Assembly: GCF_000688255.1 (NCBI RefSeq)
Contig: NZ_JHYS01000002.1
Span: 186,001 to 250,000, forward strand
Direction of reading: 5' to 3'
DNA from: Simplicispira psychrophila DSM 11588
GTDB taxonomy: Bacteria; Pseudomonadota; Gammaproteobacteria; Burkholderiales; Burkholderiaceae_C
DNA: 64,000 nucleotides
The notes under the pieces were generated by a model that worked only from the letters and a program-made list of their open reading frames with translations, was not told where the DNA came from and searched no databases. The translations under genes and the position numbers were made by a program. This document shows, piece after piece, positions 1 through 64,000 of this stretch (positions within the stretch are counted from its first letter, which is position 1; each line of letters begins with the position of its first letter).

Positions 1-426
1 GACGACTACTCCGCCATCCTGTTCAAGAGCCTGGCCGACCGGCTGGCCGAGGCCTTTGCCGAATGCCTGCACCAGCGCGTGCGCACCGATTTGTGGGGCT
101 ACGCAGCGGACGAACAACTCGACAGCAGCGCGCTGATCGCCGAGAAATACCACGGCATCCGCCCCGCGCCCGGCTACCCGGCCTGCCCCGACCACAGCGC
201 CAAACGCGACTTGTTTGCGCTGCTGCGCTGCGAGGAGATGGGCATGTCGCTGACCGAGAGTCTGGCCATGTCGCCAGCGGCCAGCGTCAGCGGTTTTTAC
301 ATGGGCCACCCGGACAGCGTGTATTTCAGCGTCGGCCGCATTGCCGACGACCAAGTGCGCGACATGGCTGAGCGGCGCGGCCTCGACGAGGCGGAACTGC
401 GCCGTTTGCTGGGGCCGAATTTATAA
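1..426 (+). CDS. metH: Cobalamin-dependent methionine synthase, C-terminal activation domain (partial)
   Basis: The reading frame is open from the first base, so only the last 141 residues are present and the gene begins outside the window. They match the AdoMet-binding reactivation domain of MetH, which re-methylates oxidised cob(II)alamin using S-adenosylmethionine and flavodoxin electrons. The family hallmark Arg-x-x-x-Gly-Tyr-x-x-x-Pro followed by a His is visible around residues 54-65, and the end has the usual Ser-Gly-x-Tyr-x-x-His-Pro and Tyr-Phe-x-Val-Gly segments. The protein is cytoplasmic and belongs to methionine/one-carbon metabolism. The C-terminus looks complete and intact. Confidence 0.93.
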   Translation, partial: DDYSAILFKSLADRLAEAFAECLHQRVRTDLWGYAADEQLDSSALIAEKYHGIRPAPGYPACPDHSAKRDLFALLRCEEMGMSLTESLAMSPAASVSGFYMGHPDSVYFSVGRIADDQVRDMAERRGLDEAELRRLLGPNL

Positions 427-430
427 GCCA

Positions 431-530
431 TCAAAAATAATAGCTACTAGCGCATGTATGGGTTGGATTGCAGATGGTTTACTGTCTGAAACCTTTTAGA
501 TACCTGCGCTTATAGCTTCTTTTTTAATAG
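431..530. repeat. Palindromic copy of dispersed intergenic repeat
   Basis: About 100 bp between metH and the BrkB-like gene. The left arm (431-458) reads into AATAGCTACTAGCGC and the right arm (503-530) ends in its approximate reverse complement, so the transcript could fold into a long imperfect hairpin. The copy at 17618-17721 has the same organisation. Single-arm relatives occur at about nine other places in the window. Confidence 0.7.
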
Positions 531-556
531 CTGTAGCGCGGCGTTAAAGTTCTGGC

Positions 557-1450
557 ATGTCTTTGCCCCTTGCCCCCCCTCCCACAGATAATCCGGCCCC
601 CCTGACGCCACCAGCCCCCCCGTGGTGGCCTGTGCGCGCGGTGCAGCTGTGGCTGGGCGCCGATGGGTTGCGCATGAGCGCGGCCATGTCGTTTTACGGC
701 ATGCTCAGTCTGGCACCGCTGCTGGTGGTGGTGGTGGCGGCCCTGGGCTGGTGGGTGGACCGGGCGCTGATTGAAAACAACCTGCTGGCGCAGATCCGCG
801 CCCTGACCAGCGAACGCATCGCGCAAGTGGTGGAGCAAGCGCTGGCCAGCGCCCAGGCGCCGTCGCAGGGTCTGGTGGCCTCGGCGATTGCGCTGGTGTT
901 GCTGCTGTGGGGCGCAACGGGTGTGTTTGCTGAGCTGCAGGCGGCGCTGGCACGCCTGTGGCAGGAAGAAAAGCCCGAGGTATCGTCGCGTTCCTCATGG
1001 CGGACCACGGCAACGATGCGCCTGCGCGGGCTGGCCTATGTGGCCGGGCTGGCTTTTTTGCTGCTGGTGTCGCTGTTGATATCGGCCGCGCTGGCGGTGG
1101 CCACCAGCTGGCTGGGGACGCATTTTCCGTATCGCGTGTTGCTGCTGGCCATGAGCGAAGGGGTGTCGTTTCTGTTTGCCACCGGGCTTTTTTTGGGCCT
1201 GATGCGCATCAGTGTCGATCCCAAACCACGCCTGCGCTACCTGACGCAGGGCGCACTGATTGGCGCCGCGCTGTTCAGCATCGGGCGCCATGGTCTGGCG
1301 GCGTATTTGTCAGGCGCCGCCGTGGTATCGGCCTATGGCGCCGCCGGCTCGCTGGTGGCGCTGCTGGTGTGGATTTACTTCTCGTGCGCCGTGCTGTTGC
1401 TGTCGGCGGGTTGCGCGCGAGCGCTGCAAGAGCGGGCTGAGGCGTTGTAG
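557..1450 (+). CDS. YihY/BrkB family inner-membrane protein
   Basis: 297 residues with about six hydrophobic segments and the typical family N-terminus (a Ser-Phe-Tyr-Gly-Met-Leu-Ser-Leu-Ala-Pro-Leu stretch just after the first charged segment, residues ~44-54). The conserved Gly-Ala-Thr-Gly-Val-Phe-Ala-Glu-Leu-Gln-x-Ala-Leu segment lies near residue 118 and the Gly-Ala-Ala-Gly-Ser-Leu-Val helix near residue 260. The family (DUF/UPF0761, formerly annotated ribonuclease BN) consists of integral membrane proteins of uncertain function; the RNase BN label is now known to belong to another protein. The gene stands alone, convergent with fpr, with an inverted repeat between them. ATG at 557 is the only start that fits the family length. 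Confidence 0.88.
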   Translation: MSLPLAPPPTDNPAPLTPPAPPWWPVRAVQLWLGADGLRMSAAMSFYGMLSLAPLLVVVVAALGWWVDRALIENNLLAQIRALTSERIAQVVEQALASAQAPSQGLVASAIALVLLLWGATGVFAELQAALARLWQEEKPEVSSRSSWRTTATMRLRGLAYVAGLAFLLLVSLLISAALAVATSWLGTHFPYRVLLLAMSEGVSFLFATGLFLGLMRISVDPKPRLRYLTQGALIGAALFSIGRHGLAAYLSGAAVVSAYGAAGSLVALLVWIYFSCAVLLLSAGCARALQERAEAL

Positions 1451-1465
1451 CGGAGAGGCCGGAAA

Positions 1466-1497
1466 TGTCGGGTTAGCCCGCAGGGCGTAACCCGACA
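1466..1497. terminator. Inverted repeat between convergent brkB-like and fpr genes
   Basis: TGTCGGGTTA at 1466-1475 is the exact reverse complement of TAACCCGACA at 1488-1497. The centre adds a GCCC/GGGC pair around a GCA loop, giving a ~14-bp stem. It lies between two convergent stop codons (1450 and 1512), where a bidirectional terminator would be expected, but has no long T tract. Similar palindromes recur in many proteobacterial genomes, so it may also be a mobile palindromic repeat. Confidence 0.6.
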
Positions 1498-1511
1498 GGG
1501 ATTATTAACGC

Positions 1512-2285
1512 TTACTTCTCAACGAAAGCGCGCTCAATCACGAAGTCACCGGGGCGCGTGGTATTGCCCTCGTCAAAGCCGGTCTGCTCCAGCAGGTGCT
1601 TCAGGTCGGTGAGCATTTCCGGGCTGCCGCACAGCATGACGCGGTCTTCCAGCGGGTTCAGCGCCGGCAGGCCCAGGTCGGTGAACAGCTTGCCGTTCTT
1701 GATCAGATCGGTGATGCGTCCCTGGTTGCGGAACGGCTCGCGCGTCACGGTGGGGTAGTACTTGAGCTGCGCACTGACCATTTCGCCCAGGATGTCGTGA
1801 TTTGGCAATTCTTGCGTCAAGTAGTCGTGGTATGCCAGTTCCTTGACTTCGCGTACGCCGTGGACCAGCACCACTTCTTCAAATTTCTCATAGGTTTCCG
1901 GGTCGCGGATGACGCTCAGAAACGGTGCCAGACCGGTGCCGGTGGACAGCATGTACAGGCGCTTGGCGGGCAAGAGGTAATCAATCAGCAGCGTGCCGGT
2001 GGGCTTTTTGCCGACGACGATGCTGTCGCCCACCTGGATGTGCTGCAGGCGCGAAGTCAGTGGGCCGTCGGGCACCTTGATGCTCAAGAACTCCAGGTGC
2101 TCTTCATAGTTGGCGCTGACGATGCTGTAAGCGCGCAGCAACGGCTTGCCATCGACGCGCAGGCCGATCATGGTGAAGTGGCCGTTGGAGAACCGCAGCG
2201 CCGGGTCGCGGGTAGTGGTGAAGCTGAAAAGCCGATCGGTCCAGTGGTGGATCGTCAGCACGCGTTCTTCAAGAAATGCGCTCAT
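1512..2285 (-). CDS. fpr: Ferredoxin--NADP(+) reductase
   Basis: 257 residues from the ATG at 2285. An upstream in-frame extension to 2597 is Pro/Arg-rich, unlike the family, and is rejected. The protein moves electrons between NADPH and ferredoxin/flavodoxin in the cytoplasm. The FAD-binding Arg-Ala-Tyr-Ser-Ile-Val-Ser motif is near residue 49, the NADP-binding Ser-Thr-Gly-Thr-Gly-Leu-Ala-Pro near 110 and Leu-Cys-Gly-Ser-Pro near 220. The C-terminus Ala-Phe-Val-Glu-Lys is the bacterial subclass I type seen in Azotobacter and Rhodobacter enzymes linked to oxidative-stress responses. It is monocistronic. The 217 bp between it and rdgC hold no recognisable gene. Confidence 0.93.
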   Translation of the reverse strand: MSAFLEERVLTIHHWTDRLFSFTTTRDPALRFSNGHFTMIGLRVDGKPLLRAYSIVSANYEEHLEFLSIKVPDGPLTSRLQHIQVGDSIVVGKKPTGTLLIDYLLPAKRLYMLSTGTGLAPFLSVIRDPETYEKFEEVVLVHGVREVKELAYHDYLTQELPNHDILGEMVSAQLKYYPTVTREPFRNQGRITDLIKNGKLFTDLGLPALNPLEDRVMLCGSPEMLTDLKHLLEQTGFDEGNTTRPGDFVIERAFVEK

Positions 2286-2502
2286 GGTGTGGTGGCAGGG
2301 AGAGTGAAAAAATAGGGGTCGGCGCGGGCAAGGGTGCCAGGCCATCCATCGCCCCAGGGCCAACGGCACACACCCCGCACCCTGCAGGTCATGGGGCTTA
2401 TTGTCCGGCAAAGCACCCAGGCCCTTTCCCATAGGCCATGGAAGCTTGAGGCAGGGCAAGAAAAGGCCAGGGCAGGGGCCGCCAGAACACGGCGGAAATG
2501 GA

Positions 2503-3492
2503 TCAGAACGGCGCGCTGCCGGGATCGGTATCGAGCGGCGCGGCGGCCGGGCCGGTGACGGTGCCCGGCGTGGACACTGGGGCTGCGGCGGCGGCACCGA
2601 TGCCGCGCTCGCTCTCGCCGCCCAGCGCTTCTATCAGCTCGGGGATGAATTGGCGCAATTCACCGGTGGCCAGTGCCACATCGGCATCAAAGCCCCCATC
2701 GTCGCCGGCATGGCTCGCCGTCGCCGCTTCCAGAAAGGTCAGTTTCTTGATCTGCAGGCCTTCGGTCAGCAAAAACGAGAGGCGATCGTCCCAGCTCAGC
2801 GCCAGTTTGGTCGGCAGTTTGCCGGCGGCAATGTGCGCCTGGATTTCTTCGATGTCCAGCGCGTGGCGGGCGTAACGCACCACAGCTTTTTCTTCATCGG
2901 CGCTTTTGAGTTCGCATTCGCGGTCGATGCTGAAACCAGGTGGCGCCTCTTGCGTGCTCAGCCAGTGGGCCATCGCCGCTTGGGCGCTGGTTTGGGTGTC
3001 CAGCAGCGCCAGCGACAGGCCGGGCAGCGCTTCAGTCAGCGCACTGGCGACTTCATCGGCACGGCCCTGACTGCTGGTATCGAGCACTAAAAAGCGTGCT
3101 TCGGTATCGATCCACACCCACATGGCGCCTTGTTTGGTAAACGCCATCGGCAGCAAGTCCAGCTTGGCTTCTTCTTTCAGCTCCTTGCTTTCTTTCTTGC
3201 CAGGCTTGCGGCCGGTTTCCTGTTCGATGCGGGCGGCCTTGTCTTGCACGCGGCGCGCCAGCACCGAACCAGGCAGCACTTTCGACTCGACCATGAAGCG
3301 CAACAGCCATTGTCCACCGACCGATTCGGCCATCAGGCCATGCTCCTGGCCGCGCGGCGGTGCCCAGCCCCAGGAGCGCTCTTGCGTGGCGCCGCACTCC
3401 ATGAAAGGCCGTTGGCTCAAGGCGGCTTCAACTTCAGTCAGGTCAATCTTCCAGTGCGGCGCAATGCGGTAAATGATCATGTTTTTGAACAT
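2503..3492 (-). CDS. rdgC: Recombination-associated protein RdgC
   Basis: 329 residues, close to the usual ~300, with the diagnostic N-terminus (Met-Phe-Lys-Asn-x-x-Ile-Tyr-Arg) and the internal Trp-Gly-Trp-Ala-Pro-Pro-Arg-Gly segment. RdgC forms a ring-shaped dimer that binds double-stranded DNA and restrains RecA; it acts on the nucleoid. The last ~35 residues (Ala/Pro/Thr-rich, after Gly-Gly-Glu-Ser-Glu-Arg) are an unstructured extension that I do not recall in the E. coli protein. It is transcribed away from the Spy-like gene, across a 219-bp divergent intergenic region. Confidence 0.94.
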   Translation of the reverse strand: MFKNMIIYRIAPHWKIDLTEVEAALSQRPFMECGATQERSWGWAPPRGQEHGLMAESVGGQWLLRFMVESKVLPGSVLARRVQDKAARIEQETGRKPGKKESKELKEEAKLDLLPMAFTKQGAMWVWIDTEARFLVLDTSSQGRADEVASALTEALPGLSLALLDTQTSAQAAMAHWLSTQEAPPGFSIDRECELKSADEEKAVVRYARHALDIEEIQAHIAAGKLPTKLALSWDDRLSFLLTEGLQIKKLTFLEAATASHAGDDGGFDADVALATGELRQFIPELIEALGGESERGIGAAAAAPVSTPGTVTGPAAAPLDTDPGSAPF

Positions 3493-3711
3493 GGAAAACC
3501 CTTATTCATCTCTACAGAGGGGACCACAGGCCAGCGCAAAGCCGCACCCGGGGGCATGTGGCCATTGTCTGCGCAGCGAGGTACGACACAACTTTACACA
3601 GCCTCACGTCGTCCTCATGGCGGCGACACACAGGCAGAGCACACTACCTCCAAACCGCTGACACGGTCGTACCAGCGGTCCCTTGCTACCGACTCACCAA
3701 AAGGATTTCAC

Positions 3712-4353
3712 ATGACCTTCTTTTCTCGCACCTTTGTTGCCACGGCTGTTTTGGCCGCTTTGACCTTGCCGGCGCTGGCCCAGACGGCAGCGCCGGCGGC
3801 CGCCACCACCCCGGCGACCCAGACAGCCCCCTCGGCCCCCTCGGCCACAGCGGCAAAGTCCGGCGAACGCTCGATGCGGCATATGCCCCACCGGGCAAAA
3901 ATGCAGGAACGCATGGCGCAGCACCAAGCGCAGCTAAAGCAAAAATTGGAACTCAGCGCCGCCCAGGAGCCGGCCTGGAACACCTTCATCGCCACCATGC
4001 ATCCCGCCGGCGAGCGCTCGGCCCGTCTGGGCCACTTGAGCCGCGAAGAAATGCAAAAGCTCACCACCCCCGAGCGCATTGAGCGGATGCGCGCACAGCG
4101 CAACCAGCGCCAGGCGGAGGCAGACAAACGAACCGATGCCGTTCTGGCTTTTTATGCCGAACTGAACCCGGCACAGCAAAAAACCTTTGATGCACAAACC
4201 GCGCGCTATCAGCACCACCTGGGCGGCAACAACCAAATGCGCGGCGAACGTGGCATGGGTAAAAATTATGGCGAACGCGGCATGGGTAAAAACTACGGCG
4301 AGCACCGTTGGGATCAGCGCCCACAGAACCAGGCGCCCACCACGCCCCAGTAA
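3712..4353 (+). CDS. Spy/CpxP-like periplasmic protein (LTxxQ-type)
   Basis: 213 residues from the ATG at 3712, preceded by AAAGGAT. A longer in-frame extension runs back to 3130 across rdgC antisense and is rejected. A Sec signal peptide is clear (hydrophobic core then Ala-Leu-Ala at residue ~21). After a Thr/Ala/Pro linker comes a charged helical region with Met-rich and His-rich patches, a Leu-Ser-Ala-Ala-Gln motif near 80 and a second one (Leu-Asn-Pro-Ala-Gln) near 150; these are the LTxxQ repeats of the Spy/CpxP ATP-independent periplasmic chaperones. The C-terminus has a perfect tandem nonapeptide (GERGMGKNY twice, residues ~180-200). Such proteins buffer envelope stress. Family membership is inferred from these motifs. 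Confidence 0.75.
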   Translation: MTFFSRTFVATAVLAALTLPALAQTAAPAAATTPATQTAPSAPSATAAKSGERSMRHMPHRAKMQERMAQHQAQLKQKLELSAAQEPAWNTFIATMHPAGERSARLGHLSREEMQKLTTPERIERMRAQRNQRQAEADKRTDAVLAFYAELNPAQQKTFDAQTARYQHHLGGNNQMRGERGMGKNYGERGMGKNYGEHRWDQRPQNQAPTTPQ

Positions 4354-4367
4354 TTCCTACCCGTCCA

Positions 4368-4434
4368 GTGCCGTCCCATCGGGCGGTACTTTTTTCTGAC
4401 CAGCCTCGGTGTGTTCTGCACCGGGGTTTTTTTT
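4368..4434 (+). terminator. Tandem rho-independent terminators after the Spy-like gene
   Basis: Two hairpins follow the stop codon. The first is GTGCCG(T)CCC / GGGCGGTAC at 4368-4389 with an ATC loop and six Ts. The second is CCTCGGTG / CACCGGGG at 4404-4426 with a 7-nt loop and eight Ts to 4434. Both are textbook intrinsic terminators, and together they insulate the gene-free, DnaA-box-rich segment that follows. Confidence 0.88.
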
Positions 4435-4635
4435 CGCCCTGTTTATCTTGAGTGCCTACAAAATAAGCAAATTCACCTGTGTATAACCATGGGGGCAAAA
4501 TCCGCACAACTACCGACTTATCCACAGAAAAATCAACCCGGCCAAAGTTGTTCGCATTGCGCTGCCACCATACAGAGTAGCCACCCACATACTTGCAAAG
4601 TTGGCAAGCTATTGTCCTGACACGAATAAATCAAC

Positions 4636-4680
4636 TTATCCACAGAACAGGGCAAACCCTATTACTACTACTATTTAAAG
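4636..4680 (+). other. DnaA box / GC element / DnaA-trio unit 1
   Basis: Exact TTATCCACA at 4636-4644, 6-nt spacer, GGCAAACCCT at 4651-4660, then triplets TAT-TAC-TAC-TAC-TAT from 4660 and an AT-rich tail. In known origins the DnaA filament nucleates on the box and runs onto the trio strand to open the duplex. The assignment is by sequence pattern only. Confidence 0.6.
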
Positions 4681-4889
4681 ATAGAAGTCTTAGTAGAACA
4701 ACCAAACGCGCACCACCAGGCTGGATCAACGTCCACAGATGGGGAGGGGAAATTCCGCGACGGTGTGTTTGTCCAATCGGCGAAAAGAGGCGGGCAATGG
4801 CCTGGTGCGCAAAAACAACGGGCCCACCGGCGGCTTGAAGCCGTTCGGATCGGCGCAGCGCCAGCGCTGCCATCGAGGCGGCCCGTCTT

Positions 4890-4963
4890 AATTACTATCT
4901 TTTTAATAGCTTGTAGCGCTTTGGATAGGGGCGTCAGAGGCTGTTTTCATCTAAAAAAATAGC
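4890..4963 (-). repeat. Dispersed ~65-bp repeat, minus orientation
   Basis: Read on the minus strand this shows the family landmarks: T-rich start, GCCTCTgaCgCC, AAaGCGCT, AGCTATTAAAAA. It sits inside the origin-like region between the two trio units. Confidence 0.6.
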
Positions 4964-5134
4964 TCCGCCTGACAGCCTGAACAAAGCTGTGGACAGTTCT
5001 GGCATAAACGTCTAGTTATCCACAGAAAAAAGACCCGGCGACAGGTTATCCCCGCTTGCGCGACACCGGCGGCAGGGACTGGCGCACACACTTGCTGCGA
5101 TGGTAAGTGCTTGAATCAAAAAGAAAAAAATAGG

Positions 5135-5190
5135 TTATCCACAAAAAATGGCAAACCCTACTATGACTACTATGTATTCATAGAATCTAT
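5135..5190 (+). other. DnaA box / GC element / DnaA-trio unit 2
   Basis: Exact TTATCCACA at 5135-5143, 6-nt spacer, GGCAAACCCT at 5150-5159, then triplets TAC-TAT-GAC-TAC-TAT followed by AT-rich sequence to about 5200. Same order and spacing as the unit 499 bp upstream, so the two probably arose by duplication or are kept by function. Confidence 0.6.
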
Positions 5191-5490
5191 AAAAGATAAC
5201 TCCTGAAAACAGTGCCAAAAATCAGTCTCCTGCAGATACAGGGACTGTTTATGCATACAGTTTCAAAAGAGAAGATCGCAGCCATGCCCTTCGCAAGGCT
5301 CTGTGAGCGTCGATGGGGCGCTCCATGCCTGTGCTGTGTCCCCACCCCTGCCCCGCTACAAGAACGGCTCTTGGCGGGGCATCAGGGGGCTTGGGGAGGG
5401 GGTGGAGGCTGCCTTGGCAGGGTCCAAGGCCGTTTTTAGCGGAAAGGGGCTATCCCGGCTAGGCGGCCAGGCAGCAGGAGCTGCGCCGTT

Positions 5491-8400
5491 TCAGGGCCGT
5501 GGCGGGACGAGGTTCAGGGGGTTGCGCAGCAGCCATTCCAGTTGTTCGTGTGGCACGGGTTCACTGAAAAGGTTGCCTTGAAATAGACGGCAACCGGCCT
5601 GCAGCAGGGCATCGCGTTGCGCTAGCGTCTCTACTCCTTCGGCGATCACAGCCAAATCCAGACCTTTACCCAGGCCAATGATGGTGTTGACGATGGCGGA
5701 GTCGTTGATATCGGTGAGCAAATCGCGCACAAAGCTTTGATCGATCTTGATTTGTTCCAGCGGCATCCGCTTGAGGTAGCTCAGACTGGAATACCCCGTG
5801 CCAAAGTCGTCCAGTGAAAAGCCGACGTGGTATTCGCTCAGCGTGGTCATGGTGGCAATGGTGGTTTCCATGTTCTCGACCAGCAGGCTTTCGGTCAGCT
5901 CCAGTTTGAGCAAATGTGCCGGCGCCCCGGTGATGGCCAGAATGCGCGCCACGTCGGTGACAAAACTGGCGTGGCGAAACTGTCGTGGGCTGACGTTGAC
6001 CGACATCGTCAGGTGGCGCAACTGGGGACTGCTGCGCCAGCGTGCCAGCCGGCTGCAGGCCACGTGCAACACCCAACGGCCCAGTGGCAGGATCAGGCCG
6101 GTTTCTTCGGCCAGCGCAATGAAGTCGGCTGGCAGCACCAGGCCGCGCTCGGGGTGTTGCCAGCGCACCAAGGCTTCGACGCCGATGAATTGGTCCTGGT
6201 GGTTGACTTGCGGCTGGTAGTGCAGCAGAAACTGGCTTTCTGCCAGCGCGGTGCGCAGGGCCGCTTCCAGCTCGGCACGGGCCAGCACCACGGCCTGCAT
6301 CTGCGGATCAAAAAAGTGCAGGGTATTGCGCCCGGCGGCCTTGGACTGGTACATGGCCAGATCGGCGTGGCGCAGCAGGTCGCCCACGCTGTGCTGATCG
6401 CCCAGAAAGGGCGCGATACCAATGCTGGGGGTGCTGCGGTACTGGTAGTGGGCCAGTTTGTAGGGCACGGCCAGTGAAGCCAGAATTTTTTCACCGATGT
6501 CCTTGGCGGCCAGTGTCAGTTCATCGAGGTCGGCGCTAAGCGCTTCCAGTACCACCACAAATTCGTCGCCACCCAGGCGCGCCACCGTGTCAACGCTGCG
6601 CACGCAGCCGTTCAGGCGCTGGGCCACCTGTTTCAGCAGCAGGTCGCCCATGTCGTGGCCCAGGGTGTCGTTCAGGGTCTTGAAGTTGTCCATGTCGATA
6701 AACAGCAGTGCCCCGCCTTGCTGGTTGCGTTGCGATGCGGCCAGGGCGTGGTGCATCCGTTCGGTCAGCAACATGCGATTGGGCAGGCCGGTCAGGGCGT
6801 CGTAGAACGCCAGGTGCTGGATCTGGCGCTCAGTGGCCTTGCGCTGGCTGATGTCGGTGTTGATGGACAGGATGGATTCGGGTTTGCCGTCTTCGCTGCA
6901 TACCAGGGTCAAGCGCACTTCCGTTTCCATCAGTTCGCCACTGCGGTGTTTTTGCGTCCGTTCACCAACCCATTCGCCGTGCGCCAGCACCATCTCGATG
7001 GCTTGATGAAAGGGGATCGGATCTTCATAAAGCAGCTCCACCACCGATTGCTGCTGCGCCTGTGCCTGGGGCCAGCCATACATGCGCTCGGCACCCTGGT
7101 TCCAGAACAGGATGCGGTATTGCAGGTCGTAGGCGACGATGGCGTCCTGGGCCTTGTCTAGCAGCGTGGCCTGGCGGCGAATGCGTGCGTCGGCTACCTG
7201 CCGCTCTATTTCGGCGGCAGCGCGCGCCGCAAAAATCTGCAGCGTTGACGTGACGAATTGAATGTTCTTCAGGGGCTGATGGAACAAGACGAAAATCATG
7301 CCCAAAGGCTTTTTCTGGCTGTCGTACAGCTGTTGTCCGGCATAGCTTTGTGCCCCCAGGGGGTACATTGCCTCCACCTGTGGGTACTGCTGGTAGAGCC
7401 GGTCCGCGACCACGTGCTGGTGCTTCGTCAGCAGGGACAGGCAGGGCAGGTGTTCCAGCGAGTATTCAGCGTTGGCCTGCAGTTGGCCATTGATGACCAG
7501 CGCCAGTGAGGTCATGCGCGGGGGGGGCCCGTCGGCCTGGCCTTCGGATGCGGGCATCAGACGCGCCACGCAGGCGACCTGGGCGCCCATGGCGTCAGCC
7601 ATGTTGCTTGCCAGTTGAACAAAAAATTCGGTGCCGGTGGTGGCGGAAACGGCCGCTGCGACCTTGATCACCACGGTCTGCAGGCGTTGCTGCTCCTGGC
7701 GCGTGCGCAGGTTCATCACGCCAAACGCCAGGTCGTTGGCCAGCTCCTGCAGCAGATAGGTTTCTTCGGTGCCCGGCTGTAGCACCTTGGAGACATACAG
7801 GCAGAGCACGCCAAAGGTATGGTCGCCGTGGCGCAGCGGCAGACAGATGCCGCCCTGAAAACCGTGTGCGCGGAGGCGCTCGGCATAATTTTCGTAGGTT
7901 GGGTCGGTCAGCAGATCGGGCACCAGAGTGAGCTCGCCGGTGCGCACTGTGGCGCCTCCCATACCGAGGCCCTGTGGCACGTTGTCAGACCACGACAGCT
8001 GCAGCGTGTCGAGGAAATGGTCGTCAGGCCCGGCATGGGCCACCGGTTCGATGGTTTTGTACGCATCGTCGTGGGCCAGACCGACCCAGGCCATGCGGTA
8101 GCCGCCAACCTCGACCATGATGCGGCAGATGGCGTGTAGCAATGCGCTCTCGGAGATGGCGCGCATCAGCATCTCGTTGCAGGCGCTGAGCAAATGCCGG
8201 GCGCGCCCGACGCGCTCGAGGTCGTGTTCGATGCGCCGGCGTTCGGTCACGTCACTGACCATGACCTGGCACCCTTTGTGGCCGTTGAAGTCAATGCAGC
8301 GTGCCGACGCCTCGATCTCGAGCACACTGCCATCCTTGCGCCGGTGGCGTGTCGGCAGGTGCTTCAGGCATTGCCCTGGCACCACGGTGTAGGCCGGGGT

Positions 8401-9675
8401 CTGGAGCGGCCACAAATCAGTCACCGCCATGCCCAGCAGTTCAGCTTCGCTGTAGCCATAGGTGGCCACCATCGCATCGTTCACCGCCAGCAGGGGCAAG
8501 CCGTCGTCGTGTGCGTACACCCACATTGGCTGTGGATGGGCTTGGAACAGCCGCCGGTATTGCTGTTCGGAGGTTTGCAATTGCGCTGACATGCGGCGCA
8601 GTTGCACCAGTGACTCCATCAGCACCTGCAGATGTTCCACGTCGCCTTGGTCAAATGCATCGGTTTCGTCAGACACCGCGTTGAGTGCTCCGAGCACCGT
8701 CTGGTTGGCTCGCAAAGGCACTGCCAGCACCGAGCGGATGGTCTGAGCGTTATCGGCCCAAGCCTGGTTCCAGCCTTCGGCCTGGGTGTTGTTGCACAGC
8801 ACCGTGCGGCCTTCTTTCAATTGTGCCCAAGCGGTGTGGTTTTGCAGCGGCAGCATGGCACCCAGCGGTCCGGCGCAGGCATGCATCACCAAGTGATCGC
8901 CTTCGTGCAGTTCCACCATGGCACCGCGGGCGCCGCTGGCGCGCAAGGCGGCCGTGGCTACCAGCTCCAGCACCTCGTGCAGGCTCAGCTCCATGGAGGA
9001 TATTTGTTGCTGCACCTGCACCAAATCGGTATGGGTGATGGTGTCCTTTTGAGCGGCCAATGGGGTCTTTTTGTGGGTGTTGATGTCGATGATTTCCCCC
9101 TTTTTGTGTAATGCCTTGCCTGCGCCCTCGTCCTCAGTGGCTGCCGGCAGTGCCGTCTGCAGTGCTGCCTGCAGAGCGGCATATTGCTGCGCCAAGCGCT
9201 GCTGCATACGGCGCCATTGCAGTTGCAGCGCCGCATGCAGGGCCAGGAGGTGCAAGGCATCGAGCGTTTCGGGCAGCAGGGTGCGCGCCTGGGTGTCCAG
9301 GATCACCAGCGTGCCCAACACCCCCTCTTCCGGGTGTACCAGTGGAAAGCAGGCCAGAAAGCGAACGTGGGGCTCGCCCAGCACCAGGGGGTGTTGGCTC
9401 CACTGCGGCGCTTGCAGCGTGTCGGCCACGATCCAGGCTTCACGGCCCTGGTGTTGTCCCTCGTCGCACCAGGCCAGGGCCGGCTCGATCTGCGCTGGCG
9501 CCAGGCCGACGCTGGCCGTTAAATGTGCAGACGCATGGCCCCAGACGCTGACCAGCGCCATGGGTGTGGCGCCCAAGTGCTGCGACAGCTGGGCGAGTCG
9601 TTCAAGCTCTCGCTGGGCGTCCTGCTGAGAAAGATCAGACACGGCGGCGGCGCAGGCTGTGGACAGGGGCTGCAT
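5491..9675 (-). CDS. Multi-GAF/PAS diguanylate cyclase/phosphodiesterase (GGDEF-EAL)
   Basis: 1394 residues with no obvious membrane segment. Rough order: GAF (25-155), linker, GAF (225-365), PAS (375-490), GAF (495-650), GAF-like (665-830), PAS (840-965), GGDEF (970-1140), EAL (1145-1394). The cyclase site is an intact Gly-Gly-Asp-Glu-Phe near residue 1035. The EAL domain keeps Glu-Ala-Leu-Val-Arg-Trp near 1167 and the Asp-Asp-Phe-Gly-Thr-Gly-Tyr-Ser-Ser loop. It should therefore be able both to make and to break cyclic di-GMP, with the balance set by small ligands or redox state sensed by the GAF/PAS array. The ligands cannot be told from sequence. It is monocistronic and faces the origin-like region with its 3' end. 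Confidence 0.93.
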   Translation of the reverse strand: MQPLSTACAAAVSDLSQQDAQRELERLAQLSQHLGATPMALVSVWGHASAHLTASVGLAPAQIEPALAWCDEGQHQGREAWIVADTLQAPQWSQHPLVLGEPHVRFLACFPLVHPEEGVLGTLVILDTQARTLLPETLDALHLLALHAALQLQWRRMQQRLAQQYAALQAALQTALPAATEDEGAGKALHKKGEIIDINTHKKTPLAAQKDTITHTDLVQVQQQISSMELSLHEVLELVATAALRASGARGAMVELHEGDHLVMHACAGPLGAMLPLQNHTAWAQLKEGRTVLCNNTQAEGWNQAWADNAQTIRSVLAVPLRANQTVLGALNAVSDETDAFDQGDVEHLQVLMESLVQLRRMSAQLQTSEQQYRRLFQAHPQPMWVYAHDDGLPLLAVNDAMVATYGYSEAELLGMAVTDLWPLQTPAYTVVPGQCLKHLPTRHRRKDGSVLEIEASARCIDFNGHKGCQVMVSDVTERRRIEHDLERVGRARHLLSACNEMLMRAISESALLHAICRIMVEVGGYRMAWVGLAHDDAYKTIEPVAHAGPDDHFLDTLQLSWSDNVPQGLGMGGATVRTGELTLVPDLLTDPTYENYAERLRAHGFQGGICLPLRHGDHTFGVLCLYVSKVLQPGTEETYLLQELANDLAFGVMNLRTRQEQQRLQTVVIKVAAAVSATTGTEFFVQLASNMADAMGAQVACVARLMPASEGQADGPPPRMTSLALVINGQLQANAEYSLEHLPCLSLLTKHQHVVADRLYQQYPQVEAMYPLGAQSYAGQQLYDSQKKPLGMIFVLFHQPLKNIQFVTSTLQIFAARAAAEIERQVADARIRRQATLLDKAQDAIVAYDLQYRILFWNQGAERMYGWPQAQAQQQSVVELLYEDPIPFHQAIEMVLAHGEWVGERTQKHRSGELMETEVRLTLVCSEDGKPESILSINTDISQRKATERQIQHLAFYDALTGLPNRMLLTERMHHALAASQRNQQGGALLFIDMDNFKTLNDTLGHDMGDLLLKQVAQRLNGCVRSVDTVARLGGDEFVVVLEALSADLDELTLAAKDIGEKILASLAVPYKLAHYQYRSTPSIGIAPFLGDQHSVGDLLRHADLAMYQSKAAGRNTLHFFDPQMQAVVLARAELEAALRTALAESQFLLHYQPQVNHQDQFIGVEALVRWQHPERGLVLPADFIALAEETGLILPLGRWVLHVACSRLARWRSSPQLRHLTMSVNVSPRQFRHASFVTDVARILAITGAPAHLLKLELTESLLVENMETTIATMTTLSEYHVGFSLDDFGTGYSSLSYLKRMPLEQIKIDQSFVRDLLTDINDSAIVNTIIGLGKGLDLAVIAEGVETLAQRDALLQAGCRLFQGNLFSEPVPHEQLEWLLRNPLNLVPPRP

Positions 9676-10024
9676 GGCCTAGTGCGCCACTGCGCTCGTA
9701 AGGAGGTGTCCCAGCAAGGACAAGGGATGCGAGAGCATGGTCATAGGCAAATGGGCTCCGATGGGTGAGACGGTTCGGTACATGTTGTGTGCAAACATGG
9801 GCCGGGCTGTGCCATTTTTTCTTGATGCTACACCGCTTGTTTAGGTGACAGATTTGCTCTGTGTACCGGCCTCGCTCGCCGATGGCGGGTGCAGGAAGGT
9901 GCCCGTGTCCGGTGCGCCAGGGTGCCGTCCACTCTGGCGTACCTCCCTTTGGGAGGCTATCCCCTGGTTTTTAAGCCAAATAGGCTGTAAGCCCCCGTCT
10001 ATCAAGCGCCTGCAGCTATTAGTT
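9676..10024. other. Intergenic region between aroG and the GGDEF-EAL gene
   Basis: 349 bp without a gene. The part next to 9675 should carry the promoter and leader of the GGDEF-EAL gene. Bases 9963-10025 are a copy of the dispersed repeat. I see no convincing terminator, riboswitch or ORF in the middle. Confidence 0.6.
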
Positions 10025-10025
10025 T
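9963..10025 (+). repeat. Dispersed ~65-bp repeat next to the aroG stop codon
   Basis: Family landmarks in order: TTTTTAAGCCAAATAGGCTG, AAGCCC, TCTATCAAGCGCC, GCAGCTATTAG. Its right end runs into the aroG stop codon (TAA, minus strand, 10027-10025). Confidence 0.7.
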
Positions 10026-11146
10026 TAATTGTTCTTGGCTGCAGCCCAAGCGCGACGTGCACGTACCGCAGCGGCCAGGTGCTGCAGCACCGGCACGGTC
10101 TGCGCCATGCTGATGCAGGCATCCGTCACCGACACGCCCACCTGCAGCGGCTGGCCTTCGATGATGTCCTGGCGCCCTTCTTGCAGGTGGCTCTCGATCA
10201 TCAGTCCGGTAATGCGCGCATCGCCCGCTGCCACCTGCGTCGCCACGTCGGCGGCGACATCGATTTGCCGCTGGTGTTGCTTGCTGCTGTTGGCGTGCGA
10301 CACGTCAATCATCACCTGCGGACGCAGACCGGCTTGGCGCAGCAGCGCGCAGGTCGCATTCACGTCGGCGGCGCCGTAATTGGTCTGTTTGCCACCGCGC
10401 AGAATTACATGGCAATCGTTGTTGCCGCGTGTTTCAAAAATCGCCGACTGCCCCATCTTGGTCATCCCCATAAAGGCGTGCGCGGCCTGCGCGGCCTGGA
10501 TGGCGTCGCTGGCTACTTTGACGCCGCCGTCGGTGCCGTTCTTGAAGCCCACCGGGCACGACAAGCCGCTGGCCAGCTGGCGGTGGCTCTGGCTCTCGGT
10601 GGTGCGCGCGCCGATGGCGCCCCAGCTCACCAGGTCGCTGATGAATTGCGGGCTGAGCAGATCCAAAAATTCCGTGCCCACCGGCAGGCCCAGCGCCAGC
10701 ACGTCCAGCAGCAGCGCACGCGCCATTTCCAACCCTTCGTTGATCGCAAAGCTGCCGTCCATGTGCGGGTCGTTGATGTAGCCCTTCCAGCCCACGGTGG
10801 TGCGCGGTTTTTCAAAATACACGCGCATCACCAGCAGCAATTCGCCCTGCAGCGCATCCGCCTGCACTTTGAGCTGGCGTGCGTACGCCATCGCCTGGCC
10901 GTGGTCGTGGATGGAGCACGGCCCGACCACCACGATCAGCCGGTCGTCCTGGCCTTGCAGCACGCGCGAGATGGCGATGCGGCTGGATTCGACCAGCGCC
11001 TGTGCGGCATCGGGCGTCGGCAGCCACTCCTGCAGCAGCGCTGGCGTGATCAGCGGGCGCACCGCCTTGATGCGTGTGTCGTCAATGCGCGTGGTGTCGT
11101 GGGTCGAGAGGGCCTGGGGCGCGGTGTGGGTATGGAGTGTGGTCAT
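10025..11146 (-). CDS. aroG: 3-deoxy-7-phosphoheptulonate synthase (DAHP synthase, class I)
   Basis: 373 residues, the normal length of the E. coli AroF/G/H type. It condenses phosphoenolpyruvate and erythrose 4-phosphate in the first step of the shikimate pathway and is cytoplasmic. Hallmarks are Val-Gly-Pro-Cys-Ser-Ile-His-Asp near residue 73 (metal-binding Cys), Lys-Pro-Arg-Thr-Thr-Val-Gly-Trp-Lys-Gly near 112, Gly-Ala-Arg-Thr-Thr-Glu-Ser-Gln near 180 and Asp-Val-Ser-His-Ala-Asn near 285. Such isoenzymes are feedback-inhibited by an aromatic amino acid; which one cannot be told here. The gene stands alone, and its stop codon abuts a dispersed repeat. Confidence 0.95.
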   Translation of the reverse strand: MTTLHTHTAPQALSTHDTTRIDDTRIKAVRPLITPALLQEWLPTPDAAQALVESSRIAISRVLQGQDDRLIVVVGPCSIHDHGQAMAYARQLKVQADALQGELLLVMRVYFEKPRTTVGWKGYINDPHMDGSFAINEGLEMARALLLDVLALGLPVGTEFLDLLSPQFISDLVSWGAIGARTTESQSHRQLASGLSCPVGFKNGTDGGVKVASDAIQAAQAAHAFMGMTKMGQSAIFETRGNNDCHVILRGGKQTNYGAADVNATCALLRQAGLRPQVMIDVSHANSSKQHQRQIDVAADVATQVAAGDARITGLMIESHLQEGRQDIIEGQPLQVGVSVTDACISMAQTVPVLQHLAAAVRARRAWAAAKNN

Positions 11147-11209
11147 GCGCGAATTGTCGCGCGCCAGCGCCGGTGCTTGGTTACGCGGGTCTGACCAGCA
11201 CCTACGGGC

Positions 11210-11716
11210 TCAAGGCCGGCGAAACGCCGGTTTTTGCCCGGCCCAGTGCTTGGCGTCCAGCCGGTCGAGCCGCACTGTGCCGCCGCTGGAGGGGGCGTGG
11301 ACGAAGCGCCCTTCGCCGACATAGATGCCGGCATGGTTGGGGGTGCGGCCGCGGCCAAAGACCACCAGGTCGCCGCTGCGCAACTCCTGTGCGGCAATCG
11401 GCAAACCCCACTGGTCGAGTTGTGCCACAGTGCGCGGCGGCGAGCGGCCGGCGCGGCTTTGGTAGACGTAGCCGATCAGGCCGCTGCAGTCAAAGCCGCT
11501 GTCCGGGGTGTTGCCGCCGTAGCGGTAGGGCGTGCCGACCAAGCCCAGGGCGTGGATGGTGATGTCGTGCGCCTGTTCGTCGGACAGGGGGGCGCTGCGC
11601 GGCGCGACTGCGCCGCGCGAAGAGGGGGATGACCGGGAGGAGGAGGAGGGGGCTGTGCTGCAGCCGCCGACCAGCAGCAGCGCCGCAGCCAGAGCCAGGC
11701 AGTGGGGTAAACGCAT
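11210..11716 (-). CDS. NlpC/P60 (C40) peptidoglycan endopeptidase, lipoprotein
   Basis: 168 residues beginning with a lipoprotein signal (hydrophobic run ending Leu-Val-Gly-Gly-Cys, lipidated Cys at residue 19), then a Ser-rich linker. The catalytic Cys lies in Asp-Cys-Ser-Gly-Leu near residue 88 and the His in Asn-His-Ala-Gly-Ile-Tyr-Val near 137, as in enzymes that cut stem peptides of murein (NlpC/Spr type). It should be anchored in the outer membrane facing the periplasm. It is upstream of aroG on the same strand, 63 bp away, but function gives no reason to expect a shared operon. Confidence 0.9.
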   Translation of the reverse strand: MRLPHCLALAAALLLVGGCSTAPSSSSRSSPSSRGAVAPRSAPLSDEQAHDITIHALGLVGTPYRYGGNTPDSGFDCSGLIGYVYQSRAGRSPPRTVAQLDQWGLPIAAQELRSGDLVVFGRGRTPNHAGIYVGEGRFVHAPSSGGTVRLDRLDAKHWAGQKPAFRRP

Positions 11717-11745
11717 CCCGCAAGGGTAAAGGAGGCTCGCCCTGG

Positions 11746-12462
11746 TCAGGGCAAGGCGGCTGGCGCCAGAGTGGGGCCTTCTAGGCGCGTGCTCCAGTTT
11801 TCTACCACGCCGTGTGCCAGCCGGCCTTCAACCAGCCGGCGCCATGGCGGCGGCAGGGGCAGTGTCGCCAATGCGCTCAGCACGGCGGCATCAAAGGGCT
11901 GGTGGTAGAGCACGTCGATGATGCGCACCAGCGGCCACTGCGGCCAGGGGCGGGCGACCAGCGTGAGCGGGTCGCCCGCCTGCAGTGTGCCGGGTTCGAG
12001 CACGCGGTAATACCAGCCGGTGCGGCCGGTCTGCTGCACGCGCCGCGCCATGTCCGGCACGCCAAAGCGGTCGTTGAGCTTCCAGCAGGGTTGGCGGCTT
12101 TGGGAGACTTCCAGCAGTACGCTGCCAACGCGCACCTGGTCGCCCAGGCAAATCTGTTGTTCGGTCACGCCGCTGCTGGCCAGGTTTTCGCCAAACGCGC
12201 CGGGGGTGGCGAGCACCGGCAGCGATCCCAGTTCAGTGCGCCAGGGGGCGTAGTGCTCTTGGGCGTACTGGTGTACGGCTTTGTCGGGGCCACCGTGGAC
12301 GCGCGGGTCACCCTGCTCGTCGCCTTCCAGGCCCAGCGTGCCCACGGCCACCGGGTCGGTGACGGGAAATTTGGCAATGGCGCTATGCGAGCCCGGCCGG
12401 GTGAACGGCACGGCGGGCCCGCGCAGTACGGCGCCAACGTGGCCGAGACAGGTGGCCGTCAT
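11746..12462 (-). CDS. MOSC domain protein, YiiM-like
   Basis: 238 residues from the ATG at 12462, which overlaps the stop of the upstream esterase gene in an ATGA. The MOSC core is clear: Gly-Asp-x-Gln-x-Asp-x-x-x-His-Gly-Gly-x-Asp-Lys-Ala-Val near residue 50, Phe-Gly-Glu-Asn near 92 and Ser-Gln-x-Arg-x-Pro-Cys near 123 (the conserved Cys thought to act in sulfur or Moco transfer). A C-terminal '3-alpha' domain follows, as in E. coli YiiM, which reduces N-hydroxylated compounds. The link to the upstream esterase is by position only. Confidence 0.88.
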   Translation of the reverse strand: MTATCLGHVGAVLRGPAVPFTRPGSHSAIAKFPVTDPVAVGTLGLEGDEQGDPRVHGGPDKAVHQYAQEHYAPWRTELGSLPVLATPGAFGENLASSGVTEQQICLGDQVRVGSVLLEVSQSRQPCWKLNDRFGVPDMARRVQQTGRTGWYYRVLEPGTLQAGDPLTLVARPWPQWPLVRIIDVLYHQPFDAAVLSALATLPLPPPWRRLVEGRLAHGVVENWSTRLEGPTLAPAALP

Positions 12463-13754
12463 TCGCTGAGGTCCGTAGCGGCCGCGGTGGCGGTGGTAGG
12501 CGAGCGCGGGTGTTCCAAAAAGAAGCGCAGCATCTCTTGGGTGGCGCTGATGCCGCGGGCATCGGTGTAGCTGCCCTGGGCGTTGCCGCCCGACCATGCG
12601 TGACCGGCGCCGTGCAGCACCCAGTGCTCGGCCAGCACGTCCGCGCCTTTGGCGCCAGCCGCGCGGTATACGGTGCGTGTAAAGCGTTGGCCACCATCCG
12701 ACTGGCCGTTCAGTGCTTCATGCCGCACGGTGCCCTGCTCGCCCAGCGCCGCTTGCAAAGCCGCCTCGACCAGTTGCTCGCCATTTTTGGCGTGTACGGT
12801 GCTGTCCGTATCGCCGTGAAAGACGATCAGTGCCGGGTGTGGTGCGCCGCTGGGGTGGGCTGCGGGCCGTCTCTTCGTGGACAGCTTGGCGCCATTGTTC
12901 ATGGCCGACAGCGCCGCCATCATGTTGTTCGCCGCACCGGCTTGCAGGCCCGAATGCACGCCGACGGCGGCAAATACGTCGGGGTATTCGCGCCCTAGCA
13001 CGGCCGCCATCGCGCCACCGGCGGACAGGCCCGCGGCGTACACGCGCTGGGCGTCCACGGGGTGGCGCGCCATCACGTCGCGCACCATGGCCACCAGCAA
13101 CTCGGGTTCGCCTTGGCCGCGGTGCTGGTGGCCGGGTTCAAACCAATTCCAGCAACCGTTGGGGTTGGCACTGCGCGCCTGCGCTGGGTACAGCACCATG
13201 GCGTTGGCGGGTGCGGCGGCTTGGTTCATGCCGGTGCCCAGCGCAAAGTCGTCGGCGTTTTGGGTGCAGCCGTGCAGCATTAACACCAATGGCATGGCCA
13301 CACCGTTTGCCGCGCCCGGGGGGACGTACAAGCGGTATTGGTGGCGTATGCCTTGGTGCATCAACGTGACGCGCTCAAAGCTGTCGGGCGCCTCGCGCAC
13401 TGACTTGCCCACCGACTCGCCCATGGGCTGCTCAGGGGCTGCTGTGGGGCGTGCCCAAGCGCTGGGCGTGCGCATTTCGCGCACCACGGCATCCTCGACG
13501 GTGGCTTTGAGCTTGGAACGCAGGTTGCTGGCGGCAGCAGACCGCGCAGCGGGCCACGGGCCAGCGGCAGGCTTGGCGCACGTTGCAGCGCTAGGGCTAG
13601 CAGGGGGAGTAGGGGTAGCGCGGGCTGCGCGGGCCAGGGGAGCTTGGTTGTTCAGCGCGCGTTGAATGGCGGCGGTCGCTTCCATCAGGTTGCCGCTGTG
13701 CATCAGCTCGGTGGCTTCGCCCAGCATGTCGGTGAAATGAGGGTTCCAGTCCAT
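12459..13754 (-). CDS. PHB-depolymerase-family esterase (LpqC-like), copy 1
   Basis: 431 residues from the ATG at 13754, which has AAGGA six bases upstream and the same Met-Asp-Trp-Asn start as the paralogue at 15056-16198. Residues 1-40 form a conserved amphipathic segment, then an Ala/Pro linker (40-125), then an alpha/beta-hydrolase domain. The nucleophile elbow is Gly-Leu-Ser-Ala-Gly-Gly near residue 245, the acidic residue lies in His-Gly-Asp-Thr-Asp near 327, and the His in Gly-Ala-Gly-His-Ala-Trp-Ser-Gly-Gly near 395. There is no signal peptide, so a cytoplasmic substrate such as PHB granules or short esters is plausible. An ATGA overlap joins it to the MOSC gene downstream, and the RHH regulator gene lies just upstream. 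Confidence 0.87.
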   Translation of the reverse strand: MDWNPHFTDMLGEATELMHSGNLMEATAAIQRALNNQAPLARAARATPTPPASPSAATCAKPAAGPWPAARSAAASNLRSKLKATVEDAVVREMRTPSAWARPTAAPEQPMGESVGKSVREAPDSFERVTLMHQGIRHQYRLYVPPGAANGVAMPLVLMLHGCTQNADDFALGTGMNQAAAPANAMVLYPAQARSANPNGCWNWFEPGHQHRGQGEPELLVAMVRDVMARHPVDAQRVYAAGLSAGGAMAAVLGREYPDVFAAVGVHSGLQAGAANNMMAALSAMNNGAKLSTKRRPAAHPSGAPHPALIVFHGDTDSTVHAKNGEQLVEAALQAALGEQGTVRHEALNGQSDGGQRFTRTVYRAAGAKGADVLAEHWVLHGAGHAWSGGNAQGSYTDARGISATQEMLRFFLEHPRSPTTATAAATDLSE

Positions 13755-13810
13755 GGGGATTCCTTGGTGGTTTGGGAGCGTGAAAAGGTTCTTGAGGGTG
13801 TGCATGGAGT

Positions 13811-14236
13811 TCATCCGATGCGCCCGGCCAAGGCGGCCTTGACGGCGGCGCTGGCCTGAAAAGCGCCCAGCACGGTGACGCTAGCAATCGTCGCCTGCGC
13901 CAGCGCGGCAGAGACGTCGTCGTCAATGCTGGCCAGCCCCAGGACGCGGATGTCCAGCGTCTCGCCTGCCGCTTGGCAGGCTTCCAAATCGGTGCGGCTA
14001 AAGCGCTGCAAGCCCAGCACCAGCATCTTGCGCGCCACCACTTGGCGCACGGCCTCCGCTTGGAGGGCGAGCTGGTTGCGAATAGCGGTGCGGATGAAGT
14101 CGGTGCGGTTGGCATAAAAGCCCTCCGCCACGAGCAAATCAACGTGCCCCAAGTCCACGTAACCGAGGTTGATAGTGACTTTTTCAGACTCCGGCACTTT
14201 ACTGCGGGGACTGGTCATTGGGTGGATGCTTCCCAT
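13811..14236 (-). CDS. Ribbon-helix-helix (CopG-type) regulator
   Basis: 141 residues from the ATG at 14236, preceded by AAAGGAGT. The N-terminal ~55 residues fit an RHH fold: a beta strand (Glu-Lys-Val-Thr-Ile-Asn-Leu), a helix, a turn with Asn-Arg-Thr-Asp-Phe and a second helix. The remainder is a helical and beta domain of unknown role. Genes of this type often sit directly upstream of PHB-depolymerase-like esterases in Burkholderiales. Two near-perfect palindromes just upstream of its start (14254-14287) suggest autoregulation. A start at 14281 would swallow these palindromes and is less likely. Confidence 0.78.
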   Translation of the reverse strand: MGSIHPMTSPRSKVPESEKVTINLGYVDLGHVDLLVAEGFYANRTDFIRTAIRNQLALQAEAVRQVVARKMLVLGLQRFSRTDLEACQAAGETLDIRVLGLASIDDDVSAALAQATIASVTVLGAFQASAAVKAALAGRIG

Positions 14237-14253
14237 GAAATACTCCTTTTGGA

Positions 14254-14287
14254 ATCCATATGGATGGTATATGGAATCCATTTGGAT
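14254..14287. promoter_or_regulatory. Paired palindromic operators upstream of the RHH gene
   Basis: ATCCATATGGAT at 14254-14265 is a perfect 12-bp palindrome, and ATCCATTTGGAT at 14276-14287 matches it in all but one position. The centres are 22 bp apart (about two helical turns), and each is preceded by GGA. This is what a dimeric RHH repressor that binds cooperatively would use. A decayed copy sits at the matching place upstream of the second esterase gene (about 16334-16365). Confidence 0.65.
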
Positions 14288-14377
14288 GTTTTCAAGCTTT
14301 ATCGGACCAAAAAAAGCCCAAAGATTTTTCGGCAGGTGGAGTTGGCTGGGTTATCCGAAAAATAGCAGAGACATGGC

Positions 14378-14995
14378 TTATGGCGCCTGCTCGGTCCAAC
14401 GCGCCAACAGCGGGCCGATGGCCGATTTAGTGCAGCGCTGCAATGCCATCAGCAGCGCGTGATTTGGCTCAGTGATGCCCCAGCGTTGGCGCAGTTCGCG
14501 TTGCTGGTGCGCGAGTAGGGCGGCGGCCATTTCGGCATCGGCCAGGGCGCGGTGGGCGGTGCCGGTGCGCGGCAGACCGTGAAAGTCCATCAACCCGCCC
14601 AGTTGGTGGTTGGGCGCTTGCGGGTGCAGTCGGCGCGACAGCAGCACGGTACAGGCAAAGGGCTGCGGCGCGGGCAGATCGGCCCGTGCCAGCTCGGCCT
14701 GCCAGAACTTGCGGTCAAAGGCGGCGTTGTGCGCCACCATCGGCGCATTACCGACAAAGCGTGCAGCGTCGTGCATGACGACCGCCGCCTCGGGCGCGGT
14801 GGCCACCATGGCGTTGGTGATGCCGGTGAGCTGGGTGATGAAGGCGGGAATCCAGGCGCCGGTCTGCATCAGGCTATCGAAGCGGTCCACCACCTGACCC
14901 CCTTGCAGCAGCACGATGGCCACCTCGGTAGCGCGCGCGCCGTGGGCGGGCGACAGGCCGGTGGTTTCAAAGTCGATGACGGCGATGGGAGACAT
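14378..14995 (-). CDS. DnaQ-like 3'-5' exonuclease (DEDDh)
   Basis: 205 residues, a stand-alone exonuclease domain. All DEDDh residues are visible: Asp-Phe-Glu-Thr-Thr-Gly near residue 8 (D, E), His-Asn-Ala-Ala-Phe-Asp near 90 (D) and His-Arg-Ala-Leu-Ala-Asp near 150 (H, D). It resembles PolC-type/epsilon-like proofreading exonucleases, but there is no polymerase or UvrC partner domain. Probably DNA repair or RNA trimming; the substrate is unknown. It is wedged between the two esterase paralogues, so it was probably there before or was trapped by their duplication. Confidence 0.9.
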   Translation of the reverse strand: MSPIAVIDFETTGLSPAHGARATEVAIVLLQGGQVVDRFDSLMQTGAWIPAFITQLTGITNAMVATAPEAAVVMHDAARFVGNAPMVAHNAAFDRKFWQAELARADLPAPQPFACTVLLSRRLHPQAPNHQLGGLMDFHGLPRTGTAHRALADAEMAAALLAHQQRELRQRWGITEPNHALLMALQRCTKSAIGPLLARWTEQAP

Positions 14996-15055
14996 GCAAA
15001 ACCTTTCGCCAGAAAAATTGCGCCACTAAAGCCGCTGGTGCTGCACCGTGTGAAT

Positions 15056-16198
15056 TCACGACGTGCGTGCGTGTTCCAGAAAAAACCGCAGCATCTCCTG
15101 CGTGGCGCTGACGCCACGGGCGTCGGTTTGGCTGACCCGGGCATTGCCGCCCGACCAAGCGTGACCAGCGCTGTGCAACACCCAGTGCTCGGCCAGCACG
15201 TCTGCGCCCTGCGGGCTGTCTGCAGGCGCGTCAGCCGGGGGGGCTGCACGGTACATCGTGCGCGTGAAGCCCTGGCCGGCGCTGGACTGGCCGTGCAGCG
15301 TTTCGTGCTGTACGGTGCCCTGCTCGCCCAGTGCCGCTTGCAAAGCCGCCTCGACCAGTTGCTGGCCATTTTTGACGTGCACGGTGGTGTCGGCATCGCC
15401 ATGGAACACGATCAGCGCCGGCTGTTCCGCGCCGCTGGGGTGTGCAGTGGGCTGGGCTTGGGGGCCCAGTTTGGCGCCATTGTTCATGGCCGATAGCGCC
15501 GCCATCATGTTGTCGGCGGCACCCGCTTGCAGGCCCGAATGCACGCCGATGGCGGCAAACAGCTCGGGGTATTCGCGTGCCAGCAAAGCGGCCATGGCGC
15601 CGCCGGCTGAGATGCCTGCGGCGTACACGCGCTGCGCATCCACCGGGTGGCGCGCCATCACGTCGTGCAGCATGGCCACCATCAAGCCCAGCTCGCCCTG
15701 GCCGCGGCGCTGGTTGTCTGGCTCAAACCAATTCCAGCAGCCGCCCGGATTGGCGCCGCGCGCTTGTTCGGGGTACAGCACCAGCGTGTGGGCCTGCGCC
15801 GCAGCGGGATTCATGTCGGTGGCGATGGCAAATTCTTTGGCTTCTTGCGAGCAGCCGTGCAGCATCATCACCAGCGGCATCGGCGTGCCTGCTGCGGCGT
15901 CTGGGGGCACATACAGCCAGTAGTGGTGCAGTGCGCCGTTGAGCAGGACGGCGATGCGCTGAAAGCTATCTGGTGCTTCCCGCTCAGGCGGGCTGGTGGC
16001 GCTGCCAGCGGCTTGGGGATCAGGCAGCAAGGCGTCGGGCACCTGGGCGCTGCTGTGGATGACAGAGGCGACAGCTGCCGCTGCGGGCGCGCCGATGAAT
16101 GCGCGCTGCATGGCTTCGGTAGCATCCAGAAAATGGCTGCCGTACATCATCTCGGTAGCCTCACCCATCATGTGGGCGAATTGGGTGTTCCAGTCCAT
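15056..16198 (-). CDS. PHB-depolymerase-family esterase (LpqC-like), copy 2
   Basis: 380 residues and clearly paralogous to 12459-13754. It has the same Met-Asp-Trp-Asn-x-x-Phe start, a shorter linker, and long near-identical stretches around the catalytic Gly-Ile-Ser-Ala-Gly-Gly (near residue 193), His-Gly-Asp-Ala-Asp (near 275) and Ser-Ala-Gly-His-Ala-Trp-Ser-Gly-Gly (near 352). It differs by an insert before the last catalytic region (Ala-Ala-Pro-Pro-Ala-Asp-Ala-Pro). There is no signal peptide, so it is predicted to be cytoplasmic. Unlike copy 1 it has no RHH gene upstream, only sequence remnants of that promoter. Confidence 0.87.
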   Translation of the reverse strand: MDWNTQFAHMMGEATEMMYGSHFLDATEAMQRAFIGAPAAAAVASVIHSSAQVPDALLPDPQAAGSATSPPEREAPDSFQRIAVLLNGALHHYWLYVPPDAAAGTPMPLVMMLHGCSQEAKEFAIATDMNPAAAQAHTLVLYPEQARGANPGGCWNWFEPDNQRRGQGELGLMVAMLHDVMARHPVDAQRVYAAGISAGGAMAALLAREYPELFAAIGVHSGLQAGAADNMMAALSAMNNGAKLGPQAQPTAHPSGAEQPALIVFHGDADTTVHVKNGQQLVEAALQAALGEQGTVQHETLHGQSSAGQGFTRTMYRAAPPADAPADSPQGADVLAEHWVLHSAGHAWSGGNARVSQTDARGVSATQEMLRFFLEHARTS

Positions 16199-16608
16199 GG
16201 AAAGTCCTTGTGGGAGTGTGAGAACGTGATAGCGCTCTGCGGCAGGTCAGGCGGTGCAGCTGACCGGCGCGACCTTGACAACAGCGCTTTGTGAGTGCTG
16301 ATAAAGGGAATGGAGAAGGCCCATGAAAAAGTCCTTGTGGCATCCGTGTGGAGGGTGCGTGGATGTTTTAAAAATTTTCAGCGAAAAAAAGAACCTACAG
16401 GCTGCTTGTCAGCACGGAAGCTGGTTTGCTCTCTAAAAATAGCTTATAGAGCTTATCTATCAAGATGGAGCGATCGATTTTGGCATAAGCCAGAATTTTG
16501 CGTTCACAACTTGTTGCACTCCACAGCTTTCTGTCAACAAGAGAAACCCTGTTGGCCACGACCACCTGCCAAGGAGGTGCCCAGGTGCTGGCCGTTGCCC
16601 TGCAGCGT
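16199..16608. other. Intergenic region with decayed RHH-promoter copy and a partial repeat
   Basis: 410 bp without a gene, upstream of esterase copy 2. Around 16323-16372 it matches the region upstream of the RHH gene (CATGAAAAAGTCCTT, then GGCATCCGTGTGGAGGG and GTGGATGTTTT), with the palindromes damaged. Between this and the esterase start there is no readable RHH gene. Bases 16433-16465 resemble the right half of the dispersed repeat in minus orientation. The remainder is featureless. Confidence 0.55.
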
Positions 16609-17109
16609 TCAGAGATCGAGCTCTTTGTGCTCGCCCAGGTTTTTCGGCGGCGTGCCGGTGATGGCGGCCTTGGTCATCTTGAGCAGCTGCACCATCTTGC
16701 TTTCGTCGACGTTCCAGTATTCGGCGTGTTTCACGTTCACCACCAACAGGGCCAGATTCGGGTCGATGGCGCCCTCGGGAAACCAGGCCTTGGCCATGGG
16801 GCTCCAGAGGGCCTCTTTTTTGGCCAGATCGTCATTGAAGCTGGCTTGGCCAGAAATTGCCACATAGCGGTCGGCGCTGGGGTCGGCATAGGCTACGCTG
16901 ACCTCGTTGTCGGCTTGCAGGCGGTCGTGCAGCTCACTCTGGTTGGAGATGAAGTAATACAGCTCGCCGCGATCGTCCATTACCTTATTTTGGGTGGTCA
17001 GCGGGTGTGCGTGCATCTGGCCGTTAGCGCCGTGGTGCGTGACCATGCCAATGCGAATGTCCTTGATGAGTTCCCACAGGGTTTCGTGTGCAGGGGTCTT
17101 TTTGTCCAT
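16609..17109 (-). CDS. Pyridoxamine 5'-phosphate oxidase-fold protein (general stress protein 26-like)
   Basis: 166 residues from the ATG at 17109, with GGAGG seven bases upstream; longer in-frame starts are rejected. The split-barrel flavin-binding fold is indicated by Met-Val-Thr-His-His near residue 22, Asn-Gln-Ser-Glu-Leu near 55, Val-Ser-Val-Ala-Tyr-Ala-Asp near 70 and Tyr-Val-Ala-Ile-Ser-Gly-Gln-Ala near 80. Relatives such as B. subtilis GSP26 bind FMN/FAD and are stress-induced; the reaction is unknown. It is probably cytoplasmic and monocistronic. Confidence 0.88.
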   Translation of the reverse strand: MDKKTPAHETLWELIKDIRIGMVTHHGANGQMHAHPLTTQNKVMDDRGELYYFISNQSELHDRLQADNEVSVAYADPSADRYVAISGQASFNDDLAKKEALWSPMAKAWFPEGAIDPNLALLVVNVKHAEYWNVDESKMVQLLKMTKAAITGTPPKNLGEHKELDL

Positions 17110-17196
17110 GGCGGCCTCCAGAAAAAGGAACAGTGAATAGGCGATTGACTGTAGGCGGCCGCCAAGGCCGCAGGCGTCGGTGCGCTGCGCGTACCC

Positions 17197-17216
17197 CTGT
17201 GGGGTCTGTCCCACAG
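17197..17216. terminator. Short hairpin downstream of yjdM
   Basis: CTGTGGG at 17197-17203 and its exact complement CCCACAG at 17210-17216 with a 6-nt loop, 30 bp past the yjdM stop. No T tract follows, so it is at best a weak or factor-assisted terminator. Confidence 0.35.
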
Positions 17217-17245
17217 TGCGGGCGCACTAGGGACAGGGTGTTGCT

Positions 17246-17599
17246 TCAGGCCTTCTTCAAAAATTCCGACTTGAGAAACAGGCTGCCCAGATCGGTCTTG
17301 CAGTCCACGTTGTGGCCATCAGCGCCATCGACCAAGCGGATGCTCTTGATTTTGGTGCCCTTCTTCAGCGTGGACGACGAGCCTTTGACCTTCAGGTCTT
17401 TTACCAAAATCACCGAGTCGCCGTCTTGCAGCGGATTGCCGTTGGCATCGCGCACTACGCCATCACTGGCGGCTTCGTCGCTGTCAATACCGGCGACCTG
17501 CGGCCACTCGTGCGCGCAGTCGGGGCAGACGTAGTTGTCGCCATCTGGATAGGTGTTCTCTAGGCCGCATTGCGGGCAGGCGGGGACGGTATTGGACAT
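17246..17599 (-). CDS. yjdM: Zinc-ribbon protein YjdM (PhnA family)
   Basis: 117 residues. The N-terminal zinc ribbon has two Cys-x-x-Cys pairs (Cys-Pro-Gln-Cys and Cys-Pro-Asp-Cys). The conserved PhnA domain follows: Asp-Gly-Asp-Ser-Val near residue 60, Lys-Asp-Leu-Lys-Val-Lys-Gly-Ser-Ser near 68 and Gly-Thr-Lys-Ile-Lys near 81. The family was once linked to phosphonate use by its position near phn genes in E. coli, but it is not phosphonoacetate hydrolase and its role is unsettled. Here it stands alone, with a palindromic repeat just upstream of its promoter. Confidence 0.92.
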
Positions 17600-17617
17600 T
17601 GGATTCCTTCAAATGTT

Positions 17618-17721
17618 CTATTAAAAATGATAGCTGTTAGCGCAGGTATTTAAACAGATGCGCAATATAAACAGTCTGAAAGCCTTTAGACGCCTGCGCT
17701 ACTAGCTCACTTTTTAAATAG
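17618..17721. repeat. Palindromic copy of dispersed repeat; contains the dinG stop codon
   Basis: Left arm TTAAAAATGATAGCTGTTAG continues into CGCAGG. The right arm (17691-17721) is its approximate inverse (CCTGCGCTACTAGC to TTTTTAA). The dinG stop codon (17716-17714) lies in the right arm, so the end of dinG (Ala-Ile-stop) is encoded by the repeat. Confidence 0.7.
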
Positions 17722-19894
17722 CGGGGCGGCGCACCAGCGTGAAGGCGGGCAGGCCATTCAGCAGGCGCTGGCCGTAGCTGGTGCGCGTCAGGCGCTTGTC
17801 GTAGCAATAGACATGGGCTTGATCGTCTTCGGTGCGGATGGCGCGGCCGGCCCACTGCGCCAAGCGCATGGCGGTGGCCGGCACTACCAGCTCGCTGAAC
17901 GGATCGCGCCCGACGGCGCGCAGCCATTCGGCACGCGCCTCGCCCACCGGGTCGTCGGGCGGGGCAAACGGCAGTTTGGTGATGAACACCGACTCGCACA
18001 GGCGCCCGGGCAAATCCAGTCCTTCGCCAAACGACTGCATACCAAAAATGATCGACACCAGGCCGCCCGCCACGCGCTCGCGGTGGCGTGCCAGCAGCTG
18101 CGTGCGCGGCAGGGCGGTTTGCACCAGTACGGCGGCGCGCAGCGCGGTTGGCAAAGCATCGACGGCTTTGCGCATTTGCTCGCGCGAGGTGAACAGCACC
18201 AGCGCGCCCGCTTCGACCCGCGCCAAATCGTGCAACAGCGCTTCGACCATTTCGGCGGTGAAGGCGGCGGCGTTTTTCGGTTCGGCGTGGGTTTCGGCAG
18301 CAATCAAGGTGCCTTGCGCGGCGTAGTTGAACGGGCTGGCCACTTCCAGCGTGGTGGCCGCGTCGTCGCCGTGCAGGCCTGATTCGTGCATAAAAAAGTC
18401 AAACTGCCCGCAGCTGGTCAGCGTCGCCGAGGTCAGCACCGCGCCGCGCACGCTGCTCCACAGATGGCGGCGCAGCGTGGCGCCGGGCAGGATCGGGCTG
18501 GCGTGCGCTTTGACGACGATAAAGTCGCCGTCGATTTCGAGCGTGAACCACTTGGCCGGCGGCACATAGCTGGATGGGGCATCGTCCGGTGCGTGCTGCA
18601 ACAGCAATTGCGCCGTGGCGTGGGCCTGCTCCAGCCGGGGTGCCAACATGCCAATCTGCGCGTACAACTGCGACAGACGGCGCGCTTCGTCCGGTTTGTC
18701 GCGCATTTCGGCGCGCAAGGCTTTGGAGATGGCACGCAGGCATTCCAAAAAGCCATCGGCGTGGTGTGACAGCTGGGCCAGCGGCTCCCGCAGCGCCTCG
18801 GGCAGTTCGCCGCGCGGCACACGCACGCGCGTCGGCGGCGGTTTGCTGTTCGGGCCGCCCCAGCGCGGTGCGGGCTGGCGCAGCTCGTTGCCATACACGT
18901 CCATCACCAGCCGCGCCAAATCTTGCAGGTGCTGGCGCAGCTGGCTGGCGTGGCGCGGGATGTCGGCAATGTCGCTCACCTGCACCAGTTGGCCGATGCG
19001 CAGGCTGCGGCTGGCCAGGCGGTCAATCCAATTGAGCCGGCTCAAATCCATGCTGCAGGCAAACTGGTCCAGCGCGGTGGCGGGCAGGTGGTGCGCTTCG
19101 TCCAGCACCAGCAGGCAGTTGTCGAGATCCGGCAGGATGCGCGCGCCAATCGACGACAGCAGCAGGTCGTGGTTGGCCACAATGACCTGCGCGCCGACCA
19201 GTTCCTTGCGCTTGTCGTAGTAGGTGCACTGGGCAAACGCCGGGCAGTGCTTGCCGGTGCAGGTGGCGCCCTCAGCGGCGACAGGGCTCCATACCTCAGG
19301 CTCGGGCGGGTGGTCCAGGCTGTCGCGGTCGCCATCCCAGGCGCCGGTCGCCAGCGTCTGCGCCATGCTGGCGTAAAACTGCACGCGTGCTTCGGTCTCG
19401 TGCTGCGGGCGGGCGGCGGCGGCTTCTTCGGGGAACAGGTCGCCCTCGTCCTCGTCGTGCGCTTCACCAGTGCCGGCCAGGCGCTCCAATTTCAGCTTGC
19501 AAACATAGCGTCCGCGCCCCTTGGCCAGCGCAAATTTGAACGGCTCGGCCATTTGCGCCGCCAGCGCCGGCAAGTCCTTGTTGACCAATTGCTCTTGCAG
19601 CGCCACGGTGGCGGTGGAAATCAACACCCGCGTGTTGCGTGCCAGCGCCAGTGCCAGCGCCGGCGCGCAATAAGCCAGCGACTTGCCGACGCCGGTGCCT
19701 GCCTGGATGACGGCAATGGCGCGCACCGGCGCCACGCTGTCGTCCTCGGACTTGCCCAATTGCGCCATGCTGAAGGTCTGCGCCACCTGTTCGGCCATGC
19801 TGCGCTGGCCGGCGCGGCCGCGAAAACCGTCGGTGGCTTGCACCACCTGATCGAATGCTTGCAGGGCCGCCTGGGCCCACTCAGAAGAAGACAT
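17714..19894 (-). CDS. dinG: ATP-dependent DNA helicase DinG
   Basis: 726 residues, a superfamily 2 (XPD-like) 5'-3' helicase that unwinds R-loops and D-loops and is SOS-linked in E. coli. The Walker A motif Gly-Thr-Gly-Val-Gly-Lys-Ser is near residue 70 and the DEAH box (Leu-Asp-Glu-Ala-His-His) near 270. The Fe-S cluster ligands are present: one Cys in Tyr-Val-Cys-Lys near 130, then Cys-Thr-Gly-Lys-His-Cys and a third Cys six residues later near 215-225. The C-terminal motif VI (Gln-Trp-Ala-Gly-Arg-Ala-Ile-Arg) is near 690. The last residues and stop lie inside a dispersed repeat. No LexA box was found by eye upstream. Confidence 0.93.
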   Translation of the reverse strand: MSSSEWAQAALQAFDQVVQATDGFRGRAGQRSMAEQVAQTFSMAQLGKSEDDSVAPVRAIAVIQAGTGVGKSLAYCAPALALALARNTRVLISTATVALQEQLVNKDLPALAAQMAEPFKFALAKGRGRYVCKLKLERLAGTGEAHDEDEGDLFPEEAAAARPQHETEARVQFYASMAQTLATGAWDGDRDSLDHPPEPEVWSPVAAEGATCTGKHCPAFAQCTYYDKRKELVGAQVIVANHDLLLSSIGARILPDLDNCLLVLDEAHHLPATALDQFACSMDLSRLNWIDRLASRSLRIGQLVQVSDIADIPRHASQLRQHLQDLARLVMDVYGNELRQPAPRWGGPNSKPPPTRVRVPRGELPEALREPLAQLSHHADGFLECLRAISKALRAEMRDKPDEARRLSQLYAQIGMLAPRLEQAHATAQLLLQHAPDDAPSSYVPPAKWFTLEIDGDFIVVKAHASPILPGATLRRHLWSSVRGAVLTSATLTSCGQFDFFMHESGLHGDDAATTLEVASPFNYAAQGTLIAAETHAEPKNAAAFTAEMVEALLHDLARVEAGALVLFTSREQMRKAVDALPTALRAAVLVQTALPRTQLLARHRERVAGGLVSIIFGMQSFGEGLDLPGRLCESVFITKLPFAPPDDPVGEARAEWLRAVGRDPFSELVVPATAMRLAQWAGRAIRTEDDQAHVYCYDKRLTRTSYGQRLLNGLPAFTLVRRPAI

Positions 19895-20001
19895 AGGGGC
19901 GGGAGTGTGGCACGGGCATGGCTTGCTGGCCTACAAGCGGCGGGGTAGGGGTCTCTTACGATGGGGTCACCACGCCCCCATTCCCTACAGGAGCCGCCGC
20001 C

Positions 20002-20367
20002 ATGACCGCCACCCAACCCCCTGCCAAGCCGACACTCTCTGAGGCGCCCGCAGCACCTGCTGTGGCGGTGACGGAGCAGCGCAGCGTGAGCACGCGCAAA
20101 AAAGAGCCTGACCCGAACACGCCACCCGCCGATGGCACGCACACGGACGATAAAACCCTGCCCAAACTGCCGCACGAACGTGACCAGTCGGTCGATATGA
20201 CCGACGGCATCCCCAGTGCCGAGATGCAACAGGCGCACCGCGATGTCAAACGCGGCTTGGTGGACACCGATGCCGCGCTGGAGGCACACAACATCGGTAA
20301 GCCGGTGGTGCCCACCGAGCCGGCCCAGCCCGGCACACCGGGGCCGGTCGAGCCTGACCACCGATAA
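20002..20367 (+). CDS. Small Pro/Thr/Glu-rich hypothetical protein
   Basis: 121 residues from the ATG at 20002, preceded by AGGAG at a normal distance; an upstream in-frame extension is rejected. No recognised domain. The composition (Pro, Thr, Ala, Asp, Glu; few large hydrophobics) predicts an intrinsically disordered, acidic protein. The only ordered-looking part is a short helix (Ser-Ala-Glu-Met-Gln-Gln-Ala-His-Arg-Asp-Val-Lys) near residue 75, followed by Gly-Leu-Val-Asp-Thr-Asp. A good ribosome site and a strong terminator argue that it is a real gene. It diverges from dinG. Confidence 0.65.
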   Translation: MTATQPPAKPTLSEAPAAPAVAVTEQRSVSTRKKEPDPNTPPADGTHTDDKTLPKLPHERDQSVDMTDGIPSAEMQQAHRDVKRGLVDTDAALEAHNIGKPVVPTEPAQPGTPGPVEPDHR

Positions 20368-20395
20368 AGCAGGGCACGCGGCCTGCGCGCAGAAA

Positions 20396-20426
20396 AAACG
20401 CCGCAAACCAGTGGTTTGCGGCGTTT
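20396..20426. terminator. Bidirectional rho-independent terminator
   Basis: A perfect 14-bp stem (AAACGCCGCAAACC at 20396-20409 with its complement at 20413-20426) and a 3-nt AGT loop, between the convergent stop codons of the small disordered protein (20367) and the DUF4148 gene (20456). An A run on the left and Ts on the right let it work in both directions. Confidence 0.92.
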
Positions 20427-20455
20427 GTCAGCCGACAGCTGTCAGCCGCAGTGAA

Positions 20456-20803
20456 TTAGTGCACGCCGTTGTAACGCTGTGGGTAGAGCGCATTGAGCTG
20501 CAGACCGCTTTCGCCCGGGGCCAGCAGGTCGCCGGAGCGCCGTGCCTGCTGCAAATCCGCTTTTACCTGTGCACGGGTGTTTTCGGCGCCGCTGGTCTGT
20601 TGCGGGTATTGGCTGGGGAAGAGTTGGTTGCGTGTCAAACCGCTTTCACCGGGGGCCAGCACGTGGCCTGTGCGCTGGGCTTGCTGCAGTTCAGCGCGCA
20701 CTTGTGCGCGGGTCAGGGGCTCGGCAGGCGTGGCGGCGAAAGCTGCGCTGGCCGAGAGGGCGACCAGGGCCAGGGAGAAGGAGCGAAGGGAAATGCGTTG
20801 CAT
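20456..20803 (-). CDS. DUF4148 domain protein, periplasmic
   Basis: 115 residues from the ATG at 20803 (Met-Gln-Arg-Ile-Ser). It has a Sec signal peptide ending near Ala-Phe-Ala-Ala. The mature part is an internal duplication: two ~38-residue units, each with (Thr-Arg)-Ala-Gln-Val-(Arg/Lys)-Ala-(Glu/Asp)-Leu-Gln-Gln-Ala, then Leu-Ala-Pro-Gly-Glu-Ser-Gly-Leu, then Leu-(Phe/Tyr)-Pro-x-x-Tyr. DUF4148 proteins are small exported proteins expanded in Burkholderiales; function unknown. A start at 20821 is possible but has no ribosome site. Confidence 0.85.
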   Translation of the reverse strand: MQRISLRSFSLALVALSASAAFAATPAEPLTRAQVRAELQQAQRTGHVLAPGESGLTRNQLFPSQYPQQTSGAENTRAQVKADLQQARRSGDLLAPGESGLQLNALYPQRYNGVH

Positions 20804-20993
20804 GGTGGTCTTTCGTAACATGACAGGAAGGCGGGCGATAACGCTGCCGGTTTTCAGGAGGTTGGCAGTGGTAGGAGGTATGTCCTCGGCTGCGTTATCC
20901 AGTGCTTTGTATGTTAAAAAAACCTTCCCGACAAAACGATTGCACGCACATTACCGATGTGTCATGGAGCGCAGCTTGCGCTGCAAGGGGCTA

Positions 20994-22007
20994 TCAGCCC
21001 TGCGCCTTTTGGTCCACCGCCGCTGCCGCCGTGTTCTGCCCGCGTGTCTTCCACAGCGACACCAGCACGCCACCAGCGATCAATCCCGCCGTCACGCTCA
21101 GGCTGACCACCGAGGGAATCTTGCCCACTAGGTTGACCAGAAAAATCTTGCCGCCAATGAACACCAGCACCAGCGCCAGGGCGTATTTCAGATAGACGAA
21201 GCGGTGCACCATCGCAGCCAGCGCGAAGTACAGCGCACGCAGCCCCAGGATGGCGAAGATGTTGCTGGTGTAGACGATGAACGGGTCGGTGGTGATGGCA
21301 AAGATGGCCGGCACCGAGTCCACGGCAAAAATCAGGTCGGCCATCTCCACCATGCACAGCGCCAGAAACAGCGGCGTGGCCCAGACCACGGCGCCCTTTT
21401 TGTCGTCCTCGGCTGGGTGCGGTGCGCGCACAAAGAACGCATTACCGTGCAGCGTCGGCGTGACGCGCAGGTGGCGCTGCAGCCAGCGCACCACCGGGTT
21501 GCTGGCCAAGTCCGGCGCGTCGTCGGCGGACATCGACAGCATCTTGATGCCGGTGATGACCAAGAATGCGCCAAAAATATACAGCACCCAGCTGAATTGC
21601 GTCACCAGCGCGGCGCCCAAGCCAATCATCAGCGCACGCAGCACGATGGCGCCCAAAATGCCCCAGAACAGCACCCGGTGCTGGTACTGGCGCGGAATGG
21701 CGAAGAACGAAAAGATCATCGCAATCACGAACACGTTGTCCATCGACAGCGACTTTTCAATCAGGAAGCCGGTGAAGTAGTCGATGCCGCTTTGCGCGCC
21801 CAGCTGCCACCACAGCCAGCCGCCAAACAGCGTGGCCGCGCTGATGTAACCGCCCGACAGCCACAGGCTCTCGCGGATACCGATGGCATGGTCGTCGCGG
21901 TGCAGCACGCCCAGGTCAAAGGCCAGCAGCGCCACCACCACGCCGACAAACACCAGCCACAGCCAGGTGGCCTGGCCCAAAAAAGGAGCGTATAAAAATT
22001 CGGTCAT
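20994..22007 (-). CDS. TerC/Alx family membrane protein
   Basis: 337 residues from the ATG at 22007 (GAGGA upstream); longer in-frame starts are rejected. About nine hydrophobic segments with the family signatures Leu-Ser-Met-Asp-Asn-Val-Phe-Val near residue 87 and Phe-Ala-Val-Asp-Ser-Val-Pro-Ala-Ile-Phe-Ala near 227, whose acidic residues lie in the membrane and are thought to bind metal. Characterised relatives (E. coli Alx, B. subtilis MeeF/MeeY) export Mn(II). It is the last gene of a zinc-ribbon/TerB/TerC operon divergent from a LysR gene. I found no yybP-ykoY riboswitch upstream. Confidence 0.92.
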   Translation of the reverse strand: MTEFLYAPFLGQATWLWLVFVGVVVALLAFDLGVLHRDDHAIGIRESLWLSGGYISAATLFGGWLWWQLGAQSGIDYFTGFLIEKSLSMDNVFVIAMIFSFFAIPRQYQHRVLFWGILGAIVLRALMIGLGAALVTQFSWVLYIFGAFLVITGIKMLSMSADDAPDLASNPVVRWLQRHLRVTPTLHGNAFFVRAPHPAEDDKKGAVVWATPLFLALCMVEMADLIFAVDSVPAIFAITTDPFIVYTSNIFAILGLRALYFALAAMVHRFVYLKYALALVLVFIGGKIFLVNLVGKIPSVVSLSVTAGLIAGGVLVSLWKTRGQNTAAAAVDQKAQG

Positions 22008-22036
22008 GGCCGGGTCCTCGGTGGGGTGTTGGTAGC

Positions 22037-22456
22037 TCAGACCGCACGGCCGCTGGGGTCGGGAGCGGCCTCCGGCAGTTGCCAATGCTGCGCCAGCCGC
22101 GCCATCAGGCGATCTTCGGCCGGTGCCCAGTGCGCGTCGGCTTGCGCCAGTTGCCGGCACAGCGCCAGCGTGGTGGCGCGCAGCGCCGGGTCACTCACTT
22201 CGTCCAACAGCGTGCCCAGCGCGTGCCCGTCCATCTGGCAGGTGCTGCCCCACTGTGGGTAGGCGCTGGTCAGCAGGTCCTCTGACAGGCCGCGCAGCAC
22301 TGCGCGCAGCTGCTGTGGCGTCAGCTGCAAACGCGCACCAGCGTGCAGCGCGTCCAGCGCCTGCATCTCACTGTGACAGACATGGCCGTCGGCCAGCATG
22401 GCCAGCGCCACGATGCGGGCGGCGGCTTCGGGGCTGTTGGAGGGATAGGTACGCAT
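22037..22456 (-). CDS. TerB-like (tellurite-resistance) domain protein
   Basis: 139 residues from the ATG at 22456, 29 bp upstream of the TerC gene. A helical protein with the TerB pattern: Ala-Leu-Ala-Met-Leu-Ala-Asp-Gly-His-Val near residue 18, acidic positions, and a second repeat late (Leu-Ala-Gln-Ala-Asp-Ala-His-Trp-Ala-Pro-Ala-Glu) near 105. TerB-like domains are thought to bind divalent metal at membranes. Co-transcription with a TerC transporter fits that view. It is only distantly related to the terB at 52961. Confidence 0.75.
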   Translation of the reverse strand: MRTYPSNSPEAAARIVALAMLADGHVCHSEMQALDALHAGARLQLTPQQLRAVLRGLSEDLLTSAYPQWGSTCQMDGHALGTLLDEVSDPALRATTLALCRQLAQADAHWAPAEDRLMARLAQHWQLPEAAPDPSGRAV

Positions 22457-22491
22457 GGTGGTCTTTCGGTGAAAGTGCAACGGAAGAAAAA

Positions 22492-22767
22492 TCAGTCAAA
22501 AATTTCGCTCAACCACGACTTGCGTGGCCGCTGGTTGCTGCTGTGCTGTCCAGGGCGACGATCGTGGTCGTAACGGTCATCCCGGTCGCTGCGACCGGAT
22601 GGGCGAACGCCAGCAGCCGGGGGCTGCGCAGGCAGCGAGCGCTCGATCAGCTTGTCCAGTTCGCCGCGATCGAGCCAGACGCCACGGCACTGCGGGCAGT
22701 AATCGATCTCGATACCGCTGCGTTCGCTGATGACCAAGGTGCTGGCGGGGCAATGGGGGCAATGCAT
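22492..22767 (-). CDS. TFIIB-type zinc-ribbon protein
   Basis: 91 residues from the ATG at 22767, with AGGAG at the right spacing. The N-terminal 40 residues form a zinc ribbon (Cys-Pro-His-Cys ... Cys-Pro-Gln-Cys-Arg-Gly-Val-Trp-Leu-Asp-Arg-Gly-Glu-Leu), the zf-TFIIB family pattern. The tail is basic and Asp/Arg/Ser-rich, probably disordered. First gene of the zinc-ribbon/TerB/TerC operon, so it may be a metal-linked accessory; its role is not known. Confidence 0.88.
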   Translation of the reverse strand: MHCPHCPASTLVISERSGIEIDYCPQCRGVWLDRGELDKLIERSLPAQPPAAGVRPSGRSDRDDRYDHDRRPGQHSSNQRPRKSWLSEIFD

Positions 22768-22848
22768 GGTGATCTCCTGAAATAAAAGTGGCAATGGAGC
22801 GACTCTAAGAGCCACAAGACTTCAGGAAAATCAGAAAATTGTCACCAT

Positions 22849-22869
22849 CGCTTCGAATAATACGAAGCG
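22849..22869. promoter_or_regulatory. LysR-type operator palindrome
   Basis: CGCTTCG at 22849-22855 and CGAAGCG at 22863-22869, perfect arms around AATAATA. It lies 19 bp before the LysR start and 82 bp before the divergent zinc-ribbon gene, the usual place for a LysR binding site that both autoregulates and controls the divergent operon. Confidence 0.6.
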
Positions 22870-22887
22870 TCTTGAAAGAAGCAAACC

Positions 22888-23832
22888 ATGAATTACAAGC
22901 ACCTGCACTATTTCTGGACGGTGCTGCGCGCCGGCGGCGTCGTGCGCGCTAGTGAGCAGCTACACCTGACGCCGCAAACCCTCAGCGGGCAAATCAAGCT
23001 GCTGGAGCAGCGCCTGGGCCAGCCGCTGCTGCGCAAAGTTGGGCGCGGCGTCGAGCCGACCGATGCCGGCCGCCTGGTGATGCGCTATGCCGATGAGATT
23101 TTTTCGCTCGGCGCGGCATTGCAGGAGGCGCTGGACAGCGGGCGCGACCTGCGCCGCGCCACGGTGCTGCGCGTGGGCATTGCCGACGCCCTGCCCAAAG
23201 CGATCGCTTTTCATGTGCTGGAACCCGCCATGGCGCTGCCCGAGCCGCCGCAGCTGGTCTGCCACGAGGGTGGCCTGACGTCGCTGCTGGGCGAGCTGGC
23301 GGTGCACCGGCTCGATCTGGTTTTGTCGGACGTGCCAGCGCCCGCGCGCCTGAGTGTCAAGGTCTATACCCACCTGCTGGGGCGCACCGGCATGGCCTTT
23401 TTTGCTGCGCCGCAGCTGCTCAAGGCCGCCGGCCTGACGGCGCGGCGCGCGCAAGCGAGCTTTCCGGCGTGCTTGGCGCAGCTGCCGCTGCTGCTGCCGA
23501 CCCGCGCTTCAGCCCTGCGCGCGCGGCTAGACGCTTGGCTGCGCCAGCAGGCGCTGGCACCGACAGTGGCGGCAGAGTTTGACGACAGCGCTTTGCTCAA
23601 AGCGTTTGGCCGCGAAGGCCAGGGCGTGTTTGCCGCGCCCGCCGTGCTGGCACAGGAAATCGTGCAGCAATACCAGGTGACCCTGCTGGGCCACCCGGAG
23701 GATTTGTGGGAAGAGTTCTACGCCATCTCGGTGGAGCGGCGCATTTCGCATCCCGCCGTCGCCGCCATCACGGCCGCCGCCCGGTGCAAGCTGTTTGCGC
23801 CTGCAGCGTTGGTCAGCCGTAGCTTGGAGTGA
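22888..23832 (+). CDS. LysR-family regulator, NhaR-like
   Basis: 314 residues. The N-terminal winged helix has an unusual start (Met-Asn-Tyr-Lys-His-Leu-His-Tyr-Phe-Trp) that is typical of the NhaR subfamily, and the HTH (Arg-Ala-Ser-Glu-Gln-Leu-His-Leu-Thr-Pro-Gln-Thr-Leu-Ser) spans about 20-40. The C-terminal effector domain has Val-Gly-Ile-Ala-Asp-Ala-Leu-Pro-Lys near residue 95. E. coli NhaR responds to Na+ and alkaline pH and activates nhaA. Here it is divergent from the zinc-ribbon/TerB/TerC operon with a palindrome between them, so control of that operon is likely (inference). Confidence 0.88.
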   Translation: MNYKHLHYFWTVLRAGGVVRASEQLHLTPQTLSGQIKLLEQRLGQPLLRKVGRGVEPTDAGRLVMRYADEIFSLGAALQEALDSGRDLRRATVLRVGIADALPKAIAFHVLEPAMALPEPPQLVCHEGGLTSLLGELAVHRLDLVLSDVPAPARLSVKVYTHLLGRTGMAFFAAPQLLKAAGLTARRAQASFPACLAQLPLLLPTRASALRARLDAWLRQQALAPTVAAEFDDSALLKAFGREGQGVFAAPAVLAQEIVQQYQVTLLGHPEDLWEEFYAISVERRISHPAVAAITAAARCKLFAPAALVSRSLE

Positions 23833-23857
23833 AAGGGGCTACAGAGCCAGGGGCCGC

Positions 23858-24295
23858 TTACTGCACCAGCGTGGCGCTGAGCGTGATGTGGGGCACGCCA
23901 GCCAGTGCCTTGGACAGCGGGCAGTTGTTTTTGGCTTCGGTGGCCAGTTGCTGGAAGGCCGCGTCGTCCAGGCCCGGCACCTTGGCGTTGAGCGTCAGGG
24001 CGATGCGGTCAATGGTGAAGCCTTCGCCGTCCTTGACCAAACGGACGCTGGCCGTGGTGTCCAGTGCTTCAGTGGGGTGACCAGCCTTCTCGGCGGCAAA
24101 GGCAAACGCCATCGTGAAGCAGGCGGCGTGCGCTGCGCCGACAATTTCTTCCGGGTTGGTACCCTTGCGGTCGTCTTCAAAGCGGCTCTTGAAGCCGTAA
24201 GGATAGGCCTTCAGCGCGCCGGTTTCGGTGCTGATCTGGCCTTGACCGGTTTTGCCGGCGCCTTCCCAGTGGATGCTTGCAGTTTTTTCAGACAT
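23858..24295 (-). CDS. osmC: OsmC-type peroxiredoxin
   Basis: 145 residues, usual length. OsmC reduces organic hydroperoxides in the cytoplasm with two active cysteines. One is in Ala-Ala-His-Ala-Ala-Cys-Phe-Thr-Met-Ala near residue 59 and the other in Asn-Asn-Cys-Pro-Leu-Ser-Lys-Ala near 125, both in their expected contexts. The start (ATG at 24295) follows a ribosome site that is itself one arm of a hairpin. It is downstream of yedE-yedF-dsrE on the same strand, 104 bp after dsrE. Confidence 0.92.
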   Translation of the reverse strand: MSEKTASIHWEGAGKTGQGQISTETGALKAYPYGFKSRFEDDRKGTNPEEIVGAAHAACFTMAFAFAAEKAGHPTEALDTTASVRLVKDGEGFTIDRIALTLNAKVPGLDDAAFQQLATEAKNNCPLSKALAGVPHITLSATLVQ

Positions 24296-24301
24296 GGCAG
24301 A

Positions 24302-24322
24302 GTTCCTTTGGACAAAAGGAAC
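24302..24322 (-). promoter_or_regulatory. Hairpin that pairs the osmC Shine-Dalgarno
   Basis: In the osmC transcript GTTCCTTT (24322-24315) pairs perfectly with AAAGGAAC (24309-24302) around a 5-nt loop. The second arm contains the Shine-Dalgarno AAGGA, six bases before the ATG. Folding would hide the ribosome site, suggesting translational or thermosensor-like control (inference). Confidence 0.5.
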
Positions 24323-24356
24323 ATCACAGCATGGCGCCGCTCTGCGGGCTGTCGGC

Positions 24357-24380
24357 CACGGCCGCGCCGGTGCGGCCGTG
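24357..24380 (-). terminator. GC-rich hairpin downstream of dsrE
   Basis: CACGGCCGC at 24357-24365 and its exact complement at 24372-24380 with a 6-nt loop, 20 bp past the dsrE stop. There is no T tract, so it may be a weak terminator or a transcript-stabilising stem between dsrE and osmC. Confidence 0.45.
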
Positions 24381-24399
24381 CCGTCCTACAACGGTGGCC

Positions 24400-24756
24400 T
24401 CAGAACGTCAGCACCTTGTCGGCGTCCAGCGTCCACTGGGCCAGTTCGGCCAGGGTGCCAATTTCTAGTCCCTTGATCAGTGGCAGATCGGCCAGACCGC
24501 GCGCCAAGGCGCAGGTGCGGCACAGGCGGATGGTGACGCCGCAGTCCACCAGTTGCTCGACCAGGGCTTGCAGGCCGCTGCCGTTGCCATCCTGCTGGTT
24601 GGGCAGGCCGACAAACGAGGCGTCGGACATCAAGAAAACGCGCAGTTGCACTTCTTCCGTGGGGTGCGCTGCCAGAGCGGTAGCCACGCGCAGGCCAGAC
24701 AGGCAGCGCTCGCTGCCATAGGGGGCAGCATGGATGATGATCAGGATTTTTTGCAT
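24400..24756 (-). CDS. DsrE-family sulfur-relay-like protein
   Basis: 118 residues with the DsrE/DsrF/TusD fold signature: a hydrophobic beta strand (Ile-Leu-Ile-Ile-Ile-His-Ala-Ala-Pro-Tyr-Gly-Ser) at the N-terminus, a Leu-Arg-Val-Phe-Leu-Met-Ser-Asp-Ala strand near residue 40 and a Cys near 79-82 (Leu-Cys-Arg-Thr-Cys-Ala) where sulfur-carrying cysteines lie in DsrE proteins. AAGGAG precedes the ATG. Third gene of a yedE-yedF-dsrE operon, so it probably takes part in persulfide or selenium transfer in the cytoplasm (inference). Confidence 0.87.
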   Translation of the reverse strand: MQKILIIIHAAPYGSERCLSGLRVATALAAHPTEEVQLRVFLMSDASFVGLPNQQDGNGSGLQALVEQLVDCGVTIRLCRTCALARGLADLPLIKGLEIGTLAELAQWTLDADKVLTF

Positions 24757-24781
24757 CAGGGACTCCTTGGGATGGTGCTGT

Positions 24782-25036
24782 TTAACGGCGGATCAGGTAG
24801 CGGATCGTCGGCCCGTCCTGCTGGATTTCCAGCACTTCGTAGCCGTGGTTTTTGGCGTCCAGCGGAATGTTGTTGATCGACTGCGGGCAGTCCGACACCA
24901 CTTCCAGAATCTGGCCGGGCGCCAGTTGCGGCATGGCTTCGAGGGTGGCCACCGCTGGGTACGGGCAGGGCTCGCCGACCATGTCGAGGCGAAAGTCGGG
25001 AAGGTAGGGGCTGGTGGATGGGGAGGTGACTGTCAT
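24782..25036 (-). CDS. yedF: TusA/YedF-like sulfurtransferase
   Basis: 84 residues with the family motif Gly-Glu-Pro-Cys-Pro-Tyr-Pro-Ala near residue 21; the Cys carries persulfide sulfur in TusA proteins. The Cys-Pro-Tyr-Pro variant and the close spacing (9 bp) to a YedE transporter identify it as YedF-like rather than tRNA-thiolation TusA. YedE/YedF pairs are associated with sulfur or selenium delivery. A second Cys in Ser-Asp-Cys-Pro-Gln is also typical of this subgroup. Confidence 0.88.
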   Translation of the reverse strand: MTVTSPSTSPYLPDFRLDMVGEPCPYPAVATLEAMPQLAPGQILEVVSDCPQSINNIPLDAKNHGYEVLEIQQDGPTIRYLIRR

Positions 25037-25045
25037 GGGGGTCTT

Positions 25046-26269
25046 TCAGAGTGCGGTTTGCAGCAGGGCCGCGGCGGTAGCGTTCTGGCGGGCCTTCTTG
25101 GCAAAAAAGTGCTTTTCCCACCAGATGACCAGTGCCAGCGACAGGCCGAGCATCAGGTAAGTCGCCAGCAGGCCGCCCTGTGGGCCGAGTGTCTTGAGCA
25201 GGTTGACCTTGTCGTAATTGACGGCAATCGTGGGCGCCAGATCGTCCCACACCAGCGCCAAAAGTGTTGAGCCGATGACGTTGCCCAGGCCGACCCACCA
25301 GTAGTGCACCTGACCTTCGACGGCGCGGTACATCCAGCCGGTTTCGCAGCCACCGGCCAGCACGATGCCAAAGCCAAACAACAGGCCGCCAATCACCGCA
25401 TTCGGGCCGGCCCAGAAGATTTTCGGATCCAGCCCCAGCTGCACATAGCTGTACACGCCAATCGTGCTGACCGCCATGCCGGCAAGGATGGCCTTGGCCA
25501 TCTGCGTGCGCCCGGTGATCCACAGGTCGCGAAAGGCCGAGGTAAAGCAGACCTGGGCGCGCTCGATGATCAGGCCAAACGCCAGGCCAAACAGCGCTGC
25601 CAGCCCGAGCTTGGGCGCATCGAACATCTTGGCCACGGCCCAGACGATGAAGGCCAGAAACAGGAACATCCCGAGGCGAAAACGCGTTTTGGCCTGCGCC
25701 GCGTGCGCTGACAACGGCTGCGGCGCCGAGACCTTTTGCAGCTTCACCGGGATGCGAAATACCGGCAGCAGGCTGACCTTGGCGCCGGCCAGCGAGCCAA
25801 TCGCCGTGGCGATGGCAAAGAACCAAGCGTGCAGCGAGAACTGCGGAATACCGGTGAAGAACGCCGCCAGATTGCAGCCCATCGCCAAACGTGCGCCAAA
25901 GCCGGCAATGATGCCGCCGGCCAGCGCCTGGAACACACGGATGCGGTGCGTCGGGTAACGCAGCTTGACGTTATTGGCCCACAGCGCCGCAGAAAAGCAG
26001 CCGACGAACATGCCGATGATCATCACGCCATCGATGCGGGTCAGCGGTGTGCCCTGCAGTCCAATGAGCTTGAAATAGCCCCAGTGGGACAAGTCCACGC
26101 CAGCAAACTGCAGCGCATGTCCGCCCCAGCGCGTGAACTCGCCGGTGACGGCCCAGAAGGTGCCGGTCAGGCCAAAGTAATAGGCCGACAGCACCCCCGC
26201 CGCAATGACGGCGGGGACGGGTGACCAAAAGCGCACCAAGTAGTGCTGCTTGAACTGATTCCAGGACAT
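25046..26269 (-). CDS. yedE: YeeE/YedE-family thiosulfate/selenium transporter
   Basis: 407 residues, about ten membrane helices. The diagnostic conserved cysteines are present: Met-Gly-Cys-Asn-Leu-Ala-Ala-Phe-Phe near residue 130, Arg-Ala-Gln-Val-Cys-Phe-Thr-Ser-Ala near 236 and Ala-Gly-Gly-Cys-Glu-Thr-Gly near 308. In the related thiosulfate transporter YeeE such cysteines relay the substrate through the inner membrane. The long N-terminus and Gln-Phe-Ser-Leu-His motif fit the YedE/FdhT subgroup linked to selenium metabolism. First gene of the yedE-yedF-dsrE operon. Whether it moves thiosulfate or a selenium compound is not decided by sequence. Confidence 0.9.
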   Translation of the reverse strand: MSWNQFKQHYLVRFWSPVPAVIAAGVLSAYYFGLTGTFWAVTGEFTRWGGHALQFAGVDLSHWGYFKLIGLQGTPLTRIDGVMIIGMFVGCFSAALWANNVKLRYPTHRIRVFQALAGGIIAGFGARLAMGCNLAAFFTGIPQFSLHAWFFAIATAIGSLAGAKVSLLPVFRIPVKLQKVSAPQPLSAHAAQAKTRFRLGMFLFLAFIVWAVAKMFDAPKLGLAALFGLAFGLIIERAQVCFTSAFRDLWITGRTQMAKAILAGMAVSTIGVYSYVQLGLDPKIFWAGPNAVIGGLLFGFGIVLAGGCETGWMYRAVEGQVHYWWVGLGNVIGSTLLALVWDDLAPTIAVNYDKVNLLKTLGPQGGLLATYLMLGLSLALVIWWEKHFFAKKARQNATAAALLQTAL

Positions 26270-26375
26270 GGGGGGTGACTTTGCAGAAGGGATATAAAAA
26301 CAAAGGCTCCCGAAAAGGAGCTTGCCGGGCTTATTTTCGTCCTATTGACCCACCGCTGTGATATGCCTTGCTGAC

Positions 26376-27014
26376 ATGAAAAACCATGCCCTCTCTCAAG
26401 CGCCTTCGCCATCCCCGCTGTCCCTGGTGCCGGCCGAGATCGATTTTGCTGCCGAGGCGGCCCTCGTGGCGCGCCAGTTGATCGGCCTCACGCTGCTGGT
26501 GGAGGGTGTCGGCGGGCGCATTGTCGAAGTCGAGGCCTATGACCAAAGCGATCCGGCATCGCACACCTTTGCCGGCCCGACGCCACGCTGCGCAGCGATG
26601 TTTGGGCCGCCCGGCTGTGCCTATGTGTACCGCTCGTATGGCCTGCACTGGTGCCTGAATGCCGTCTGCCGCGAGGTCGGCCACGGTGCCGGGGTGCTGC
26701 TGCGCGCGCTGGAGCCGACCCACGGCTTGGTGCAAATGCGCGTGCGCCGGGGGCTGGACAACCAGCGCCTGCTGTGCGCCGGGCCGGGGCGGTTGACGCA
26801 AGCGCTGGGGGTGGATGCGCGCTGCAACGGCCTGTCCCTGCAGGCGCCGCCGTTTACGCTGTGGCAACCCGCGCCCAGTCAGCCACCCATCCCCATCGAG
26901 ATCGTCACCGGCCCGCGCATCGGCATCTCCAAAGCGGTCGAGGTACCGTGGCGCTTTGGCGAGCGCGGCTCCCGGTTTCTGAGCCGCGCCTTTGCCGCGC
27001 CACGCCGCAGTTGA
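26376..27014 (+). CDS. mpg: DNA-3-methyladenine glycosylase (AAG/MPG family)
   Basis: 212 residues from the ATG at 26376; a GTG at 26358 is possible. It excises alkylated purines in base-excision repair. The catalytic Glu lies in Val-Glu-Val-Glu-Ala-Tyr near residue 51, then His-Thr-Phe-Ala-Gly-Pro-Thr and Met-Phe-Gly-Pro-Pro-Gly-Cys-Ala-Tyr-Val-Tyr near 80, and Gly-Pro-Gly-Arg-Leu-Thr-Gln-Ala-Leu-Gly near 140. It is divergent from yedE with a small GC-rich hairpin in the spacer. Nothing is unusual in length or sequence. Confidence 0.93.
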   Translation: MKNHALSQAPSPSPLSLVPAEIDFAAEAALVARQLIGLTLLVEGVGGRIVEVEAYDQSDPASHTFAGPTPRCAAMFGPPGCAYVYRSYGLHWCLNAVCREVGHGAGVLLRALEPTHGLVQMRVRRGLDNQRLLCAGPGRLTQALGVDARCNGLSLQAPPFTLWQPAPSQPPIPIEIVTGPRIGISKAVEVPWRFGERGSRFLSRAFAAPRRS

Positions 27015-27142
27015 AGCCGCGGTGGGGCCACCACGCTTTCTTCAACTTTGATGTTGCTTTGCGCGCGTTGGCATTTGCTGCGCGGAAGGCGAAAGAGCCG
27101 AAAATTCTGCGGTGAACCCCTGCCCGTCATCAACATCCCAAG

Positions 27143-30100
27143 TCAACCCAGCCAATCGGCTTTCAAATGCCACTGGGCGATCCAGGCCGGTATCTCTTGG
27201 GCTGGCATAGGATGCGCAATGCCGTAGCCCTGTGCTAGGTCACAGCCAATGTCCAACAACATACGGCAGTGCGCTGGCGTCTCAACGCCCTCGGCAATGA
27301 CTTGTCGCTTGAAGGCGGTGGCCAAACCCAGCACACCCTTGACAATGGCCAGATCTTCTGGATCGACCAACATGTCACGAATAAAGCTTTGATCGATCTT
27401 GAGGGTCTGAGCCGGCAGGCGTTTGAGGTGGGTCAGCGTCGAAAAGCCCGTGCCGAAATCATCCAGTGCAAAACTCACACCCCATGTGGCGCACTCCGTG
27501 ATGACATGGGCCACCAGGCTGATGTCTTCCAGTGCACTGGTCTCCAACACCTCCAACTCCAGCTGACCGGGCTTGACCTGTGGATGGCGCGCCAAGGCCG
27601 CTTTCAAGGACTCTGTGAATTGGGGCTGTTGCAAATGGTGCCCGGTGAGGTTGATGCTGACCGGCAGTTCTATCCCGGCACTGCGCCACCACTCGATCTG
27701 CCGCAGTGCCGTATCCATCACCCATTCACCCAGCTCAATGCCAATGGCATGGTTCTGAATTTCGGGCAAAAACAGGCCGGGAGCCAATAACCCACGCTGT
27801 GGATGCCACCAACGGATCAGTGCCTCGGCCCCCACCACATCACCCGTGCGCAGGTTCACCTTGGGTTGGTAATAAAGCACCAACTCACCATTGCGCAGCG
27901 CTTGCTGAATGCGTAGCACCGACGCGTTGCGCAAACGCAAGGTCCGGTCGTGTGCGGTGTCAAACAGGTGGTAGCGATTTTTGCCCGCCATTTTTGCGCT
28001 GTACATGGCCTGGTCGGCTTGGCGCAGCAACTGATCCCCATCGGCTTCCTCGATTTGCGGATAAATGGTGACACCCACACTGGCAGAGACACGCAGGCTG
28101 TGGCCGTCAAGCTCGATCGGACTGGCCGCAATGTCCAGCAGACGCTGAATCATGGGCACGGCCGACTGAATGCCAGGTAAGTCCACCAGGATGGCCACAA
28201 ACTCGTCCCGGCCCAGCCTTGCAATCGTGTCACCTTCACGCATGGATGCCTTGAATTGCCCCGACAGTGCCGTCAAGAGCCGGTCGCCCAAGGCATGTCC
28301 ATGGTGGTCGTTGACGGCTTTGAAGCCGTCCAGATCGAGGTAGACCACGGCCAACTGCAACCCTCGCCGTTTGCTTTGCGCAATGGCGTGTTGCATCCGA
28401 TCACTTAGAAGCACCCGGTTGGGTAGACCGGTAAGGGTGTCGTAATTCGCCATGTACTCCAGGTGATTTTTATGGGCACGCTGGGAGCTGATGTCCGAAA
28501 AACTGCCCACAATGCGCAGCACCTGTCCCTGGCTGTCGCGCTCCACCACCCGACCACGGTCCTGTACCCAGATGACTGCACCGTCTTTGCGCAGCAGTCG
28601 ATGCTCGGAGTGGTAGTCCATAGCTCCATGCACCACCATCTGGTCAAGCCGTTGTTGTACGATTTGCCGGTCTTGCGGGTGAATCAGGCTGATAAAGAAA
28701 TCCACCGTCTCGGGAATTTCGCTGGCATCAAATTGCAGGTTTTTGTACCACTGTGGGTTGTGAATGACCCGACCGGTGGGCAGATGCCAGTCCCATATGC
28801 CTTCGCGGACAATCTCCATCACCTGCTGCAAGCGTTGCTCGCTCTCGGTGACCTTCTGCTGCGCATGGATTATGTCAGTGATGTCCTGTGCAATCACCAG
28901 GATCTGGTTCTGACCGTCCACGCCAAGAAGCGGCTTTTTAATGGAGCGGTAGTGCCGAATGACACCGGTATTGTTATCGCGGCTGTTCTCAAAGACGACT
29001 TGTGTCTCGCCCTTGGCCATGATGCTCAGCACGTTGTGGCGGAAAAATTCGGCCATTTCCTGCGGAACGCCAAAGTCGCCGTCGTGTTTGCCAACCATCT
29101 GCTGAGGGGTGGTGCCGTAGAGCGTTGCCACCGTGCGATTGCCCAATAAAAAATTTCCTTCGTGATCTTTGAGCATCACCGGGTCTGGAATTTCGTCAAC
29201 AACGGTGCGCAAGAACAACTCGCTGGCCCGCAGCGCGCGCTCAGCCGCCTTGCGGCCTGAAATGTCAATGTCGAGGCAATACATTTCCGGCTCGCCATCG
29301 GAATCGATTTGCATCACGTGGCTGGAAAAAACCTCGACGGCGGAGCCATCCGCACGTTGCATGGTCAACTCAGCTGCTTCAATGGCCGCGCCGCCCTGGC
29401 ACCAAGCATCCACCAGTTGAATCATCGACGCACGCATGGACGGTGGAATGATCAAGTCTTCCAGCTGCCGACCTAACGCTTGCGTATGCGTGTAGCCGTA
29501 GAGTGCTTCGCTGGCCTGGTTCCAGTAGATTACCCGCCGCTGGCGGTCATAGCCTTGCACCGCGATGGATGGAACTTGATTGAAGATCGTGGCCAGACGT
29601 TTCTCGTTCTGGGCCAGCGCCAGTTCCGCTTTTTTGAGATCAGAGATGTCACGAACAATGCCAAAGAGGCCAATGAGGTGACCGTCCCCATCGCGCAGCG
29701 GGTATTTGCGGTTGTCGAACCACCCCAGCTTACCGTCCTGTCTGGGCATGGATTGCACGGCGTGGGTTACCGCCGCACCGGCCAATACCTGCTGGTCCAA
29801 CGCGTAATACTTGTCGGCATAGCTCTCGGGGAACAGGTCGTAATTTGTCTGGTCGATCAGGCTCGTCTGCTGCCCCATTGACACCAAAGCCGGACTGGCA
29901 CCCACAAAGACGTGGTGCCGATTTTTGAAGTAAATGAAGTCGCCCGTGCTCTCCATCATGGCCTGAAAATTGGCCATGAGCGAGTTGTATTCCAGAGAAG
30001 GCGCCATGCGTTTGGCTTCCCTCAATTGCAACGCTAGTTGCGTTGCCCCTCCTGGTTGCACGCTGTGGGTGAAGTGGCCGGCAACACACCGAATACGGCC

Positions 30101-30337
30101 ATCGGCGTGGCGAAGACGCAGGTTGATACTGGCTGAGTCGGGCACTGTGTCTGGCAAAAACAGCTTGGCAGCCAGATCTTGATCGCCGGGGTGAATCAGT
30201 TCGTCCAGTTCCGGATGGCCCTGCAGCAATTGCTCTGCGGTATAGCCCAGCAGCTGGTGCGGTTGCCCTTTGATGGCCTTCAGGGTGATATCAGGGGTCA
30301 GTTCAAAAATGAACAAAACATCAGGTGTGCTCGGCAT
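27143..30337 (-). CDS. Multi-PAS GGDEF-EAL protein with degenerate GRDEF site
   Basis: 1064 residues, no membrane segments. About five PAS modules (1-110, 115-245, 250-365, 375-490, 505-625), then GGDEF (635-800) and EAL (810-1064). The cyclase signature reads Gly-Arg-Asp-Glu-Phe near residue 707 instead of Gly-Gly-Asp-Glu-Phe, so cyclase activity may be lost or altered. The EAL domain looks competent, with Glu-Ala-Leu-Ile-Arg-Trp near 838 and Asp-Asp-Phe-Gly-Thr-Gly-Phe-Ser near 955. The likely net role is a cyclic di-GMP phosphodiesterase driven by PAS-sensed signals. It is monocistronic. Confidence 0.92.
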   Translation of the reverse strand: MPSTPDVLFIFELTPDITLKAIKGQPHQLLGYTAEQLLQGHPELDELIHPGDQDLAAKLFLPDTVPDSASINLRLRHADGRIRCVAGHFTHSVQPGGATQLALQLREAKRMAPSLEYNSLMANFQAMMESTGDFIYFKNRHHVFVGASPALVSMGQQTSLIDQTNYDLFPESYADKYYALDQQVLAGAAVTHAVQSMPRQDGKLGWFDNRKYPLRDGDGHLIGLFGIVRDISDLKKAELALAQNEKRLATIFNQVPSIAVQGYDRQRRVIYWNQASEALYGYTHTQALGRQLEDLIIPPSMRASMIQLVDAWCQGGAAIEAAELTMQRADGSAVEVFSSHVMQIDSDGEPEMYCLDIDISGRKAAERALRASELFLRTVVDEIPDPVMLKDHEGNFLLGNRTVATLYGTTPQQMVGKHDGDFGVPQEMAEFFRHNVLSIMAKGETQVVFENSRDNNTGVIRHYRSIKKPLLGVDGQNQILVIAQDITDIIHAQQKVTESEQRLQQVMEIVREGIWDWHLPTGRVIHNPQWYKNLQFDASEIPETVDFFISLIHPQDRQIVQQRLDQMVVHGAMDYHSEHRLLRKDGAVIWVQDRGRVVERDSQGQVLRIVGSFSDISSQRAHKNHLEYMANYDTLTGLPNRVLLSDRMQHAIAQSKRRGLQLAVVYLDLDGFKAVNDHHGHALGDRLLTALSGQFKASMREGDTIARLGRDEFVAILVDLPGIQSAVPMIQRLLDIAASPIELDGHSLRVSASVGVTIYPQIEEADGDQLLRQADQAMYSAKMAGKNRYHLFDTAHDRTLRLRNASVLRIQQALRNGELVLYYQPKVNLRTGDVVGAEALIRWWHPQRGLLAPGLFLPEIQNHAIGIELGEWVMDTALRQIEWWRSAGIELPVSINLTGHHLQQPQFTESLKAALARHPQVKPGQLELEVLETSALEDISLVAHVITECATWGVSFALDDFGTGFSTLTHLKRLPAQTLKIDQSFIRDMLVDPEDLAIVKGVLGLATAFKRQVIAEGVETPAHCRMLLDIGCDLAQGYGIAHPMPAQEIPAWIAQWHLKADWLG

Positions 30338-30749
30338 TGGGCCTAACTTTTAAGGTGACATTTGCTGGTGGTGATCGGAACCAGGCCCTTCCATTTTTGC
30401 ACGCGCACCACGCTGAAGGGCCCCGGGATTGACCTGATGCCCAGAAGATGGACAAACCTTCAACGGCAGGGCAAAGGAGGACACAGCGTTCAAGCTCAAG
30501 GGCATCAAGAGCGTGCTGGCCGGTGAGGGGGGAGCGAAGCGGCTGCCCCACCCCGCCCCACGCTACGCCGGCCCTACAGGTCGAGCGACTTGACCCCACA
30601 GGCACTGCGCTGGTGCCTGGCAACCTATCCGCAAGCAACAAGCCGGTGGGCTGGAATGGACCCCCTGATCTGAGAAGTAAAAAATACGAGTCAAAAGTGC
30701 CTCTGGCGCTTGTCTGTAAAGCGCTGGCAGCTCTTAAAAATAGAGTCAA
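30338..30749. other. Intergenic region with a dispersed repeat at its right end
   Basis: 412 bp between the GRDEF/EAL gene and the DTW gene. It contains the promoter region of the former (near 30340-30420), a GC-rich central stretch without a convincing gene, and a dispersed repeat at 30675-30749. Possible reading frames in the middle have no ribosome site and no family I recognise. Confidence 0.55.
30675..30749 (+). repeat. Dispersed ~65-bp repeat beside the DTW stop codon
   Basis: Shows GAGTCAAAAGTGCCTCTGGC, then AAAGCGCTGGCAGCTCTTAA, ending directly at the stop of the DTW gene. Same element as at 36409, 46910 and 59727. Confidence 0.7.
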
Positions 30750-31523
30750 TCAAACGTCCTGTCGATCTTGCTGCGCAGCGCACAAGCGGCGCAAATGCAG
30801 GTGCGCTGCGTCCTCCCAGGCGGCCGGTTGCTGGTTTCTGGCTTGCACATAGTGGTGCGTGAACACGTCCAGATACGCCTCCAGCATTTGCGCCGCTGCG
30901 TGGTCGCCGGCCAGTTCCAAGCACAGCGCCGCCACTTCCGAGGTGCAGACATGTGCTTCGCAACGCGAGCGGCGCAGGCGGTAGCGCGACAGCTGCTGCG
31001 GCTGCAGACTGAGCACCGGCAAGTTGTCGAGGTACGGACTTTTGCGAAACATCTTGCGCGCCTCGGGCCAAGTGGCGTCGAGCAGCAGAAACAGCGGGCG
31101 TTTGGTGCTGGCATCCGATGTTGTTGCTGGCGCTGCCAGCAGCTGCGTCACCAGCCGCCCGGGCGCCACATATTCGCCCGGAAACACCACATATGGCTGC
31201 CACTGCGGATCGGCCAGCAGCGCCAGCAAAGCTGGATCGATCTCGGTGCGCGTCCAGCCAAAAGCAAAGGTGTCGGTCACTACATCGGCAATCAGCCAAC
31301 CGGTGTTGCTGGGTTTCAGCGGCTCGATGTCGGCCATCAGCAAACACACCCCAGCGCGCGCCGCCACCGCCGGACGCAAGGCGCACAGGCAATGGCTGGC
31401 CGGCAGACGGCAGCCAGCACAGCGCTCGATGCGCGAACCGCCGCGCGCCAGAAACGGCTTGGCACTGCGCGCCAGCCGAGCAGTGCGCAGGCGCGAAACC
31501 GCGTGCGGCGCTACAGCAGACAT
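30750..31523 (-). CDS. DTW-domain tRNA aminocarboxypropyltransferase (TapT-like)
   Basis: 257 residues from the ATG at 31523, which shares one base with the stop of the upstream methyltransferase (GTG at 31526 is possible). An N-terminal Cys cluster (Cys-Ala-Gly-Cys-x6-Cys-Leu-Cys) precedes the DTW domain. The signature is Leu-Leu-Asp-Ala-Thr-Trp-Pro-Glu-Ala near residue 150, followed by Ser-Arg-Tyr-Arg-Leu-Arg. Characterised relatives (E. coli TapT/YfiP) make acp3U at position 47 of tRNA using SAM. It probably forms an operon with the methyltransferase. Confidence 0.87.
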   Translation of the reverse strand: MSAVAPHAVSRLRTARLARSAKPFLARGGSRIERCAGCRLPASHCLCALRPAVAARAGVCLLMADIEPLKPSNTGWLIADVVTDTFAFGWTRTEIDPALLALLADPQWQPYVVFPGEYVAPGRLVTQLLAAPATTSDASTKRPLFLLLDATWPEARKMFRKSPYLDNLPVLSLQPQQLSRYRLRRSRCEAHVCTSEVAALCLELAGDHAAAQMLEAYLDVFTHHYVQARNQQPAAWEDAAHLHLRRLCAAQQDRQDV

Positions 31524-32131
31524 CACCGCCGCCCCACGCTTTCCAGCGCAAACAGCGGCAGCTCAGCGCGCTCACTGAGCCAGACGCCACCGCCCACTTC
31601 CGCAAAATGGCTGCCCAGGCCGCGCCGGTACAGCTGCGCGCGATGGCGAAACATGCGGCCATCGGTAATCTCTTCGTCCAGGATGCCCAGCTCCCAGTCC
31701 TCGCGCGTCACGGCTTCGACGTACAACGCGCCTTGGCACAGGGTGCCCAGATTGGCCATCGCCGCTTTGGCATCGTCGGCGCTCAGATACGGCAGCACGC
31801 CCTGGCAGATCACCAGGTCAAACGGTGCGCTGGCGCGGTAATTGACCACCGAGCCGCGCTCCCAGCCAAAGCGCTCGCACAGGTAGGGGCTGTATTCCAC
31901 GCCCTGAAACGTCGCCAGCGGAAAGTGCCGCGCCATCACCTCGCGCCACAGCCCAATGCCGCAGCCGACATCCAGCACCCGCGCCACCGGCACGCGCAGG
32001 TAGTGCAGGTAGCTGCAGACAAACGCCCCCAGCCGCTCGACGTGGCCGGGATCGACCACGCTGGTTTTTTTGTCGAAATAAAAGCGCTGGTAATACGCCT
32101 CGTCAAACCAACCGTCACTTGCAGATTGCAC
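31523..32131 (-). CDS. Class I SAM-dependent methyltransferase
   Basis: 202 residues. Motif I is Val-Leu-Asp-Val-Gly-Cys-Gly-Ile-Gly near residue 50, the acidic end of strand 2 is in Gly-Val-Glu-Tyr-Ser near 78 and motif IV is Asp-Leu-Val-Ile-Cys-Gln-Gly-Val near 108. The substrate is unknown. The overlap with the DTW gene suggests a joint role, possibly in tRNA or small-molecule methylation, but this is only positional. A strong terminator for the next gene upstream ends 22 bp before its start. Confidence 0.85.
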   Translation of the reverse strand: MQSASDGWFDEAYYQRFYFDKKTSVVDPGHVERLGAFVCSYLHYLRVPVARVLDVGCGIGLWREVMARHFPLATFQGVEYSPYLCERFGWERGSVVNYRASAPFDLVICQGVLPYLSADDAKAAMANLGTLCQGALYVEAVTREDWELGILDEEITDGRMFRHRAQLYRRGLGSHFAEVGGGVWLSERAELPLFALESVGRR

Positions 32132-32146
32132 GCCTCAGACCCTCGT

Positions 32147-32171
32147 AAAAAAGACGGCCCGCCGGGCCGTC
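32147..32171 (-). terminator. Rho-independent terminator of the glyoxalase-fold gene
   Basis: GACGGCCC at 32153-32160 and GGGCCGTC at 32164-32171 form a perfect 8-bp stem with a 3-nt loop. On the minus strand it is followed by six Ts (32152-32147). It lies 65 bp past the stop of the gene at 32236-32619. Confidence 0.9.
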
Positions 32172-32235
32172 AAAGGGGCGCAAGTATGGCGCACGGCCCC
32201 GCCACAACAGGCGCGGGCGCGTGCGCCAAGGGGTG

Positions 32236-32619
32236 TTAAGCCGCTGCCGGGCGGTGCAGTACGCAGAGCTTGTTGCCGTCCGGGTCGCGCAGATACGCCA
32301 AGTACAGCTTGCCGGTCGGGCCGTCGCGCCAGCCGGGCGCGTCTTCGCAGGGGGTGCCGCCGTGCGCCAAGCCGGCCGCATGGAAGGCGGCGCCCTGCTC
32401 AGGCGAATCGATATGAAAGCCCACGGTGCTGCCATTGCCGTGGCACGCCGCCTGGCCATTGATGGGGGTGCTGATGGCAAACGTGCCGGTGGGGCTGCGG
32501 TAGAAATAGCGCTGCTTGTTGGCCACCCCCGGCGCCACGCCCAGCGCACCCAATACCGCGTCGTAAAACTGCTTCGACTTCTCCAGATCGTTCACACCCA
32601 CCATCACATGACTGAACAT
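32236..32619 (-). CDS. VOC-superfamily (glyoxalase-fold) protein
   Basis: 127 residues with the glyoxalase/bleomycin-resistance fold: Met-Phe-Ser-His-Val-Met-Val-Gly-Val-Asn-Asp-Leu-Glu-Lys-Ser-Lys-Gln-Phe-Tyr at the N-terminus (metal His at 4) and Lys-Leu-Tyr-Leu-Ala-Tyr-Leu-Arg-Asp-Pro-Asp-Gly-Asn-Lys near the C-terminus. This small lactoylglutathione-lyase-like subgroup is common in proteobacteria; the substrate is unknown. Monocistronic with its own terminator. Confidence 0.88.
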   Translation of the reverse strand: MFSHVMVGVNDLEKSKQFYDAVLGALGVAPGVANKQRYFYRSPTGTFAISTPINGQAACHGNGSTVGFHIDSPEQGAAFHAAGLAHGGTPCEDAPGWRDGPTGKLYLAYLRDPDGNKLCVLHRPAAA

Positions 32620-32748
32620 TGCTTTTCCTTCTCAACAGGCCATGCGCCAGCGACATGCCGGCGCTGGCGCATGGTAGCGGCGCAGCGCCTGGGGCCTGCA
32701 GCGCTGGTTCGATGACAGTTTTGGGCGGGTGGATAAGGCGGCAGCCGG

Positions 32749-33843
32749 TCAAAAGCGGTAGATCGCTGCCGCGCCGGTGCTGGTGGGCATACGTTGGACA
32801 GGCACCACCACCACGTCACCCCCGGCCTTGAGCACCAACTCGCCCAGGTCGTCCAGCAGGTCATCGACCTGCGGGTCGTCCAGCCTGCGCGCGGTTACCT
32901 TGCCGGTGGTGGTTTGGAGGTGGCCGGGAATCAGCCGGTCGGCCTCGATCAGCAGCGTCGCCACACGCCCGGCCACGGCGGCTTTGGCAATATCGCCCAG
33001 TGCGTCCGACCCCTGGGCCTTAGCGGCAGCAGCGCCATAGGCAGTGATCAAGCCCGCCAGGCGCTCTAGGTAATCTGCCTGCACCAGTTGCCAGGCACAC
33101 TCCCGCAGCGCCTCCAGCGGCATGGCATCGGGGTGCACGTCCAGAGCCTCTTTGCGCAGCTGCGGGTTTTTGCTGATCGAGCGGAACAGGTGGTGGTGCT
33201 CGGGCAGTGCCGCCAGGATCAGGCCCATCCCGCCCGACGGGCCATAGTGCTGCATCACCGCCTGATCGACCGCGCGGAAAAACTGCTTGGTAGCGTGGGC
33301 GCTGGCCGCCTGCTGGACATCGGTACCGTGCCGGGCGGTGTCGTTGCCGAGCATGGCCTCTGCTGTCTGCGCTGTGTCGGCGGGGAGCTGCACTTGCCGC
33401 AGGCTATCGCGGTTGCCCTCAAACAGCTTGAAGCTGTTGCGGCTCAGGCCCAGAACCTGGTAGTGGTCGGCCGACTGCGTGATGCGCAGCAGCGGCTTGG
33501 TGTGAAAGCTGTCGGCCACCACCACCAACTCGGTCACCGGGCGCGGCAACTGGTAGACGCGGAACACTCCCGGTGCACTCAGCACCGCCAGACCCTCGCT
33601 GGTGTGGTTCCAGAACGCATCGTCATTGGCCAGTGCCTCAAACGGCGCCAGCAGCGGCCCCACCTCGCGCTGGGGGTATTGCTGGCGCAGCGACGCTTCC
33701 ATTTCTTTCATCAGATTGCGAAAGCGGATCGGATCTTGCACGTTGTCAGGGTGCTGCCGGTGGGTCGGCTGGTACAGCGACAGGCAAGGCGCCTCCTCGT
33801 TGCGCAACAGAACGCTTGGGTAATCAAGAGCCAAAGAATTCAT
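32749..33843 (-). CDS. baeRF3-like (archaeo-eukaryotic release factor-related) protein
   Basis: 364 residues from the ATG at 33843; an upstream extension in AT-rich DNA is rejected. The N-terminus (a short beta segment, Cys-Leu-Ser-Leu-Tyr-Gln-Pro-Thr-His-Arg), the Phe-Glu-Ala-Leu region and the later Gly-Gly-Asp-Val-Val-Val-Val-Pro-Val-Gln-Arg-Met-Pro end fit the bacterial eRF1-related family 3 ('baeRF_family3'), known from genomic surveys of proteins related to release factor and Pelota domains. Such proteins are proposed to act on stalled ribosomes or in stress, but this has not been shown for this type. It borders a long AT-rich gap. Confidence 0.7.
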   Translation of the reverse strand: MNSLALDYPSVLLRNEEAPCLSLYQPTHRQHPDNVQDPIRFRNLMKEMEASLRQQYPQREVGPLLAPFEALANDDAFWNHTSEGLAVLSAPGVFRVYQLPRPVTELVVVADSFHTKPLLRITQSADHYQVLGLSRNSFKLFEGNRDSLRQVQLPADTAQTAEAMLGNDTARHGTDVQQAASAHATKQFFRAVDQAVMQHYGPSGGMGLILAALPEHHHLFRSISKNPQLRKEALDVHPDAMPLEALRECAWQLVQADYLERLAGLITAYGAAAAKAQGSDALGDIAKAAVAGRVATLLIEADRLIPGHLQTTTGKVTARRLDDPQVDDLLDDLGELVLKAGGDVVVVPVQRMPTSTGAAAIYRF

Positions 33844-34706
33844 CGTGAAACCTTCAAAAAAGGGGTGAAAAATCAGCATCAAAATACCAAAAAATAAATT
33901 TTTAACAAATTAACGGCTGCGCCAATTTGTAAATGGAATATTTTTTCTAAGCGCCTCTTAGAATTATCGTAGGAACAAAAAAATTTCTAATATTTAAAAT
34001 GCTTCTATTTATTTCTATAAAGTAAATGAAGTTGCTACGGGTTATTTGTTGTTTTGTTTGTAAAATGTTGAAATTATTGGCGAATCTAGCTGCGCATAAA
34101 AATAATTAATATTTATCAGTTTTTGGTGTTTTTATGTTTTTGCCTATCAGGAGGGCGTAAAAATTAAGCGGGGCGTGATTCGCCAAGCGCCTCCCCACCT
34201 GCCAGAAGGCGCGCAGGGCCTTGGATGCCGGCGCTGACTTCTCTGGCGTTCAGTGCAGTTCACAGCGCGGTGCGGATGGCGTGATGCAAACCGGCCAGGG
34301 CTTTTGCCGCTTTGTGCGTCGGACCCACGGCATCGACCCAGGGCCGGTGGTGCATTGAAAATATCCATCAAATAAACATCAAGCGCTGATGAATAAAGCG
34401 TAAGCAGCTATGAAATATGTAGTGCAGAGCAAAAATAAAACGCCTTGGCCGCACCGCCGCTGCGGCTGATTATTTATTATCCAATATTAATTATTAATAT
34501 TTATTGAATATTAATATCACGTCCCAATTTTATTTTATGCCGTTTTATTTCGTGGCATTGCAATATATTGCAGCCTCTGGCATGGAGGAGCGATGGCAAT
34601 ACCATCCCTCTTGCCGGGAATCAAACAGGGGCTTATTCGGGAAAACCAGATTACGCCAAGTTGAATCAATGTGTAATAATTGCTTTTTTTAAAGAAAGAA
34701 ATTTCG
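33844..34706. other. AT-rich gene-free gap around a GC-rich remnant
   Basis: 863 bp without a credible gene. Bases ~33880-34140 and ~34380-34705 are strongly AT-rich, unlike the rest of the window. Bases ~34160-34370 are GC-rich and look like a non-coding remnant. The promoters of the baeRF3-like gene (leftward) and of the carbonic anhydrase (rightward) must lie at the ends. I see no repeat, tRNA or insertion-sequence end. Confidence 0.6.
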
Positions 34707-35477
34707 ATGCTTGGCATTACCCCACCGACTAAAACCTTGGCTTTGGCCTTCGCCGCATTTTTGGGCTGTGCCGCCCATGCCAGCGGCACCGTACACGCCC
34801 ATTGGGATTACCAAGGCGCACACGAGGGGCCTGCCAATTGGGCCGAGTTAGACCCGACCTTTGAAACCTGTGCCAAAGGCGGCAGCCAAAGCCCGATCGA
34901 CATCAGCAGCACCGTCAAGACGGATTTGCCAAGCCTTAATTTTGACTACCGCAAAACCGAAGCCAGCATTGTGAATAACGGCCACACCGTGCAGGTCAAT
35001 GTGCCTGCAGGCAGCCAATTCAAGGTGGGCGACCAAACTTACGGGCTATTGCAGTTCCACTTTCATACTCCCAGCGAAGAAACCATCGGCGGCAAACACA
35101 CCGCCATGGTGGGGCACTTTGTCCACAAAAATGCGGCCGGACAACTCGGGGTGGTGGCGGTGCTGATGCAGCCCGGCCCCATGCCCAGAAACGAGGCGTA
35201 TGCCCCGATCTTTGACCATTTGCCGCGCCCGAACGAAAAAATCACTGTAGAAGGCATGGAGCTTGATCTGGCTGCGATGCTGCCCGCAGACAAGGGCTAC
35301 TACAGCTTTGACGGCTCCTTAACCACACCGCCGTGCTCCGAATCGGTCAATTGGATGGTGCTGAAGCGGCCTATCGCGCTGGGCAGCGGCCAAATCAAGG
35401 CGTTTCGGCGCCTGTTCAACGCCAATGCCCGCCCCGTGCAGCCGCTCAATGGCCGGGTGATCAAAGAGTCGCTCTAA
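34707..35477 (+). CDS. Periplasmic alpha-carbonic anhydrase
   Basis: 256 residues from the ATG at 34707, with AAAGAAAG upstream. The signal peptide ends near Ala-Ala-His-Ala-Ser, so the enzyme acts in the periplasm, hydrating CO2 to bicarbonate. The zinc ligands are seen in Phe-His-Phe-His-Thr-Pro-Ser-Glu near residue 120 and the third His in Val-Gly-His-Phe-Val-His near 137. Ser-Pro-Ile-Asp-Ile and Leu-Thr-Thr-Pro-Pro-Cys-Ser-Glu are family hallmarks, and the Cys pair of bacterial alpha-CAs is present. Codon use is less GC-rich than its neighbours and it sits beside an AT-rich gap, so it may have been acquired. Confidence 0.93.
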   Translation: MLGITPPTKTLALAFAAFLGCAAHASGTVHAHWDYQGAHEGPANWAELDPTFETCAKGGSQSPIDISSTVKTDLPSLNFDYRKTEASIVNNGHTVQVNVPAGSQFKVGDQTYGLLQFHFHTPSEETIGGKHTAMVGHFVHKNAAGQLGVVAVLMQPGPMPRNEAYAPIFDHLPRPNEKITVEGMELDLAAMLPADKGYYSFDGSLTTPPCSESVNWMVLKRPIALGSGQIKAFRRLFNANARPVQPLNGRVIKESL

Positions 35478-35486
35478 CCGCGCGAC

Positions 35487-36371
35487 TTAGGCGCCGGCCG
35501 CCGTCGCCATGCGCAGCTGGCGCGCCGCTTCTTCGTCCCGGGCGTCGTCGATCTCGCGCAGCACCGCTTGCATATCCACATCGGCATGGCTGCGCTCATA
35601 GCGGCCGGTTAGCGGCGTCTCGTTGCTGAGCAAGCCGGCTTGGTACAGGCTCCAGATTTCGGCGCCGTACTCGGTCGCCAGCAGCGCCGGGGCAAACTGG
35701 CCAAAGAAGTTGCGCAGGTTGCCGACATCGCGCAGCAACATGCGCTGTGCGTGGTTGTTGCCGGCTGCGTCCACGGCTTGGGGCAGGTCGATGATCACCG
35801 GGAAGTCCACGCTCTCGCCTTCACCTTCCACCGCACCGTGGGCCAGCAGGATGTTGAACTCCGACAAATCCCCATGCACCACGCCGGCGCACAACATGCG
35901 CACCACCTCGGCAATCAGCGTGGCGTGGTGCTGCAGTGCCTGCTCGGGGGTGAAGGACACATCGTTCAGGCGCGGAGCCGCATCGCCATGGGCGTCGGTG
36001 ACCAGCTCCATCAGCAGCACGCCGTCGTGAAAATTGAACGGCTGCGGCACGCGAACGCCGGCTGCGGCGAGGCGGTAGAGCGCGTCCACCTCGGCGCTTT
36101 GCCAGGCTGCCTCTTGCTCTTGCCGGCCAAACTTGCTGCCCTTGGCCATCGCCCGGGCCGATCGCGAGTTCTTGACCTTGCGGTTTTCGGTGTAGTCCAC
36201 CGCTTGGCGGAAGCTCCGGTTGTTGGCTTCTTTGTAAATCTTGGCGCAGCGCGTCTGGTCGCCAATGCGGACGACAAACACCATCGCCTCTTTGCCGCTC
36301 ATGAGCTGGCGCACCACGGTGTCGATGAGACCTTCTTCGATCAGGGACTGGAGTCGGGGAGGAGCTTTCAT
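35487..36371 (-). CDS. RIO-type serine protein kinase
   Basis: 294 residues, RIO1-like kinase fold. The ATP lysine is in Cys-Ala-Lys-Ile-Tyr-Lys-Glu near residue 44, the catalytic loop is His-Gly-Asp-Leu-Ser-Glu-Phe-Asn near 173 and the metal-binding Asp is in Ile-Ile-Asp-Leu-Pro-Gln-Ala-Val near 202. Bacterial members (the PA4780 type) are active kinases of unknown target; archaeal and eukaryotic RIO proteins act in ribosome maturation. The gene is convergent with the carbonic anhydrase, 9 bp apart, with no obvious terminator. Confidence 0.9.
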   Translation of the reverse strand: MKAPPRLQSLIEEGLIDTVVRQLMSGKEAMVFVVRIGDQTRCAKIYKEANNRSFRQAVDYTENRKVKNSRSARAMAKGSKFGRQEQEAAWQSAEVDALYRLAAAGVRVPQPFNFHDGVLLMELVTDAHGDAAPRLNDVSFTPEQALQHHATLIAEVVRMLCAGVVHGDLSEFNILLAHGAVEGEGESVDFPVIIDLPQAVDAAGNNHAQRMLLRDVGNLRNFFGQFAPALLATEYGAEIWSLYQAGLLSNETPLTGRYERSHADVDMQAVLREIDDARDEEAARQLRMATAAGA

Positions 36372-36408
36372 GGGGTCAGATGGTACGTCGCAGAGGGATT
36401 TGCCTACG

Positions 36409-36468
36409 ATTTTTAGGTCAAATCGGCCTCTAGCCCTTTAGGTGCGTGCGCTAGCAGCTATCAATACA
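36409..36468 (+). repeat. Dispersed ~65-bp repeat
   Basis: Between the RIO kinase start and the DUF1993 stop: TTTTTAGGTCAAATCGGCCT, CTAGCCCTTT, GCGCTAGCAGCTATCAATAC. The clearest single-arm copy in the window. Confidence 0.75.
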
Positions 36469-36515
36469 GTACTGAAACCAGCGCCTTGCTTATGCGCGGA
36501 TTCGCCAGCCTCAGC

Positions 36516-37025
36516 TCAATACGCGCCCATGAAATCGCGCTTGCCAATGGGCAAGCCGTTGTGGCGCAGGATGTCGTAGGCCGTCGTCACATGAAAGAAA
36601 AACTGCGGTAGACCGTAGCTGGTCAGGTAGGCCTGTCCGCTGAGCTTTTTCTCTTTGGGCGTGCCAGCGCGCAAGATGATTTCACTGCTTTCTTTGCCTT
36701 CAAACTGCGCTGCGTTCACGCTGTCCAGAAAGGCCAGGGTCTGCACCAAGAGCGCATCCAGATCGGCAAAGCTCTTCTCTTTGCCTTCAAAGGTCGGCAC
36801 CTCCACCCCTGCCAGCCGCGCCGAGATGCCGCGTGAAAAATCGGCGGCAATCTGTACCTGCTTGAGCAGCGGAAACATGTCGGGCGCCAGCCGTGCTTGC
36901 AGCAGGGCGTCGGGCTCGATCGACTTGGCTGCCGCGTGTTCGCTGGCCTGCGCCAGAATGGTTTTCAAAGCCGTCAGCATCTGCTTGAAGACGGGAACGG
37001 AGTGGGTGTACATAGGGCTGGTCAT
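36516..37025 (-). CDS. DUF1993 family protein
   Basis: 169 residues from the ATG at 37025. The family pattern is a four-helix, DinB-like bundle: Met-Leu-x-x-Leu-x-x-Ile-Leu near residue 17, Asp-Met-Phe-Pro-Leu near 50, Ala-Ala-Asp-Phe-Ser near 62 and a C-terminal Phe-Phe-His-Val-Thr-Thr-Ala-Tyr-x-Ile-Leu-Arg-His-Asn-Gly near 150. DUF1993 proteins are cytoplasmic and of unknown function, possibly metal-binding like DinB. It is monocistronic. Confidence 0.88.
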   Translation of the reverse strand: MTSPMYTHSVPVFKQMLTALKTILAQASEHAAAKSIEPDALLQARLAPDMFPLLKQVQIAADFSRGISARLAGVEVPTFEGKEKSFADLDALLVQTLAFLDSVNAAQFEGKESSEIILRAGTPKEKKLSGQAYLTSYGLPQFFFHVTTAYDILRHNGLPIGKRDFMGAY

Positions 37026-37218
37026 GAGGTGTTCCGGTGAATGGGGAGGGAGGAGCACGGCACAATTTCGCCGTGCCCAGCGAGCCAAAGGCCAAGAGGC
37101 ACTGTAACCCGCACCTGTGCGAACCCAGCTGCTGCGCGCAGCAGCTTCAGACCTGTAGGGATGAAGACCGCACAGCGGCAGCCCTGTTCACCCCAACCAC
37201 AGGCGCTGAAGGCACGGC

Positions 37219-37281
37219 GTTTTGAGTCAAATCAGCCGCAAACGCTTACCCACCAAGCGAAAGAAGCTATCAAAAAATAAC
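37219..37281 (+). repeat. Dispersed ~65-bp repeat at the left edge of the accessory island
   Basis: TTTTGAGTCAAATCAGCCGC, then CCAAGCG and AGCTATCAAAAAATAA. It marks the boundary between ordinary chromosome and the island. Confidence 0.7.
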
Positions 37282-37485
37282 TTTTCTTCTGGATCGGTCA
37301 GCCCTAGGTTCGCACTTTCCAAGCGGCGAACTCTGGGGCCGCAGGCCGTAGCGCGCCAACACGCCCGGATGCAGCGCCAGCAGTTCCGCCAAGGTCAAGC
37401 CGGCAGGCGTGTCGTGAATGCTTTGCAGCAGATCGGTGGCGCGCAATGGAGCTGCCGATGGCGCGATTTGGGTGAATTGCGCCAA
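37270..37485 (-). pseudogene. N-terminal fragment of a helix-turn-helix protein
   Basis: The 71-codon frame reads about 45 residues that look like the start of a small HTH/winged-helix protein (Leu-Leu-Gln-Ser-Ile, Gly-Leu-Thr-Leu-Ala-Glu-Leu-Leu-Ala-Leu-His-Pro-Gly). It then runs into unrelated basic sequence as it enters the dispersed repeat. The recognition helix and the remainder of the domain are missing, so I read it as a truncated remnant. The family guess is from memory of similar N-termini and is weak. Confidence 0.45.
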
Positions 37486-37532
37486 TGTGGTGTGGCGCGC
37501 TGGCTGGAAAATAAGTGGGTGTGTTTTATTTT

Positions 37533-38162
37533 TCAGTCAAATCCAGAAATAACTTTGAAAGTTATATCTGTATTTGTGGCTTTTATTACTTCGAGTCTTG
37601 CACCTTTATAGCCAATTATTTTTGACTCACTAAGGTCATAACTTACTTCGTTGGTAAATGCTGATCTAGCGAGACCATCAGAAAACTCTCTATAGCTAAC
37701 CGTTACTTTGTTTCCAATTTTCCCATTGTATAAAATTGTCTTTTGGAATGAGTTTTTTATGTCTTTTTTCTCAAATGGAGATTTTTCAATTGAATATTGA
37801 AGTTGTTGACAAATTTTGTCAACACATAAACTTCCATCATCTTTTTTTACGAGGACATTTTCAGAATCTTTGTGGTTTACGCTGACTTCAAACCATTGAC
37901 CTTTTTCATTTTCTTTTTCTAATTGATATGTTCCTTTGAGAAGTGTGTACTTTCCGATTTTATAATTTTCAGGAATGGTTAGTCCCAGTGCATATGTTCT
38001 TAGCTTCTGCGAAATAAGCTCCTCGCCAATATTTTTAGTAGCGATATCTCCAGGTGATGGAATTGATATTTGTGCATATTCTTTTTTAATTGAGCTGCAG
38101 CCACTGACTGAAAAAATTAATGAAGCTATTATTGCGAAATAATAAAGTTTTTTTGTTTTCAT
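37533..38162 (-). CDS. AT-rich lipoprotein of unknown function
   Basis: 209 residues with a clear lipoprotein signal (Lys-rich start, hydrophobic core, Ser-Val-Ser-Gly-Cys; lipidated Cys at 22). The mature part is Lys/Glu/Ser-rich with Cys-Val-Asp-Lys-Ile-Cys near residue 110. I recognise no family. Base composition is strikingly AT-rich, with A/T-ending codons throughout, unlike every neighbour, so it was almost certainly acquired from a low-GC donor. The sequence looks intact and could be expressed on the inner or outer membrane. Confidence 0.75.
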   Translation of the reverse strand: MKTKKLYYFAIIASLIFSVSGCSSIKKEYAQISIPSPGDIATKNIGEELISQKLRTYALGLTIPENYKIGKYTLLKGTYQLEKENEKGQWFEVSVNHKDSENVLVKKDDGSLCVDKICQQLQYSIEKSPFEKKDIKNSFQKTILYNGKIGNKVTVSYREFSDGLARSAFTNEVSYDLSESKIIGYKGARLEVIKATNTDITFKVISGFD

Positions 38163-38343
38163 AAATTTATTAATTTAAAGATGGATTTGTTATGCGATGC
38201 TCATAAATAATATGATTATGGATGGTCTGCAAAGCCTTGCTCGCTGTCTGAATAGATCGCAGCCTGCCAGACAATGGGGGATTTTTCAAAAGCTATTATT
38301 GATGAAATCTTTCTATTTTTTTACATAGGCGTAAACCGCATTA

Positions 38344-38592
38344 TCAGTTTCTTACGCTCAAGATCAACTGCTGTGACGCCCGCGTAGCCGCCACATACAG
38401 CACCCGTGCCGCATCCCTGCGCGCTTCGACGTCCACGCCGGCGCCGTCCTCCGCCAACGCGGTCTCGATGCCAGCGTTCAGCCCTTCTCCGCCCACCACC
38501 GCCACCACCGGAAACGCCAGTCCTTTGCTGACTTGATGGTCATCACCTTGATGGTGTTCTCCAGTAGATTGAACTGACCTGAGCTGTTGCAC
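38344..38592 (-). pseudogene. Truncated second copy of the NERD-helicase C-terminus
   Basis: Residues 23-80 of this frame closely match the end of the helicase at 39700-41514: Val-Ser-Lys-Gly-Leu-Ala-Phe-Pro-Val-Val-Ala-Val-Val-Gly-Gly-Glu and Ala-Arg-Val-Leu-Tyr-Val-Ala-Ala-Thr-Arg-Ala. Upstream the match continues in another frame (Leu-Glu-Asn-Thr-Ile-Lys-Val-Met-Thr-Ile-Lys), showing a frameshift, and the rest of the helicase is absent. It is a decayed partial duplicate lying on the other side of the RhuM gene. Confidence 0.82.
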
Positions 38593-38607
38593 CCAAATGC
38601 AGCACCG

Positions 38608-39639
38608 CTACTTATTCAATTTCCCATCTGGAGCTTGTGGATCACGTTTGCCTGCATTCGCCAGTGCCTTCTCCACGGCTTCCAACTCCCTCAAATCTTG
38701 TGCATCTGCTGCGCGTGCCTCATCTGCGCGTCGCTGGGCCTCAAAAGCTTCATAACGCTCATGCACGATGGTTTTCATGGCGGCGTGGCCCACGCTGCCC
38801 GTGCCTTGCAATATTGGGCGGTCGTTGAAGGCCAGCAGGCGATCCACATTACTGCGCCAGTAATCCAGGGTGAGCTGTTGGCGGTCTTTGACGCGCAGCT
38901 CGGCTTGCTCCAGAAAAATCACCACCAGCCGGTTGAGTGAATCAATTTCGTCGGTGCTGAGGTAATTTTTGGCCACGATGACGTCGGCCTTGCGCACGCG
39001 GCTGCCTTCCCAGGTGTTGAGCGCCATGTGCGGCTGGCTGGGGTCGGCGCGGGCCACCACCAGTTCGGCGGCGGTTTGGTGGGTGACGGCGTAGAGCAGC
39101 TTGTTTTGCACTTCGGCAAAGAAGAAGGGCGCCTGCTTTTCGTGCTCGGCATAGTCCACGCTCAGGGCAAAGAGGTCGCGCACCTTTTGGTAGAAGCGCT
39201 TTTCTGAGGCGCGTATCTCGCGGATGCGCGCCAGCAGCTCGTCAAAGTGATCCCAGCCGCTCGGGTTTTTCAAGCGTGCATCGTCCATGACGAAGCCCTT
39301 GACCAAATATTCAGCCAGATGGCGGGTGGCCCATTGGCGAAACTGGGTGCCGCGCGCGGAGCGCACGCGGTAGCCCACGGCCAGAATCAGCGGCAGGCTG
39401 AACAGTTTGGTGCGGTAATTCTTGCCATCGGCGGCAGTTGTCAAGGATTCCTTGACAACTGAAACGGCGTCCAGCTCACCCTCTTTGAGGATGTTGGCAA
39501 TGTGCAGGCTGGTGTTTTGCTTGGTGGTGGCAAACAGCTCGGCCATTTCCAATTGGGTCAGCCACACGCTGCCATCCAATGCGCGCAGATTGATTTCGGC
39601 CTGCCCGTCTTCGCTGCGGTAAAGAATAAGTGAGCTCAT
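38608..39639 (-). CDS. RhuM-family (virulence/antirepressor-like) protein
   Basis: 343 residues from the ATG at 39639; the frame extends to 39690 but the family starts here. No ribosome site is visible. The N-terminus (Trp-Leu-Thr-Gln-Leu-Glu-Met-Ala-Glu-Leu-Phe, Ser-Leu-His-Ile-Ala-Asn-Ile) is the DNA-binding-like region, and Tyr-Arg-Thr-Lys-Leu-Phe-Ser-Leu-Pro-Leu-Ile-Leu-Ala-Val-Gly-Tyr-Arg-Val-Arg is the family hallmark. RhuM was named in Salmonella pathogenicity island 3, and relatives occur in many mobile islands and restriction loci; the biochemical role is unknown. It is bracketed by the intact and decayed copies of the helicase end. Confidence 0.88.
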   Translation of the reverse strand: MSSLILYRSEDGQAEINLRALDGSVWLTQLEMAELFATTKQNTSLHIANILKEGELDAVSVVKESLTTAADGKNYRTKLFSLPLILAVGYRVRSARGTQFRQWATRHLAEYLVKGFVMDDARLKNPSGWDHFDELLARIREIRASEKRFYQKVRDLFALSVDYAEHEKQAPFFFAEVQNKLLYAVTHQTAAELVVARADPSQPHMALNTWEGSRVRKADVIVAKNYLSTDEIDSLNRLVVIFLEQAELRVKDRQQLTLDYWRSNVDRLLAFNDRPILQGTGSVGHAAMKTIVHERYEAFEAQRRADEARAADAQDLRELEAVEKALANAGKRDPQAPDGKLNK

Positions 39640-39699
39640 GTTGTGTTGATTTTTTTGAGGGGGTGATGCCGCAGCATAGGCACCAAGCACCGTGGTTTT

Positions 39700-41514
39700 T
39701 TATGCCGTTCCCAAGATCAACCGCTGCGTTGCCCGCGTAGCTGCCACATACAAAACCCGCGCCGTATCTTTGCGTGCTGCGGTGTCAGCCAATGCGGCAT
39801 CACTGCCGGCTTTCAACTCTTCCCCACCCACCACCGCCACCACCGGAAACTCCAGCCCCTTACTGACTTTCATCGTCATCACCTTGATGCTGTTCTCCAG
39901 CGGGTGGTAATCGCCCGCACCCAAACGGTTTTGTACGGGGATTTTGCGTTTGGCCAAAGTGCTGGCGCACAGGTCGCGGGTTTTGGCGTTGTGGCAGAGG
40001 ACGGCCATGTCGCCCCACGCAAAACCATCAGCGTGGGCGCCTTGCAGCAGGTCGGCGACTTTGGCGGCTTGTTCGGGCAGGGTGGGCAAATTAATAACGA
40101 TGGGCTCGGGGCCTTCGCGGCCGCAGCTGATGGGTTTGATCAGCGGGATGCCGTCGTCGTCTTTTTCGTCTGCCGTCAGCAGGTCGCCAGCGATGGCGCT
40201 GGCGGTGCGCAGAATTTGCCGGGTGTTGCGGTAGTTGATGCGCAGGATGGTCGAGTGCCCTCGGCCTACGGCTTGGATGCCGACGCTTTTGAGCGTGAAC
40301 TTCAGCCGCTTGTCGCCATAAATGCGCTGGGCATCGTCATACAGCAGCAACAGGCTGTTGGTCGTCGGATCGACCATTTGCGTGACCAGTTTCAACCACT
40401 CGGGCGCAAAGTCGTGGCCTTCGTCGATCAGTACCGCCAGGTATTGACCGGTGGGAATATGGCGGCGTGTCACGCCGTCGATGACGCGCTGCACCATGTC
40501 GGCAAAGAAGGCGTCTTGCGCCAGGTTGTTGGCTGGCAGGTTTTGCCCGTAAGCCACCAGTTGTGCGCGTGCCCATTTGTGGAAGTGAATGCAATGCACA
40601 CGTTCCTGCAGTCCTTTGGCAGCCATGCTGGCGGCCAGCATCACGGCCAGCGGCTCGTTGTAGCAGAGCACCAGAATCGGTTTGCCAGTGGCATTGGCGC
40701 TGGCCAAATATTCAGCGCGGTAACCCAAAATCATGGTTTTGCCCGAGCCGGCCACGCCGTGGATCACGCGGTGGCCGTCGCCCAAGCTGCGCGCCAGTTG
40801 CTCTTGCTGCAAGTCCATCACGCGCAGCATGTCGGGTACTTCGTCTTCGCTGCCGGCTTCGTCAAACAAGCTGGCTTGTTCGCCAATGCGCACCTGCGGA
40901 AACAAAATCCAGCGCACGCGGTCGATCTGCGGCAGCGTGAGCGTATGGTAAATGCCGTAGGGGAACATTTCCCACAGCCGACTTTGGAAGGCTTCGGCCT
41001 CCACGCTGGGAGCCATTTCGTCGCTGCAAATGACGCGGTGCGCGGCAAGGGCGCCGTCCAGTTGCGCGTCGGTGAACTGCTTGCGTGTGATGTTGGGCAG
41101 CACCACGCCGTAGCTCCAAGCAAACACCAATTTGCCTTGGTAGCGCCCGTCCGGGTGCACCAAGCGCTTGTCGGCACTCAGGGCGTCGCACACGGCGTGG
41201 GCGTAGTGGCGCGCTTGGCCGAAGGGGGACTGGACAGTGATGGGTTCGCCGCTGGTGCTGTCCAGAATCGTCCACTCGTTTTTGTCGGCCTGCACGATGG
41301 TGCTGAGGCGATAGTCTTTGACTTCCAGAATCAGCAGCCCCCGGCTCGGGTGCAGCACGATGAAGTCAGGATGCAATTGCTGCGGGCCGACGGGCACGTC
41401 GTACCACAGCAGGTAGTCGTCTTCGAGTTTTTGCTCCAGCCGTTCAGCCAGCCGCAGCTCACCGCCGGTCATGCGCGCGCGGCAGCTGGCCAGCGCGGGT
41501 ATCAAGGTCGCCAT
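39700..41514 (-). CDS. NERD-domain UvrD/Rep-like DNA helicase
   Basis: 604 residues from the ATG at 41514, the family's usual start (Met-Ala-Thr-Leu-Ile-Pro); 41532 is an alternative. The N-terminal NERD nuclease-related domain has Asp-Phe-Ile-Val-Leu near residue 46 and Glu-Val-Lys-Asp-Tyr near 60, a PD-(D/E)XK-type core. The superfamily 1 helicase follows: Walker A Gly-Val-Ala-Gly-Ser-Gly-Lys-Thr near 260, Walker B Leu-Ile-Asp-Glu-Gly-His near 385, and C-terminal Leu-Tyr-Val-Ala-Ala-Thr-Arg-Ala. Such fusions process DNA ends and are frequent in defence or mobile islands. It is in line with the AAA ATPase upstream (96-bp gap). Confidence 0.88.
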   Translation of the reverse strand: MATLIPALASCRARMTGGELRLAERLEQKLEDDYLLWYDVPVGPQQLHPDFIVLHPSRGLLILEVKDYRLSTIVQADKNEWTILDSTSGEPITVQSPFGQARHYAHAVCDALSADKRLVHPDGRYQGKLVFAWSYGVVLPNITRKQFTDAQLDGALAAHRVICSDEMAPSVEAEAFQSRLWEMFPYGIYHTLTLPQIDRVRWILFPQVRIGEQASLFDEAGSEDEVPDMLRVMDLQQEQLARSLGDGHRVIHGVAGSGKTMILGYRAEYLASANATGKPILVLCYNEPLAVMLAASMAAKGLQERVHCIHFHKWARAQLVAYGQNLPANNLAQDAFFADMVQRVIDGVTRRHIPTGQYLAVLIDEGHDFAPEWLKLVTQMVDPTTNSLLLLYDDAQRIYGDKRLKFTLKSVGIQAVGRGHSTILRINYRNTRQILRTASAIAGDLLTADEKDDDGIPLIKPISCGREGPEPIVINLPTLPEQAAKVADLLQGAHADGFAWGDMAVLCHNAKTRDLCASTLAKRKIPVQNRLGAGDYHPLENSIKVMTMKVSKGLEFPVVAVVGGEELKAGSDAALADTAARKDTARVLYVAATRATQRLILGTA

Positions 41515-41610
41515 GTCTTCGCTCGCCTTCATTTGTGTCTATTTGTATCGACTTATAGCCCACGGGGCTGAGGCGGGGCTGACTTGGCGGGTGGGCAACG
41601 TCCGTGGGCT

Positions 41611-42804
41611 TTAGAACTGACCCGGGTCAAACGGCAGCGGGTGCTGCGGCTCCTCGGGTGGCCACGTGCCGTGTTGGGTGCGCAGGGCAAACCAGCGGTG
41701 CATGGCGGCGTCGTCTACGGCGTATTCGCTGCGGGCTGACTTCCACACCAAGGCCGGTGTGCGCTGGCGCAGTGACTCCAGCGCGTTTTGTGCTTTGGGC
41801 GGCGTCACGGGTTGGCCGGTTTTGTCAGCATAAAAGCGCAGCGCCTCGGCGTCGTAAGGGCGAAACCTTTGGCCTTGTTCCAGCAAGCGCCACAGCACCG
41901 CCTGCTCCAGCGGTTTAAGCCCCAGGTATTCCGATTCCATTTGCGCTTCGTCTTGGGCCTGGCGCTGGTGCGCTGCCTCCAGCACGGCGGGCTCAAACCG
42001 CGTTTGCAGGTCGGCCAAGGGGTTGAGTGCTTGACCGACCGCCGCCATAAAAAACTGCGGACGATGGCCAAAGCTGGCAAATGCCGTGGCCAGAGCGGCG
42101 CTGTCCACCGGCTGCAAGTCGGGGTGCTGTTGTTCAATCAGCTGCACCACATGCGCAATGAAGTCGGGGCCCAGTTCTGGCATGCGCTGAATTTGCGAGC
42201 CGTAGAAGGGCGCCCCATTGGTGTTGACCAGACGCAGCAGTTTGTCGCGATCCGAGCCCGACATGATCAGCATCAGGTGGATGTCACCGGGGCGGTTGAG
42301 CTGATCGCGGGCTGACTTGAGGGCGGTCATGGCTGCTTCGCCGGCCTCGCTGGTCAGTGCGTGCTGGGCCTCGTCGATGATCAGCGCCACCGGGGCCTTG
42401 GCCGATTGGTGCAATGCGCGCAGTGCTTCGGTCAGCGTTGCGCCGTCCATCTTCCCGATCTTGCTGGTGTCGATCTTGAGTACGCCGGCAATCGTCACGT
42501 TCTCCAGTCCCGATGCGCGCGCCGCCTTGGCCACAGGCCCTAACTGCTGGATCAGCGTCCGGCCAATCGCTTCGGCGATCAGGTCGCCCGGATCGCGCCG
42601 CTGGTCGGCCCACAGATCGACATACACCACCACCGCGCCGTCTTGCTCCAATGCGGGTTGCAGGTCGGCTTGTAAGAAGGTGGATTTACCGGTGCGCCGG
42701 GGTGCCGCCAAGAACAGGCCGTTGTGCGCATCGCCCAACAAGCCCTTGCCCTGCAAGGCGGTGACCAAGTCTTGTGCCAGTGCGCGGCGGGGAAAGTGAA
42801 TCAT
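41611..42804 (-). CDS. AAA/archaeal-ATPase-like protein
   Basis: 397 residues. Walker A is Ala-Pro-Arg-Arg-Thr-Gly-Lys-Ser-Thr near residue 35 and Walker B is Leu-Ile-Ile-Asp-Glu-Ala-Gln-His near 142. Sensor-like Ile-Met-Ser-Gly-Ser-Asp-Arg follows near 180, and the C-terminus (Tyr-Ala-Val-Asp-Asp-Ala-Ala-Met-His-Arg-Trp-Phe) fits a winged helix. This resembles the ORC/archaeal ATPase group often found with toxins or mobile DNA; function unknown. Its start and ribosome site lie in nested inverted repeats, implying tight control. Confidence 0.82.
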   Translation of the reverse strand: MIHFPRRALAQDLVTALQGKGLLGDAHNGLFLAAPRRTGKSTFLQADLQPALEQDGAVVVYVDLWADQRRDPGDLIAEAIGRTLIQQLGPVAKAARASGLENVTIAGVLKIDTSKIGKMDGATLTEALRALHQSAKAPVALIIDEAQHALTSEAGEAAMTALKSARDQLNRPGDIHLMLIMSGSDRDKLLRLVNTNGAPFYGSQIQRMPELGPDFIAHVVQLIEQQHPDLQPVDSAALATAFASFGHRPQFFMAAVGQALNPLADLQTRFEPAVLEAAHQRQAQDEAQMESEYLGLKPLEQAVLWRLLEQGQRFRPYDAEALRFYADKTGQPVTPPKAQNALESLRQRTPALVWKSARSEYAVDDAAMHRWFALRTQHGTWPPEEPQHPLPFDPGQF

Positions 42805-42806
42805 GG

Positions 42807-42859
42807 CTTTTATCCTGAATTATCAAAAAACTGATAATTTATCGTTTGCCGGATAAAAG
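42807..42859 (-). promoter_or_regulatory. Nested inverted repeats over the AAA-ATPase leader
   Basis: Outer arms CTTTTATCC (42859-42851 in the transcript) and GGATAAAAG (42815-42807); inner arms ATTATCA and TGATAAT (42838-42832, 42825-42819) around a 6-nt loop. The last outer arm contains the AGGA ribosome site, two bases from the ATG. It may be an operator, an RNA hairpin that blocks translation, or both. Confidence 0.6.
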
Positions 42860-42891
42860 TCAATAAATGCTGGAATGTGGGTGGGACGACC

Positions 42892-44358
42892 TCACCCCGC
42901 CTGCACTTGGTTTCTTCCTTGCAGTTTTGCGCGGTACAGCTGGGCGTCGGCGGCGGCAATCATGGCGTCGATGTTGTCGATGACCACGGTGGAGACGCCG
43001 ATGCTGATGGTGATGGAGACCTGCTTGCCGTCGAATTCGAAGCGCTCTGCCGCCAGCTGCTGGCGGAAAGCGTCGAACAGCGCGAGCGCCTCCTGGGGCG
43101 GCAGGTTGGGCGCGATGATGCAGAACTCTTCGCCGCCAAAGCGCGACACCACGTCACTGGTGCGGAAACGCGCTTTCAGCAACTGACCGACGCGCGCCAG
43201 CACTTCGTCGCCGGCGTCGTGGCCCCAGGTGTCGTTGATGCGCTTGAAGTGGTCGATATCGAGCATGGCCACTGCCAGCGGCGTGCCGTGGCGCCGGGCG
43301 CCGGCGACCAGGGGCACACCCAAGCGCAGCAGTTGGCGGCGGTTGTCGAGCCCGGTGAGAAAGTCGGTGGTCGCGGCCTGTTCGGCGCTGACCATCTTCT
43401 GGTAGGTCAGGGCGTTGGCCAGGGCGATGGAGATTTTGGCGGCGAACACTTCCAGCAGCTTGCGGTCGCTTTCATCGGCCAAGCCCAGGCCGCCGTGCAG
43501 TAGCGCCGCCGTTGCCCTGGTGTCGCCGGTGTCCAGATAGAGCACGGTGTATTCCCCGGTCAGTTGGCTTTTTTGCTGTTGCAGCGCTTGGCGCACCACC
43601 TCGAGCATGGCCGGGTCGCAGCAATTGCCGTCCGCATCCTCGTGCATGTTGCAGCCGCAGCATTCGCCGGTGCTGGCCAGAACGCGGATGCCGTTGTCGT
43701 CCGGTGGGTTGTCGTGCAGCTTGTCGGGATCGTATTGCACGCAGATGATGCCGTTGGGCTGGCAGCCCAGAAAGGCCGACAACTGGGTCAGTACGCCAGC
43801 CGCAAACTGCTGCAAGGAGTGCACCTGGAACAGCGTGCTGGTGCTGTCGAGTATCTTTTCCAGCCCCTTGCGGGTCTTGTCCAGTGCGACGATGGTTTCG
43901 TAAGAGCGCAAGGCTGCCACCACGGTGGTGAACAGTTTTTGCGCCGTCAGTTCGCTCTTGGCTTTGTAGTCGTTGATGTCGTAATCGACGATGACTTGTT
44001 CTTCGGGCGCTTGCCCTGGCTGGCCGGTGCGCAGGATGATGCGCGTGGCGATGTTGCCCAATTCTGTGCGGATCACCGACACCAAGCGCAGGCCGGCATC
44101 GTCGGTTTCCATCACCACGTCGAGCAGCACCACGGCAATGTCGCGCTCGCTCTCCAGCAGGGCGCGTGCCTCGGCGGCGGAGTGGGCCGAGAGCAGTTCG
44201 ATGCCCCGGCCCTTGTAGCGCATCTTGCCCAGAATCAACCGGGTGACGGCGTGGACTTCGACATCGTCATCGACGATCAAGACGCGCCAGTCGCGCAACA
44301 GCGGTGTGACGCTGGCCTGCGGGCTGGCAGGCTTGAGCTTGAGGGGCGTGGCATTCAT
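42892..44358 (-). CDS. Response regulator with DUF3369 and GGDEF domains
   Basis: 488 residues: REC (25-150; phospho-acceptor Asp in Val-Val-Leu-Leu-Asp-Val-Val near 80, Lys in Tyr-Lys-Ala-Lys near 132), DUF3369 (160-320) and GGDEF (330-488) with an intact Gly-Gly-Glu-Glu-Phe near residue 405. It is predicted to make cyclic di-GMP when phosphorylated by the kinase encoded just upstream, whose stop overlaps its start (ATGA). The DUF3369 part carries a dense cysteine cluster (Glu-Cys-Cys-Gly-Cys ... Asn-Cys-Cys-Asp) near 228-245 that could bind metal or respond to redox. Confidence 0.92.
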   Translation of the reverse strand: MNATPLKLKPASPQASVTPLLRDWRVLIVDDDVEVHAVTRLILGKMRYKGRGIELLSAHSAAEARALLESERDIAVVLLDVVMETDDAGLRLVSVIRTELGNIATRIILRTGQPGQAPEEQVIVDYDINDYKAKSELTAQKLFTTVVAALRSYETIVALDKTRKGLEKILDSTSTLFQVHSLQQFAAGVLTQLSAFLGCQPNGIICVQYDPDKLHDNPPDDNGIRVLASTGECCGCNMHEDADGNCCDPAMLEVVRQALQQQKSQLTGEYTVLYLDTGDTRATAALLHGGLGLADESDRKLLEVFAAKISIALANALTYQKMVSAEQAATTDFLTGLDNRRQLLRLGVPLVAGARRHGTPLAVAMLDIDHFKRINDTWGHDAGDEVLARVGQLLKARFRTSDVVSRFGGEEFCIIAPNLPPQEALALFDAFRQQLAAERFEFDGKQVSITISIGVSTVVIDNIDAMIAAADAQLYRAKLQGRNQVQAG

Positions 44359-46289
44359 ACGCGGGGTTCCGAAGAGGGTGTCGAAGGGGTGGTTGGCGAT
44401 GAGGTGTCGGCCAAACTGCGTGGCAAATGCAGGGTAAAGGTTGTCCCTTGTCCTGGGCGGCTGTCCAGCGCCAGCGTGCCTTTGAGCGCTTGGGTGACGA
44501 TGCTGTGCACGATGTGCAGGCCCAGGCCGCTGCCGCCGCTGGAGCGGCGGGTGGTGAAGAAGGGCTCGAACACGCGCACGTGCAGTTCGGGCGGAATGCC
44601 TTTGCCGTCGTCCCGGAAGATCAGGCGCAGCTGCGCGCCATCGACAGCCGCCACGGCCACCACAGTGATGTCGATATGCCCGGTCTGCTCGGGCGTGAAG
44701 GCGTGGAACAGGGCATTCATCACCAGATTGGTCAGCACTTGTGAAAACGCCCCTGGCAGGCTGTCCAGGGTCAGCGCCGGCGGGCAGTTGACACGGATCT
44801 CGATGTGCGATTTTTTCAGGTGTGGGCGCAGGCTGAGCAGCACTTCGTCGATGTAGCTGGCCACGGCGAAGGAGCGGCGCTCGCCGCCGGTCTGGTCCAC
44901 GGCCACCTGTTTGAAGCTCTGGATCAGGTCGGCCGCGCGCTGGCTGTTCAGTGTCATCAACTGGGTGGCTTGGCGGGCGGTGGCGAAGTAGTCGCTCAGG
45001 CCTTCTTCGCTGAGGTCACCGGCCTGGTAGGCGCGGTCGGTTTTTTGTGTTTCGGCGTCGAGATGGGTCGCGGCGGACAGCGTGACACCAATCGGCGTGT
45101 TGACCTCGTGCGCCACGCCGGCCACCAGGCCACCCAGGGCGGCGAGTTTTTCTACCTGTACCAGTTCGTCCTGCATCTGTTGTTGCTGGGCCAGGGCGCG
45201 TTCGGCCTGCTGCTTGGCCGCTACCAAGTCCTGCCGTGTCTGCTCCCGCTCGGTCACATCGCGCAGGGTGACGGTGGCCAGTCTTTCGGCGGCTTCGCCG
45301 CTGTGCGACAAACTGATTTCAACCAAGGCCTGGCTGCCGTCGCGCTTCAACGCACTCAAGGCCAGGCCGCCGCCCATCGGCCGGTGGCGTGCCTGGGTGA
45401 AGTAGTTGGCACGCTGTACGCTGTGCACTTCACGGTAGTTGGGCGGGATCAGTTGTTCCACGGTCAGACCGAGCAGTTCGCTGCTGCTGTAGCCAAAAAA
45501 TTTCTCGGCCATGTGGTTGACGCGCACGATACGGCCATTGGGCGCTACCGACAGCATGGCATCGGGGGCGGTATCGAGCAGCAGGTCGAGTCGCTGGCGG
45601 GTGTGGCGGATGGTGGCATGGGCCACCACCAGGTTGTTCAGAAAGCGCAGCAAGGCCAGGGTGGCAAAGATCATCGCGGCGATCACCAACGCGCCGCCGA
45701 TCTGCGAAAAGCGCACCGCCTCGGCATGGATAGCTTTGGCTGTTTCCAGTGTGAGCTGCGCTCGCACCACAGCCCGGCCGTTCAATTGGGCCAAGGCCTT
45801 GAGCGCAGGGGCGTCATCGATCTTGACCACGGCATCAATCTCTGCCGAGCTGGCGCCGGCAGCCACCATCGGCGCCACCCTTTGGTATTTGGCGGCGTAG
45901 TCTTCCAGCGTGGCCCGCACCTGGGCCAGCGCCAACTTGTCCTCGGGCACGCGCAGCAAGTTCTCCAAGTGAGCGAACTGCACGCGAAAGCCGGCGATAT
46001 CGGCCTCAATTTTTGCTTGGTAACGCGGCAGGTCACCCCGTAGCACCAGGTTTTTGAAATTGTGGATAAAGCCGCCGTAGCCGATGTGCCGGGTGATTTC
46101 GGTCTGAGCCTCACCAATGGCTGTGGCGCGTGCGTTGTGCTCTTCCCAAGCCGTTTCTACCGCCTGAAAACGCAGCAGACTGAGCGCGCCAAAAATCAGC
46201 GCCAGCAGGATCACCATTGCGCCACACAGCGCGATCAGGTGCGTTTGGCGGCGGTGGGTGGTGGCTGAGGTATCGGGATGCGGTGACAT
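44355..46289 (-). CDS. Membrane sensor histidine kinase with PAS domain
   Basis: 644 residues from the ATG at 46289. TM1 (residues 17-38), a ~170-residue periplasmic helical sensor, TM2 (~210-232), PAS (245-365), coiled coil, then the kinase core. The phospho-acceptor His is in Val-Ala-His-Glu-Val-Asn-Thr-Pro near 415 and the N box is Leu-Thr-Asn-Leu-Val-Met-Asn-Ala-Leu near 535. The G boxes are Asp-Asp-Gly-Lys-Gly-Ile and Gly-Ser-Gly-Leu-Gly-Leu near 580-610. The partner is the DUF3369-GGDEF regulator downstream. The start is 7 bp after the moaC stop, so co-transcription with moaC is likely. Confidence 0.92.
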   Translation of the reverse strand: MSPHPDTSATTHRRQTHLIALCGAMVILLALIFGALSLLRFQAVETAWEEHNARATAIGEAQTEITRHIGYGGFIHNFKNLVLRGDLPRYQAKIEADIAGFRVQFAHLENLLRVPEDKLALAQVRATLEDYAAKYQRVAPMVAAGASSAEIDAVVKIDDAPALKALAQLNGRAVVRAQLTLETAKAIHAEAVRFSQIGGALVIAAMIFATLALLRFLNNLVVAHATIRHTRQRLDLLLDTAPDAMLSVAPNGRIVRVNHMAEKFFGYSSSELLGLTVEQLIPPNYREVHSVQRANYFTQARHRPMGGGLALSALKRDGSQALVEISLSHSGEAAERLATVTLRDVTEREQTRQDLVAAKQQAERALAQQQQMQDELVQVEKLAALGGLVAGVAHEVNTPIGVTLSAATHLDAETQKTDRAYQAGDLSEEGLSDYFATARQATQLMTLNSQRAADLIQSFKQVAVDQTGGERRSFAVASYIDEVLLSLRPHLKKSHIEIRVNCPPALTLDSLPGAFSQVLTNLVMNALFHAFTPEQTGHIDITVVAVAAVDGAQLRLIFRDDGKGIPPELHVRVFEPFFTTRRSSGGSGLGLHIVHSIVTQALKGTLALDSRPGQGTTFTLHLPRSLADTSSPTTPSTPSSEPRV

Positions 46290-46296
46290 GGCAGGC

Positions 46297-46797
46297 TCAG
46301 ACCGCCCCAGATGACGCCACAAAACTACCGGATTTGCCACCATGCTTTTCCAGCACGCGCACGTCGTGAATGGACATGCCGCGGTCGGCCGCTTTGCACA
46401 TGTCGTAGATGGTGAGCAGGGCCACCTGCACCGCGGTCAGGGCTTCCATTTCGACGCCGGTGGGGCCAACGGTTTCTACCGTTGCGGTGCAATAGATGCC
46501 GCAAGCGCCCGGCTGGTATGCACTGGCAGCTTTGAATTCGATAGCAATACGGGTCAGCGCCAGCGGGTGGCACAAGGGAATCAGGTCGCTGGTTTTTTTG
46601 GCGCCTTGGATGCCGGCGATGCGGGCGATGCCGAGCACGTCACCTTTTTTGGCGGTGCCGGCGTCGATCAGCGCCAGGGTGCTGGGCCGCATTTCAATGC
46701 GCCCGCCGGCGACCGCTATGCGGTGCGTGGCGGCTTTGGCGGCGACGTCAACCATGTGGGCCTGGCCCTGGGCGTCAAAGTGGGTGAGTGCAGACAT
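46297..46797 (-). CDS. moaC: Cyclic pyranopterin monophosphate synthase (MoaC)
   Basis: 166 residues from the ATG at 46797. MoaC converts 3',8-cH2GTP to cyclic pyranopterin monophosphate in molybdenum-cofactor synthesis (cytoplasm). Hallmarks: Met-Val-Asp-Val near residue 15, [13 protein letters not shown] near 68, [10 protein letters not shown] near 113 and the catalytic Lys in Tyr-Asp-Met-Cys-Lys-Ala near 133. No other moa genes are in the window. It is divergent from the M48 protease. Confidence 0.95.
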
Positions 46798-46909
46798 GGT
46801 GGTGAGCGTGTGAAACAGTGGGAAACATTCAAAGGACGGGGGCATCATACGGCCATGCTTTATCCCCTTTGCACGTTGCCGCGCTCCGCAATTATCCGTC
46901 GGCTGGCGC

Positions 46910-46978
46910 GCCAATTTTTAGAGCCAAAATGGCCTGTAGCCCAATCTATGCGTGCGCTTCTAGCTTCTGTATTAGTAG
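46910..46978 (+). repeat. Dispersed repeat carrying the M48 protease start codon
   Basis: TTTTTAGAGCCAAAATGGCC, TGTAGCCCAATCTATG, GCGCTTCTAGCTTCTG and ATTAGTAG. The ATG of the protease (46948) and the codons for the first ten residues of its signal peptide lie within this copy. Confidence 0.7.
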
Positions 46979-48462
46979 CATATGCCGCCTGCGCCATGCT
47001 GCCAGCCGCCGCACAGTCGGGCTTGCCGACTTTGGGCGATGGCAGTGATCTGACAGTGGGCGACGAGCGCCGGCTGGGCGACCGCATCATTCGCCAGCTG
47101 TACCGCGACCCGGACTACATTGATGACGCGGTGCTGGACGAGTATGTGCAGGGCGTGTGGCAGGCGTTGCTGGTGGCAGCACGCGCGCGTGGCGAGTTGT
47201 CGCCCGAGCTGGACGAGCGCTTTGCTTGGGAGGTGCTGCTGGGGCGCGACCGCACAGTAAATGCGTTTGCGCTGCCGGGCGGTTACTTGGGCGTGCATCT
47301 GGGATTGATCGGCGTGGTGGGCAGCCGCGATGAGCTGGCCTCGGTGCTGGCGCACGAGCTGAGCCATGTCACGCAGCGCCATATCTCGCGCCTGATGACC
47401 CGCCAGGGACGCCAGACGCCGCTGATGCTCGGAGCGATGGTCCTGGGCGCGCTGGCCGCGAGCAAAAACCCGGCGGCGGCGCAGGCGATGATGGTCGGCG
47501 GCCAAGCGCTGCTGGCGCAAAACCAGTTGAATTTTTCACGCGACATGGAGCGTGAGGCGGACCGCATTGGCTACGGCCTGATGGCGCCGGCGGGGTTTGC
47601 GCCGCAGGGCTTTGTCGGCATGTTCGACAAGTTGCAGCAGGCCAATCGCTTGAACGACAACGGCTCTTGGCCGTATCTGCGCAGCCACCCGCTGACCTCG
47701 CAGCGCGTGGCCGATATGCAGTCGCGCCAGCCGCCGGGCAGCAGCGCCGCGTTGCCGCAGCCCCATTTTGAGGACGCGATGCTGGCGGCGCGGGCGCGGG
47801 TGCTGTCCAACCCGGGTATCGATGTGTGGCGCCAGTGGCTGGCCGAGCCGCAAGGCAGTGGCTTTGCCGCGCTGGCGCCGGTGCGCCAGAGCGCGGTGCT
47901 GTATGCCGCCGTGCTGGTGGCCAGCCAGTTGCGCGAACCGGTGGCGGCGCGCCCGCTGCTGCCGCGTTTGTTGGCGCTGGTCAGCGGTGATGCACCGGCG
48001 CGGCGCCAGGCGCAGTTGTTGGCCGCCGAGGTCGAACTGGCTGCGGGGGAAGCCGAGGCCGCACTGCGCGCCGTGCCGGAGGGCAGCGGGCGGCCCGAGT
48101 TGCTGCTGCGGGCGCAGGCGTTGCTGCACACGCCGCGTGCCCGCGTGGGCATGGATGCAGAGGTGGCGCAGGTCACCGGGCGCTTGCAGACCCGGGTGGC
48201 GACGCACCCGCAGGATGCCGGTGCGTGGCAGCTGCTGGCCAGCCTGTGGCAGGCCCAGGGCCAGGCGCTGCGGGCGGTGCGCGCTGAGGCCGAGGCCCAG
48301 GCGGTGCACTATGACTACGCGGCGGCGGTGGACCGTTTTCGGGCCGGACAGGAGCTGGCGCGCCATAGCCGCGCGCCTGGTGATTTTGTCGAAGCCTCGA
48401 TCATCGATACGCGCCTGCGCGCGCTGCAATCACTGCTTCGTGAACAGACCGCCGAGCGCTGA
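46948..48462 (+). CDS. M48-family metalloprotease, BepA-like, periplasmic
   Basis: 504 residues from the ATG at 46948, giving a Sec signal peptide that ends near Ala-Ala-Ala-Gln-Ser. The frame stays open far upstream, but that part overlaps moaC antisense. The zinc site is His-Glu-Leu-Ser-His near residue 136, with a Glu ligand in Arg-Glu-Ala-Asp near 200. The C-terminal half is a helical TPR-like region, as in E. coli BepA (YfgC), which controls outer-membrane protein assembly with BAM/LptD. The start region is repeat-derived, and the 3' end overlaps the convergent holin-like gene by 33 bp. Confidence 0.9.
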   Translation: MRALLASVLVAYAACAMLPAAAQSGLPTLGDGSDLTVGDERRLGDRIIRQLYRDPDYIDDAVLDEYVQGVWQALLVAARARGELSPELDERFAWEVLLGRDRTVNAFALPGGYLGVHLGLIGVVGSRDELASVLAHELSHVTQRHISRLMTRQGRQTPLMLGAMVLGALAASKNPAAAQAMMVGGQALLAQNQLNFSRDMEREADRIGYGLMAPAGFAPQGFVGMFDKLQQANRLNDNGSWPYLRSHPLTSQRVADMQSRQPPGSSAALPQPHFEDAMLAARARVLSNPGIDVWRQWLAEPQGSGFAALAPVRQSAVLYAAVLVASQLREPVAARPLLPRLLALVSGDAPARRQAQLLAAEVELAAGEAEAALRAVPEGSGRPELLLRAQALLHTPRARVGMDAEVAQVTGRLQTRVATHPQDAGAWQLLASLWQAQGQALRAVRAEAEAQAVHYDYAAAVDRFRAGQELARHSRAPGDFVEASIIDTRLRALQSLLREQTAER

Positions 48463-48783
48463 TTCGATCACCAGGCCAAGGGCGGAATACAGCAGCGAGC
48501 CCAGCAGCGCCGCGCCAAAGCCGCGCACATAAAAGCCGTCGAGGACGCCCGCAGCGGCCCAGAACATCAGCGCGTTGATGACGAACAGAAACAGCCCGAC
48601 GGTAACGATAGTGACCGGCAAAGTTAGCACCACCAACACCGGACGCAGTACCGCGTTGAACAGGCCAATCACAAAGGCGGCGATCAAAGCGGCGCTGAAG
48701 CTGCGGACTTCGACGCCGCTGTAGAGGTAGGCCACCAGCAGCAGCGCGGCGGCGCTGAGCAGCCATTGGGTGAGGAGTTTCAT
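48430..48783 (-). CDS. Four-helix membrane protein (phage-holin-4 superfamily)
   Basis: 117 residues from the ATG at 48783 (ATGA overlap with the TerD gene upstream). Four hydrophobic segments and the family pattern Gly-Leu-Phe-Asn-Ala-Val-Leu-Arg-Pro-Val-Leu near residue 38 and Phe-Val-Ile-Asn-Ala-Leu-Met-Phe near 67 identify the PF04020-type small membrane proteins. The 'holin' name is historic; there is no phage context here. Last gene of the minus-strand Ter operon; probably inner membrane, role unknown. Its last 33 bases also encode the end of the M48 protease on the other strand. Confidence 0.85.
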   Translation of the reverse strand: MKLLTQWLLSAAALLLVAYLYSGVEVRSFSAALIAAFVIGLFNAVLRPVLVVLTLPVTIVTVGLFLFVINALMFWAAAGVLDGFYVRGFGAALLGSLLYSALGLVIESALGGLFTKQ

Positions 48784-50048
48784 TTGCTGCCTTTTTGCCA
48801 GCGCAAGCCCCAGCCATAGTGCTCGTCGAGTTGGACGTGCCCGGAGAAGTATTCGGCCAACTTGGTCACGCGCAATTGGCCGTCCACGTTTTCGAGCATG
48901 GCAATGGCGCACAGGTTCTTGCGCTCTTCGTGGCCGTCCAGCCGCACCTCAATCGGTGGATGTCCAGGGACCGACACGGTGACCACACCGTCGGCCTGCG
49001 CCCAATGGGCGACGCCTTCGTAGATAAAGGCATAGATGCAGATGCGTTTGATCTGCGGGAGTTGGTCGCCGTTGATGTAGAGAAACTCCCCGTCGGCGCT
49101 GGTGCCGCTGCGGTCGTCGCCGGCCATGTGGATGTAAGGCGGTTGCTCGTAGGCGCCAAAGGTGTTGCCCAGCGCTTGCACGACGGAGCGCTGGCCGTCA
49201 CTCAACTCAAACAGGCAACCCAGGTCAAGGTCGATGGCGCCACCGGCTGCCGCTGCGCCACCGCCCAGCAAACCCGCCAGAAAGCCGCTCTTGCGCGGCG
49301 CCGCCGTGTTGCGGGTGCCGCCGGCGGTCCACTGGAGGTTGCAGACGATGCGCCCGTGACCGACACCCGTGCCGCGTTTTTCCAGCGAAATTTTGTCGCC
49401 GCGCTTGTCCAGGGTGATCTTGCCCAGGGAGACTTTGGCCGGGGCGGGTGCCGGTGTCGGCGTTGGAGCTGGGGGGGGGTTTGGGGTGGGCGTGGGTACA
49501 GGTGTCGGCGCTGGTGCGGGTTCTGCCACGCTGCCGCCAAAGTGCTGCACCAGTGCCGCCAGACCACCGTTGAAGCCTTGTGCCACCGGGCTGGTGCGCC
49601 ACTGGCCGTCTTTGCGGTAGAACTCGATCAGCATCACCGCTCGCTCGTTTTGAAAGAGGCTGCCATCGAGGGCAAATTCCGCCGCTGTGCTGCCGTCCGC
49701 CCGGCGCAAGCGCGCGTGGCTGGCGCCCAGGGCGCGCAGGCCGTCGGCCGATTCGGTGGCCAGCGTCACCACCAGGGCATCAATCGAGGCGGGCAAGCGT
49801 GCCAGATCCATCTCAAAAGTGTGCGTGCCGCGTTGCTGGACGCCGCCGCAAGGGCTTTGCGGCTGGTTAAAGAACGTCATGTAGCGTTCGTCCGCCAGCC
49901 GCCGGTTGGTATCGAGGCCAAAGCAGGCGCTATCGAGCGCCAGACTGGTGGGCGCCAGTGCCAGCTCCAGTGTGAAGCTGCCCTGGGACAAGCCTAGATC
50001 GCTCAGTGGGGTGCGCTGGCCGCGCAGGAGAGAAAGGGGCTGGGACAT
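48780..50048 (-). CDS. Two-domain TerD-family protein
   Basis: 422 residues from the ATG at 50048 (GGAG six bases upstream); longer in-frame starts are rejected. TerD-like domain 1 (1-175), a Pro/Ala/Thr linker (~178-205), then TerD-like domain 2 (~207-422). In domain 1 the Ca2+-binding stretch of TerD (Asp-Asn-x-Thr-Gly-x-Gly-x-Gly-Asp-Asp-Glu) is replaced by Gly-Gly-Val-Gln-Gln-Arg-Gly-Thr-His. Domain 2 keeps an acidic variant, Gly-Asp-Asp-Arg-Ser-Gly-Thr-Ser-Ala-Asp-Gly-Glu near 345. Middle gene of the DUF475/TerD/holin-like operon. It is cytoplasmic, perhaps membrane-associated through its partners. Confidence 0.87.
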   Translation of the reverse strand: MSQPLSLLRGQRTPLSDLGLSQGSFTLELALAPTSLALDSACFGLDTNRRLADERYMTFFNQPQSPCGGVQQRGTHTFEMDLARLPASIDALVVTLATESADGLRALGASHARLRRADGSTAAEFALDGSLFQNERAVMLIEFYRKDGQWRTSPVAQGFNGGLAALVQHFGGSVAEPAPAPTPVPTPTPNPPPAPTPTPAPAPAKVSLGKITLDKRGDKISLEKRGTGVGHGRIVCNLQWTAGGTRNTAAPRKSGFLAGLLGGGAAAAGGAIDLDLGCLFELSDGQRSVVQALGNTFGAYEQPPYIHMAGDDRSGTSADGEFLYINGDQLPQIKRICIYAFIYEGVAHWAQADGVVTVSVPGHPPIEVRLDGHEERKNLCAIAMLENVDGQLRVTKLAEYFSGHVQLDEHYGWGLRWQKGSK

Positions 50049-50133
50049 GCGGTGCTCCATCAAAAAAATAGGCCGAGCACAATCAAGATCGCGCCGGCCA
50101 ATGGGGGTAAACAGGGGTTGTGGTGCTGGCGTT

Positions 50134-51171
50134 TTATGCCGCGTAGTGTTCTGGGTATTTTTTGCGGTGGCGCAGGGACGACCACACCGAGGCGCCAATG
50201 AAACCGACGCCGATCAGGCCGGTGATGACTTCAGAGACATGCAGCGTGGTGCCCAGCAGCATGATCAAGGCCAGCGCGCCAATAGCGTAATGCGCGCCGT
50301 GCTCCAGATAGATGTATTCGTTCAAGGTGCCGCGGTTGACCAGATACACCGTCATGGAGCGCACGAACATGGCGCCAATCGCCAGGCCCAGCATGATGAT
50401 CACGACGTCTTTGGTGATGGCAAAAGCGCCGATCACGCCGTCAAAAGAGAACGAAGCATCGAGCACTTCAAGGTATAAAAAGCTGGCAAAACCCGAGCGG
50501 TGGATAGTTTTGACGGCCGCATCGCCTTCTTCTTCATTTTCAAACAGCGCGCCCACCGCATCGACGGCCAAGTACAGCAGCACGCCCAGCACGCCGGCGA
50601 CAAATACGCGCGACTGTTCTGCTTCAGGCACCCACCAGCGGGTCGAAAAAATGGCGCATAAGGCGATAAAGACGCTGATTTCGCTGAACTTGGCGAGTTT
50701 CGTCAGGCGCTCTTCCAGCGCACCCAGCCAATGGGTTTCCTTGTTGGTATCGAACAGAAAGTTCAGGAACACCAGCAGCAGAAACATGCCGCCAAAGGCG
50801 GAAATGACGGGGTAGGCCTCGGTCAGTACCTGGGAGTATTGGCTAGGATTATTCAGCGCCATATTCATCGTTTCGACGGTGCTGATGCCACCCGAGAAGC
50901 TGACGATGACGATGGGGAAAACCAGCCGCATACCAAAAACCGCCACCAAGATACCCACCGTGAGGAAGGCTTGGCGCCAGAATTCGGACATGTCCTTGAG
51001 CACGCCGGCATTGACCACGGCGTTGTCAAATGACAGGCTGACTTCCAGGACAGCCAGCACCGTGACCAGCCACAGCGCGGTCCACAGTCCCATGCTGTGT
51101 TGGGTGCCCCACCAGCCGGCAACGCCTAAGCACAGTGCGGTCACCAAGAAGGAAATTCTGAATTCTTTCAT
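50134..51171 (-). CDS. DUF475 (TerC-like) integral membrane protein
   Basis: 345 residues from the ATG at 51171. Eight or nine hydrophobic segments with TerC-type acidic motifs: Glu-Val-Ser-Leu-Ser-Phe-Asp-Asn-Ala-Val-Val-Asn-Ala near residue 41 and Leu-Asp-Ala-Ser-Phe-Ser-Phe-Asp-Gly-Val-Ile-Gly-Ala-Phe near 238. These position Asp/Asn in the membrane, as in the Mn(II)-exporting TerC/Alx proteins. First gene of the minus-strand Ter operon, divergent from terD across 312 bp. It probably provides the membrane anchor and metal route of the Ter complex (inference from family). Confidence 0.9.
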   Translation of the reverse strand: MKEFRISFLVTALCLGVAGWWGTQHSMGLWTALWLVTVLAVLEVSLSFDNAVVNAGVLKDMSEFWRQAFLTVGILVAVFGMRLVFPIVIVSFSGGISTVETMNMALNNPSQYSQVLTEAYPVISAFGGMFLLLVFLNFLFDTNKETHWLGALEERLTKLAKFSEISVFIALCAIFSTRWWVPEAEQSRVFVAGVLGVLLYLAVDAVGALFENEEEGDAAVKTIHRSGFASFLYLEVLDASFSFDGVIGAFAITKDVVIIMLGLAIGAMFVRSMTVYLVNRGTLNEYIYLEHGAHYAIGALALIMLLGTTLHVSEVITGLIGVGFIGASVWSSLRHRKKYPEHYAA

Positions 51172-51483
51172 TGAGTTTTTCAGCCTCCCGGCTGTATATG
51201 GATAGAAAAAGGAAGCAAAGATCCTGGCTGGACTGCTTTGATAAGACGTGCCGCCGCAAAGCAGAGCAGGTCGAAACATACACTAGAATTAAAAATCGCT
51301 TGCCCACTTGGCCATTGGCCTGCTAGAAAAATCAGCGCATGGGCTTGTCATATATTTGGCACACTTATGGGGTGGAATTTCACTCCATGGGCCAGAGATA
51401 GGGCTTGAGGTACTGTGTATTCAATACCTAATATCGCGTATAAGTTTCTGCACCTTATTTTCTCAACCTGAAGGAGTCCATTG
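51172..51483. promoter_or_regulatory. Divergent promoter region of the Ter locus
   Basis: 312 bp between DUF475 and terD. A candidate terD promoter is TTGAGG (51405-51410), an 18-bp spacer and TAATAT (51429-51434). The spacer contains an imperfect inverted repeat GGTACTG/CAATACC that a repressor could use. The DUF475 side holds no clear promoter by eye. terD has AAGGAG before its start. Confidence 0.45.
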
Positions 51484-52059
51484 ATGGCAATCAGTCTGCA
51501 AAAAGGCGGCAACGTCAACTTGTCCAAAGAAGCCCCTGGCATGAAAAAAATGCTGGTCGGTCTGGGCTGGAATCTGCGTGCCACGGACGGCGCCGCATTC
51601 GACTTGGATGGCAGTGTATTTTTGCTGGGCGCTGGCGGCAAGGTGCGCTCGGATGCTGATTTTGTGTTTTACAACCAGGCCAAGTCGAGCGACGGCAGCG
51701 TGGTGCATTCGGGCGACAACCGCACCGGTGAAGGCGAGGGTGACGATGAATCGATCACTATGGAGCTGGACAAAATTCCGGCCGATGTCGAAAAAATTGC
51801 GGTGTGCGTGACGATCCATGACGCTGAAGCCAAACGCCAGAACTTTGGCATGGTGGCCAGCGCGTATGTGCGTTGTGTCGATGCCGTCAGCAACGTAGAA
51901 GTGGCGCGTTATGACCTGTCTGAAGACGCTTCGGTCGAGACCGCCATGATTTTTGGTGAAATTTACCGCCACAACGGCGAGTGGAAGTTCAAGGCCATGG
52001 GCCAGGGCTTCAAGGGCGGTTTGGGCCCGATGGCGAAAAACTTCGGCGTCAACGTCTAA
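51484..52059 (+). CDS. terD: TerD-family Ca2+-binding stress protein
   Basis: 191 residues, standard TerD length, from ATG 51484 (AAGGAG upstream; the TTG just before is not needed). It opens with [12 protein letters not shown], then Gly-Leu-Gly-Trp. The paired Ca2+ site [13 protein letters not shown] is intact near residue 78, and the C-terminus has [12 protein letters not shown]. TerD proteins are cytoplasmic and linked to resistance to tellurite, phage and other stresses. A strong terminator follows, so it is probably expressed mainly alone. Confidence 0.94.
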
Positions 52060-52132
52060 GTCAGGCGCCTGGGGGCGCTGACGTTGGTGTCTGGGCCAGG
52101 CTGCACTGCGCGTGCTCCTGGCTCTTTTTTTT
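52060..52132 (+). terminator. Stem-loop and rho-independent terminator after terD
   Basis: A first stem-loop (GTCAGGCGCC / GGCGCTGAC, 52060-52082) directly follows the stop. A second hairpin has GGGCCAGG at 52093-52100 paired with CCTGGCTC at 52117-52124, plus an inner GCAC/GTGC pair, and eight Ts at 52125-52132. It separates terD from the rest of the plus-strand Ter genes. Confidence 0.88.
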
Positions 52133-52198
52133 GCAGAATGCAGGGCCACCGGGTGTGGCGATTGATCGCCAGCGCCCCTTTGGAGGAGAAGAGGTTGT

Positions 52199-52906
52199 AT
52201 GCCAGTTTTTACTGTGACCGGTGATGTCGATCCATTTCTGCATGTGGCGTTGAACCAGGGCGAAACCATTTTTTGTGAATCCGACGCGATGGTGATGATG
52301 GAGTCCAATCTGGATCTCTCGGGTACGGTGCAGGGCGGCATTTTGCAGGCCGCCATGCGCCGTTTTGCCAATGGCGAGTCGTTCTTTCAGCAGCGCATTG
52401 AGGCGACCCGCGGGGCGGGCGACTGCCTGCTGTCGCCCACCATGCCGGGCGGCGTCGAGGTGCTGGAAGTGGGCGCGCGCCAGTACCTGCTCAGCGACGG
52501 CGCTTACGTGGCGGCGACTGCGGGCGTGCAGGTGACAGCGCGCAGCCAGGGCCTGGGCAATGCGCTGTTTGGCGGCACCGGGGGATTTTTTGTCGGCCAG
52601 TCCAGTGGCAGTGGCCAGTTGGCGGTCAATGGCTTTGGTTCCCTGTTTCGGCTGGATGTGCAGCCGGGCAAAGACATCACGATTGACAATGGTCATGTCG
52701 TGGCTTGGGACGCGACGCTGCAATACGGTTTGAGCGCCTCCACCAACTCCAAGCGTGGCTTGCTGGGCAATTTGGTCGGCAGCATGACCTCGGGCGAGGG
52801 GATGGTGCTGAAGTTTTCCGGGCAAGGCCAGGTGCTGGTGTGCTCGCGCAATAAGGACAGTTTTCTGGCGTGGCTGGCCAGCAAAATTCCGACAAGGTCT
52901 TCCTGA
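52199..52906 (+). CDS. AIM24/TIGR00266-family protein
   Basis: 235 residues, good ribosome site (AGGAG). It fits the tandem beta-roll family related to mitochondrial AIM24: Gly-Glu-Thr-Ile-Phe-Cys-Glu-Ser-Asp-Ala-Met-Val-Met-Met near residue 22, Gly-Gly-Thr-Gly-Gly-Phe-Phe-Val near 126 and Asp-Asn-Gly-His-Val-Val-Ala-Trp-Asp near 161. Bacterial members often lie next to ter genes, and a role at the membrane in stress has been suggested; the biochemical function is unknown. First gene after the terD terminator, so it may have its own promoter near 52135-52190. Confidence 0.88.
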   Translation: MPVFTVTGDVDPFLHVALNQGETIFCESDAMVMMESNLDLSGTVQGGILQAAMRRFANGESFFQQRIEATRGAGDCLLSPTMPGGVEVLEVGARQYLLSDGAYVAATAGVQVTARSQGLGNALFGGTGGFFVGQSSGSGQLAVNGFGSLFRLDVQPGKDITIDNGHVVAWDATLQYGLSASTNSKRGLLGNLVGSMTSGEGMVLKFSGQGQVLVCSRNKDSFLAWLASKIPTRSS

Positions 52907-52960
52907 TCGACCGGGCCCTTGGTGGCCTGAATTTTTTATCTACTCCCTGGAGTCTTCGGC

Positions 52961-53410
52961 ATGTCTTTCTTTGATTCTCTGAAACAGTCCCTCACCGGTG
53001 CGGCCCAGTCGATGAACACCGAGCTGAAAAAATACCGCTCCAAAGACCTGATGCAGGCGATTGTGGCCAGCGCCACGTTGATGGCTTATGCGGATGGCGA
53101 AGTCACGGCGGCGGAGAAGCAAAAGCTCTTGGGCTATATGCGCAACTCGGAGCAGATGTCGGTGTTCGAGACCGACAAAGTCATCGAGGCGTTCAATCAG
53201 TACGTGGGGCGTTTTGACTTTGACGCGACGATTGCCACTGGCGAAGTGCTGCAAAAATTGGCCGCCTTCAAGAATAAACCCGAGGCGCAGCTGATTGCGC
53301 GCGTGTGTTTGGCGATTGCCAACGCCGATGGCCAGTTTGATGCGGCCGAGCGCAAAACCATGGACAAAATTTGCCAGACTTTGGGGCTTGACAGCGCCAC
53401 GGTTCTTTGA
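52961..53410 (+). CDS. terB: TerB tellurite-resistance protein
   Basis: 149 residues, the size of TerB (all-helical, metal-binding). The two internal pseudo-repeats are clear: Ala-Thr-Leu-Met-Ala-Tyr-Ala-Asp-Gly-Glu-Val-Thr-Ala-Ala-Glu-Lys near residue 38 and Ala-Ile-Ala-Asn-Ala-Asp-Gly-Gln-Phe-Asp-Ala-Ala-Glu-Arg near 118. Each has the Asp-Gly-x-x-x-x-x-Glu metal site. TerB links to TerC-type membrane proteins at the inner membrane. It is followed by a second terD after 41 bp. Confidence 0.93.
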   Translation: MSFFDSLKQSLTGAAQSMNTELKKYRSKDLMQAIVASATLMAYADGEVTAAEKQKLLGYMRNSEQMSVFETDKVIEAFNQYVGRFDFDATIATGEVLQKLAAFKNKPEAQLIARVCLAIANADGQFDAAERKTMDKICQTLGLDSATVL

Positions 53411-53451
53411 GTTTTTGACTGAATTTTTCACCACGCAACAGGAGTAGCACC

Positions 53452-54033
53452 ATGGCAGTGAATTTGCAAAAAGGCCAAAAAATATCGCTCAACAAAGAAG
53501 CGGGCAGCGCGCTGACCCAGGTCGTGATGGGCTTGGGCTGGGATGCCGCCAAAAAGAAGGGCTTTTTGGGCTTTGGCGGTGGCAGCCAGGAGATTGATCT
53601 GGATGCCTCGTGCCTGATGTTCGATGCCGTAGGGGCCTTGGTCGATGCCGTCTGGTTTCGCCAATTGCGCAGCAAGGACGGCAGCATTGAGCACACCGGC
53701 GATAACCGCACTGGTGCCGGCGACGGCGACGATGAGCAGATCAAGGTGGCGCTGGACCGCGTGCCGGCACAGGTCAAGTCACTGGTGTTCACCGTCAACT
53801 GCTTTACTGGCCAAGACTTTAGCCAAGTAGCCAATGCTTTTTGCCGCATTCTGGACGGCCGCAGCCAGCAAGAAGTGGCGCGCTACGACCTGTCGGTGCA
53901 GGGCAGCCACAACGCGCAGATCATGGCCAAGCTGTATCGCCACAACGACGAGTGGAAGATGCACGCGATTGGTGAAAACGGCCAGGGCCGCACCTTTGAA
54001 AATCTGATGCCCCAGATCACCCCGCACCTGTAA
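53452..54033 (+). CDS. terD: TerD-family Ca2+-binding stress protein, second copy
   Basis: 193 residues, paralogue of the gene at 51484. It keeps the full Ca2+ motif (Gly-Asp-Asn-Arg-Thr-Gly-Ala-Gly-Asp-Gly-Asp-Asp-Glu) near residue 83, Gly-Leu-Gly-Trp-Asp near 27 and the terminal Tyr-Arg-His-Asn-Asp-Glu-Trp-Lys. A short insert (Lys-Lys-Lys-Gly-Phe-Leu-Gly-Phe-Gly-Gly-Gly) near 35-45 distinguishes it. It is 7 bp upstream of the ATP-grasp gene, tying the TerD proteins to the biosynthetic set. Confidence 0.94.
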   Translation: MAVNLQKGQKISLNKEAGSALTQVVMGLGWDAAKKKGFLGFGGGSQEIDLDASCLMFDAVGALVDAVWFRQLRSKDGSIEHTGDNRTGAGDGDDEQIKVALDRVPAQVKSLVFTVNCFTGQDFSQVANAFCRILDGRSQQEVARYDLSVQGSHNAQIMAKLYRHNDEWKMHAIGENGQGRTFENLMPQITPHL

Positions 54034-54040
54034 GGCAACG

Positions 54041-55066
54041 ATGCGTGTTTGGTTCAATAAAGGATTTTCGTCGCTGCACACGGCGCTGCGTTTGATTCGC
54101 CAGGGGGCAGATAAGCACGCGCAGACCGTGACGCTGTGGGCCAGTGGCGCCCACCCGCAAGCGTTGGTGGCGCTGGTGGCCGACCATTATTGGACCGAGC
54201 CCGCTGGCTTGGCGACCGCAGATTATGTGGATTGGTGTCTGGACATGTGCCGCCAGCACGCCATCGACATTTTGGTGCCCAGCAAAGCCGTGCAGGCCCT
54301 GGTGGCCCAGCGCGCGCGCTTTGCCGCCCAAGGCACGCGCCTGCTGGCCGCCGCTGATGCAGCCACGCTGGCGTTGCTGGACGACAAAGCACGTTTTTAT
54401 GCGGCGGTGGACTGCCCGTCCGCGCCAGCGCCCGAGTCTTTGACCGTGCACACGTTGGCGGAGTTTGATGCGGCGTTTGCCATGTTGGCAGCGCGCCATG
54501 CGCAGGTGTGTATCAAGCCAGCGGTGGGCGTGTATGGCATTGGGTTTCGGCGCATCCGGACCGATGTCTCGGCCATGGATGTGCTGCTGCGCGGCATGGA
54601 CTACCAGATTGACCTGCCGACGCTGCGCTTCATGCTCGGTCAAGTGCCCACTTGGGCGCCGCTGTTGGTGATGGAATACCTGCCCGGGGCCGAGTACAGC
54701 GTGGACTGTGTGGCCGATGCCGGTGTGCTGCGCTGCGCGGTGGCGCGGCGCAAGGGCACCGCGCCGGGCCAGGGCCAGTGCATCGATATGCGCGCGGACT
54801 TGCAAGAGGCGTGCGCGCGCATCGTGGCGCAGTTTGGGCTGAGCGGCTATCTCAATATCCAGTTTCGCGATGGCGAGCAAGGGCCGGGCTTGCTGGAAGT
54901 CAATGCGCGCATGTCGGGTGGCATTGCCATGGCCTGTTTGGCCGGTCCCAATTTGCCGTGGCTGGGTTTACAGGGCTTTGCGCAGGGCTACGAGGGGCTG
55001 GAGATCGGGACGATTGCCGAGGGCTTGCGCGTCGGTGAAGTGAACCAGGCCACGGTGCTGCCATGA
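54041..55066 (+). CDS. Ter-associated ATP-grasp ligase
   Basis: 341 residues. The N-terminal domain is pre-ATP-grasp-like. The ATP-grasp core has Val-Cys-Ile-Lys-Pro-Ala-Val-Gly-Val-Tyr-Gly near residue 163, Glu-Tyr-Leu-Pro-Gly-Ala-Glu-Tyr-Ser-Val-Asp near 212 and Asn-Ile-Gln-Phe-Arg plus Leu-Glu-Val-Asn-Ala-Arg-Met-Ser-Gly near 275-292 (Mg/ATP ligands). It matches the ATPgrasp_Ter family, predicted to ligate an amino or carboxyl group onto the metabolite built by the neighbouring phosphoribosyltransferases. ATGA overlap with the next gene. The substrate is unknown. Confidence 0.88.
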   Translation: MRVWFNKGFSSLHTALRLIRQGADKHAQTVTLWASGAHPQALVALVADHYWTEPAGLATADYVDWCLDMCRQHAIDILVPSKAVQALVAQRARFAAQGTRLLAAADAATLALLDDKARFYAAVDCPSAPAPESLTVHTLAEFDAAFAMLAARHAQVCIKPAVGVYGIGFRRIRTDVSAMDVLLRGMDYQIDLPTLRFMLGQVPTWAPLLVMEYLPGAEYSVDCVADAGVLRCAVARRKGTAPGQGQCIDMRADLQEACARIVAQFGLSGYLNIQFRDGEQGPGLLEVNARMSGGIAMACLAGPNLPWLGLQGFAQGYEGLEIGTIAEGLRVGEVNQATVLP

Positions 55067-56259
55067 GCGCGGTGCCTGCGGCTGCCCCTGTCTCGCACTC
55101 TCTGCCCGCCGGGACGCTGCACCTGGCGATTGAACGCAGCGATCTGCCCGCCGAGGAATTATTCTGGCTGGGCGCACGCAACAACCCGCGCCGCGCCTTT
55201 CTGTTTCTCAGCCGTGTGTTGGCCAAGCACCTGCCAGTCGCCCCGTCGGTGGTGCAGGACTGCCACGAACGCATCGCCCAGCGCATTGATATTGATACGG
55301 CTGCGCAGTCGGGGCCAGTGCTGTTCATCGGCATGGCCGAGACGGCGACCGGGCTGGGCCAAGGCGTGTTTGAGGCTTGGCAGCGCCAGCACCCCGGCAC
55401 CCCGGCGTTGTACCTGCACACCAGCCGTTACCGCGCTGTCGGCGCGCAAGCGCTAGCCTTTGAAGAAAGCCACAGCCACGCGCCGCAGGTGTTCTTGCAC
55501 GTGCCCACCGATCCGCTATTGCACGCGCAGTTTGTCGGCGCGCGCGCGCTGGTGTTGGTGGACGACGAAATCAGTACCGGCAACACCTTTGTCAACTTGG
55601 CGCACACCTGCTTTGAACAGGCGCCGGGCATTGAGCAGGTACACATTGCCTGCATCACCGATTTTTCCGGGCCGGCGCGTGCCAGCCTGAGCGCACGCAT
55701 CGGGCGCCCGGTCACCACCGGCGCGCTGCTCGAAGGCGCGTGGTCTTTCACGCCCGCCAGCAGCGCTGCTGGCGCAGCCGAGGCACCGCTGGCGCAAGCC
55801 GCGCTGGGCCAGGAGCCCTCGTTGCACGACAGGGGCTTCGGTCGGTTGGGACGCAGTGGGCCGCTGCGCCTGACGCCGGCTGCGCTGGCCCCGCTGGCTG
55901 CGGGCATCACAGCGGGCGAGCGGGTCTTGGTGCTGGGCACCGGGGAATTCATGCATCCGGCTTTTGTGCTCGGGCGCGCCCTGGCCGAGCAGACCGGCGC
56001 CCAGGTGCGGCTGCAGTCCACCACGCGCTCGCCGATCCTGCCTTGGGGGCCGATCACGCACGCCGAGTGCTTTGACGACCCATATGGCGAAGGCATTGCC
56101 AATTACCTTTACAACTTCACGCGCAGCGACTACGACCATGTGTTGCTGTGCCACGAAGCACCGCCATCGGCAGCGCTGCAGGCGCTGGCGCAGCGCTGGC
56201 GTGCGCGCCTTGTTCACTTCATATCGGAAGACCACCTTGCACAAAGTGCTTTTTGTTGA
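55063..56259 (+). CDS. Ter-associated phosphoribosyltransferase with TRSP domain
   Basis: 398 residues. The N-terminal PRTase (PRTase_2 type) has the PRPP loop Val-Leu-Val-Asp-Asp-Glu-Ile-Ser-Thr-Gly-Asn-Thr near residue 168 and Met-Ala-Glu-Thr-Ala-Thr-Gly-Leu-Gly near 92. The C-terminal TRSP domain shows its name motif in Ser-Thr-Thr-Arg-Ser-Pro-Ile near 325. The family is predicted to transfer ribose 5-phosphate to an unknown base in the Ter-linked pathway. It overlaps the ATP-grasp gene by 4 bp and the HAD gene by ~20 bp, so it is translationally coupled. Confidence 0.88.
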   Translation: MSAVPAAAPVSHSLPAGTLHLAIERSDLPAEELFWLGARNNPRRAFLFLSRVLAKHLPVAPSVVQDCHERIAQRIDIDTAAQSGPVLFIGMAETATGLGQGVFEAWQRQHPGTPALYLHTSRYRAVGAQALAFEESHSHAPQVFLHVPTDPLLHAQFVGARALVLVDDEISTGNTFVNLAHTCFEQAPGIEQVHIACITDFSGPARASLSARIGRPVTTGALLEGAWSFTPASSAAGAAEAPLAQAALGQEPSLHDRGFGRLGRSGPLRLTPAALAPLAAGITAGERVLVLGTGEFMHPAFVLGRALAEQTGAQVRLQSTTRSPILPWGPITHAECFDDPYGEGIANYLYNFTRSDYDHVLLCHEAPPSAALQALAQRWRARLVHFISEDHLAQSAFC

Positions 56260-56983
56260 CCTGGACGACACCTTGTTCCACAGCGACCGCAAGCACGCGC
56301 CGACGCCGCGTTGTGTGCCGCTGGCGTTCTTGAAAGATGGTCAGCCCATCTCTTACGCCAGTGCGGCGCAGCAGTCGGTGCTGCACATGTTGCAGCAAGA
56401 GATGGAGGTGGTGCCAGTGACGGCGCGCAATCTCAATGCCTTTAGCCGGGTGCGGATCGACTTTCGCAGCGCGGCCATTTTGAATTACGGCGGCACGGTG
56501 CTGGATGCCCAAGGGCAGATCGATGCCGTGTGGCTAGAGCGTAGCCAACGCGCGTCGGCGGGCTCCTTGGCGGCCTTGTCTGCGCTGGAGCAGCGCCTGC
56601 TGGAGCACTGCCGCAGCGCGGCACTGGCGCTGTCGGTGCGCACCATCAGCGACCACGGTGTGGCGTTTTATATCGTCATCAAATCGCCTACCAACCAGCT
56701 GCAGGACATTGAGGCCGTAGCGGCGTACTGCGCCACCCTCTGCGAGGAGTTTGCGGGGTTTCGGCTGCACCGCAACGGCAATAACGTGGCCTTGCTGCCG
56801 CCTTGGCTGGACAAGAGCCATGCCGTGGCCTGGGTCAAACAGTCCCTGGCGCAGCGCCATCCGGATCTGGTCACTTTTGGCATGGGCGACAGCTTGGTGG
56901 ACTTGGCCTTCATGAACGAATGCCAATACATGATTGTGCCCAGCGCCAGTCAAATTGCGCACGCCCGCATGGCCGCGCTATGA
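56237..56983 (+). CDS. HAD-family phosphatase of the Ter biosynthetic set
   Basis: 248 residues from the TTG at 56237 (GGAAG seven bases upstream); a GTG at 56246 is the alternative, and no ATG fits. HAD motif I is Phe-Val-Asp-Leu-Asp-Asp-Thr-Leu-Phe near residue 8, motif II is Val-Thr-Ala-Arg-Asn near 58 and motif IV is Gly-Met-Gly-Asp-Ser-Leu-Val-Asp near 215. The cap looks Cof-like. The likely job is removing the phosphate from the ribotide made by the PRTases. It overlaps both neighbours. Confidence 0.85.
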   Translation: MHKVLFVDLDDTLFHSDRKHAPTPRCVPLAFLKDGQPISYASAAQQSVLHMLQQEMEVVPVTARNLNAFSRVRIDFRSAAILNYGGTVLDAQGQIDAVWLERSQRASAGSLAALSALEQRLLEHCRSAALALSVRTISDHGVAFYIVIKSPTNQLQDIEAVAAYCATLCEEFAGFRLHRNGNNVALLPPWLDKSHAVAWVKQSLAQRHPDLVTFGMGDSLVDLAFMNECQYMIVPSASQIAHARMAAL

Positions 56984-58077
56984 GCTTTCACGGCAGCTAC
57001 CGTCCGCAGGACGTCGAATTTTTGCTCAAGCCTTTGGCCTTGTCGCAAGCCCAGACCGAGACCGTGGCCGACAAAGAAAGCCTGATTCAAAGCGGTGCGC
57101 GCCACTACAGCGAGATGCTCACGCCGGAGACGCTGCCCTCGCCGGCCTACCGCGCCCTGTTTGCGCGGGCCCACGCCCTGAACCGCGAGCGCATGGCGCG
57201 CGATTGCCTGGTGTTGGCCAGCCTGATTGCGCGCCGCCACGGGCCGGCACCGGTGCTGGTGTCGCTGGCCCGGGCCGGTACGCCGGTGGGCGCCATCGTG
57301 GCGCAGCTGCTGCGTGCCTGCACCGGCGCGCCAGTGGCGCATTACTCGGTGTCTATCGTGCGCGACCGGGGCATTGATACCAACGCCCTCGACCACATTC
57401 TGGCGCACGGCCATGCGCCCAGTGCGCTGGCTTTTGTCGATGGCTGGACTGGTAAGGGCGTCATCAGTCGCGAGCTGGAGCGTTTCATACAGGCCTACAA
57501 CCACCGCCGCCAAGTGCAGATCGAGAGCGGCCTGTACGTGCTGTCTGACTTGGCCGGGAGCGCATTGTGTGCTGCTTCGGGCGACGACTACCTGATCCCT
57601 TCCTCCATCCTCAACGCCACCATTTCAGGGCTGGTCAGCCGCTCGATTCTCAACAGCGCCATCGGCCCGAACGATTTTCATGGTTGCGTGTGGTTCAGCG
57701 AGTTTGCTGAGGCCGATCTGTCCTGCTGGTTTGTCGATGACATCGTCGCGGCCGCAATGGCGATCTTTGCGGCGGAGGGCATGCCCGAGCCGGCACCGGC
57801 CGACCGCGCAGCCCTCGCTGCGCAATCGCAGGCCTTTATGGCCAGCGAATTGGTGCGCCAAGGTGTGCAAGACGCCAACTTGATCAAGCCCGGTATTGGT
57901 GAAGCCACCCGCGTGTTGTTGCGGCGCTTGCCGCGCCAATTGCTGGTGCGGGACGCCCAGGCCGAAGATGTGCAGCACCTGCTGGTGCTGGCCCACGAAA
58001 AATCGGTGGCGGTGCAGGTGCGCGCTGACCTGCCCTACCACGCTGTGTCTGTCATTCGGAGTGTGCAGGATGCCTAA
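56980..58077 (+). CDS. PRTase-PELOTA protein (StiP / PRTase_1 family)
   Basis: 365 residues from the ATG at 56980 (ATGA overlap with the HAD gene); a longer frame is rejected. The N-terminal PRTase_1 domain has Val-Ser-Leu-Ala-Arg-Ala-Gly-Thr-Pro-Val-Gly near residue 92, Arg-Asp-Arg-Gly-Ile-Asp near 120 and a PRPP-loop-like Phe-Val-Asp-Gly-Trp-Thr-Gly-Lys-Gly near 149. The C-terminal ~70 residues match the PELOTA_1 RNA-binding domain (Gly-Ile-Gly-Glu-Ala-Thr-Arg-Val-Leu-Leu-Arg-Arg near 302). The 'cysteine protease StiP' name in databases refers to the same family; the PRTase reading is better supported here. Confidence 0.87.
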   Translation: MSFHGSYRPQDVEFLLKPLALSQAQTETVADKESLIQSGARHYSEMLTPETLPSPAYRALFARAHALNRERMARDCLVLASLIARRHGPAPVLVSLARAGTPVGAIVAQLLRACTGAPVAHYSVSIVRDRGIDTNALDHILAHGHAPSALAFVDGWTGKGVISRELERFIQAYNHRRQVQIESGLYVLSDLAGSALCAASGDDYLIPSSILNATISGLVSRSILNSAIGPNDFHGCVWFSEFAEADLSCWFVDDIVAAAMAIFAAEGMPEPAPADRAALAAQSQAFMASELVRQGVQDANLIKPGIGEATRVLLRRLPRQLLVRDAQAEDVQHLLVLAHEKSVAVQVRADLPYHAVSVIRSVQDA

Positions 58078-58948
58078 CGCGGACAACTTGGGCGCTAGTT
58101 TGTATGTGCCCGCCACCCATCCCCAACTGACGGCCATTGCTGCCGGCGAAAAGCTGGAACAGGTGCGCTCGGTGATTTTTTGCACCGAAGACGCCGTCCA
58201 CCCGCGCGACCTGCCGGGGGCGCTGGCCAACCTGGCCGTAGCGCTGCTGGCGCTGCGCCCTGAAGCGCAGCGCCAGCGCTTTATCCGCGTGCGCTCGCCC
58301 GAGGTGCTGCAGCAGGTGCTCGCCCTGCCCGGTATCCAGCACATCGACGGTTTTGTGCTACCCAAGGCGACGGCGCTGAACATGCCGCAGTACATGCACC
58401 TGCTCAGCGCCACCCAGCACAGCCTGATGCCGACCTTGGAGAGCGTCGAGGTGTTTGATGACCACGAGCTGCTGCGCCTGCGGCTGGTGTTGCAGCAGCC
58501 CGCTTGGCGCGCACGTATTTTGGTGCTGCGCATTGGCGGCAACGACCTGCTGAGCCTGCTGGGCTTGCGCCGCCAACGCGGCCATACGCTGTACGAAACC
58601 CCGGTGGGTGCGGTCATCGCCCGCTTGGTCACGACTTTCAAGCCGTATGGGTTTCGGCTGTCCGCGCCGGTGTTTGAATATTTGGACGACGACGCCACGC
58701 TGGAGCGCGAGGTGCGCCAGGATTTGTTGCACGGCCTGACTGGCAAGACCGCCATCCACCCCGATCAGGTGCCGCGCATTGAGCGCTATTACAGCGCGCG
58801 CCACAGCGATTTGGCTGCTGCTCGGCGCATCCTCGACCCCGACGCTGCCGGGGTGTTCCAGTTCGACAACGCCATGTGCGAGCCGACGACGCACCGCAAT
58901 TGGGCACTGTCGGTGGTCCAGGCCGAACAGCATTACGGTACGGCGTAG
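58070..58948 (+). CDS. CitE-like C-C bond lyase of the Ter biosynthetic set
   Basis: 292 residues from the ATG at 58070, overlapping the StiP-like gene by 8 bp. TIM-barrel HpcH/HpaI/citrate-lyase-beta-like: Val-Ile-Phe-Cys-Thr-Glu-Asp-Ala near residue 35, Phe-Ile-Arg-Val-Arg-Ser near 71, Val-Leu-Pro-Lys-Ala near 96, Pro-Thr-Leu-Glu-Ser near 122, Arg-Ile-Gly-Gly-Asn-Asp near 158 and Lys-Thr-Ala-Ile-His-Pro near 226. It is the 'C-C_Bond_Lyase' member of the Ter-linked operon and would cleave or form a carbon-carbon bond in the metabolite. The substrate is unknown. Confidence 0.88.
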   Translation: MPNADNLGASLYVPATHPQLTAIAAGEKLEQVRSVIFCTEDAVHPRDLPGALANLAVALLALRPEAQRQRFIRVRSPEVLQQVLALPGIQHIDGFVLPKATALNMPQYMHLLSATQHSLMPTLESVEVFDDHELLRLRLVLQQPAWRARILVLRIGGNDLLSLLGLRRQRGHTLYETPVGAVIARLVTTFKPYGFRLSAPVFEYLDDDATLEREVRQDLLHGLTGKTAIHPDQVPRIERYYSARHSDLAAARRILDPDAAGVFQFDNAMCEPTTHRNWALSVVQAEQHYGTA

Positions 58949-58973
58949 CGGTGCATCAGGGCAGAAAAAATCC

Positions 58974-59381
58974 ATGGCTGCCATCCACATCACCGACATC
59001 GAAGCCGCCATCAACTACTGGCGCGCGCGGATGCCGTCGCCCGATGGCGTAGCGCTGGCCGCGCCCCTGCGCGCACTGGCCGAGGTCTATGCCCGCTTGG
59101 TTTACGCGCACCAAGAGCAGGTGGATGCGGCCAGCCTGTCTGCCGCTGCGCGCGCTGCTTGGGACGCTTGGTACGACAGCACGCCCGATACGCCGTGCAT
59201 TGCGATGTGCTCGACCAGCCAGGGAGACGACTGGTGCAAGGGCTGCGGGCGCAGTTTTACCGAGGTGCAGCACTGGCCGGCCATGGACGCCGTCGCCAAG
59301 CGCGCCACCTGGCAGCGCATTACTCAGCAGGGCACCGCTTGGCGCTTTAACCGCTATGCCGAACGGGCCGTTGAGGCTTAA
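58974..59381 (+). CDS. DUF3717-DUF1289 protein
   Basis: 135 residues from the ATG at 58974. The N-terminal DUF3717 segment (Ile-His-Ile-Thr-Asp-Ile-Glu-Ala-Ala-Ile-Asn-Tyr-Trp-Arg) is joined to a DUF1289 Cys-rich motif: Pro-Cys-Ile-Ala-Met-Cys, then Trp-Cys-Lys-Gly-Cys-Gly-Arg near residues 80-100, probably a metal site. Both are found mainly in Burkholderiales and proteobacteria; function unknown. It follows the lyase gene by 25 bp and may be the last gene of the operon or simply adjacent. Its stop codon lies at the start of a dispersed repeat. Confidence 0.85.
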   Translation: MAAIHITDIEAAINYWRARMPSPDGVALAAPLRALAEVYARLVYAHQEQVDAASLSAAARAAWDAWYDSTPDTPCIAMCSTSQGDDWCKGCGRSFTEVQHWPAMDAVAKRATWQRITQQGTAWRFNRYAERAVEA

Positions 59382-59427
59382 ATCGGCTGCAAGCCTTTGT
59401 GTGGTGTGCGGTGATAGCTATCAATGA
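59377..59427 (+). repeat. Dispersed repeat between the DUF3717 stop and mtnN
   Basis: CTTAAATCGGCTGCAAGCCT, then GTGCGGTGATAGCTATCAAT. It overlaps the DUF3717 stop codon and runs just past the mtnN stop (59421). Confidence 0.6.
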
Positions 59428-60170
59428 GGGAGTGATTGCAGCAGGTGGCGCACGATGTGGTCGGCATAGTGGCTGGCCACGGTGTCGATGAATTCGGCAA
59501 AGTCCACATGCGCGGTGGCGTCGGCGCGGTCGGAGATGGTGCGCATGGCGGCAAATGGCAGGCCATAGTCCACGCACACCTGGGCTACGGCAGCGCCTTC
59601 CATTTCTACCGCCAGCACGTCGTGGCCCGCCGCCAGCAGCGGGGTGCGCAGGGCTTGCGATACCTCGGGGCAGTTGACGAAGCGGTCGCCACTGGCCATC
59701 AGCCCTTGGTGCAAGCGCGGCGAGTCATTTTTGGAGTCAAATGGGCGTCCAAGCCTTTGCAGATATGCGCTGACAGCTCCTGAAAGAAGAGCGGAAAGGT
59801 CGCGGTCGCAAGGCAGGCAGGCGCTGGCGTAGCCGGGTACCAGCCAGCGCTCAAACAACGGTGAAACGTCCATGTCGTGCTGCACATAGCTGTGTGCCAC
59901 CACCACATCGCCCACGTTGACGCCGTCGCCGACACCACCAGCCACTCCGGTGAAAACGATGCGCCTGGCGCCAAAGCGCTCGATCAGTGCGGTCGCCGTG
60001 GTGGCGGCCGCCACTTTGCCAATGCCTGACAGTGCCAGCACCACCGGCTGGCCGTGCAGTACGCCGCTGGTGAAGTGGCGCCCGGCGTGCTGCACGCGCA
60101 CCGGTTGCTGCAAGGCGGCGAACAGGCCCGACTGCTCTTGTGGTAAGGCGCTGAGGAGGGCAGTGGTCAT
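59421..60170 (-). CDS. mtnN: 5'-methylthioadenosine/S-adenosylhomocysteine nucleosidase
   Basis: 249 residues, about 17 longer than E. coli MtnN. It hydrolyses MTA and SAH to recycle SAM by-products (cytoplasm). Phe-Thr-Gly-Val-Ala-Gly-Gly near residue 72, Val-Glu-Met-Glu-Gly-Ala-Ala-Val near 193 and the catalytic Asp in Ser-Asp-Arg-Ala-Asp near 217 are intact. The extra residues lie near 126-148 and are encoded by an in-frame copy of the dispersed repeat (59727-59790). The start overlaps the fadD stop (ATGA), so the two genes are coupled. Confidence 0.92.
   Translation of the reverse strand: MTTALLSALPQEQSGLFAALQQPVRVQHAGRHFTSGVLHGQPVVLALSGIGKVAAATTATALIERFGARRIVFTGVAGGVGDGVNVGDVVVAHSYVQHDMDVSPLFERWLVPGYASACLPCDRDLSALLSGAVSAYLQRLGRPFDSKNDSPRLHQGLMASGDRFVNCPEVSQALRTPLLAAGHDVLAVEMEGAAVAQVCVDYGLPFAAMRTISDRADATAHVDFAEFIDTVASHYADHIVRHLLQSLPH
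59727..59790 (+). repeat. Dispersed repeat inserted in frame within mtnN
   Basis: TTTTTGGAGTCAAATGGGCG, CCAAGCCTTTGC and GCGCTGACAGCTCCTGAAAG match the family. It encodes, on the minus strand, roughly Tyr-Leu-Gln-Arg-Leu-Gly-Arg-Pro-Phe-Asp-Ser-Lys-Asn of MtnN. Confidence 0.65.
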
Positions 60171-61855
60171 TTTTTGTCGCGCAACTCGCGGCGCAGAATT
60201 TTGCCCACCGGGGTTTTGGGTAATTCAGTACGGAACTCGATGGTTTTGGGCTGTTTGTAGCCGGTCAGACGGGCTTTGCAGAAGGTGCGTACGTCGGCTT
60301 CGGTCAGGTCGGGTGATTTTTTCACGATCACCAGTTTCACCGCTTCACCGGATTTTTCGTCCGGCACGCCGACGGCGGCGCATTCCATTACGCCGGGACA
60401 TTGGGCCACGACTTCTTCGATCTCATTGGGGTAGACGTTGAAGCCGCTGACCAGCACCATGTCTTTTTTGCGATCGACGATCTTGAAGAAGCCGCGCTCG
60501 TCCATGGTGCCGATATCGCCGGTTTTGAAGTAGCCGTCTTCGGTCATGACCTTGGCGGTTTCATCGGGGCGCTGCCAGTAGCCGGCCATGACTTGCGGGC
60601 CTTTGATGGCGATTTCGCCGGGCTGGCCCAAGGCGGTGACGGTGCGGCCTTCGTCGTCGAGCAGCTTGAAGAAAGTATTGGGCAAGGGCAGGCCGATGGT
60701 GCCGGTGAATTCTTTGCTGGTGACCGGGTTGCAACTGGCCGTCGGGCTGGTTTCTGACAGGCCATAGCCTTCGCAGATGGCGCAGCCGGTTTTCTCTAGC
60801 CACAACTTGGCCACGGCGCCTTGTACCGCCATGCCGCCGCCCACCGAGACCTTCAGGTTCTTCCAGTTGACGCTAGAGAAATCAGGGTGGTTGGCCAAGC
60901 CGTTGAACAAGGTGTTGACGGCCGGGAAACTGTGGAAGGTGTGGCGCGACAACTCTTTGAGCACCGCCGGCAGGTCGCGCGGGTTGGGAATGAGGATGGT
61001 TTTGCCGCCGGTGCGCATGCTCAGCATCATGTTCACCGTGAAGGCAAAGATGTGATACAGCGGCAGCGCGCAGATGCTGGTCGGCTGCTGATCGGCGGGG
61101 ACGCTTTGCATCACGGGAGCATTCCAGGCTTCGGCTTGCAGCACGTTGGCCAGGATGTTGCGGTGCAATAAAACCGCGCCTTTGCTGACGCCGGTGGTCC
61201 CGCCGGTGTATTGCAGCAGGGCAATGTCATCGGGTTTGAGGTCGGGCGGCTTGAAGTTGCCGCGCTCGCCCTGGACGATGGCCTGGTTGAAGCGCACGGC
61301 TGTGGGCAGGTGGTAGGCCGGCACCATGCGCTTGACGTTGCGCACCACGTAGTTGATCAGCGCCCCCTTGATCGAGCCCAGCTGGTCGCCCAGGGCGCAC
61401 AGCACGACGTGTTTGATGGGGGTGTTGGCCAGGCACTGCTGTAGCGTGCTGGCAAAATTTTCAATCAGGATGATGGCTTTGGCGCCGGAGTCCTTGAGCT
61501 GGTGCTCCAGTTCGCGCGGTGTGTAGAGCGGGTTGACGTTGACCACCACCAAACCGGCGCGCAGCACGGCAGCCACGGCCACCGGATATTGCGGCATGTT
61601 GGGCATCATCAGCGCCACGCGGTCGCCCTTGACCAGGCCAACGCTTTGCAAATACGCTGCCATGGCACGGCTGAGGACATCGGTTTCAGCAAACGTCACA
61701 TCCTTGCCCATGAAGCTGTAGGCGACGCGCGTGCTGTATTGACGAAACGCCTCATTCATCAGCGCCACGAGAGAGGGGTATTGCGTGGTGTCAACGTCAG
61801 CGGGCACCCCCTGCGGATAGGCCGCGAGCCAGGGGCGCTCAGTCATGTCGTTCAT
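60167..61855 (-). CDS. fadD: Long-chain fatty acid--CoA ligase
   Basis: 562 residues from the ATG at 61855 (GGAGA eight bases upstream; 61846 is possible). It activates fatty acids to acyl-CoA through acyl-AMP for beta-oxidation or lipid synthesis, at the inner membrane. The P-loop-like motif Tyr-Thr-Gly-Gly-Thr-Thr-Gly-Val-Ser-Lys-Gly is near residue 213, Gly-Tyr-Gly-Leu-Ser-Glu-Thr-Ser-Pro near 365, the hinge region Lys-Asp-Met-Val-Leu-Val-Ser-Gly-Phe-Asn-Val-Tyr-Pro near 460 and a catalytic Lys (Thr-Pro-Val-Gly-Lys-Ile-Leu-Arg) near 550. Upstream of mtnN with ATGA coupling. Confidence 0.93.
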   Translation of the reverse strand: MNDMTERPWLAAYPQGVPADVDTTQYPSLVALMNEAFRQYSTRVAYSFMGKDVTFAETDVLSRAMAAYLQSVGLVKGDRVALMMPNMPQYPVAVAAVLRAGLVVVNVNPLYTPRELEHQLKDSGAKAIILIENFASTLQQCLANTPIKHVVLCALGDQLGSIKGALINYVVRNVKRMVPAYHLPTAVRFNQAIVQGERGNFKPPDLKPDDIALLQYTGGTTGVSKGAVLLHRNILANVLQAEAWNAPVMQSVPADQQPTSICALPLYHIFAFTVNMMLSMRTGGKTILIPNPRDLPAVLKELSRHTFHSFPAVNTLFNGLANHPDFSSVNWKNLKVSVGGGMAVQGAVAKLWLEKTGCAICEGYGLSETSPTASCNPVTSKEFTGTIGLPLPNTFFKLLDDEGRTVTALGQPGEIAIKGPQVMAGYWQRPDETAKVMTEDGYFKTGDIGTMDERGFFKIVDRKKDMVLVSGFNVYPNEIEEVVAQCPGVMECAAVGVPDEKSGEAVKLVIVKKSPDLTEADVRTFCKARLTGYKQPKTIEFRTELPKTPVGKILRRELRDKK

Positions 61856-61925
61856 CCTTGAAATCTCCGTTTGTCTGGTTCCCAGAGCAGCGCGCCCAGT
61901 GCTTGCGGGTGCGCCGTCGCGCTAG

Positions 61926-63365
61926 TTACTCAATGGCCTTGACCATGTCTTCGACGACCTTCTTGGCATCGCCGAACACCATCATGGTTTTGTCCATATA
62001 GAACAGTTCGTTGTCCAGGCCGGCATAGCCTGAGGCCATTGAGCGCTTGTTGACGATGATGGTCTTGGCCTTGTACGCCTCCAAAATGGGCATGCCGTAG
62101 ATCGGGCTGCCTTTGGTGTGCGCGGCCGGGTTCACCACGTCGTTGGCACCCAAGATGATGGCGACGTCGGCCTGACCGAATTCGCCGTTGATGTCTTCCA
62201 TCTCGAACACTTGGTCATACGGCACTTCGGCCTCGGCCAGCAGCACGTTCATGTGGCCGGGCATACGTCCTGCCACCGGGTGGATGGCGTATTTGACGGT
62301 GATGCCCTTCTCGGTCAGCTTGGCTGCCAACTCTTTCACGGCGTGCTGCGCGCGCGCCACGGCCAGACCGTAGCCGGGCACGATGATCACGGTTTCGGCA
62401 TTGCCCAGCACGAAGGCGGCGTCGTCGGCGCTGCCGGTCTTGACCGGGCGCTGGTCTTTGGCCGCGCCCGCCACGGCGGCGTTGGCCTCGCCACCAAAGC
62501 CGCCCAAGATGACGTTGAAGAACGAGCGGTTCATGGCCTTGCACATGATGTAACTCAGGATCGCGCCCGAGCTACCGACCAGCGAGCCAGCAATGATCAG
62601 CATGGAGTTGTTCAGGCTGAAGCCAATCCCCGCTGCCGCCCAGCCGGAGTAGCTGTTGAGCATCGATACCACCACTGGCATATCCGCGCCGCCAATCGGG
62701 ATGATGATCAGCACGCCGAGCACAAAGCTCAGGGTCAGCATGACGAAGAAGGCGGTCCAGTTTTCGGTCAGCATGAACACCAAACCGAAGCCGACGGTGG
62801 CCAAGCCCAGCACCAAGTTGATCATGTGCTGGCCGCCAAACTGCACCGGCGCGCCCTGGAACAGACGGAACTTGTATTTACCGGACAGCTTGCCGAAGGC
62901 AATCACCGAGCCGCTGAAGGTGATGGCGCCAATCGCGGCACCCAGGAACAACTCCAGCCGGTTGCCGGCAGGAATCGGATTGCCCTTGGCGACGATGTGG
63001 AACGCCCAAGGCTCGGCCACCGCCGCCACGGCGATGAACACCGCAGCCAAGCCGATCATGCTGTGCATGAACGCCACCAGCTCGGGCATCTTGGTCATCT
63101 CGACGCTGCGTGCCATGTAGGCACCCGCACCGCCACCGACCACCAGCGCGCCCAGCACGTAGGCCATACCGGTGCCAAAGGGAATGTTCAGCAGTTGCGC
63201 CTGGCTGTAGATCAGCCCGACGGTGGTCAGCGCAGCAATCGCCATGCCGATCATGCCGAACAGGTTGCCGCGGATCGAACTGGTCGGGTGCGACAGCCCC
63301 TTGAGCGCTTGAATGAAGCAGACGCTGGCGATGAGATACAGCAGCGTGACAAGGTTCATGCTCAT
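61926..63365 (-). CDS. pntB: NAD(P) transhydrogenase subunit beta
   Basis: 479 residues, the normal PntB length. Domain II has about eight or nine membrane helices (1-265), then the NADP(H)-binding domain III (~290-479) with Val-Ile-Ile-Val-Pro-Gly-Tyr-Gly-Leu-Ala-Val-Ala near 325 and Gly-Ala-Asn-Asp-Val-Val-Asn-Pro-Ala near 410. The enzyme uses the proton gradient to reduce NADP+ with NADH. It overlaps pntAb by an ATGA. Confidence 0.95.
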   Translation of the reverse strand: MSMNLVTLLYLIASVCFIQALKGLSHPTSSIRGNLFGMIGMAIAALTTVGLIYSQAQLLNIPFGTGMAYVLGALVVGGGAGAYMARSVEMTKMPELVAFMHSMIGLAAVFIAVAAVAEPWAFHIVAKGNPIPAGNRLELFLGAAIGAITFSGSVIAFGKLSGKYKFRLFQGAPVQFGGQHMINLVLGLATVGFGLVFMLTENWTAFFVMLTLSFVLGVLIIIPIGGADMPVVVSMLNSYSGWAAAGIGFSLNNSMLIIAGSLVGSSGAILSYIMCKAMNRSFFNVILGGFGGEANAAVAGAAKDQRPVKTGSADDAAFVLGNAETVIIVPGYGLAVARAQHAVKELAAKLTEKGITVKYAIHPVAGRMPGHMNVLLAEAEVPYDQVFEMEDINGEFGQADVAIILGANDVVNPAAHTKGSPIYGMPILEAYKAKTIIVNKRSMASGYAGLDNELFYMDKTMMVFGDAKKVVEDMVKAIE

Positions 63366-63700
63366 GCTTGGCCTCCTTCAGCCACTGCTGTCGCTGCGGG
63401 GGCGACTTTCTTTTCTTTCTTGCGGAACATTTCCAACATGCGACGCGTGACTAAAAACCCGCCAAAGACGTTGACGGCCGCCAGCGCGACCGCCAGCACA
63501 CCCATGCTTTTACCCAGCGTGGTTTCAGTCAAGGCGGCGGCCAACATAGCGCCGACGATGACGATGGCCGAGATGGCATTGGTGACGGCCATCAGCGGCG
63601 TGTGCAGCGCCGGGGTGACGGTCCAGACGACGTGGTAGCCAACGTAAATGGCCAGCACGAAGATGATGAGATTCATGAGGGTGGGGGAAACCAGATCCAT
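63362..63700 (-). CDS. pntAb: NAD(P) transhydrogenase subunit alpha, membrane part (PntAb)
   Basis: 112 residues with three hydrophobic helices, corresponding to the C-terminal membrane part of E. coli PntA (Gly-Tyr-His-Val-Val-Trp-Thr-Val-Thr-Pro-Ala-Leu-His-Thr-Pro-Leu-Met-Ala-Val near residue 21 and Leu-Ala-Ala-Val-Asn-Val-Phe-Gly-Gly-Phe-Leu-Val-Thr-Arg near 75). In this organism, as in Rhodospirillum, alpha is split into a soluble NAD-binding subunit and this membrane subunit. The soluble subunit should lie further upstream, beyond the window. Confidence 0.93.
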   Translation of the reverse strand: MDLVSPTLMNLIIFVLAIYVGYHVVWTVTPALHTPLMAVTNAISAIVIVGAMLAAALTETTLGKSMGVLAVALAAVNVFGGFLVTRRMLEMFRKKEKKVAPAATAVAEGGQA

Positions 63701-63721
63701 GGCGATGTACCTCTTGTTGTC

Positions 63722-64000
63722 TTAATGGGATAGAGCGATGGGGAAAGGAGGAACGGCCAGCATGCCGTCCAGCAAGGCCGTGCTTTGGCGTCCGGCGAGG
63801 GCGAGGGCGTGACTCCAGGCCTGGCCCGGACGACCGGCCGCTAGGAATTCCTGGTTGTTGCTGGTGGGCGGGCGCAGCAGGCGCTGGTCCACCACGGCTT
63901 GGATATCGACATAGGCGCCGCCTTGCGTGGCGTAGCGGTAGTGCAGGTGCGCATACGGCAGGTTGGGCGCCGCGCTGTGACTGCTCAACCACTGCGCCAG
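63722..64000 (-). CDS. Unidentified protein, C-terminal part, in the pnt cluster
   Basis: The frame is open to the window edge and ends at 63722, 22 bp upstream of pntAb, so only the last 92 residues are seen. No start codon with a ribosome site is visible; the TTG at 63988 is unlikely to be the start. The part seen has no membrane segment, begins Leu-Ala-Gln-Trp-Leu-Ser-Ser-His-Ser and contains Gln-Gly-Gly-Ala-Tyr-Val-Asp-Ile-Gln-Ala-Val-Val-Asp. It is not the end of the NAD-binding PntAa subunit. I do not recognise the family. Its position suggests co-transcription with pnt genes. Confidence 0.6.
   Translation of the reverse strand: MAQWLSSHSAAPNLPYAHLHYRYATQGGAYVDIQAVVDQRLLRPPTSNNQEFLAAGRPGQAWSHALALAGRQSTALLDGMLAVPPFPIALSH

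What the first reader, a model, noticed from the sequence alone, without database searches (positions are those of the whole stretch)
4440..5215. Origin-like region with two DnaA-box/GC/DnaA-trio units and no dnaA nearby
Five exact DnaA boxes lie within ~670 bp. Two of them start the same ordered module: box, 6-nt spacer, GGCAAACCCT, runs of TAC/TAT triplets, AT-rich DNA. This is the order of the basal origin unwinding element described for bacterial oriC (DnaA-trios). A repeated module ~500 bp apart suggests a bipartite origin. In most relatives oriC adjoins dnaA-dnaN, neither of which is here, so this is either an origin moved from dnaA, a second replicon's origin, or a DnaA-titrating/regulatory locus such as datA. 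Against it: about three quarters of the genes to its right are on the minus strand, the opposite of the usual leading-strand bias.
Basis: partly seen in the sequence, partly recalled or inferred. Interest (0 to 1): 0.8.

Follow-up and report, generated by a model that had tools for sequence, protein, structure and literature searches.

The report
Relocated, doubled bacterial replication origin
This stretch looks like the place where the bacterium starts copying its chromosome; it lies far from the initiator gene dnaA and carries two copies of the DNA-opening unit, an arrangement seen in many relatives.

Summary
The window is chromosomal (genus of Simplicispira metamorpha). dnaA lies on the same contig, 149 kb left, without a trio module; the only two modules found in the genome are these. 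The contig's cumulative GC-skew minimum is 10 kb from them. In three of four relatives examined it is 0.2 to 5.3 kb from a module and 39 to 254 kb from dnaA; the fourth was unclear. So this is most likely oriC moved from dnaA, not datA or a second replicon.

Each half copies one ~225-bp unit: DnaA box, 118-119 bp, DnaA box, 14-bp spacer, trios, AT-rich tail. Of 63 family genomes that could be judged, 20 have one copy just after dnaA and 43 have it displaced. Of 66 named rdgC loci, 57 carry two copies; but of 15 good genomes of the window's own genus, 10 show two and 5 only one. Copies lie 0.3 to 46 kb apart. One genome keeps a decayed copy after dnaA plus a strong displaced one.

New variant of a known kind (BUS-type oriC); nine literature searches found no report. 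Whether both units fire is untested; natural two-site initiation is a testable possibility.

The parts
4476..4700 (+). Origin unit 1 (whole ~225-bp unit)
   Evidence: Aligns with unit 2; conserved from -160 to about +65 around its trio-side box in 58 rows (57 named loci plus the window)
4478..4486 (-). Outer inverted DnaA box of unit 1, TTATACACA (one mismatch)
   Evidence: exact at a like offset in many Acidovorax loci
4518..4526 (+). DnaA box, exact, 118 bp upstream of the trio-side box
4636..4644 (+). Trio-side DnaA box of unit 1, exact
4651..4660 (+). GGCAAACCCT, GC-rich spacer element of unit 1
4659..4673 (+). DnaA-trio tract of unit 1: CTA TTA CTA CTA CTA (3'-GAT/AAT-5' on the opposite strand), then AT-rich tail to about 4700
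   Evidence: trio columns conserved in 41 aligned modules
4975..5199 (+). Origin unit 2 (whole ~225-bp unit)
   Evidence: conserved in 57 rows
5016..5024 (+). DnaA box, exact, 119 bp upstream of the trio-side box
5046..5054 (+). Weak box-like TTATCCCCG inside unit 2; the matching place in unit 1 is GTTGTTCGCA, 4547-4556 (function inferred only)
   Evidence: TTGTCCCC / TTGTT in the consensus there
5135..5143 (+). Trio-side DnaA box of unit 2, exact
5150..5159 (+). GGCAAACCCT, GC-rich spacer element of unit 2
5158..5172 (+). DnaA-trio tract of unit 2: CTA CTA TGA CTA CTA (third triplet imperfect), then AT-rich tail to about 5199
2503..3492 (-). rdgC, left neighbour used as anchor (Pfam RdgC, E 1.7e-105)
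3712..4353 (+). LTXXQ (Spy/CpxP-like) gene next to unit 1; start chosen inside ORF 3130-4353
5491..9675 (-). GAF-PAS-GGDEF-EAL gene, right neighbour of unit 2

Best explanation
The segment 4476-5199 is the chromosomal origin of replication (oriC), moved away from dnaA and made of two direct copies of one origin unit. In each unit DnaA is expected to bind the outer boxes and the trio-side box, extend as a filament across the 14-bp GC-rich spacer onto the triplets of the opposite strand (3'-GAT-5' repeats), and melt the AT-rich tail, where the helicase is loaded. An ancestral unit between dnaA and dnaN was copied to the rdgC / LTXXQ side and doubled, and the old one decayed; in the clade of the window and its twin-carrying relatives both displaced copies were mostly kept. 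Shown: anatomy, conservation, location near the skew switch, absence beside dnaA, one intermediate-like genome. Inferred: DnaA binding, unwinding, helicase loading, the direction of the move, and whether one unit or both fire.
For: Two modules, only these, found in the genome (model R1). Skew averages -0.012 left (38 windows of 5 kb) and +0.029 right (40 windows) of the module, p 5e-6; cumulative minimum at C2:180,191 against modules at 190,636 and 191,135 and dnaA at 41,543. Relatives: minimum 389,298 with modules 394,631/398,816 and dnaA 134,882; minimum 4,516,515 with modules 4,504,508/4,515,756 and dnaA 4,615,508; minimum 39,888 with modules 40,050/49,251/69,321 and dnaA at 352. A minimum as close and as deep came up in 0, 10, 0 and 26 of 5000 window permutations (window's contig, then the three). 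Named loci: 57 of 66 with two modules, conservation ending near +65 in both units. Named genomes: 17 of 18 have at least two modules, 14 of these on the dnaA contig with the twin modules 20 to 181 kb from it; the 18th (Polaromonas) has one, after dnaA. Units after dnaA share the 117-119-bp box spacing in 8 of 8 cases with an exact upstream box and a regex module, of 19 regions. Genome G169: decayed unit after dnaA plus a strong unit 24 kb away.
Against: The skew minimum on the window's own contig is 10 kb left of the modules, with only a secondary dip at about 191 kb. Skew is positive left of about 35 kb of the contig, just left of dnaA, which a simple two-arm picture does not explain. Only 200 to 400 kb around each candidate was read, so a deeper minimum elsewhere was not excluded. 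In a fourth relative (G197, modules 46.6 kb apart) no clear minimum was seen at either module. Local gene strand bias is against it. KOPS polarity fits the module in two of four genomes, weakly on the window's contig (p 0.07; 0.5 with the stricter motif), not in G116. Two copies are not universal: of 26 genomes of the window's genus 15 have two or more, 10 one and 1 none; of the 15 good assemblies 10 and 5. Unit 2's trio tract has one imperfect triplet. R1 was built from 41 modules, so its matches to those are by construction; most conserved rows are Acidovorax and were not corrected for relatedness.
Confidence: 0.87

Rival explanations
1. The place is oriC, but one unit is the working origin and the other is a helper or a dying duplicate: a DnaA-binding enhancer or titration site of datA/incC type whose trios are no longer needed. 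(A refinement of the best explanation, not exclusive with it.)
For: In the three relatives with split copies and a clear minimum, the copy beside the LTXXQ gene is nearest the skew minimum. Unit 2 of the window has an imperfect trio. In the window's genus 5 of 15 good assemblies show only one module, and the second module scores low in two others (28 and 21.5 bits in G017 and G006). Six of the 11 displaced genomes outside the main twin clade that were searched again have one module.
Against: Both units are similarly conserved through trio and AT tail in named loci (mean information at +20..+34: 1.44 and 1.29 bits). A pure titration site would not need trios.
Confidence: 0.42
2. DnaA-titration or regulatory locus only (datA-like), with the true oriC elsewhere.
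For: Clustered boxes without dnaA; skew minimum 10 kb off on this contig.
Against: Trio modules; skew switch at the modules in three of four relatives; no other module found in the genome; likeness to the single unit after dnaA in other genomes.
Confidence: 0.06
3. Origin of an integrated or secondary replicon.
For: Distance from dnaA-dnaN.
Against: Same contig as dnaA. The six flanking proteins tested include no replication initiator. No plasmid match to 791 bases. Kept next to rdgC across named genera.
Confidence: 0.03
4. A chance cluster of boxes and TAC repeats.
For: None found.
Against: 16 sites against 5.5 expected; 0 modules in 20 shuffles; two modules in 57 of 66 loci.
Confidence: 0.01

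Closest known systems
Basal unwinding system (BUS) of bacterial oriC: DnaA box, GC-rich spacer, DnaA-trios (B. subtilis; Richardson 2019, Pelliciari 2021)
   Different: The whole unit is present twice in direct repeat and is not beside dnaA.
Bipartite oriC of B. subtilis and H. pylori
   Same: Two separated groups of DnaA boxes.
   Different: H. pylori oriC has two DnaA-box clusters and one DNA-unwinding element (abstract of PMC8235120). That dnaA lies between the clusters is recalled for B. subtilis and H. pylori; PMC4403523 says it of A. fermentans. Here each group has its own unwinding element and no dnaA lies between.
Putative double origins in DoriC (Gao 2015)
   Same: Two origin-like sites on one chromosome, including Ralstonia pickettii, also of the Burkholderiales (recalled placement).
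   Different: Predictions for representative single genomes, one site next to dnaA and the other next to hemE, parB or a second dnaA (section 4 of PMC4403523). Here both sites are copies of one unit, found in many genera.
E. coli oriC, 42 kb from dnaA (distance recalled)
   Same: oriC separated from dnaA.
   Different: PMC6669920 says the E. [quoted passage not shown] 'to dnaA' is recalled). Here the box-trio unit was moved whole and doubled.

Membership tests
BUS-type origin unit | DnaA box with at least three NAN trios within 16 bp | tested here: met
   Unit 1: five consecutive triplets after 14 nt. Unit 2: four of five fit, the third (TGA) has C in the middle on the opposite strand. Criterion from PMC8287927; PMC10721633 reports that cytosine can replace the central adenine (passage)
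BUS-type origin unit | DnaA-dependent strand opening of box plus trios | not testable with these tools
   needs purified DnaA and a strand-separation assay
Chromosomal oriC | Lies at the GC-skew switch from falling to rising | tested here: met
   10 kb off on the window's contig, 0.2 to 5.3 kb (nearest module) in three relatives, unclear in the fourth (G197); whole chromosomes not read
Chromosomal oriC | Cluster of DnaA boxes with an AT-rich element | tested here: met
Chromosomal oriC | Highest read depth in growing cells, or autonomous replication | not testable with these tools
   no reads held
dnaA-adjacent oriC | Module next to dnaA | tested here: not met
   149 kb away; no box or trio run after dnaA in the window genome
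Bipartite oriC (H. pylori / B. subtilis type) | Two box clusters sharing one unwinding element | tested here: not met
   each half has its own trio and AT tail
datA-type titration locus | Box cluster without unwinding element, away from the skew minimum (definition recalled) | tested here: not met
   trios present; near the skew minimum
Second replicon / plasmid origin | Own initiator gene beside it; separate from the dnaA-bearing chromosome | tested here: not met
   same contig as dnaA; the six flanking proteins tested are no initiators

The most novel reading that the evidence does not exclude
Many Comamonadaceae naturally carry two, sometimes three, complete and independently usable unwinding units on one chromosome, from 0.3 kb to 46 kb apart, so that initiation can happen at more than one site. 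This would be a natural exception to one origin per bacterial chromosome, with origin relocation going through a two-origin stage that genome G169 still shows.
Probability: 0.22. Interest if true: 0.87.

Novelty: new variant of a known kind. Interest (0 to 1): 0.65.

Why it matters
It gives a precise, testable origin for Acidovorax, Comamonas, Delftia, Simplicispira and relatives at a place that the usual 'look beside dnaA' rule would miss. It also provides natural comparisons of one unit, two units 0.5 kb apart, and two units 4 to 46 kb apart. These bear directly on two open questions: how an origin can move without killing the cell, and whether a bacterial chromosome can start at two places. 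It offers a natural test of the idea that the BUS is the self-contained building block of bacterial origins.

Tried and rejected
Plasmid origin: no match to 791 bases in 72,556 plasmid records. E. coli genomes: no match to the flanking genes. A pattern search with three mismatches in 60 genomes (own included) gave many chance matches and was replaced by model R1. KOPS polarity as a second signal: mixed. G197 skew: 200 kb only, no clear minimum. Rfam (gathering scores) and tRNA scans of the window: nothing. Near-box cluster at 34970-35572: overlaps a carbonic-anhydrase-like ORF (my reading, no family search) and the next gene, taken as chance.

Rows left out before counts. Of the 98 genomes so treated 20 were adjacent, 43 displaced on the same contig, and 35 could not be judged (other contig, or no dnaA row in the list). 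Of 34 genomes with two or more hits there, 3 had them on different contigs and one (G185) was one module hit in two pieces; of the remaining 30, 28 have all listed copies on one strand. Of the 66 rdgC loci eight had no module and one had one: L089, L107 and L109 are cut close to rdgC by a contig end; L088 and L096 are second rdgC loci of genomes also present with a two-module locus; L102 and L104 have their modules elsewhere in the genome; L099 (Xylophilus) has 4.3 kb on the origin side and no module there, its genome was not searched. The DnaA tree used 45 genomes chosen by hand for known layout; G169 was left out of one twin/single count.

Literature: nine searches listed no paper that I could recognise as describing a doubled BUS or a dnaA-distant oriC in these bacteria. 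DoriC itself could not be consulted and may already list the place. The A. citrulli M6 paper used Ori-Finder, but the passages seen give no position. Papers seen: passages of PMC8287927, PMC10721633, PMC6669920, PMC4948915, PMC6595937, PMC3269017 and PMC4403523; also part 1 of the Results of PMC8287927 and section 4 of PMC4403523; abstract and outline of PMC8235120; others as search listings only.

Full report
WHAT IS THERE. The intergenic segment between an LTXXQ (Spy-like) gene and a GAF-PAS-GGDEF-EAL gene carries four exact DnaA boxes at 4518, 4636, 5016 and 5135, all on the + strand, and a one-mismatch box at 4478 on the other strand. The boxes at 4636 and 5135 are followed by six bases, GGCAAACCCT, and triplets CTA TTA CTA CTA CTA (unit 1) or CTA CTA TGA CTA CTA (unit 2), then AT-rich DNA. 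Box end to first CTA is 14 bases in both. The pattern box-N(2-12)-GGCAAACCCT occurs twice in the 3.6-Mb assembly, both times here.

THE UNIT. The two halves align over about 225 bases. In each, a second exact box lies 118 (4518 to 4636) or 119 (5016 to 5135) bases upstream of the trio-side box. Among 66 named loci found through the neighbouring gene rdgC, 57 have two such modules, 1 has one and 8 have none (the misses are gone through one by one in Tried and rejected). Of the 57 distances 54 are 326 to 1003 bp and three are 1.6, 3.9 and 11.9 kb. The record titles include Acidovorax, Paracidovorax, Comamonas, Delftia, Diaphorobacter, Simplicispira and Giesbergeria. Conservation around the trio-side box is raised from -160 to about +65 and falls to 0.11-0.23 bits beyond +80 in both units. 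That suggests selection on both, through trios and AT tail; but most rows are Acidovorax and relatedness was not corrected for.

WHICH ORGANISM. The window's contig (390 kb) is from a 38-contig assembly. A genus-mate, G001, is identical over 3025 bases to the named Simplicispira metamorpha locus, so the window genome belongs to the same GTDB genus. In that genus 26 genomes are held: 15 have two or more modules, 10 have one and 1 has none; among the 15 that are at least 90% complete and at most 5% contaminated, 10 have two or more and 5 have one. In two genomes the second copy scores only 28 and 21.5 bits. So the second copy is common but not universal, and some copies seem to be fading.

IS IT THE ORIGIN? 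dnaA, with dnaN after it, is at 41.1-42.5 kb of the same contig, 149 kb left of the modules. It has two boxes upstream of the gene and neither box nor trio run in the dnaA-dnaN gap. On this contig cumulative GC skew rises to about 35 kb, falls from about 40 kb with interruptions to 180.2 kb, and then rises. Five-kb windows left and right of the module average -0.012 and +0.029 (p 5e-6), while around dnaA the skew turns the other way. The minimum is 10 kb from the modules, with a smaller dip at about 191 kb; DNA at about 167-179 kb is of lower GC content, which may pull it. The rise left of dnaA is unexplained; an inversion could do it. Four unnamed relatives were read over 200 to 400 kb, chosen because modules and dnaA are far apart or because there are several modules. 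In three the minimum is 5.3, 0.8 and 0.2 kb from the nearest module and 254, 99 and 39 kb from dnaA. In the fourth, G197, no clear answer was had. KOPS polarity is as expected in two of four stretches, weak on the window's contig and absent in G116 (G197 not tested). A deeper minimum elsewhere was not excluded.

WHERE IT CAME FROM. A sequence model of 41 modules (R1) matched 158 of 200 family genomes; the DnaA domain was found in 196 of 200. Among the 98 genomes whose listed rows I compared, the result is two-peaked: 20 have one module 1175 to 1274 bases from the DnaA-domain start on the gene's strand, that is, just after dnaA; 43 have it 8.6 to 264 kb away on the same contig; 35 could not be judged. 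Of 19 regions of the first kind (18 from this set and a Polaromonas), 8 have both an exact upstream box and a module seen by the regular expression, and in all 8 the spacing is 117-119 bases, as in the window. Of 21 displaced genomes, none had an exact box or regex module in the dnaA region read. The more sensitive model found one exception, G169: a decayed unit after dnaA, with damaged boxes and a shortened trio run, plus a strong unit 24 kb away. This is what a copy-then-lose move would leave behind. Of 18 named genomes, 17 have at least two modules (S. metamorpha three, one partial) and Polaromonas sp. RYN_579 has one, after dnaA; in 14 of the 17 the modules share dnaA's contig, the twin modules 20 to 181 kb away.

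HOW OFTEN. On a DnaA tree of 45 hand-chosen genomes the displaced state needs at least 8 changes, 5 of them forced by well-supported branches. So displacement has happened repeatedly, or includes later rearrangements. The doubled state is more orderly: 15 twin genomes, the window's among them, form one side of a branch (support 94/88, just short of the tool's star). With four further twin genomes, three changes are needed, and a single twin clade is not rejected (p-AU 0.12). The tree is weakly resolved in places and has long branches. That the dnaA-side place is the older one is inferred from G169 and from general knowledge of oriC, not from a rooted tree.

HOW IT PROBABLY WORKS. By analogy with the B. 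subtilis basal unwinding system (PMC8287927, PMC10721633), DnaA bound at the boxes would extend along the triplets of the opposite strand and open the AT tail. Each unit has what this needs. What two units do is not settled. They could be alternative start sites, a main site with a helper, or two parts of one complex. Against a strict one-complex model, relatives keep the copies apart: of 30 genomes with two or more listed modules on one contig (G185 set aside), 12 have them under 1 kb apart, 16 have them 1.6 to 46.6 kb apart, and two have three modules with one short and one long gap; 28 of the 30 have all copies on one strand. In the five split cases that I looked at (G116, G182, G029, L080, L098) rdgC lies between copies. 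In the three of them with skew, the copy nearest the minimum is the one beside the LTXXQ gene. This and the single-copy genomes favour one main site.

WHAT IS KNOWN. Separation of oriC from dnaA is known (E. coli). Double origins have been predicted for single genomes (PMC4403523, section 4 read), and two-cluster origins with one unwinding element are established (PMC8235120, abstract). I found no report of a doubled BUS or of this relocation in nine searches. DoriC could not be consulted and may list the place.

VERDICT. Most likely a real origin, moved and doubled: a new variant of a known kind. The boldest reading, natural initiation at two sites, is open and directly testable.

Noticed in passing
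G000:C2:369703-372412 (outside the window): Three parS-like sites about 179 kb right of the modules; in G116, G182 and G029 parS-like sites begin about 15 to 21 kb from the nearest module. In the window genome dnaA and parS lie far off on opposite sides of the origin.
   Followed up: partly
L202 (G169:C3:303588-306670): A genome with a decayed origin unit after dnaA and a strong unit 24 kb away, a likely intermediate of origin relocation.
   Followed up: partly
G001 (Simplicispira metamorpha) C5:154912-154958: A third, partial module on the opposite strand, 38 kb from the twin units and on the other side of dnaA.
   Followed up: no
window 34970-35572: Four one-mismatch DnaA boxes within 0.6 kb in and after a carbonic-anhydrase-like ORF; probably chance.
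   Followed up: partly
G197:C1:48935 and 95523: Two modules 46.6 kb apart on opposite strands, the widest pair on one contig.
   Followed up: partly
L076 and L088 (record title Pantoea sp. 18069): A record titled Pantoea carries two rdgC loci of this betaproteobacterial kind, one with the twin origin units; the title may be wrong.
   Followed up: no
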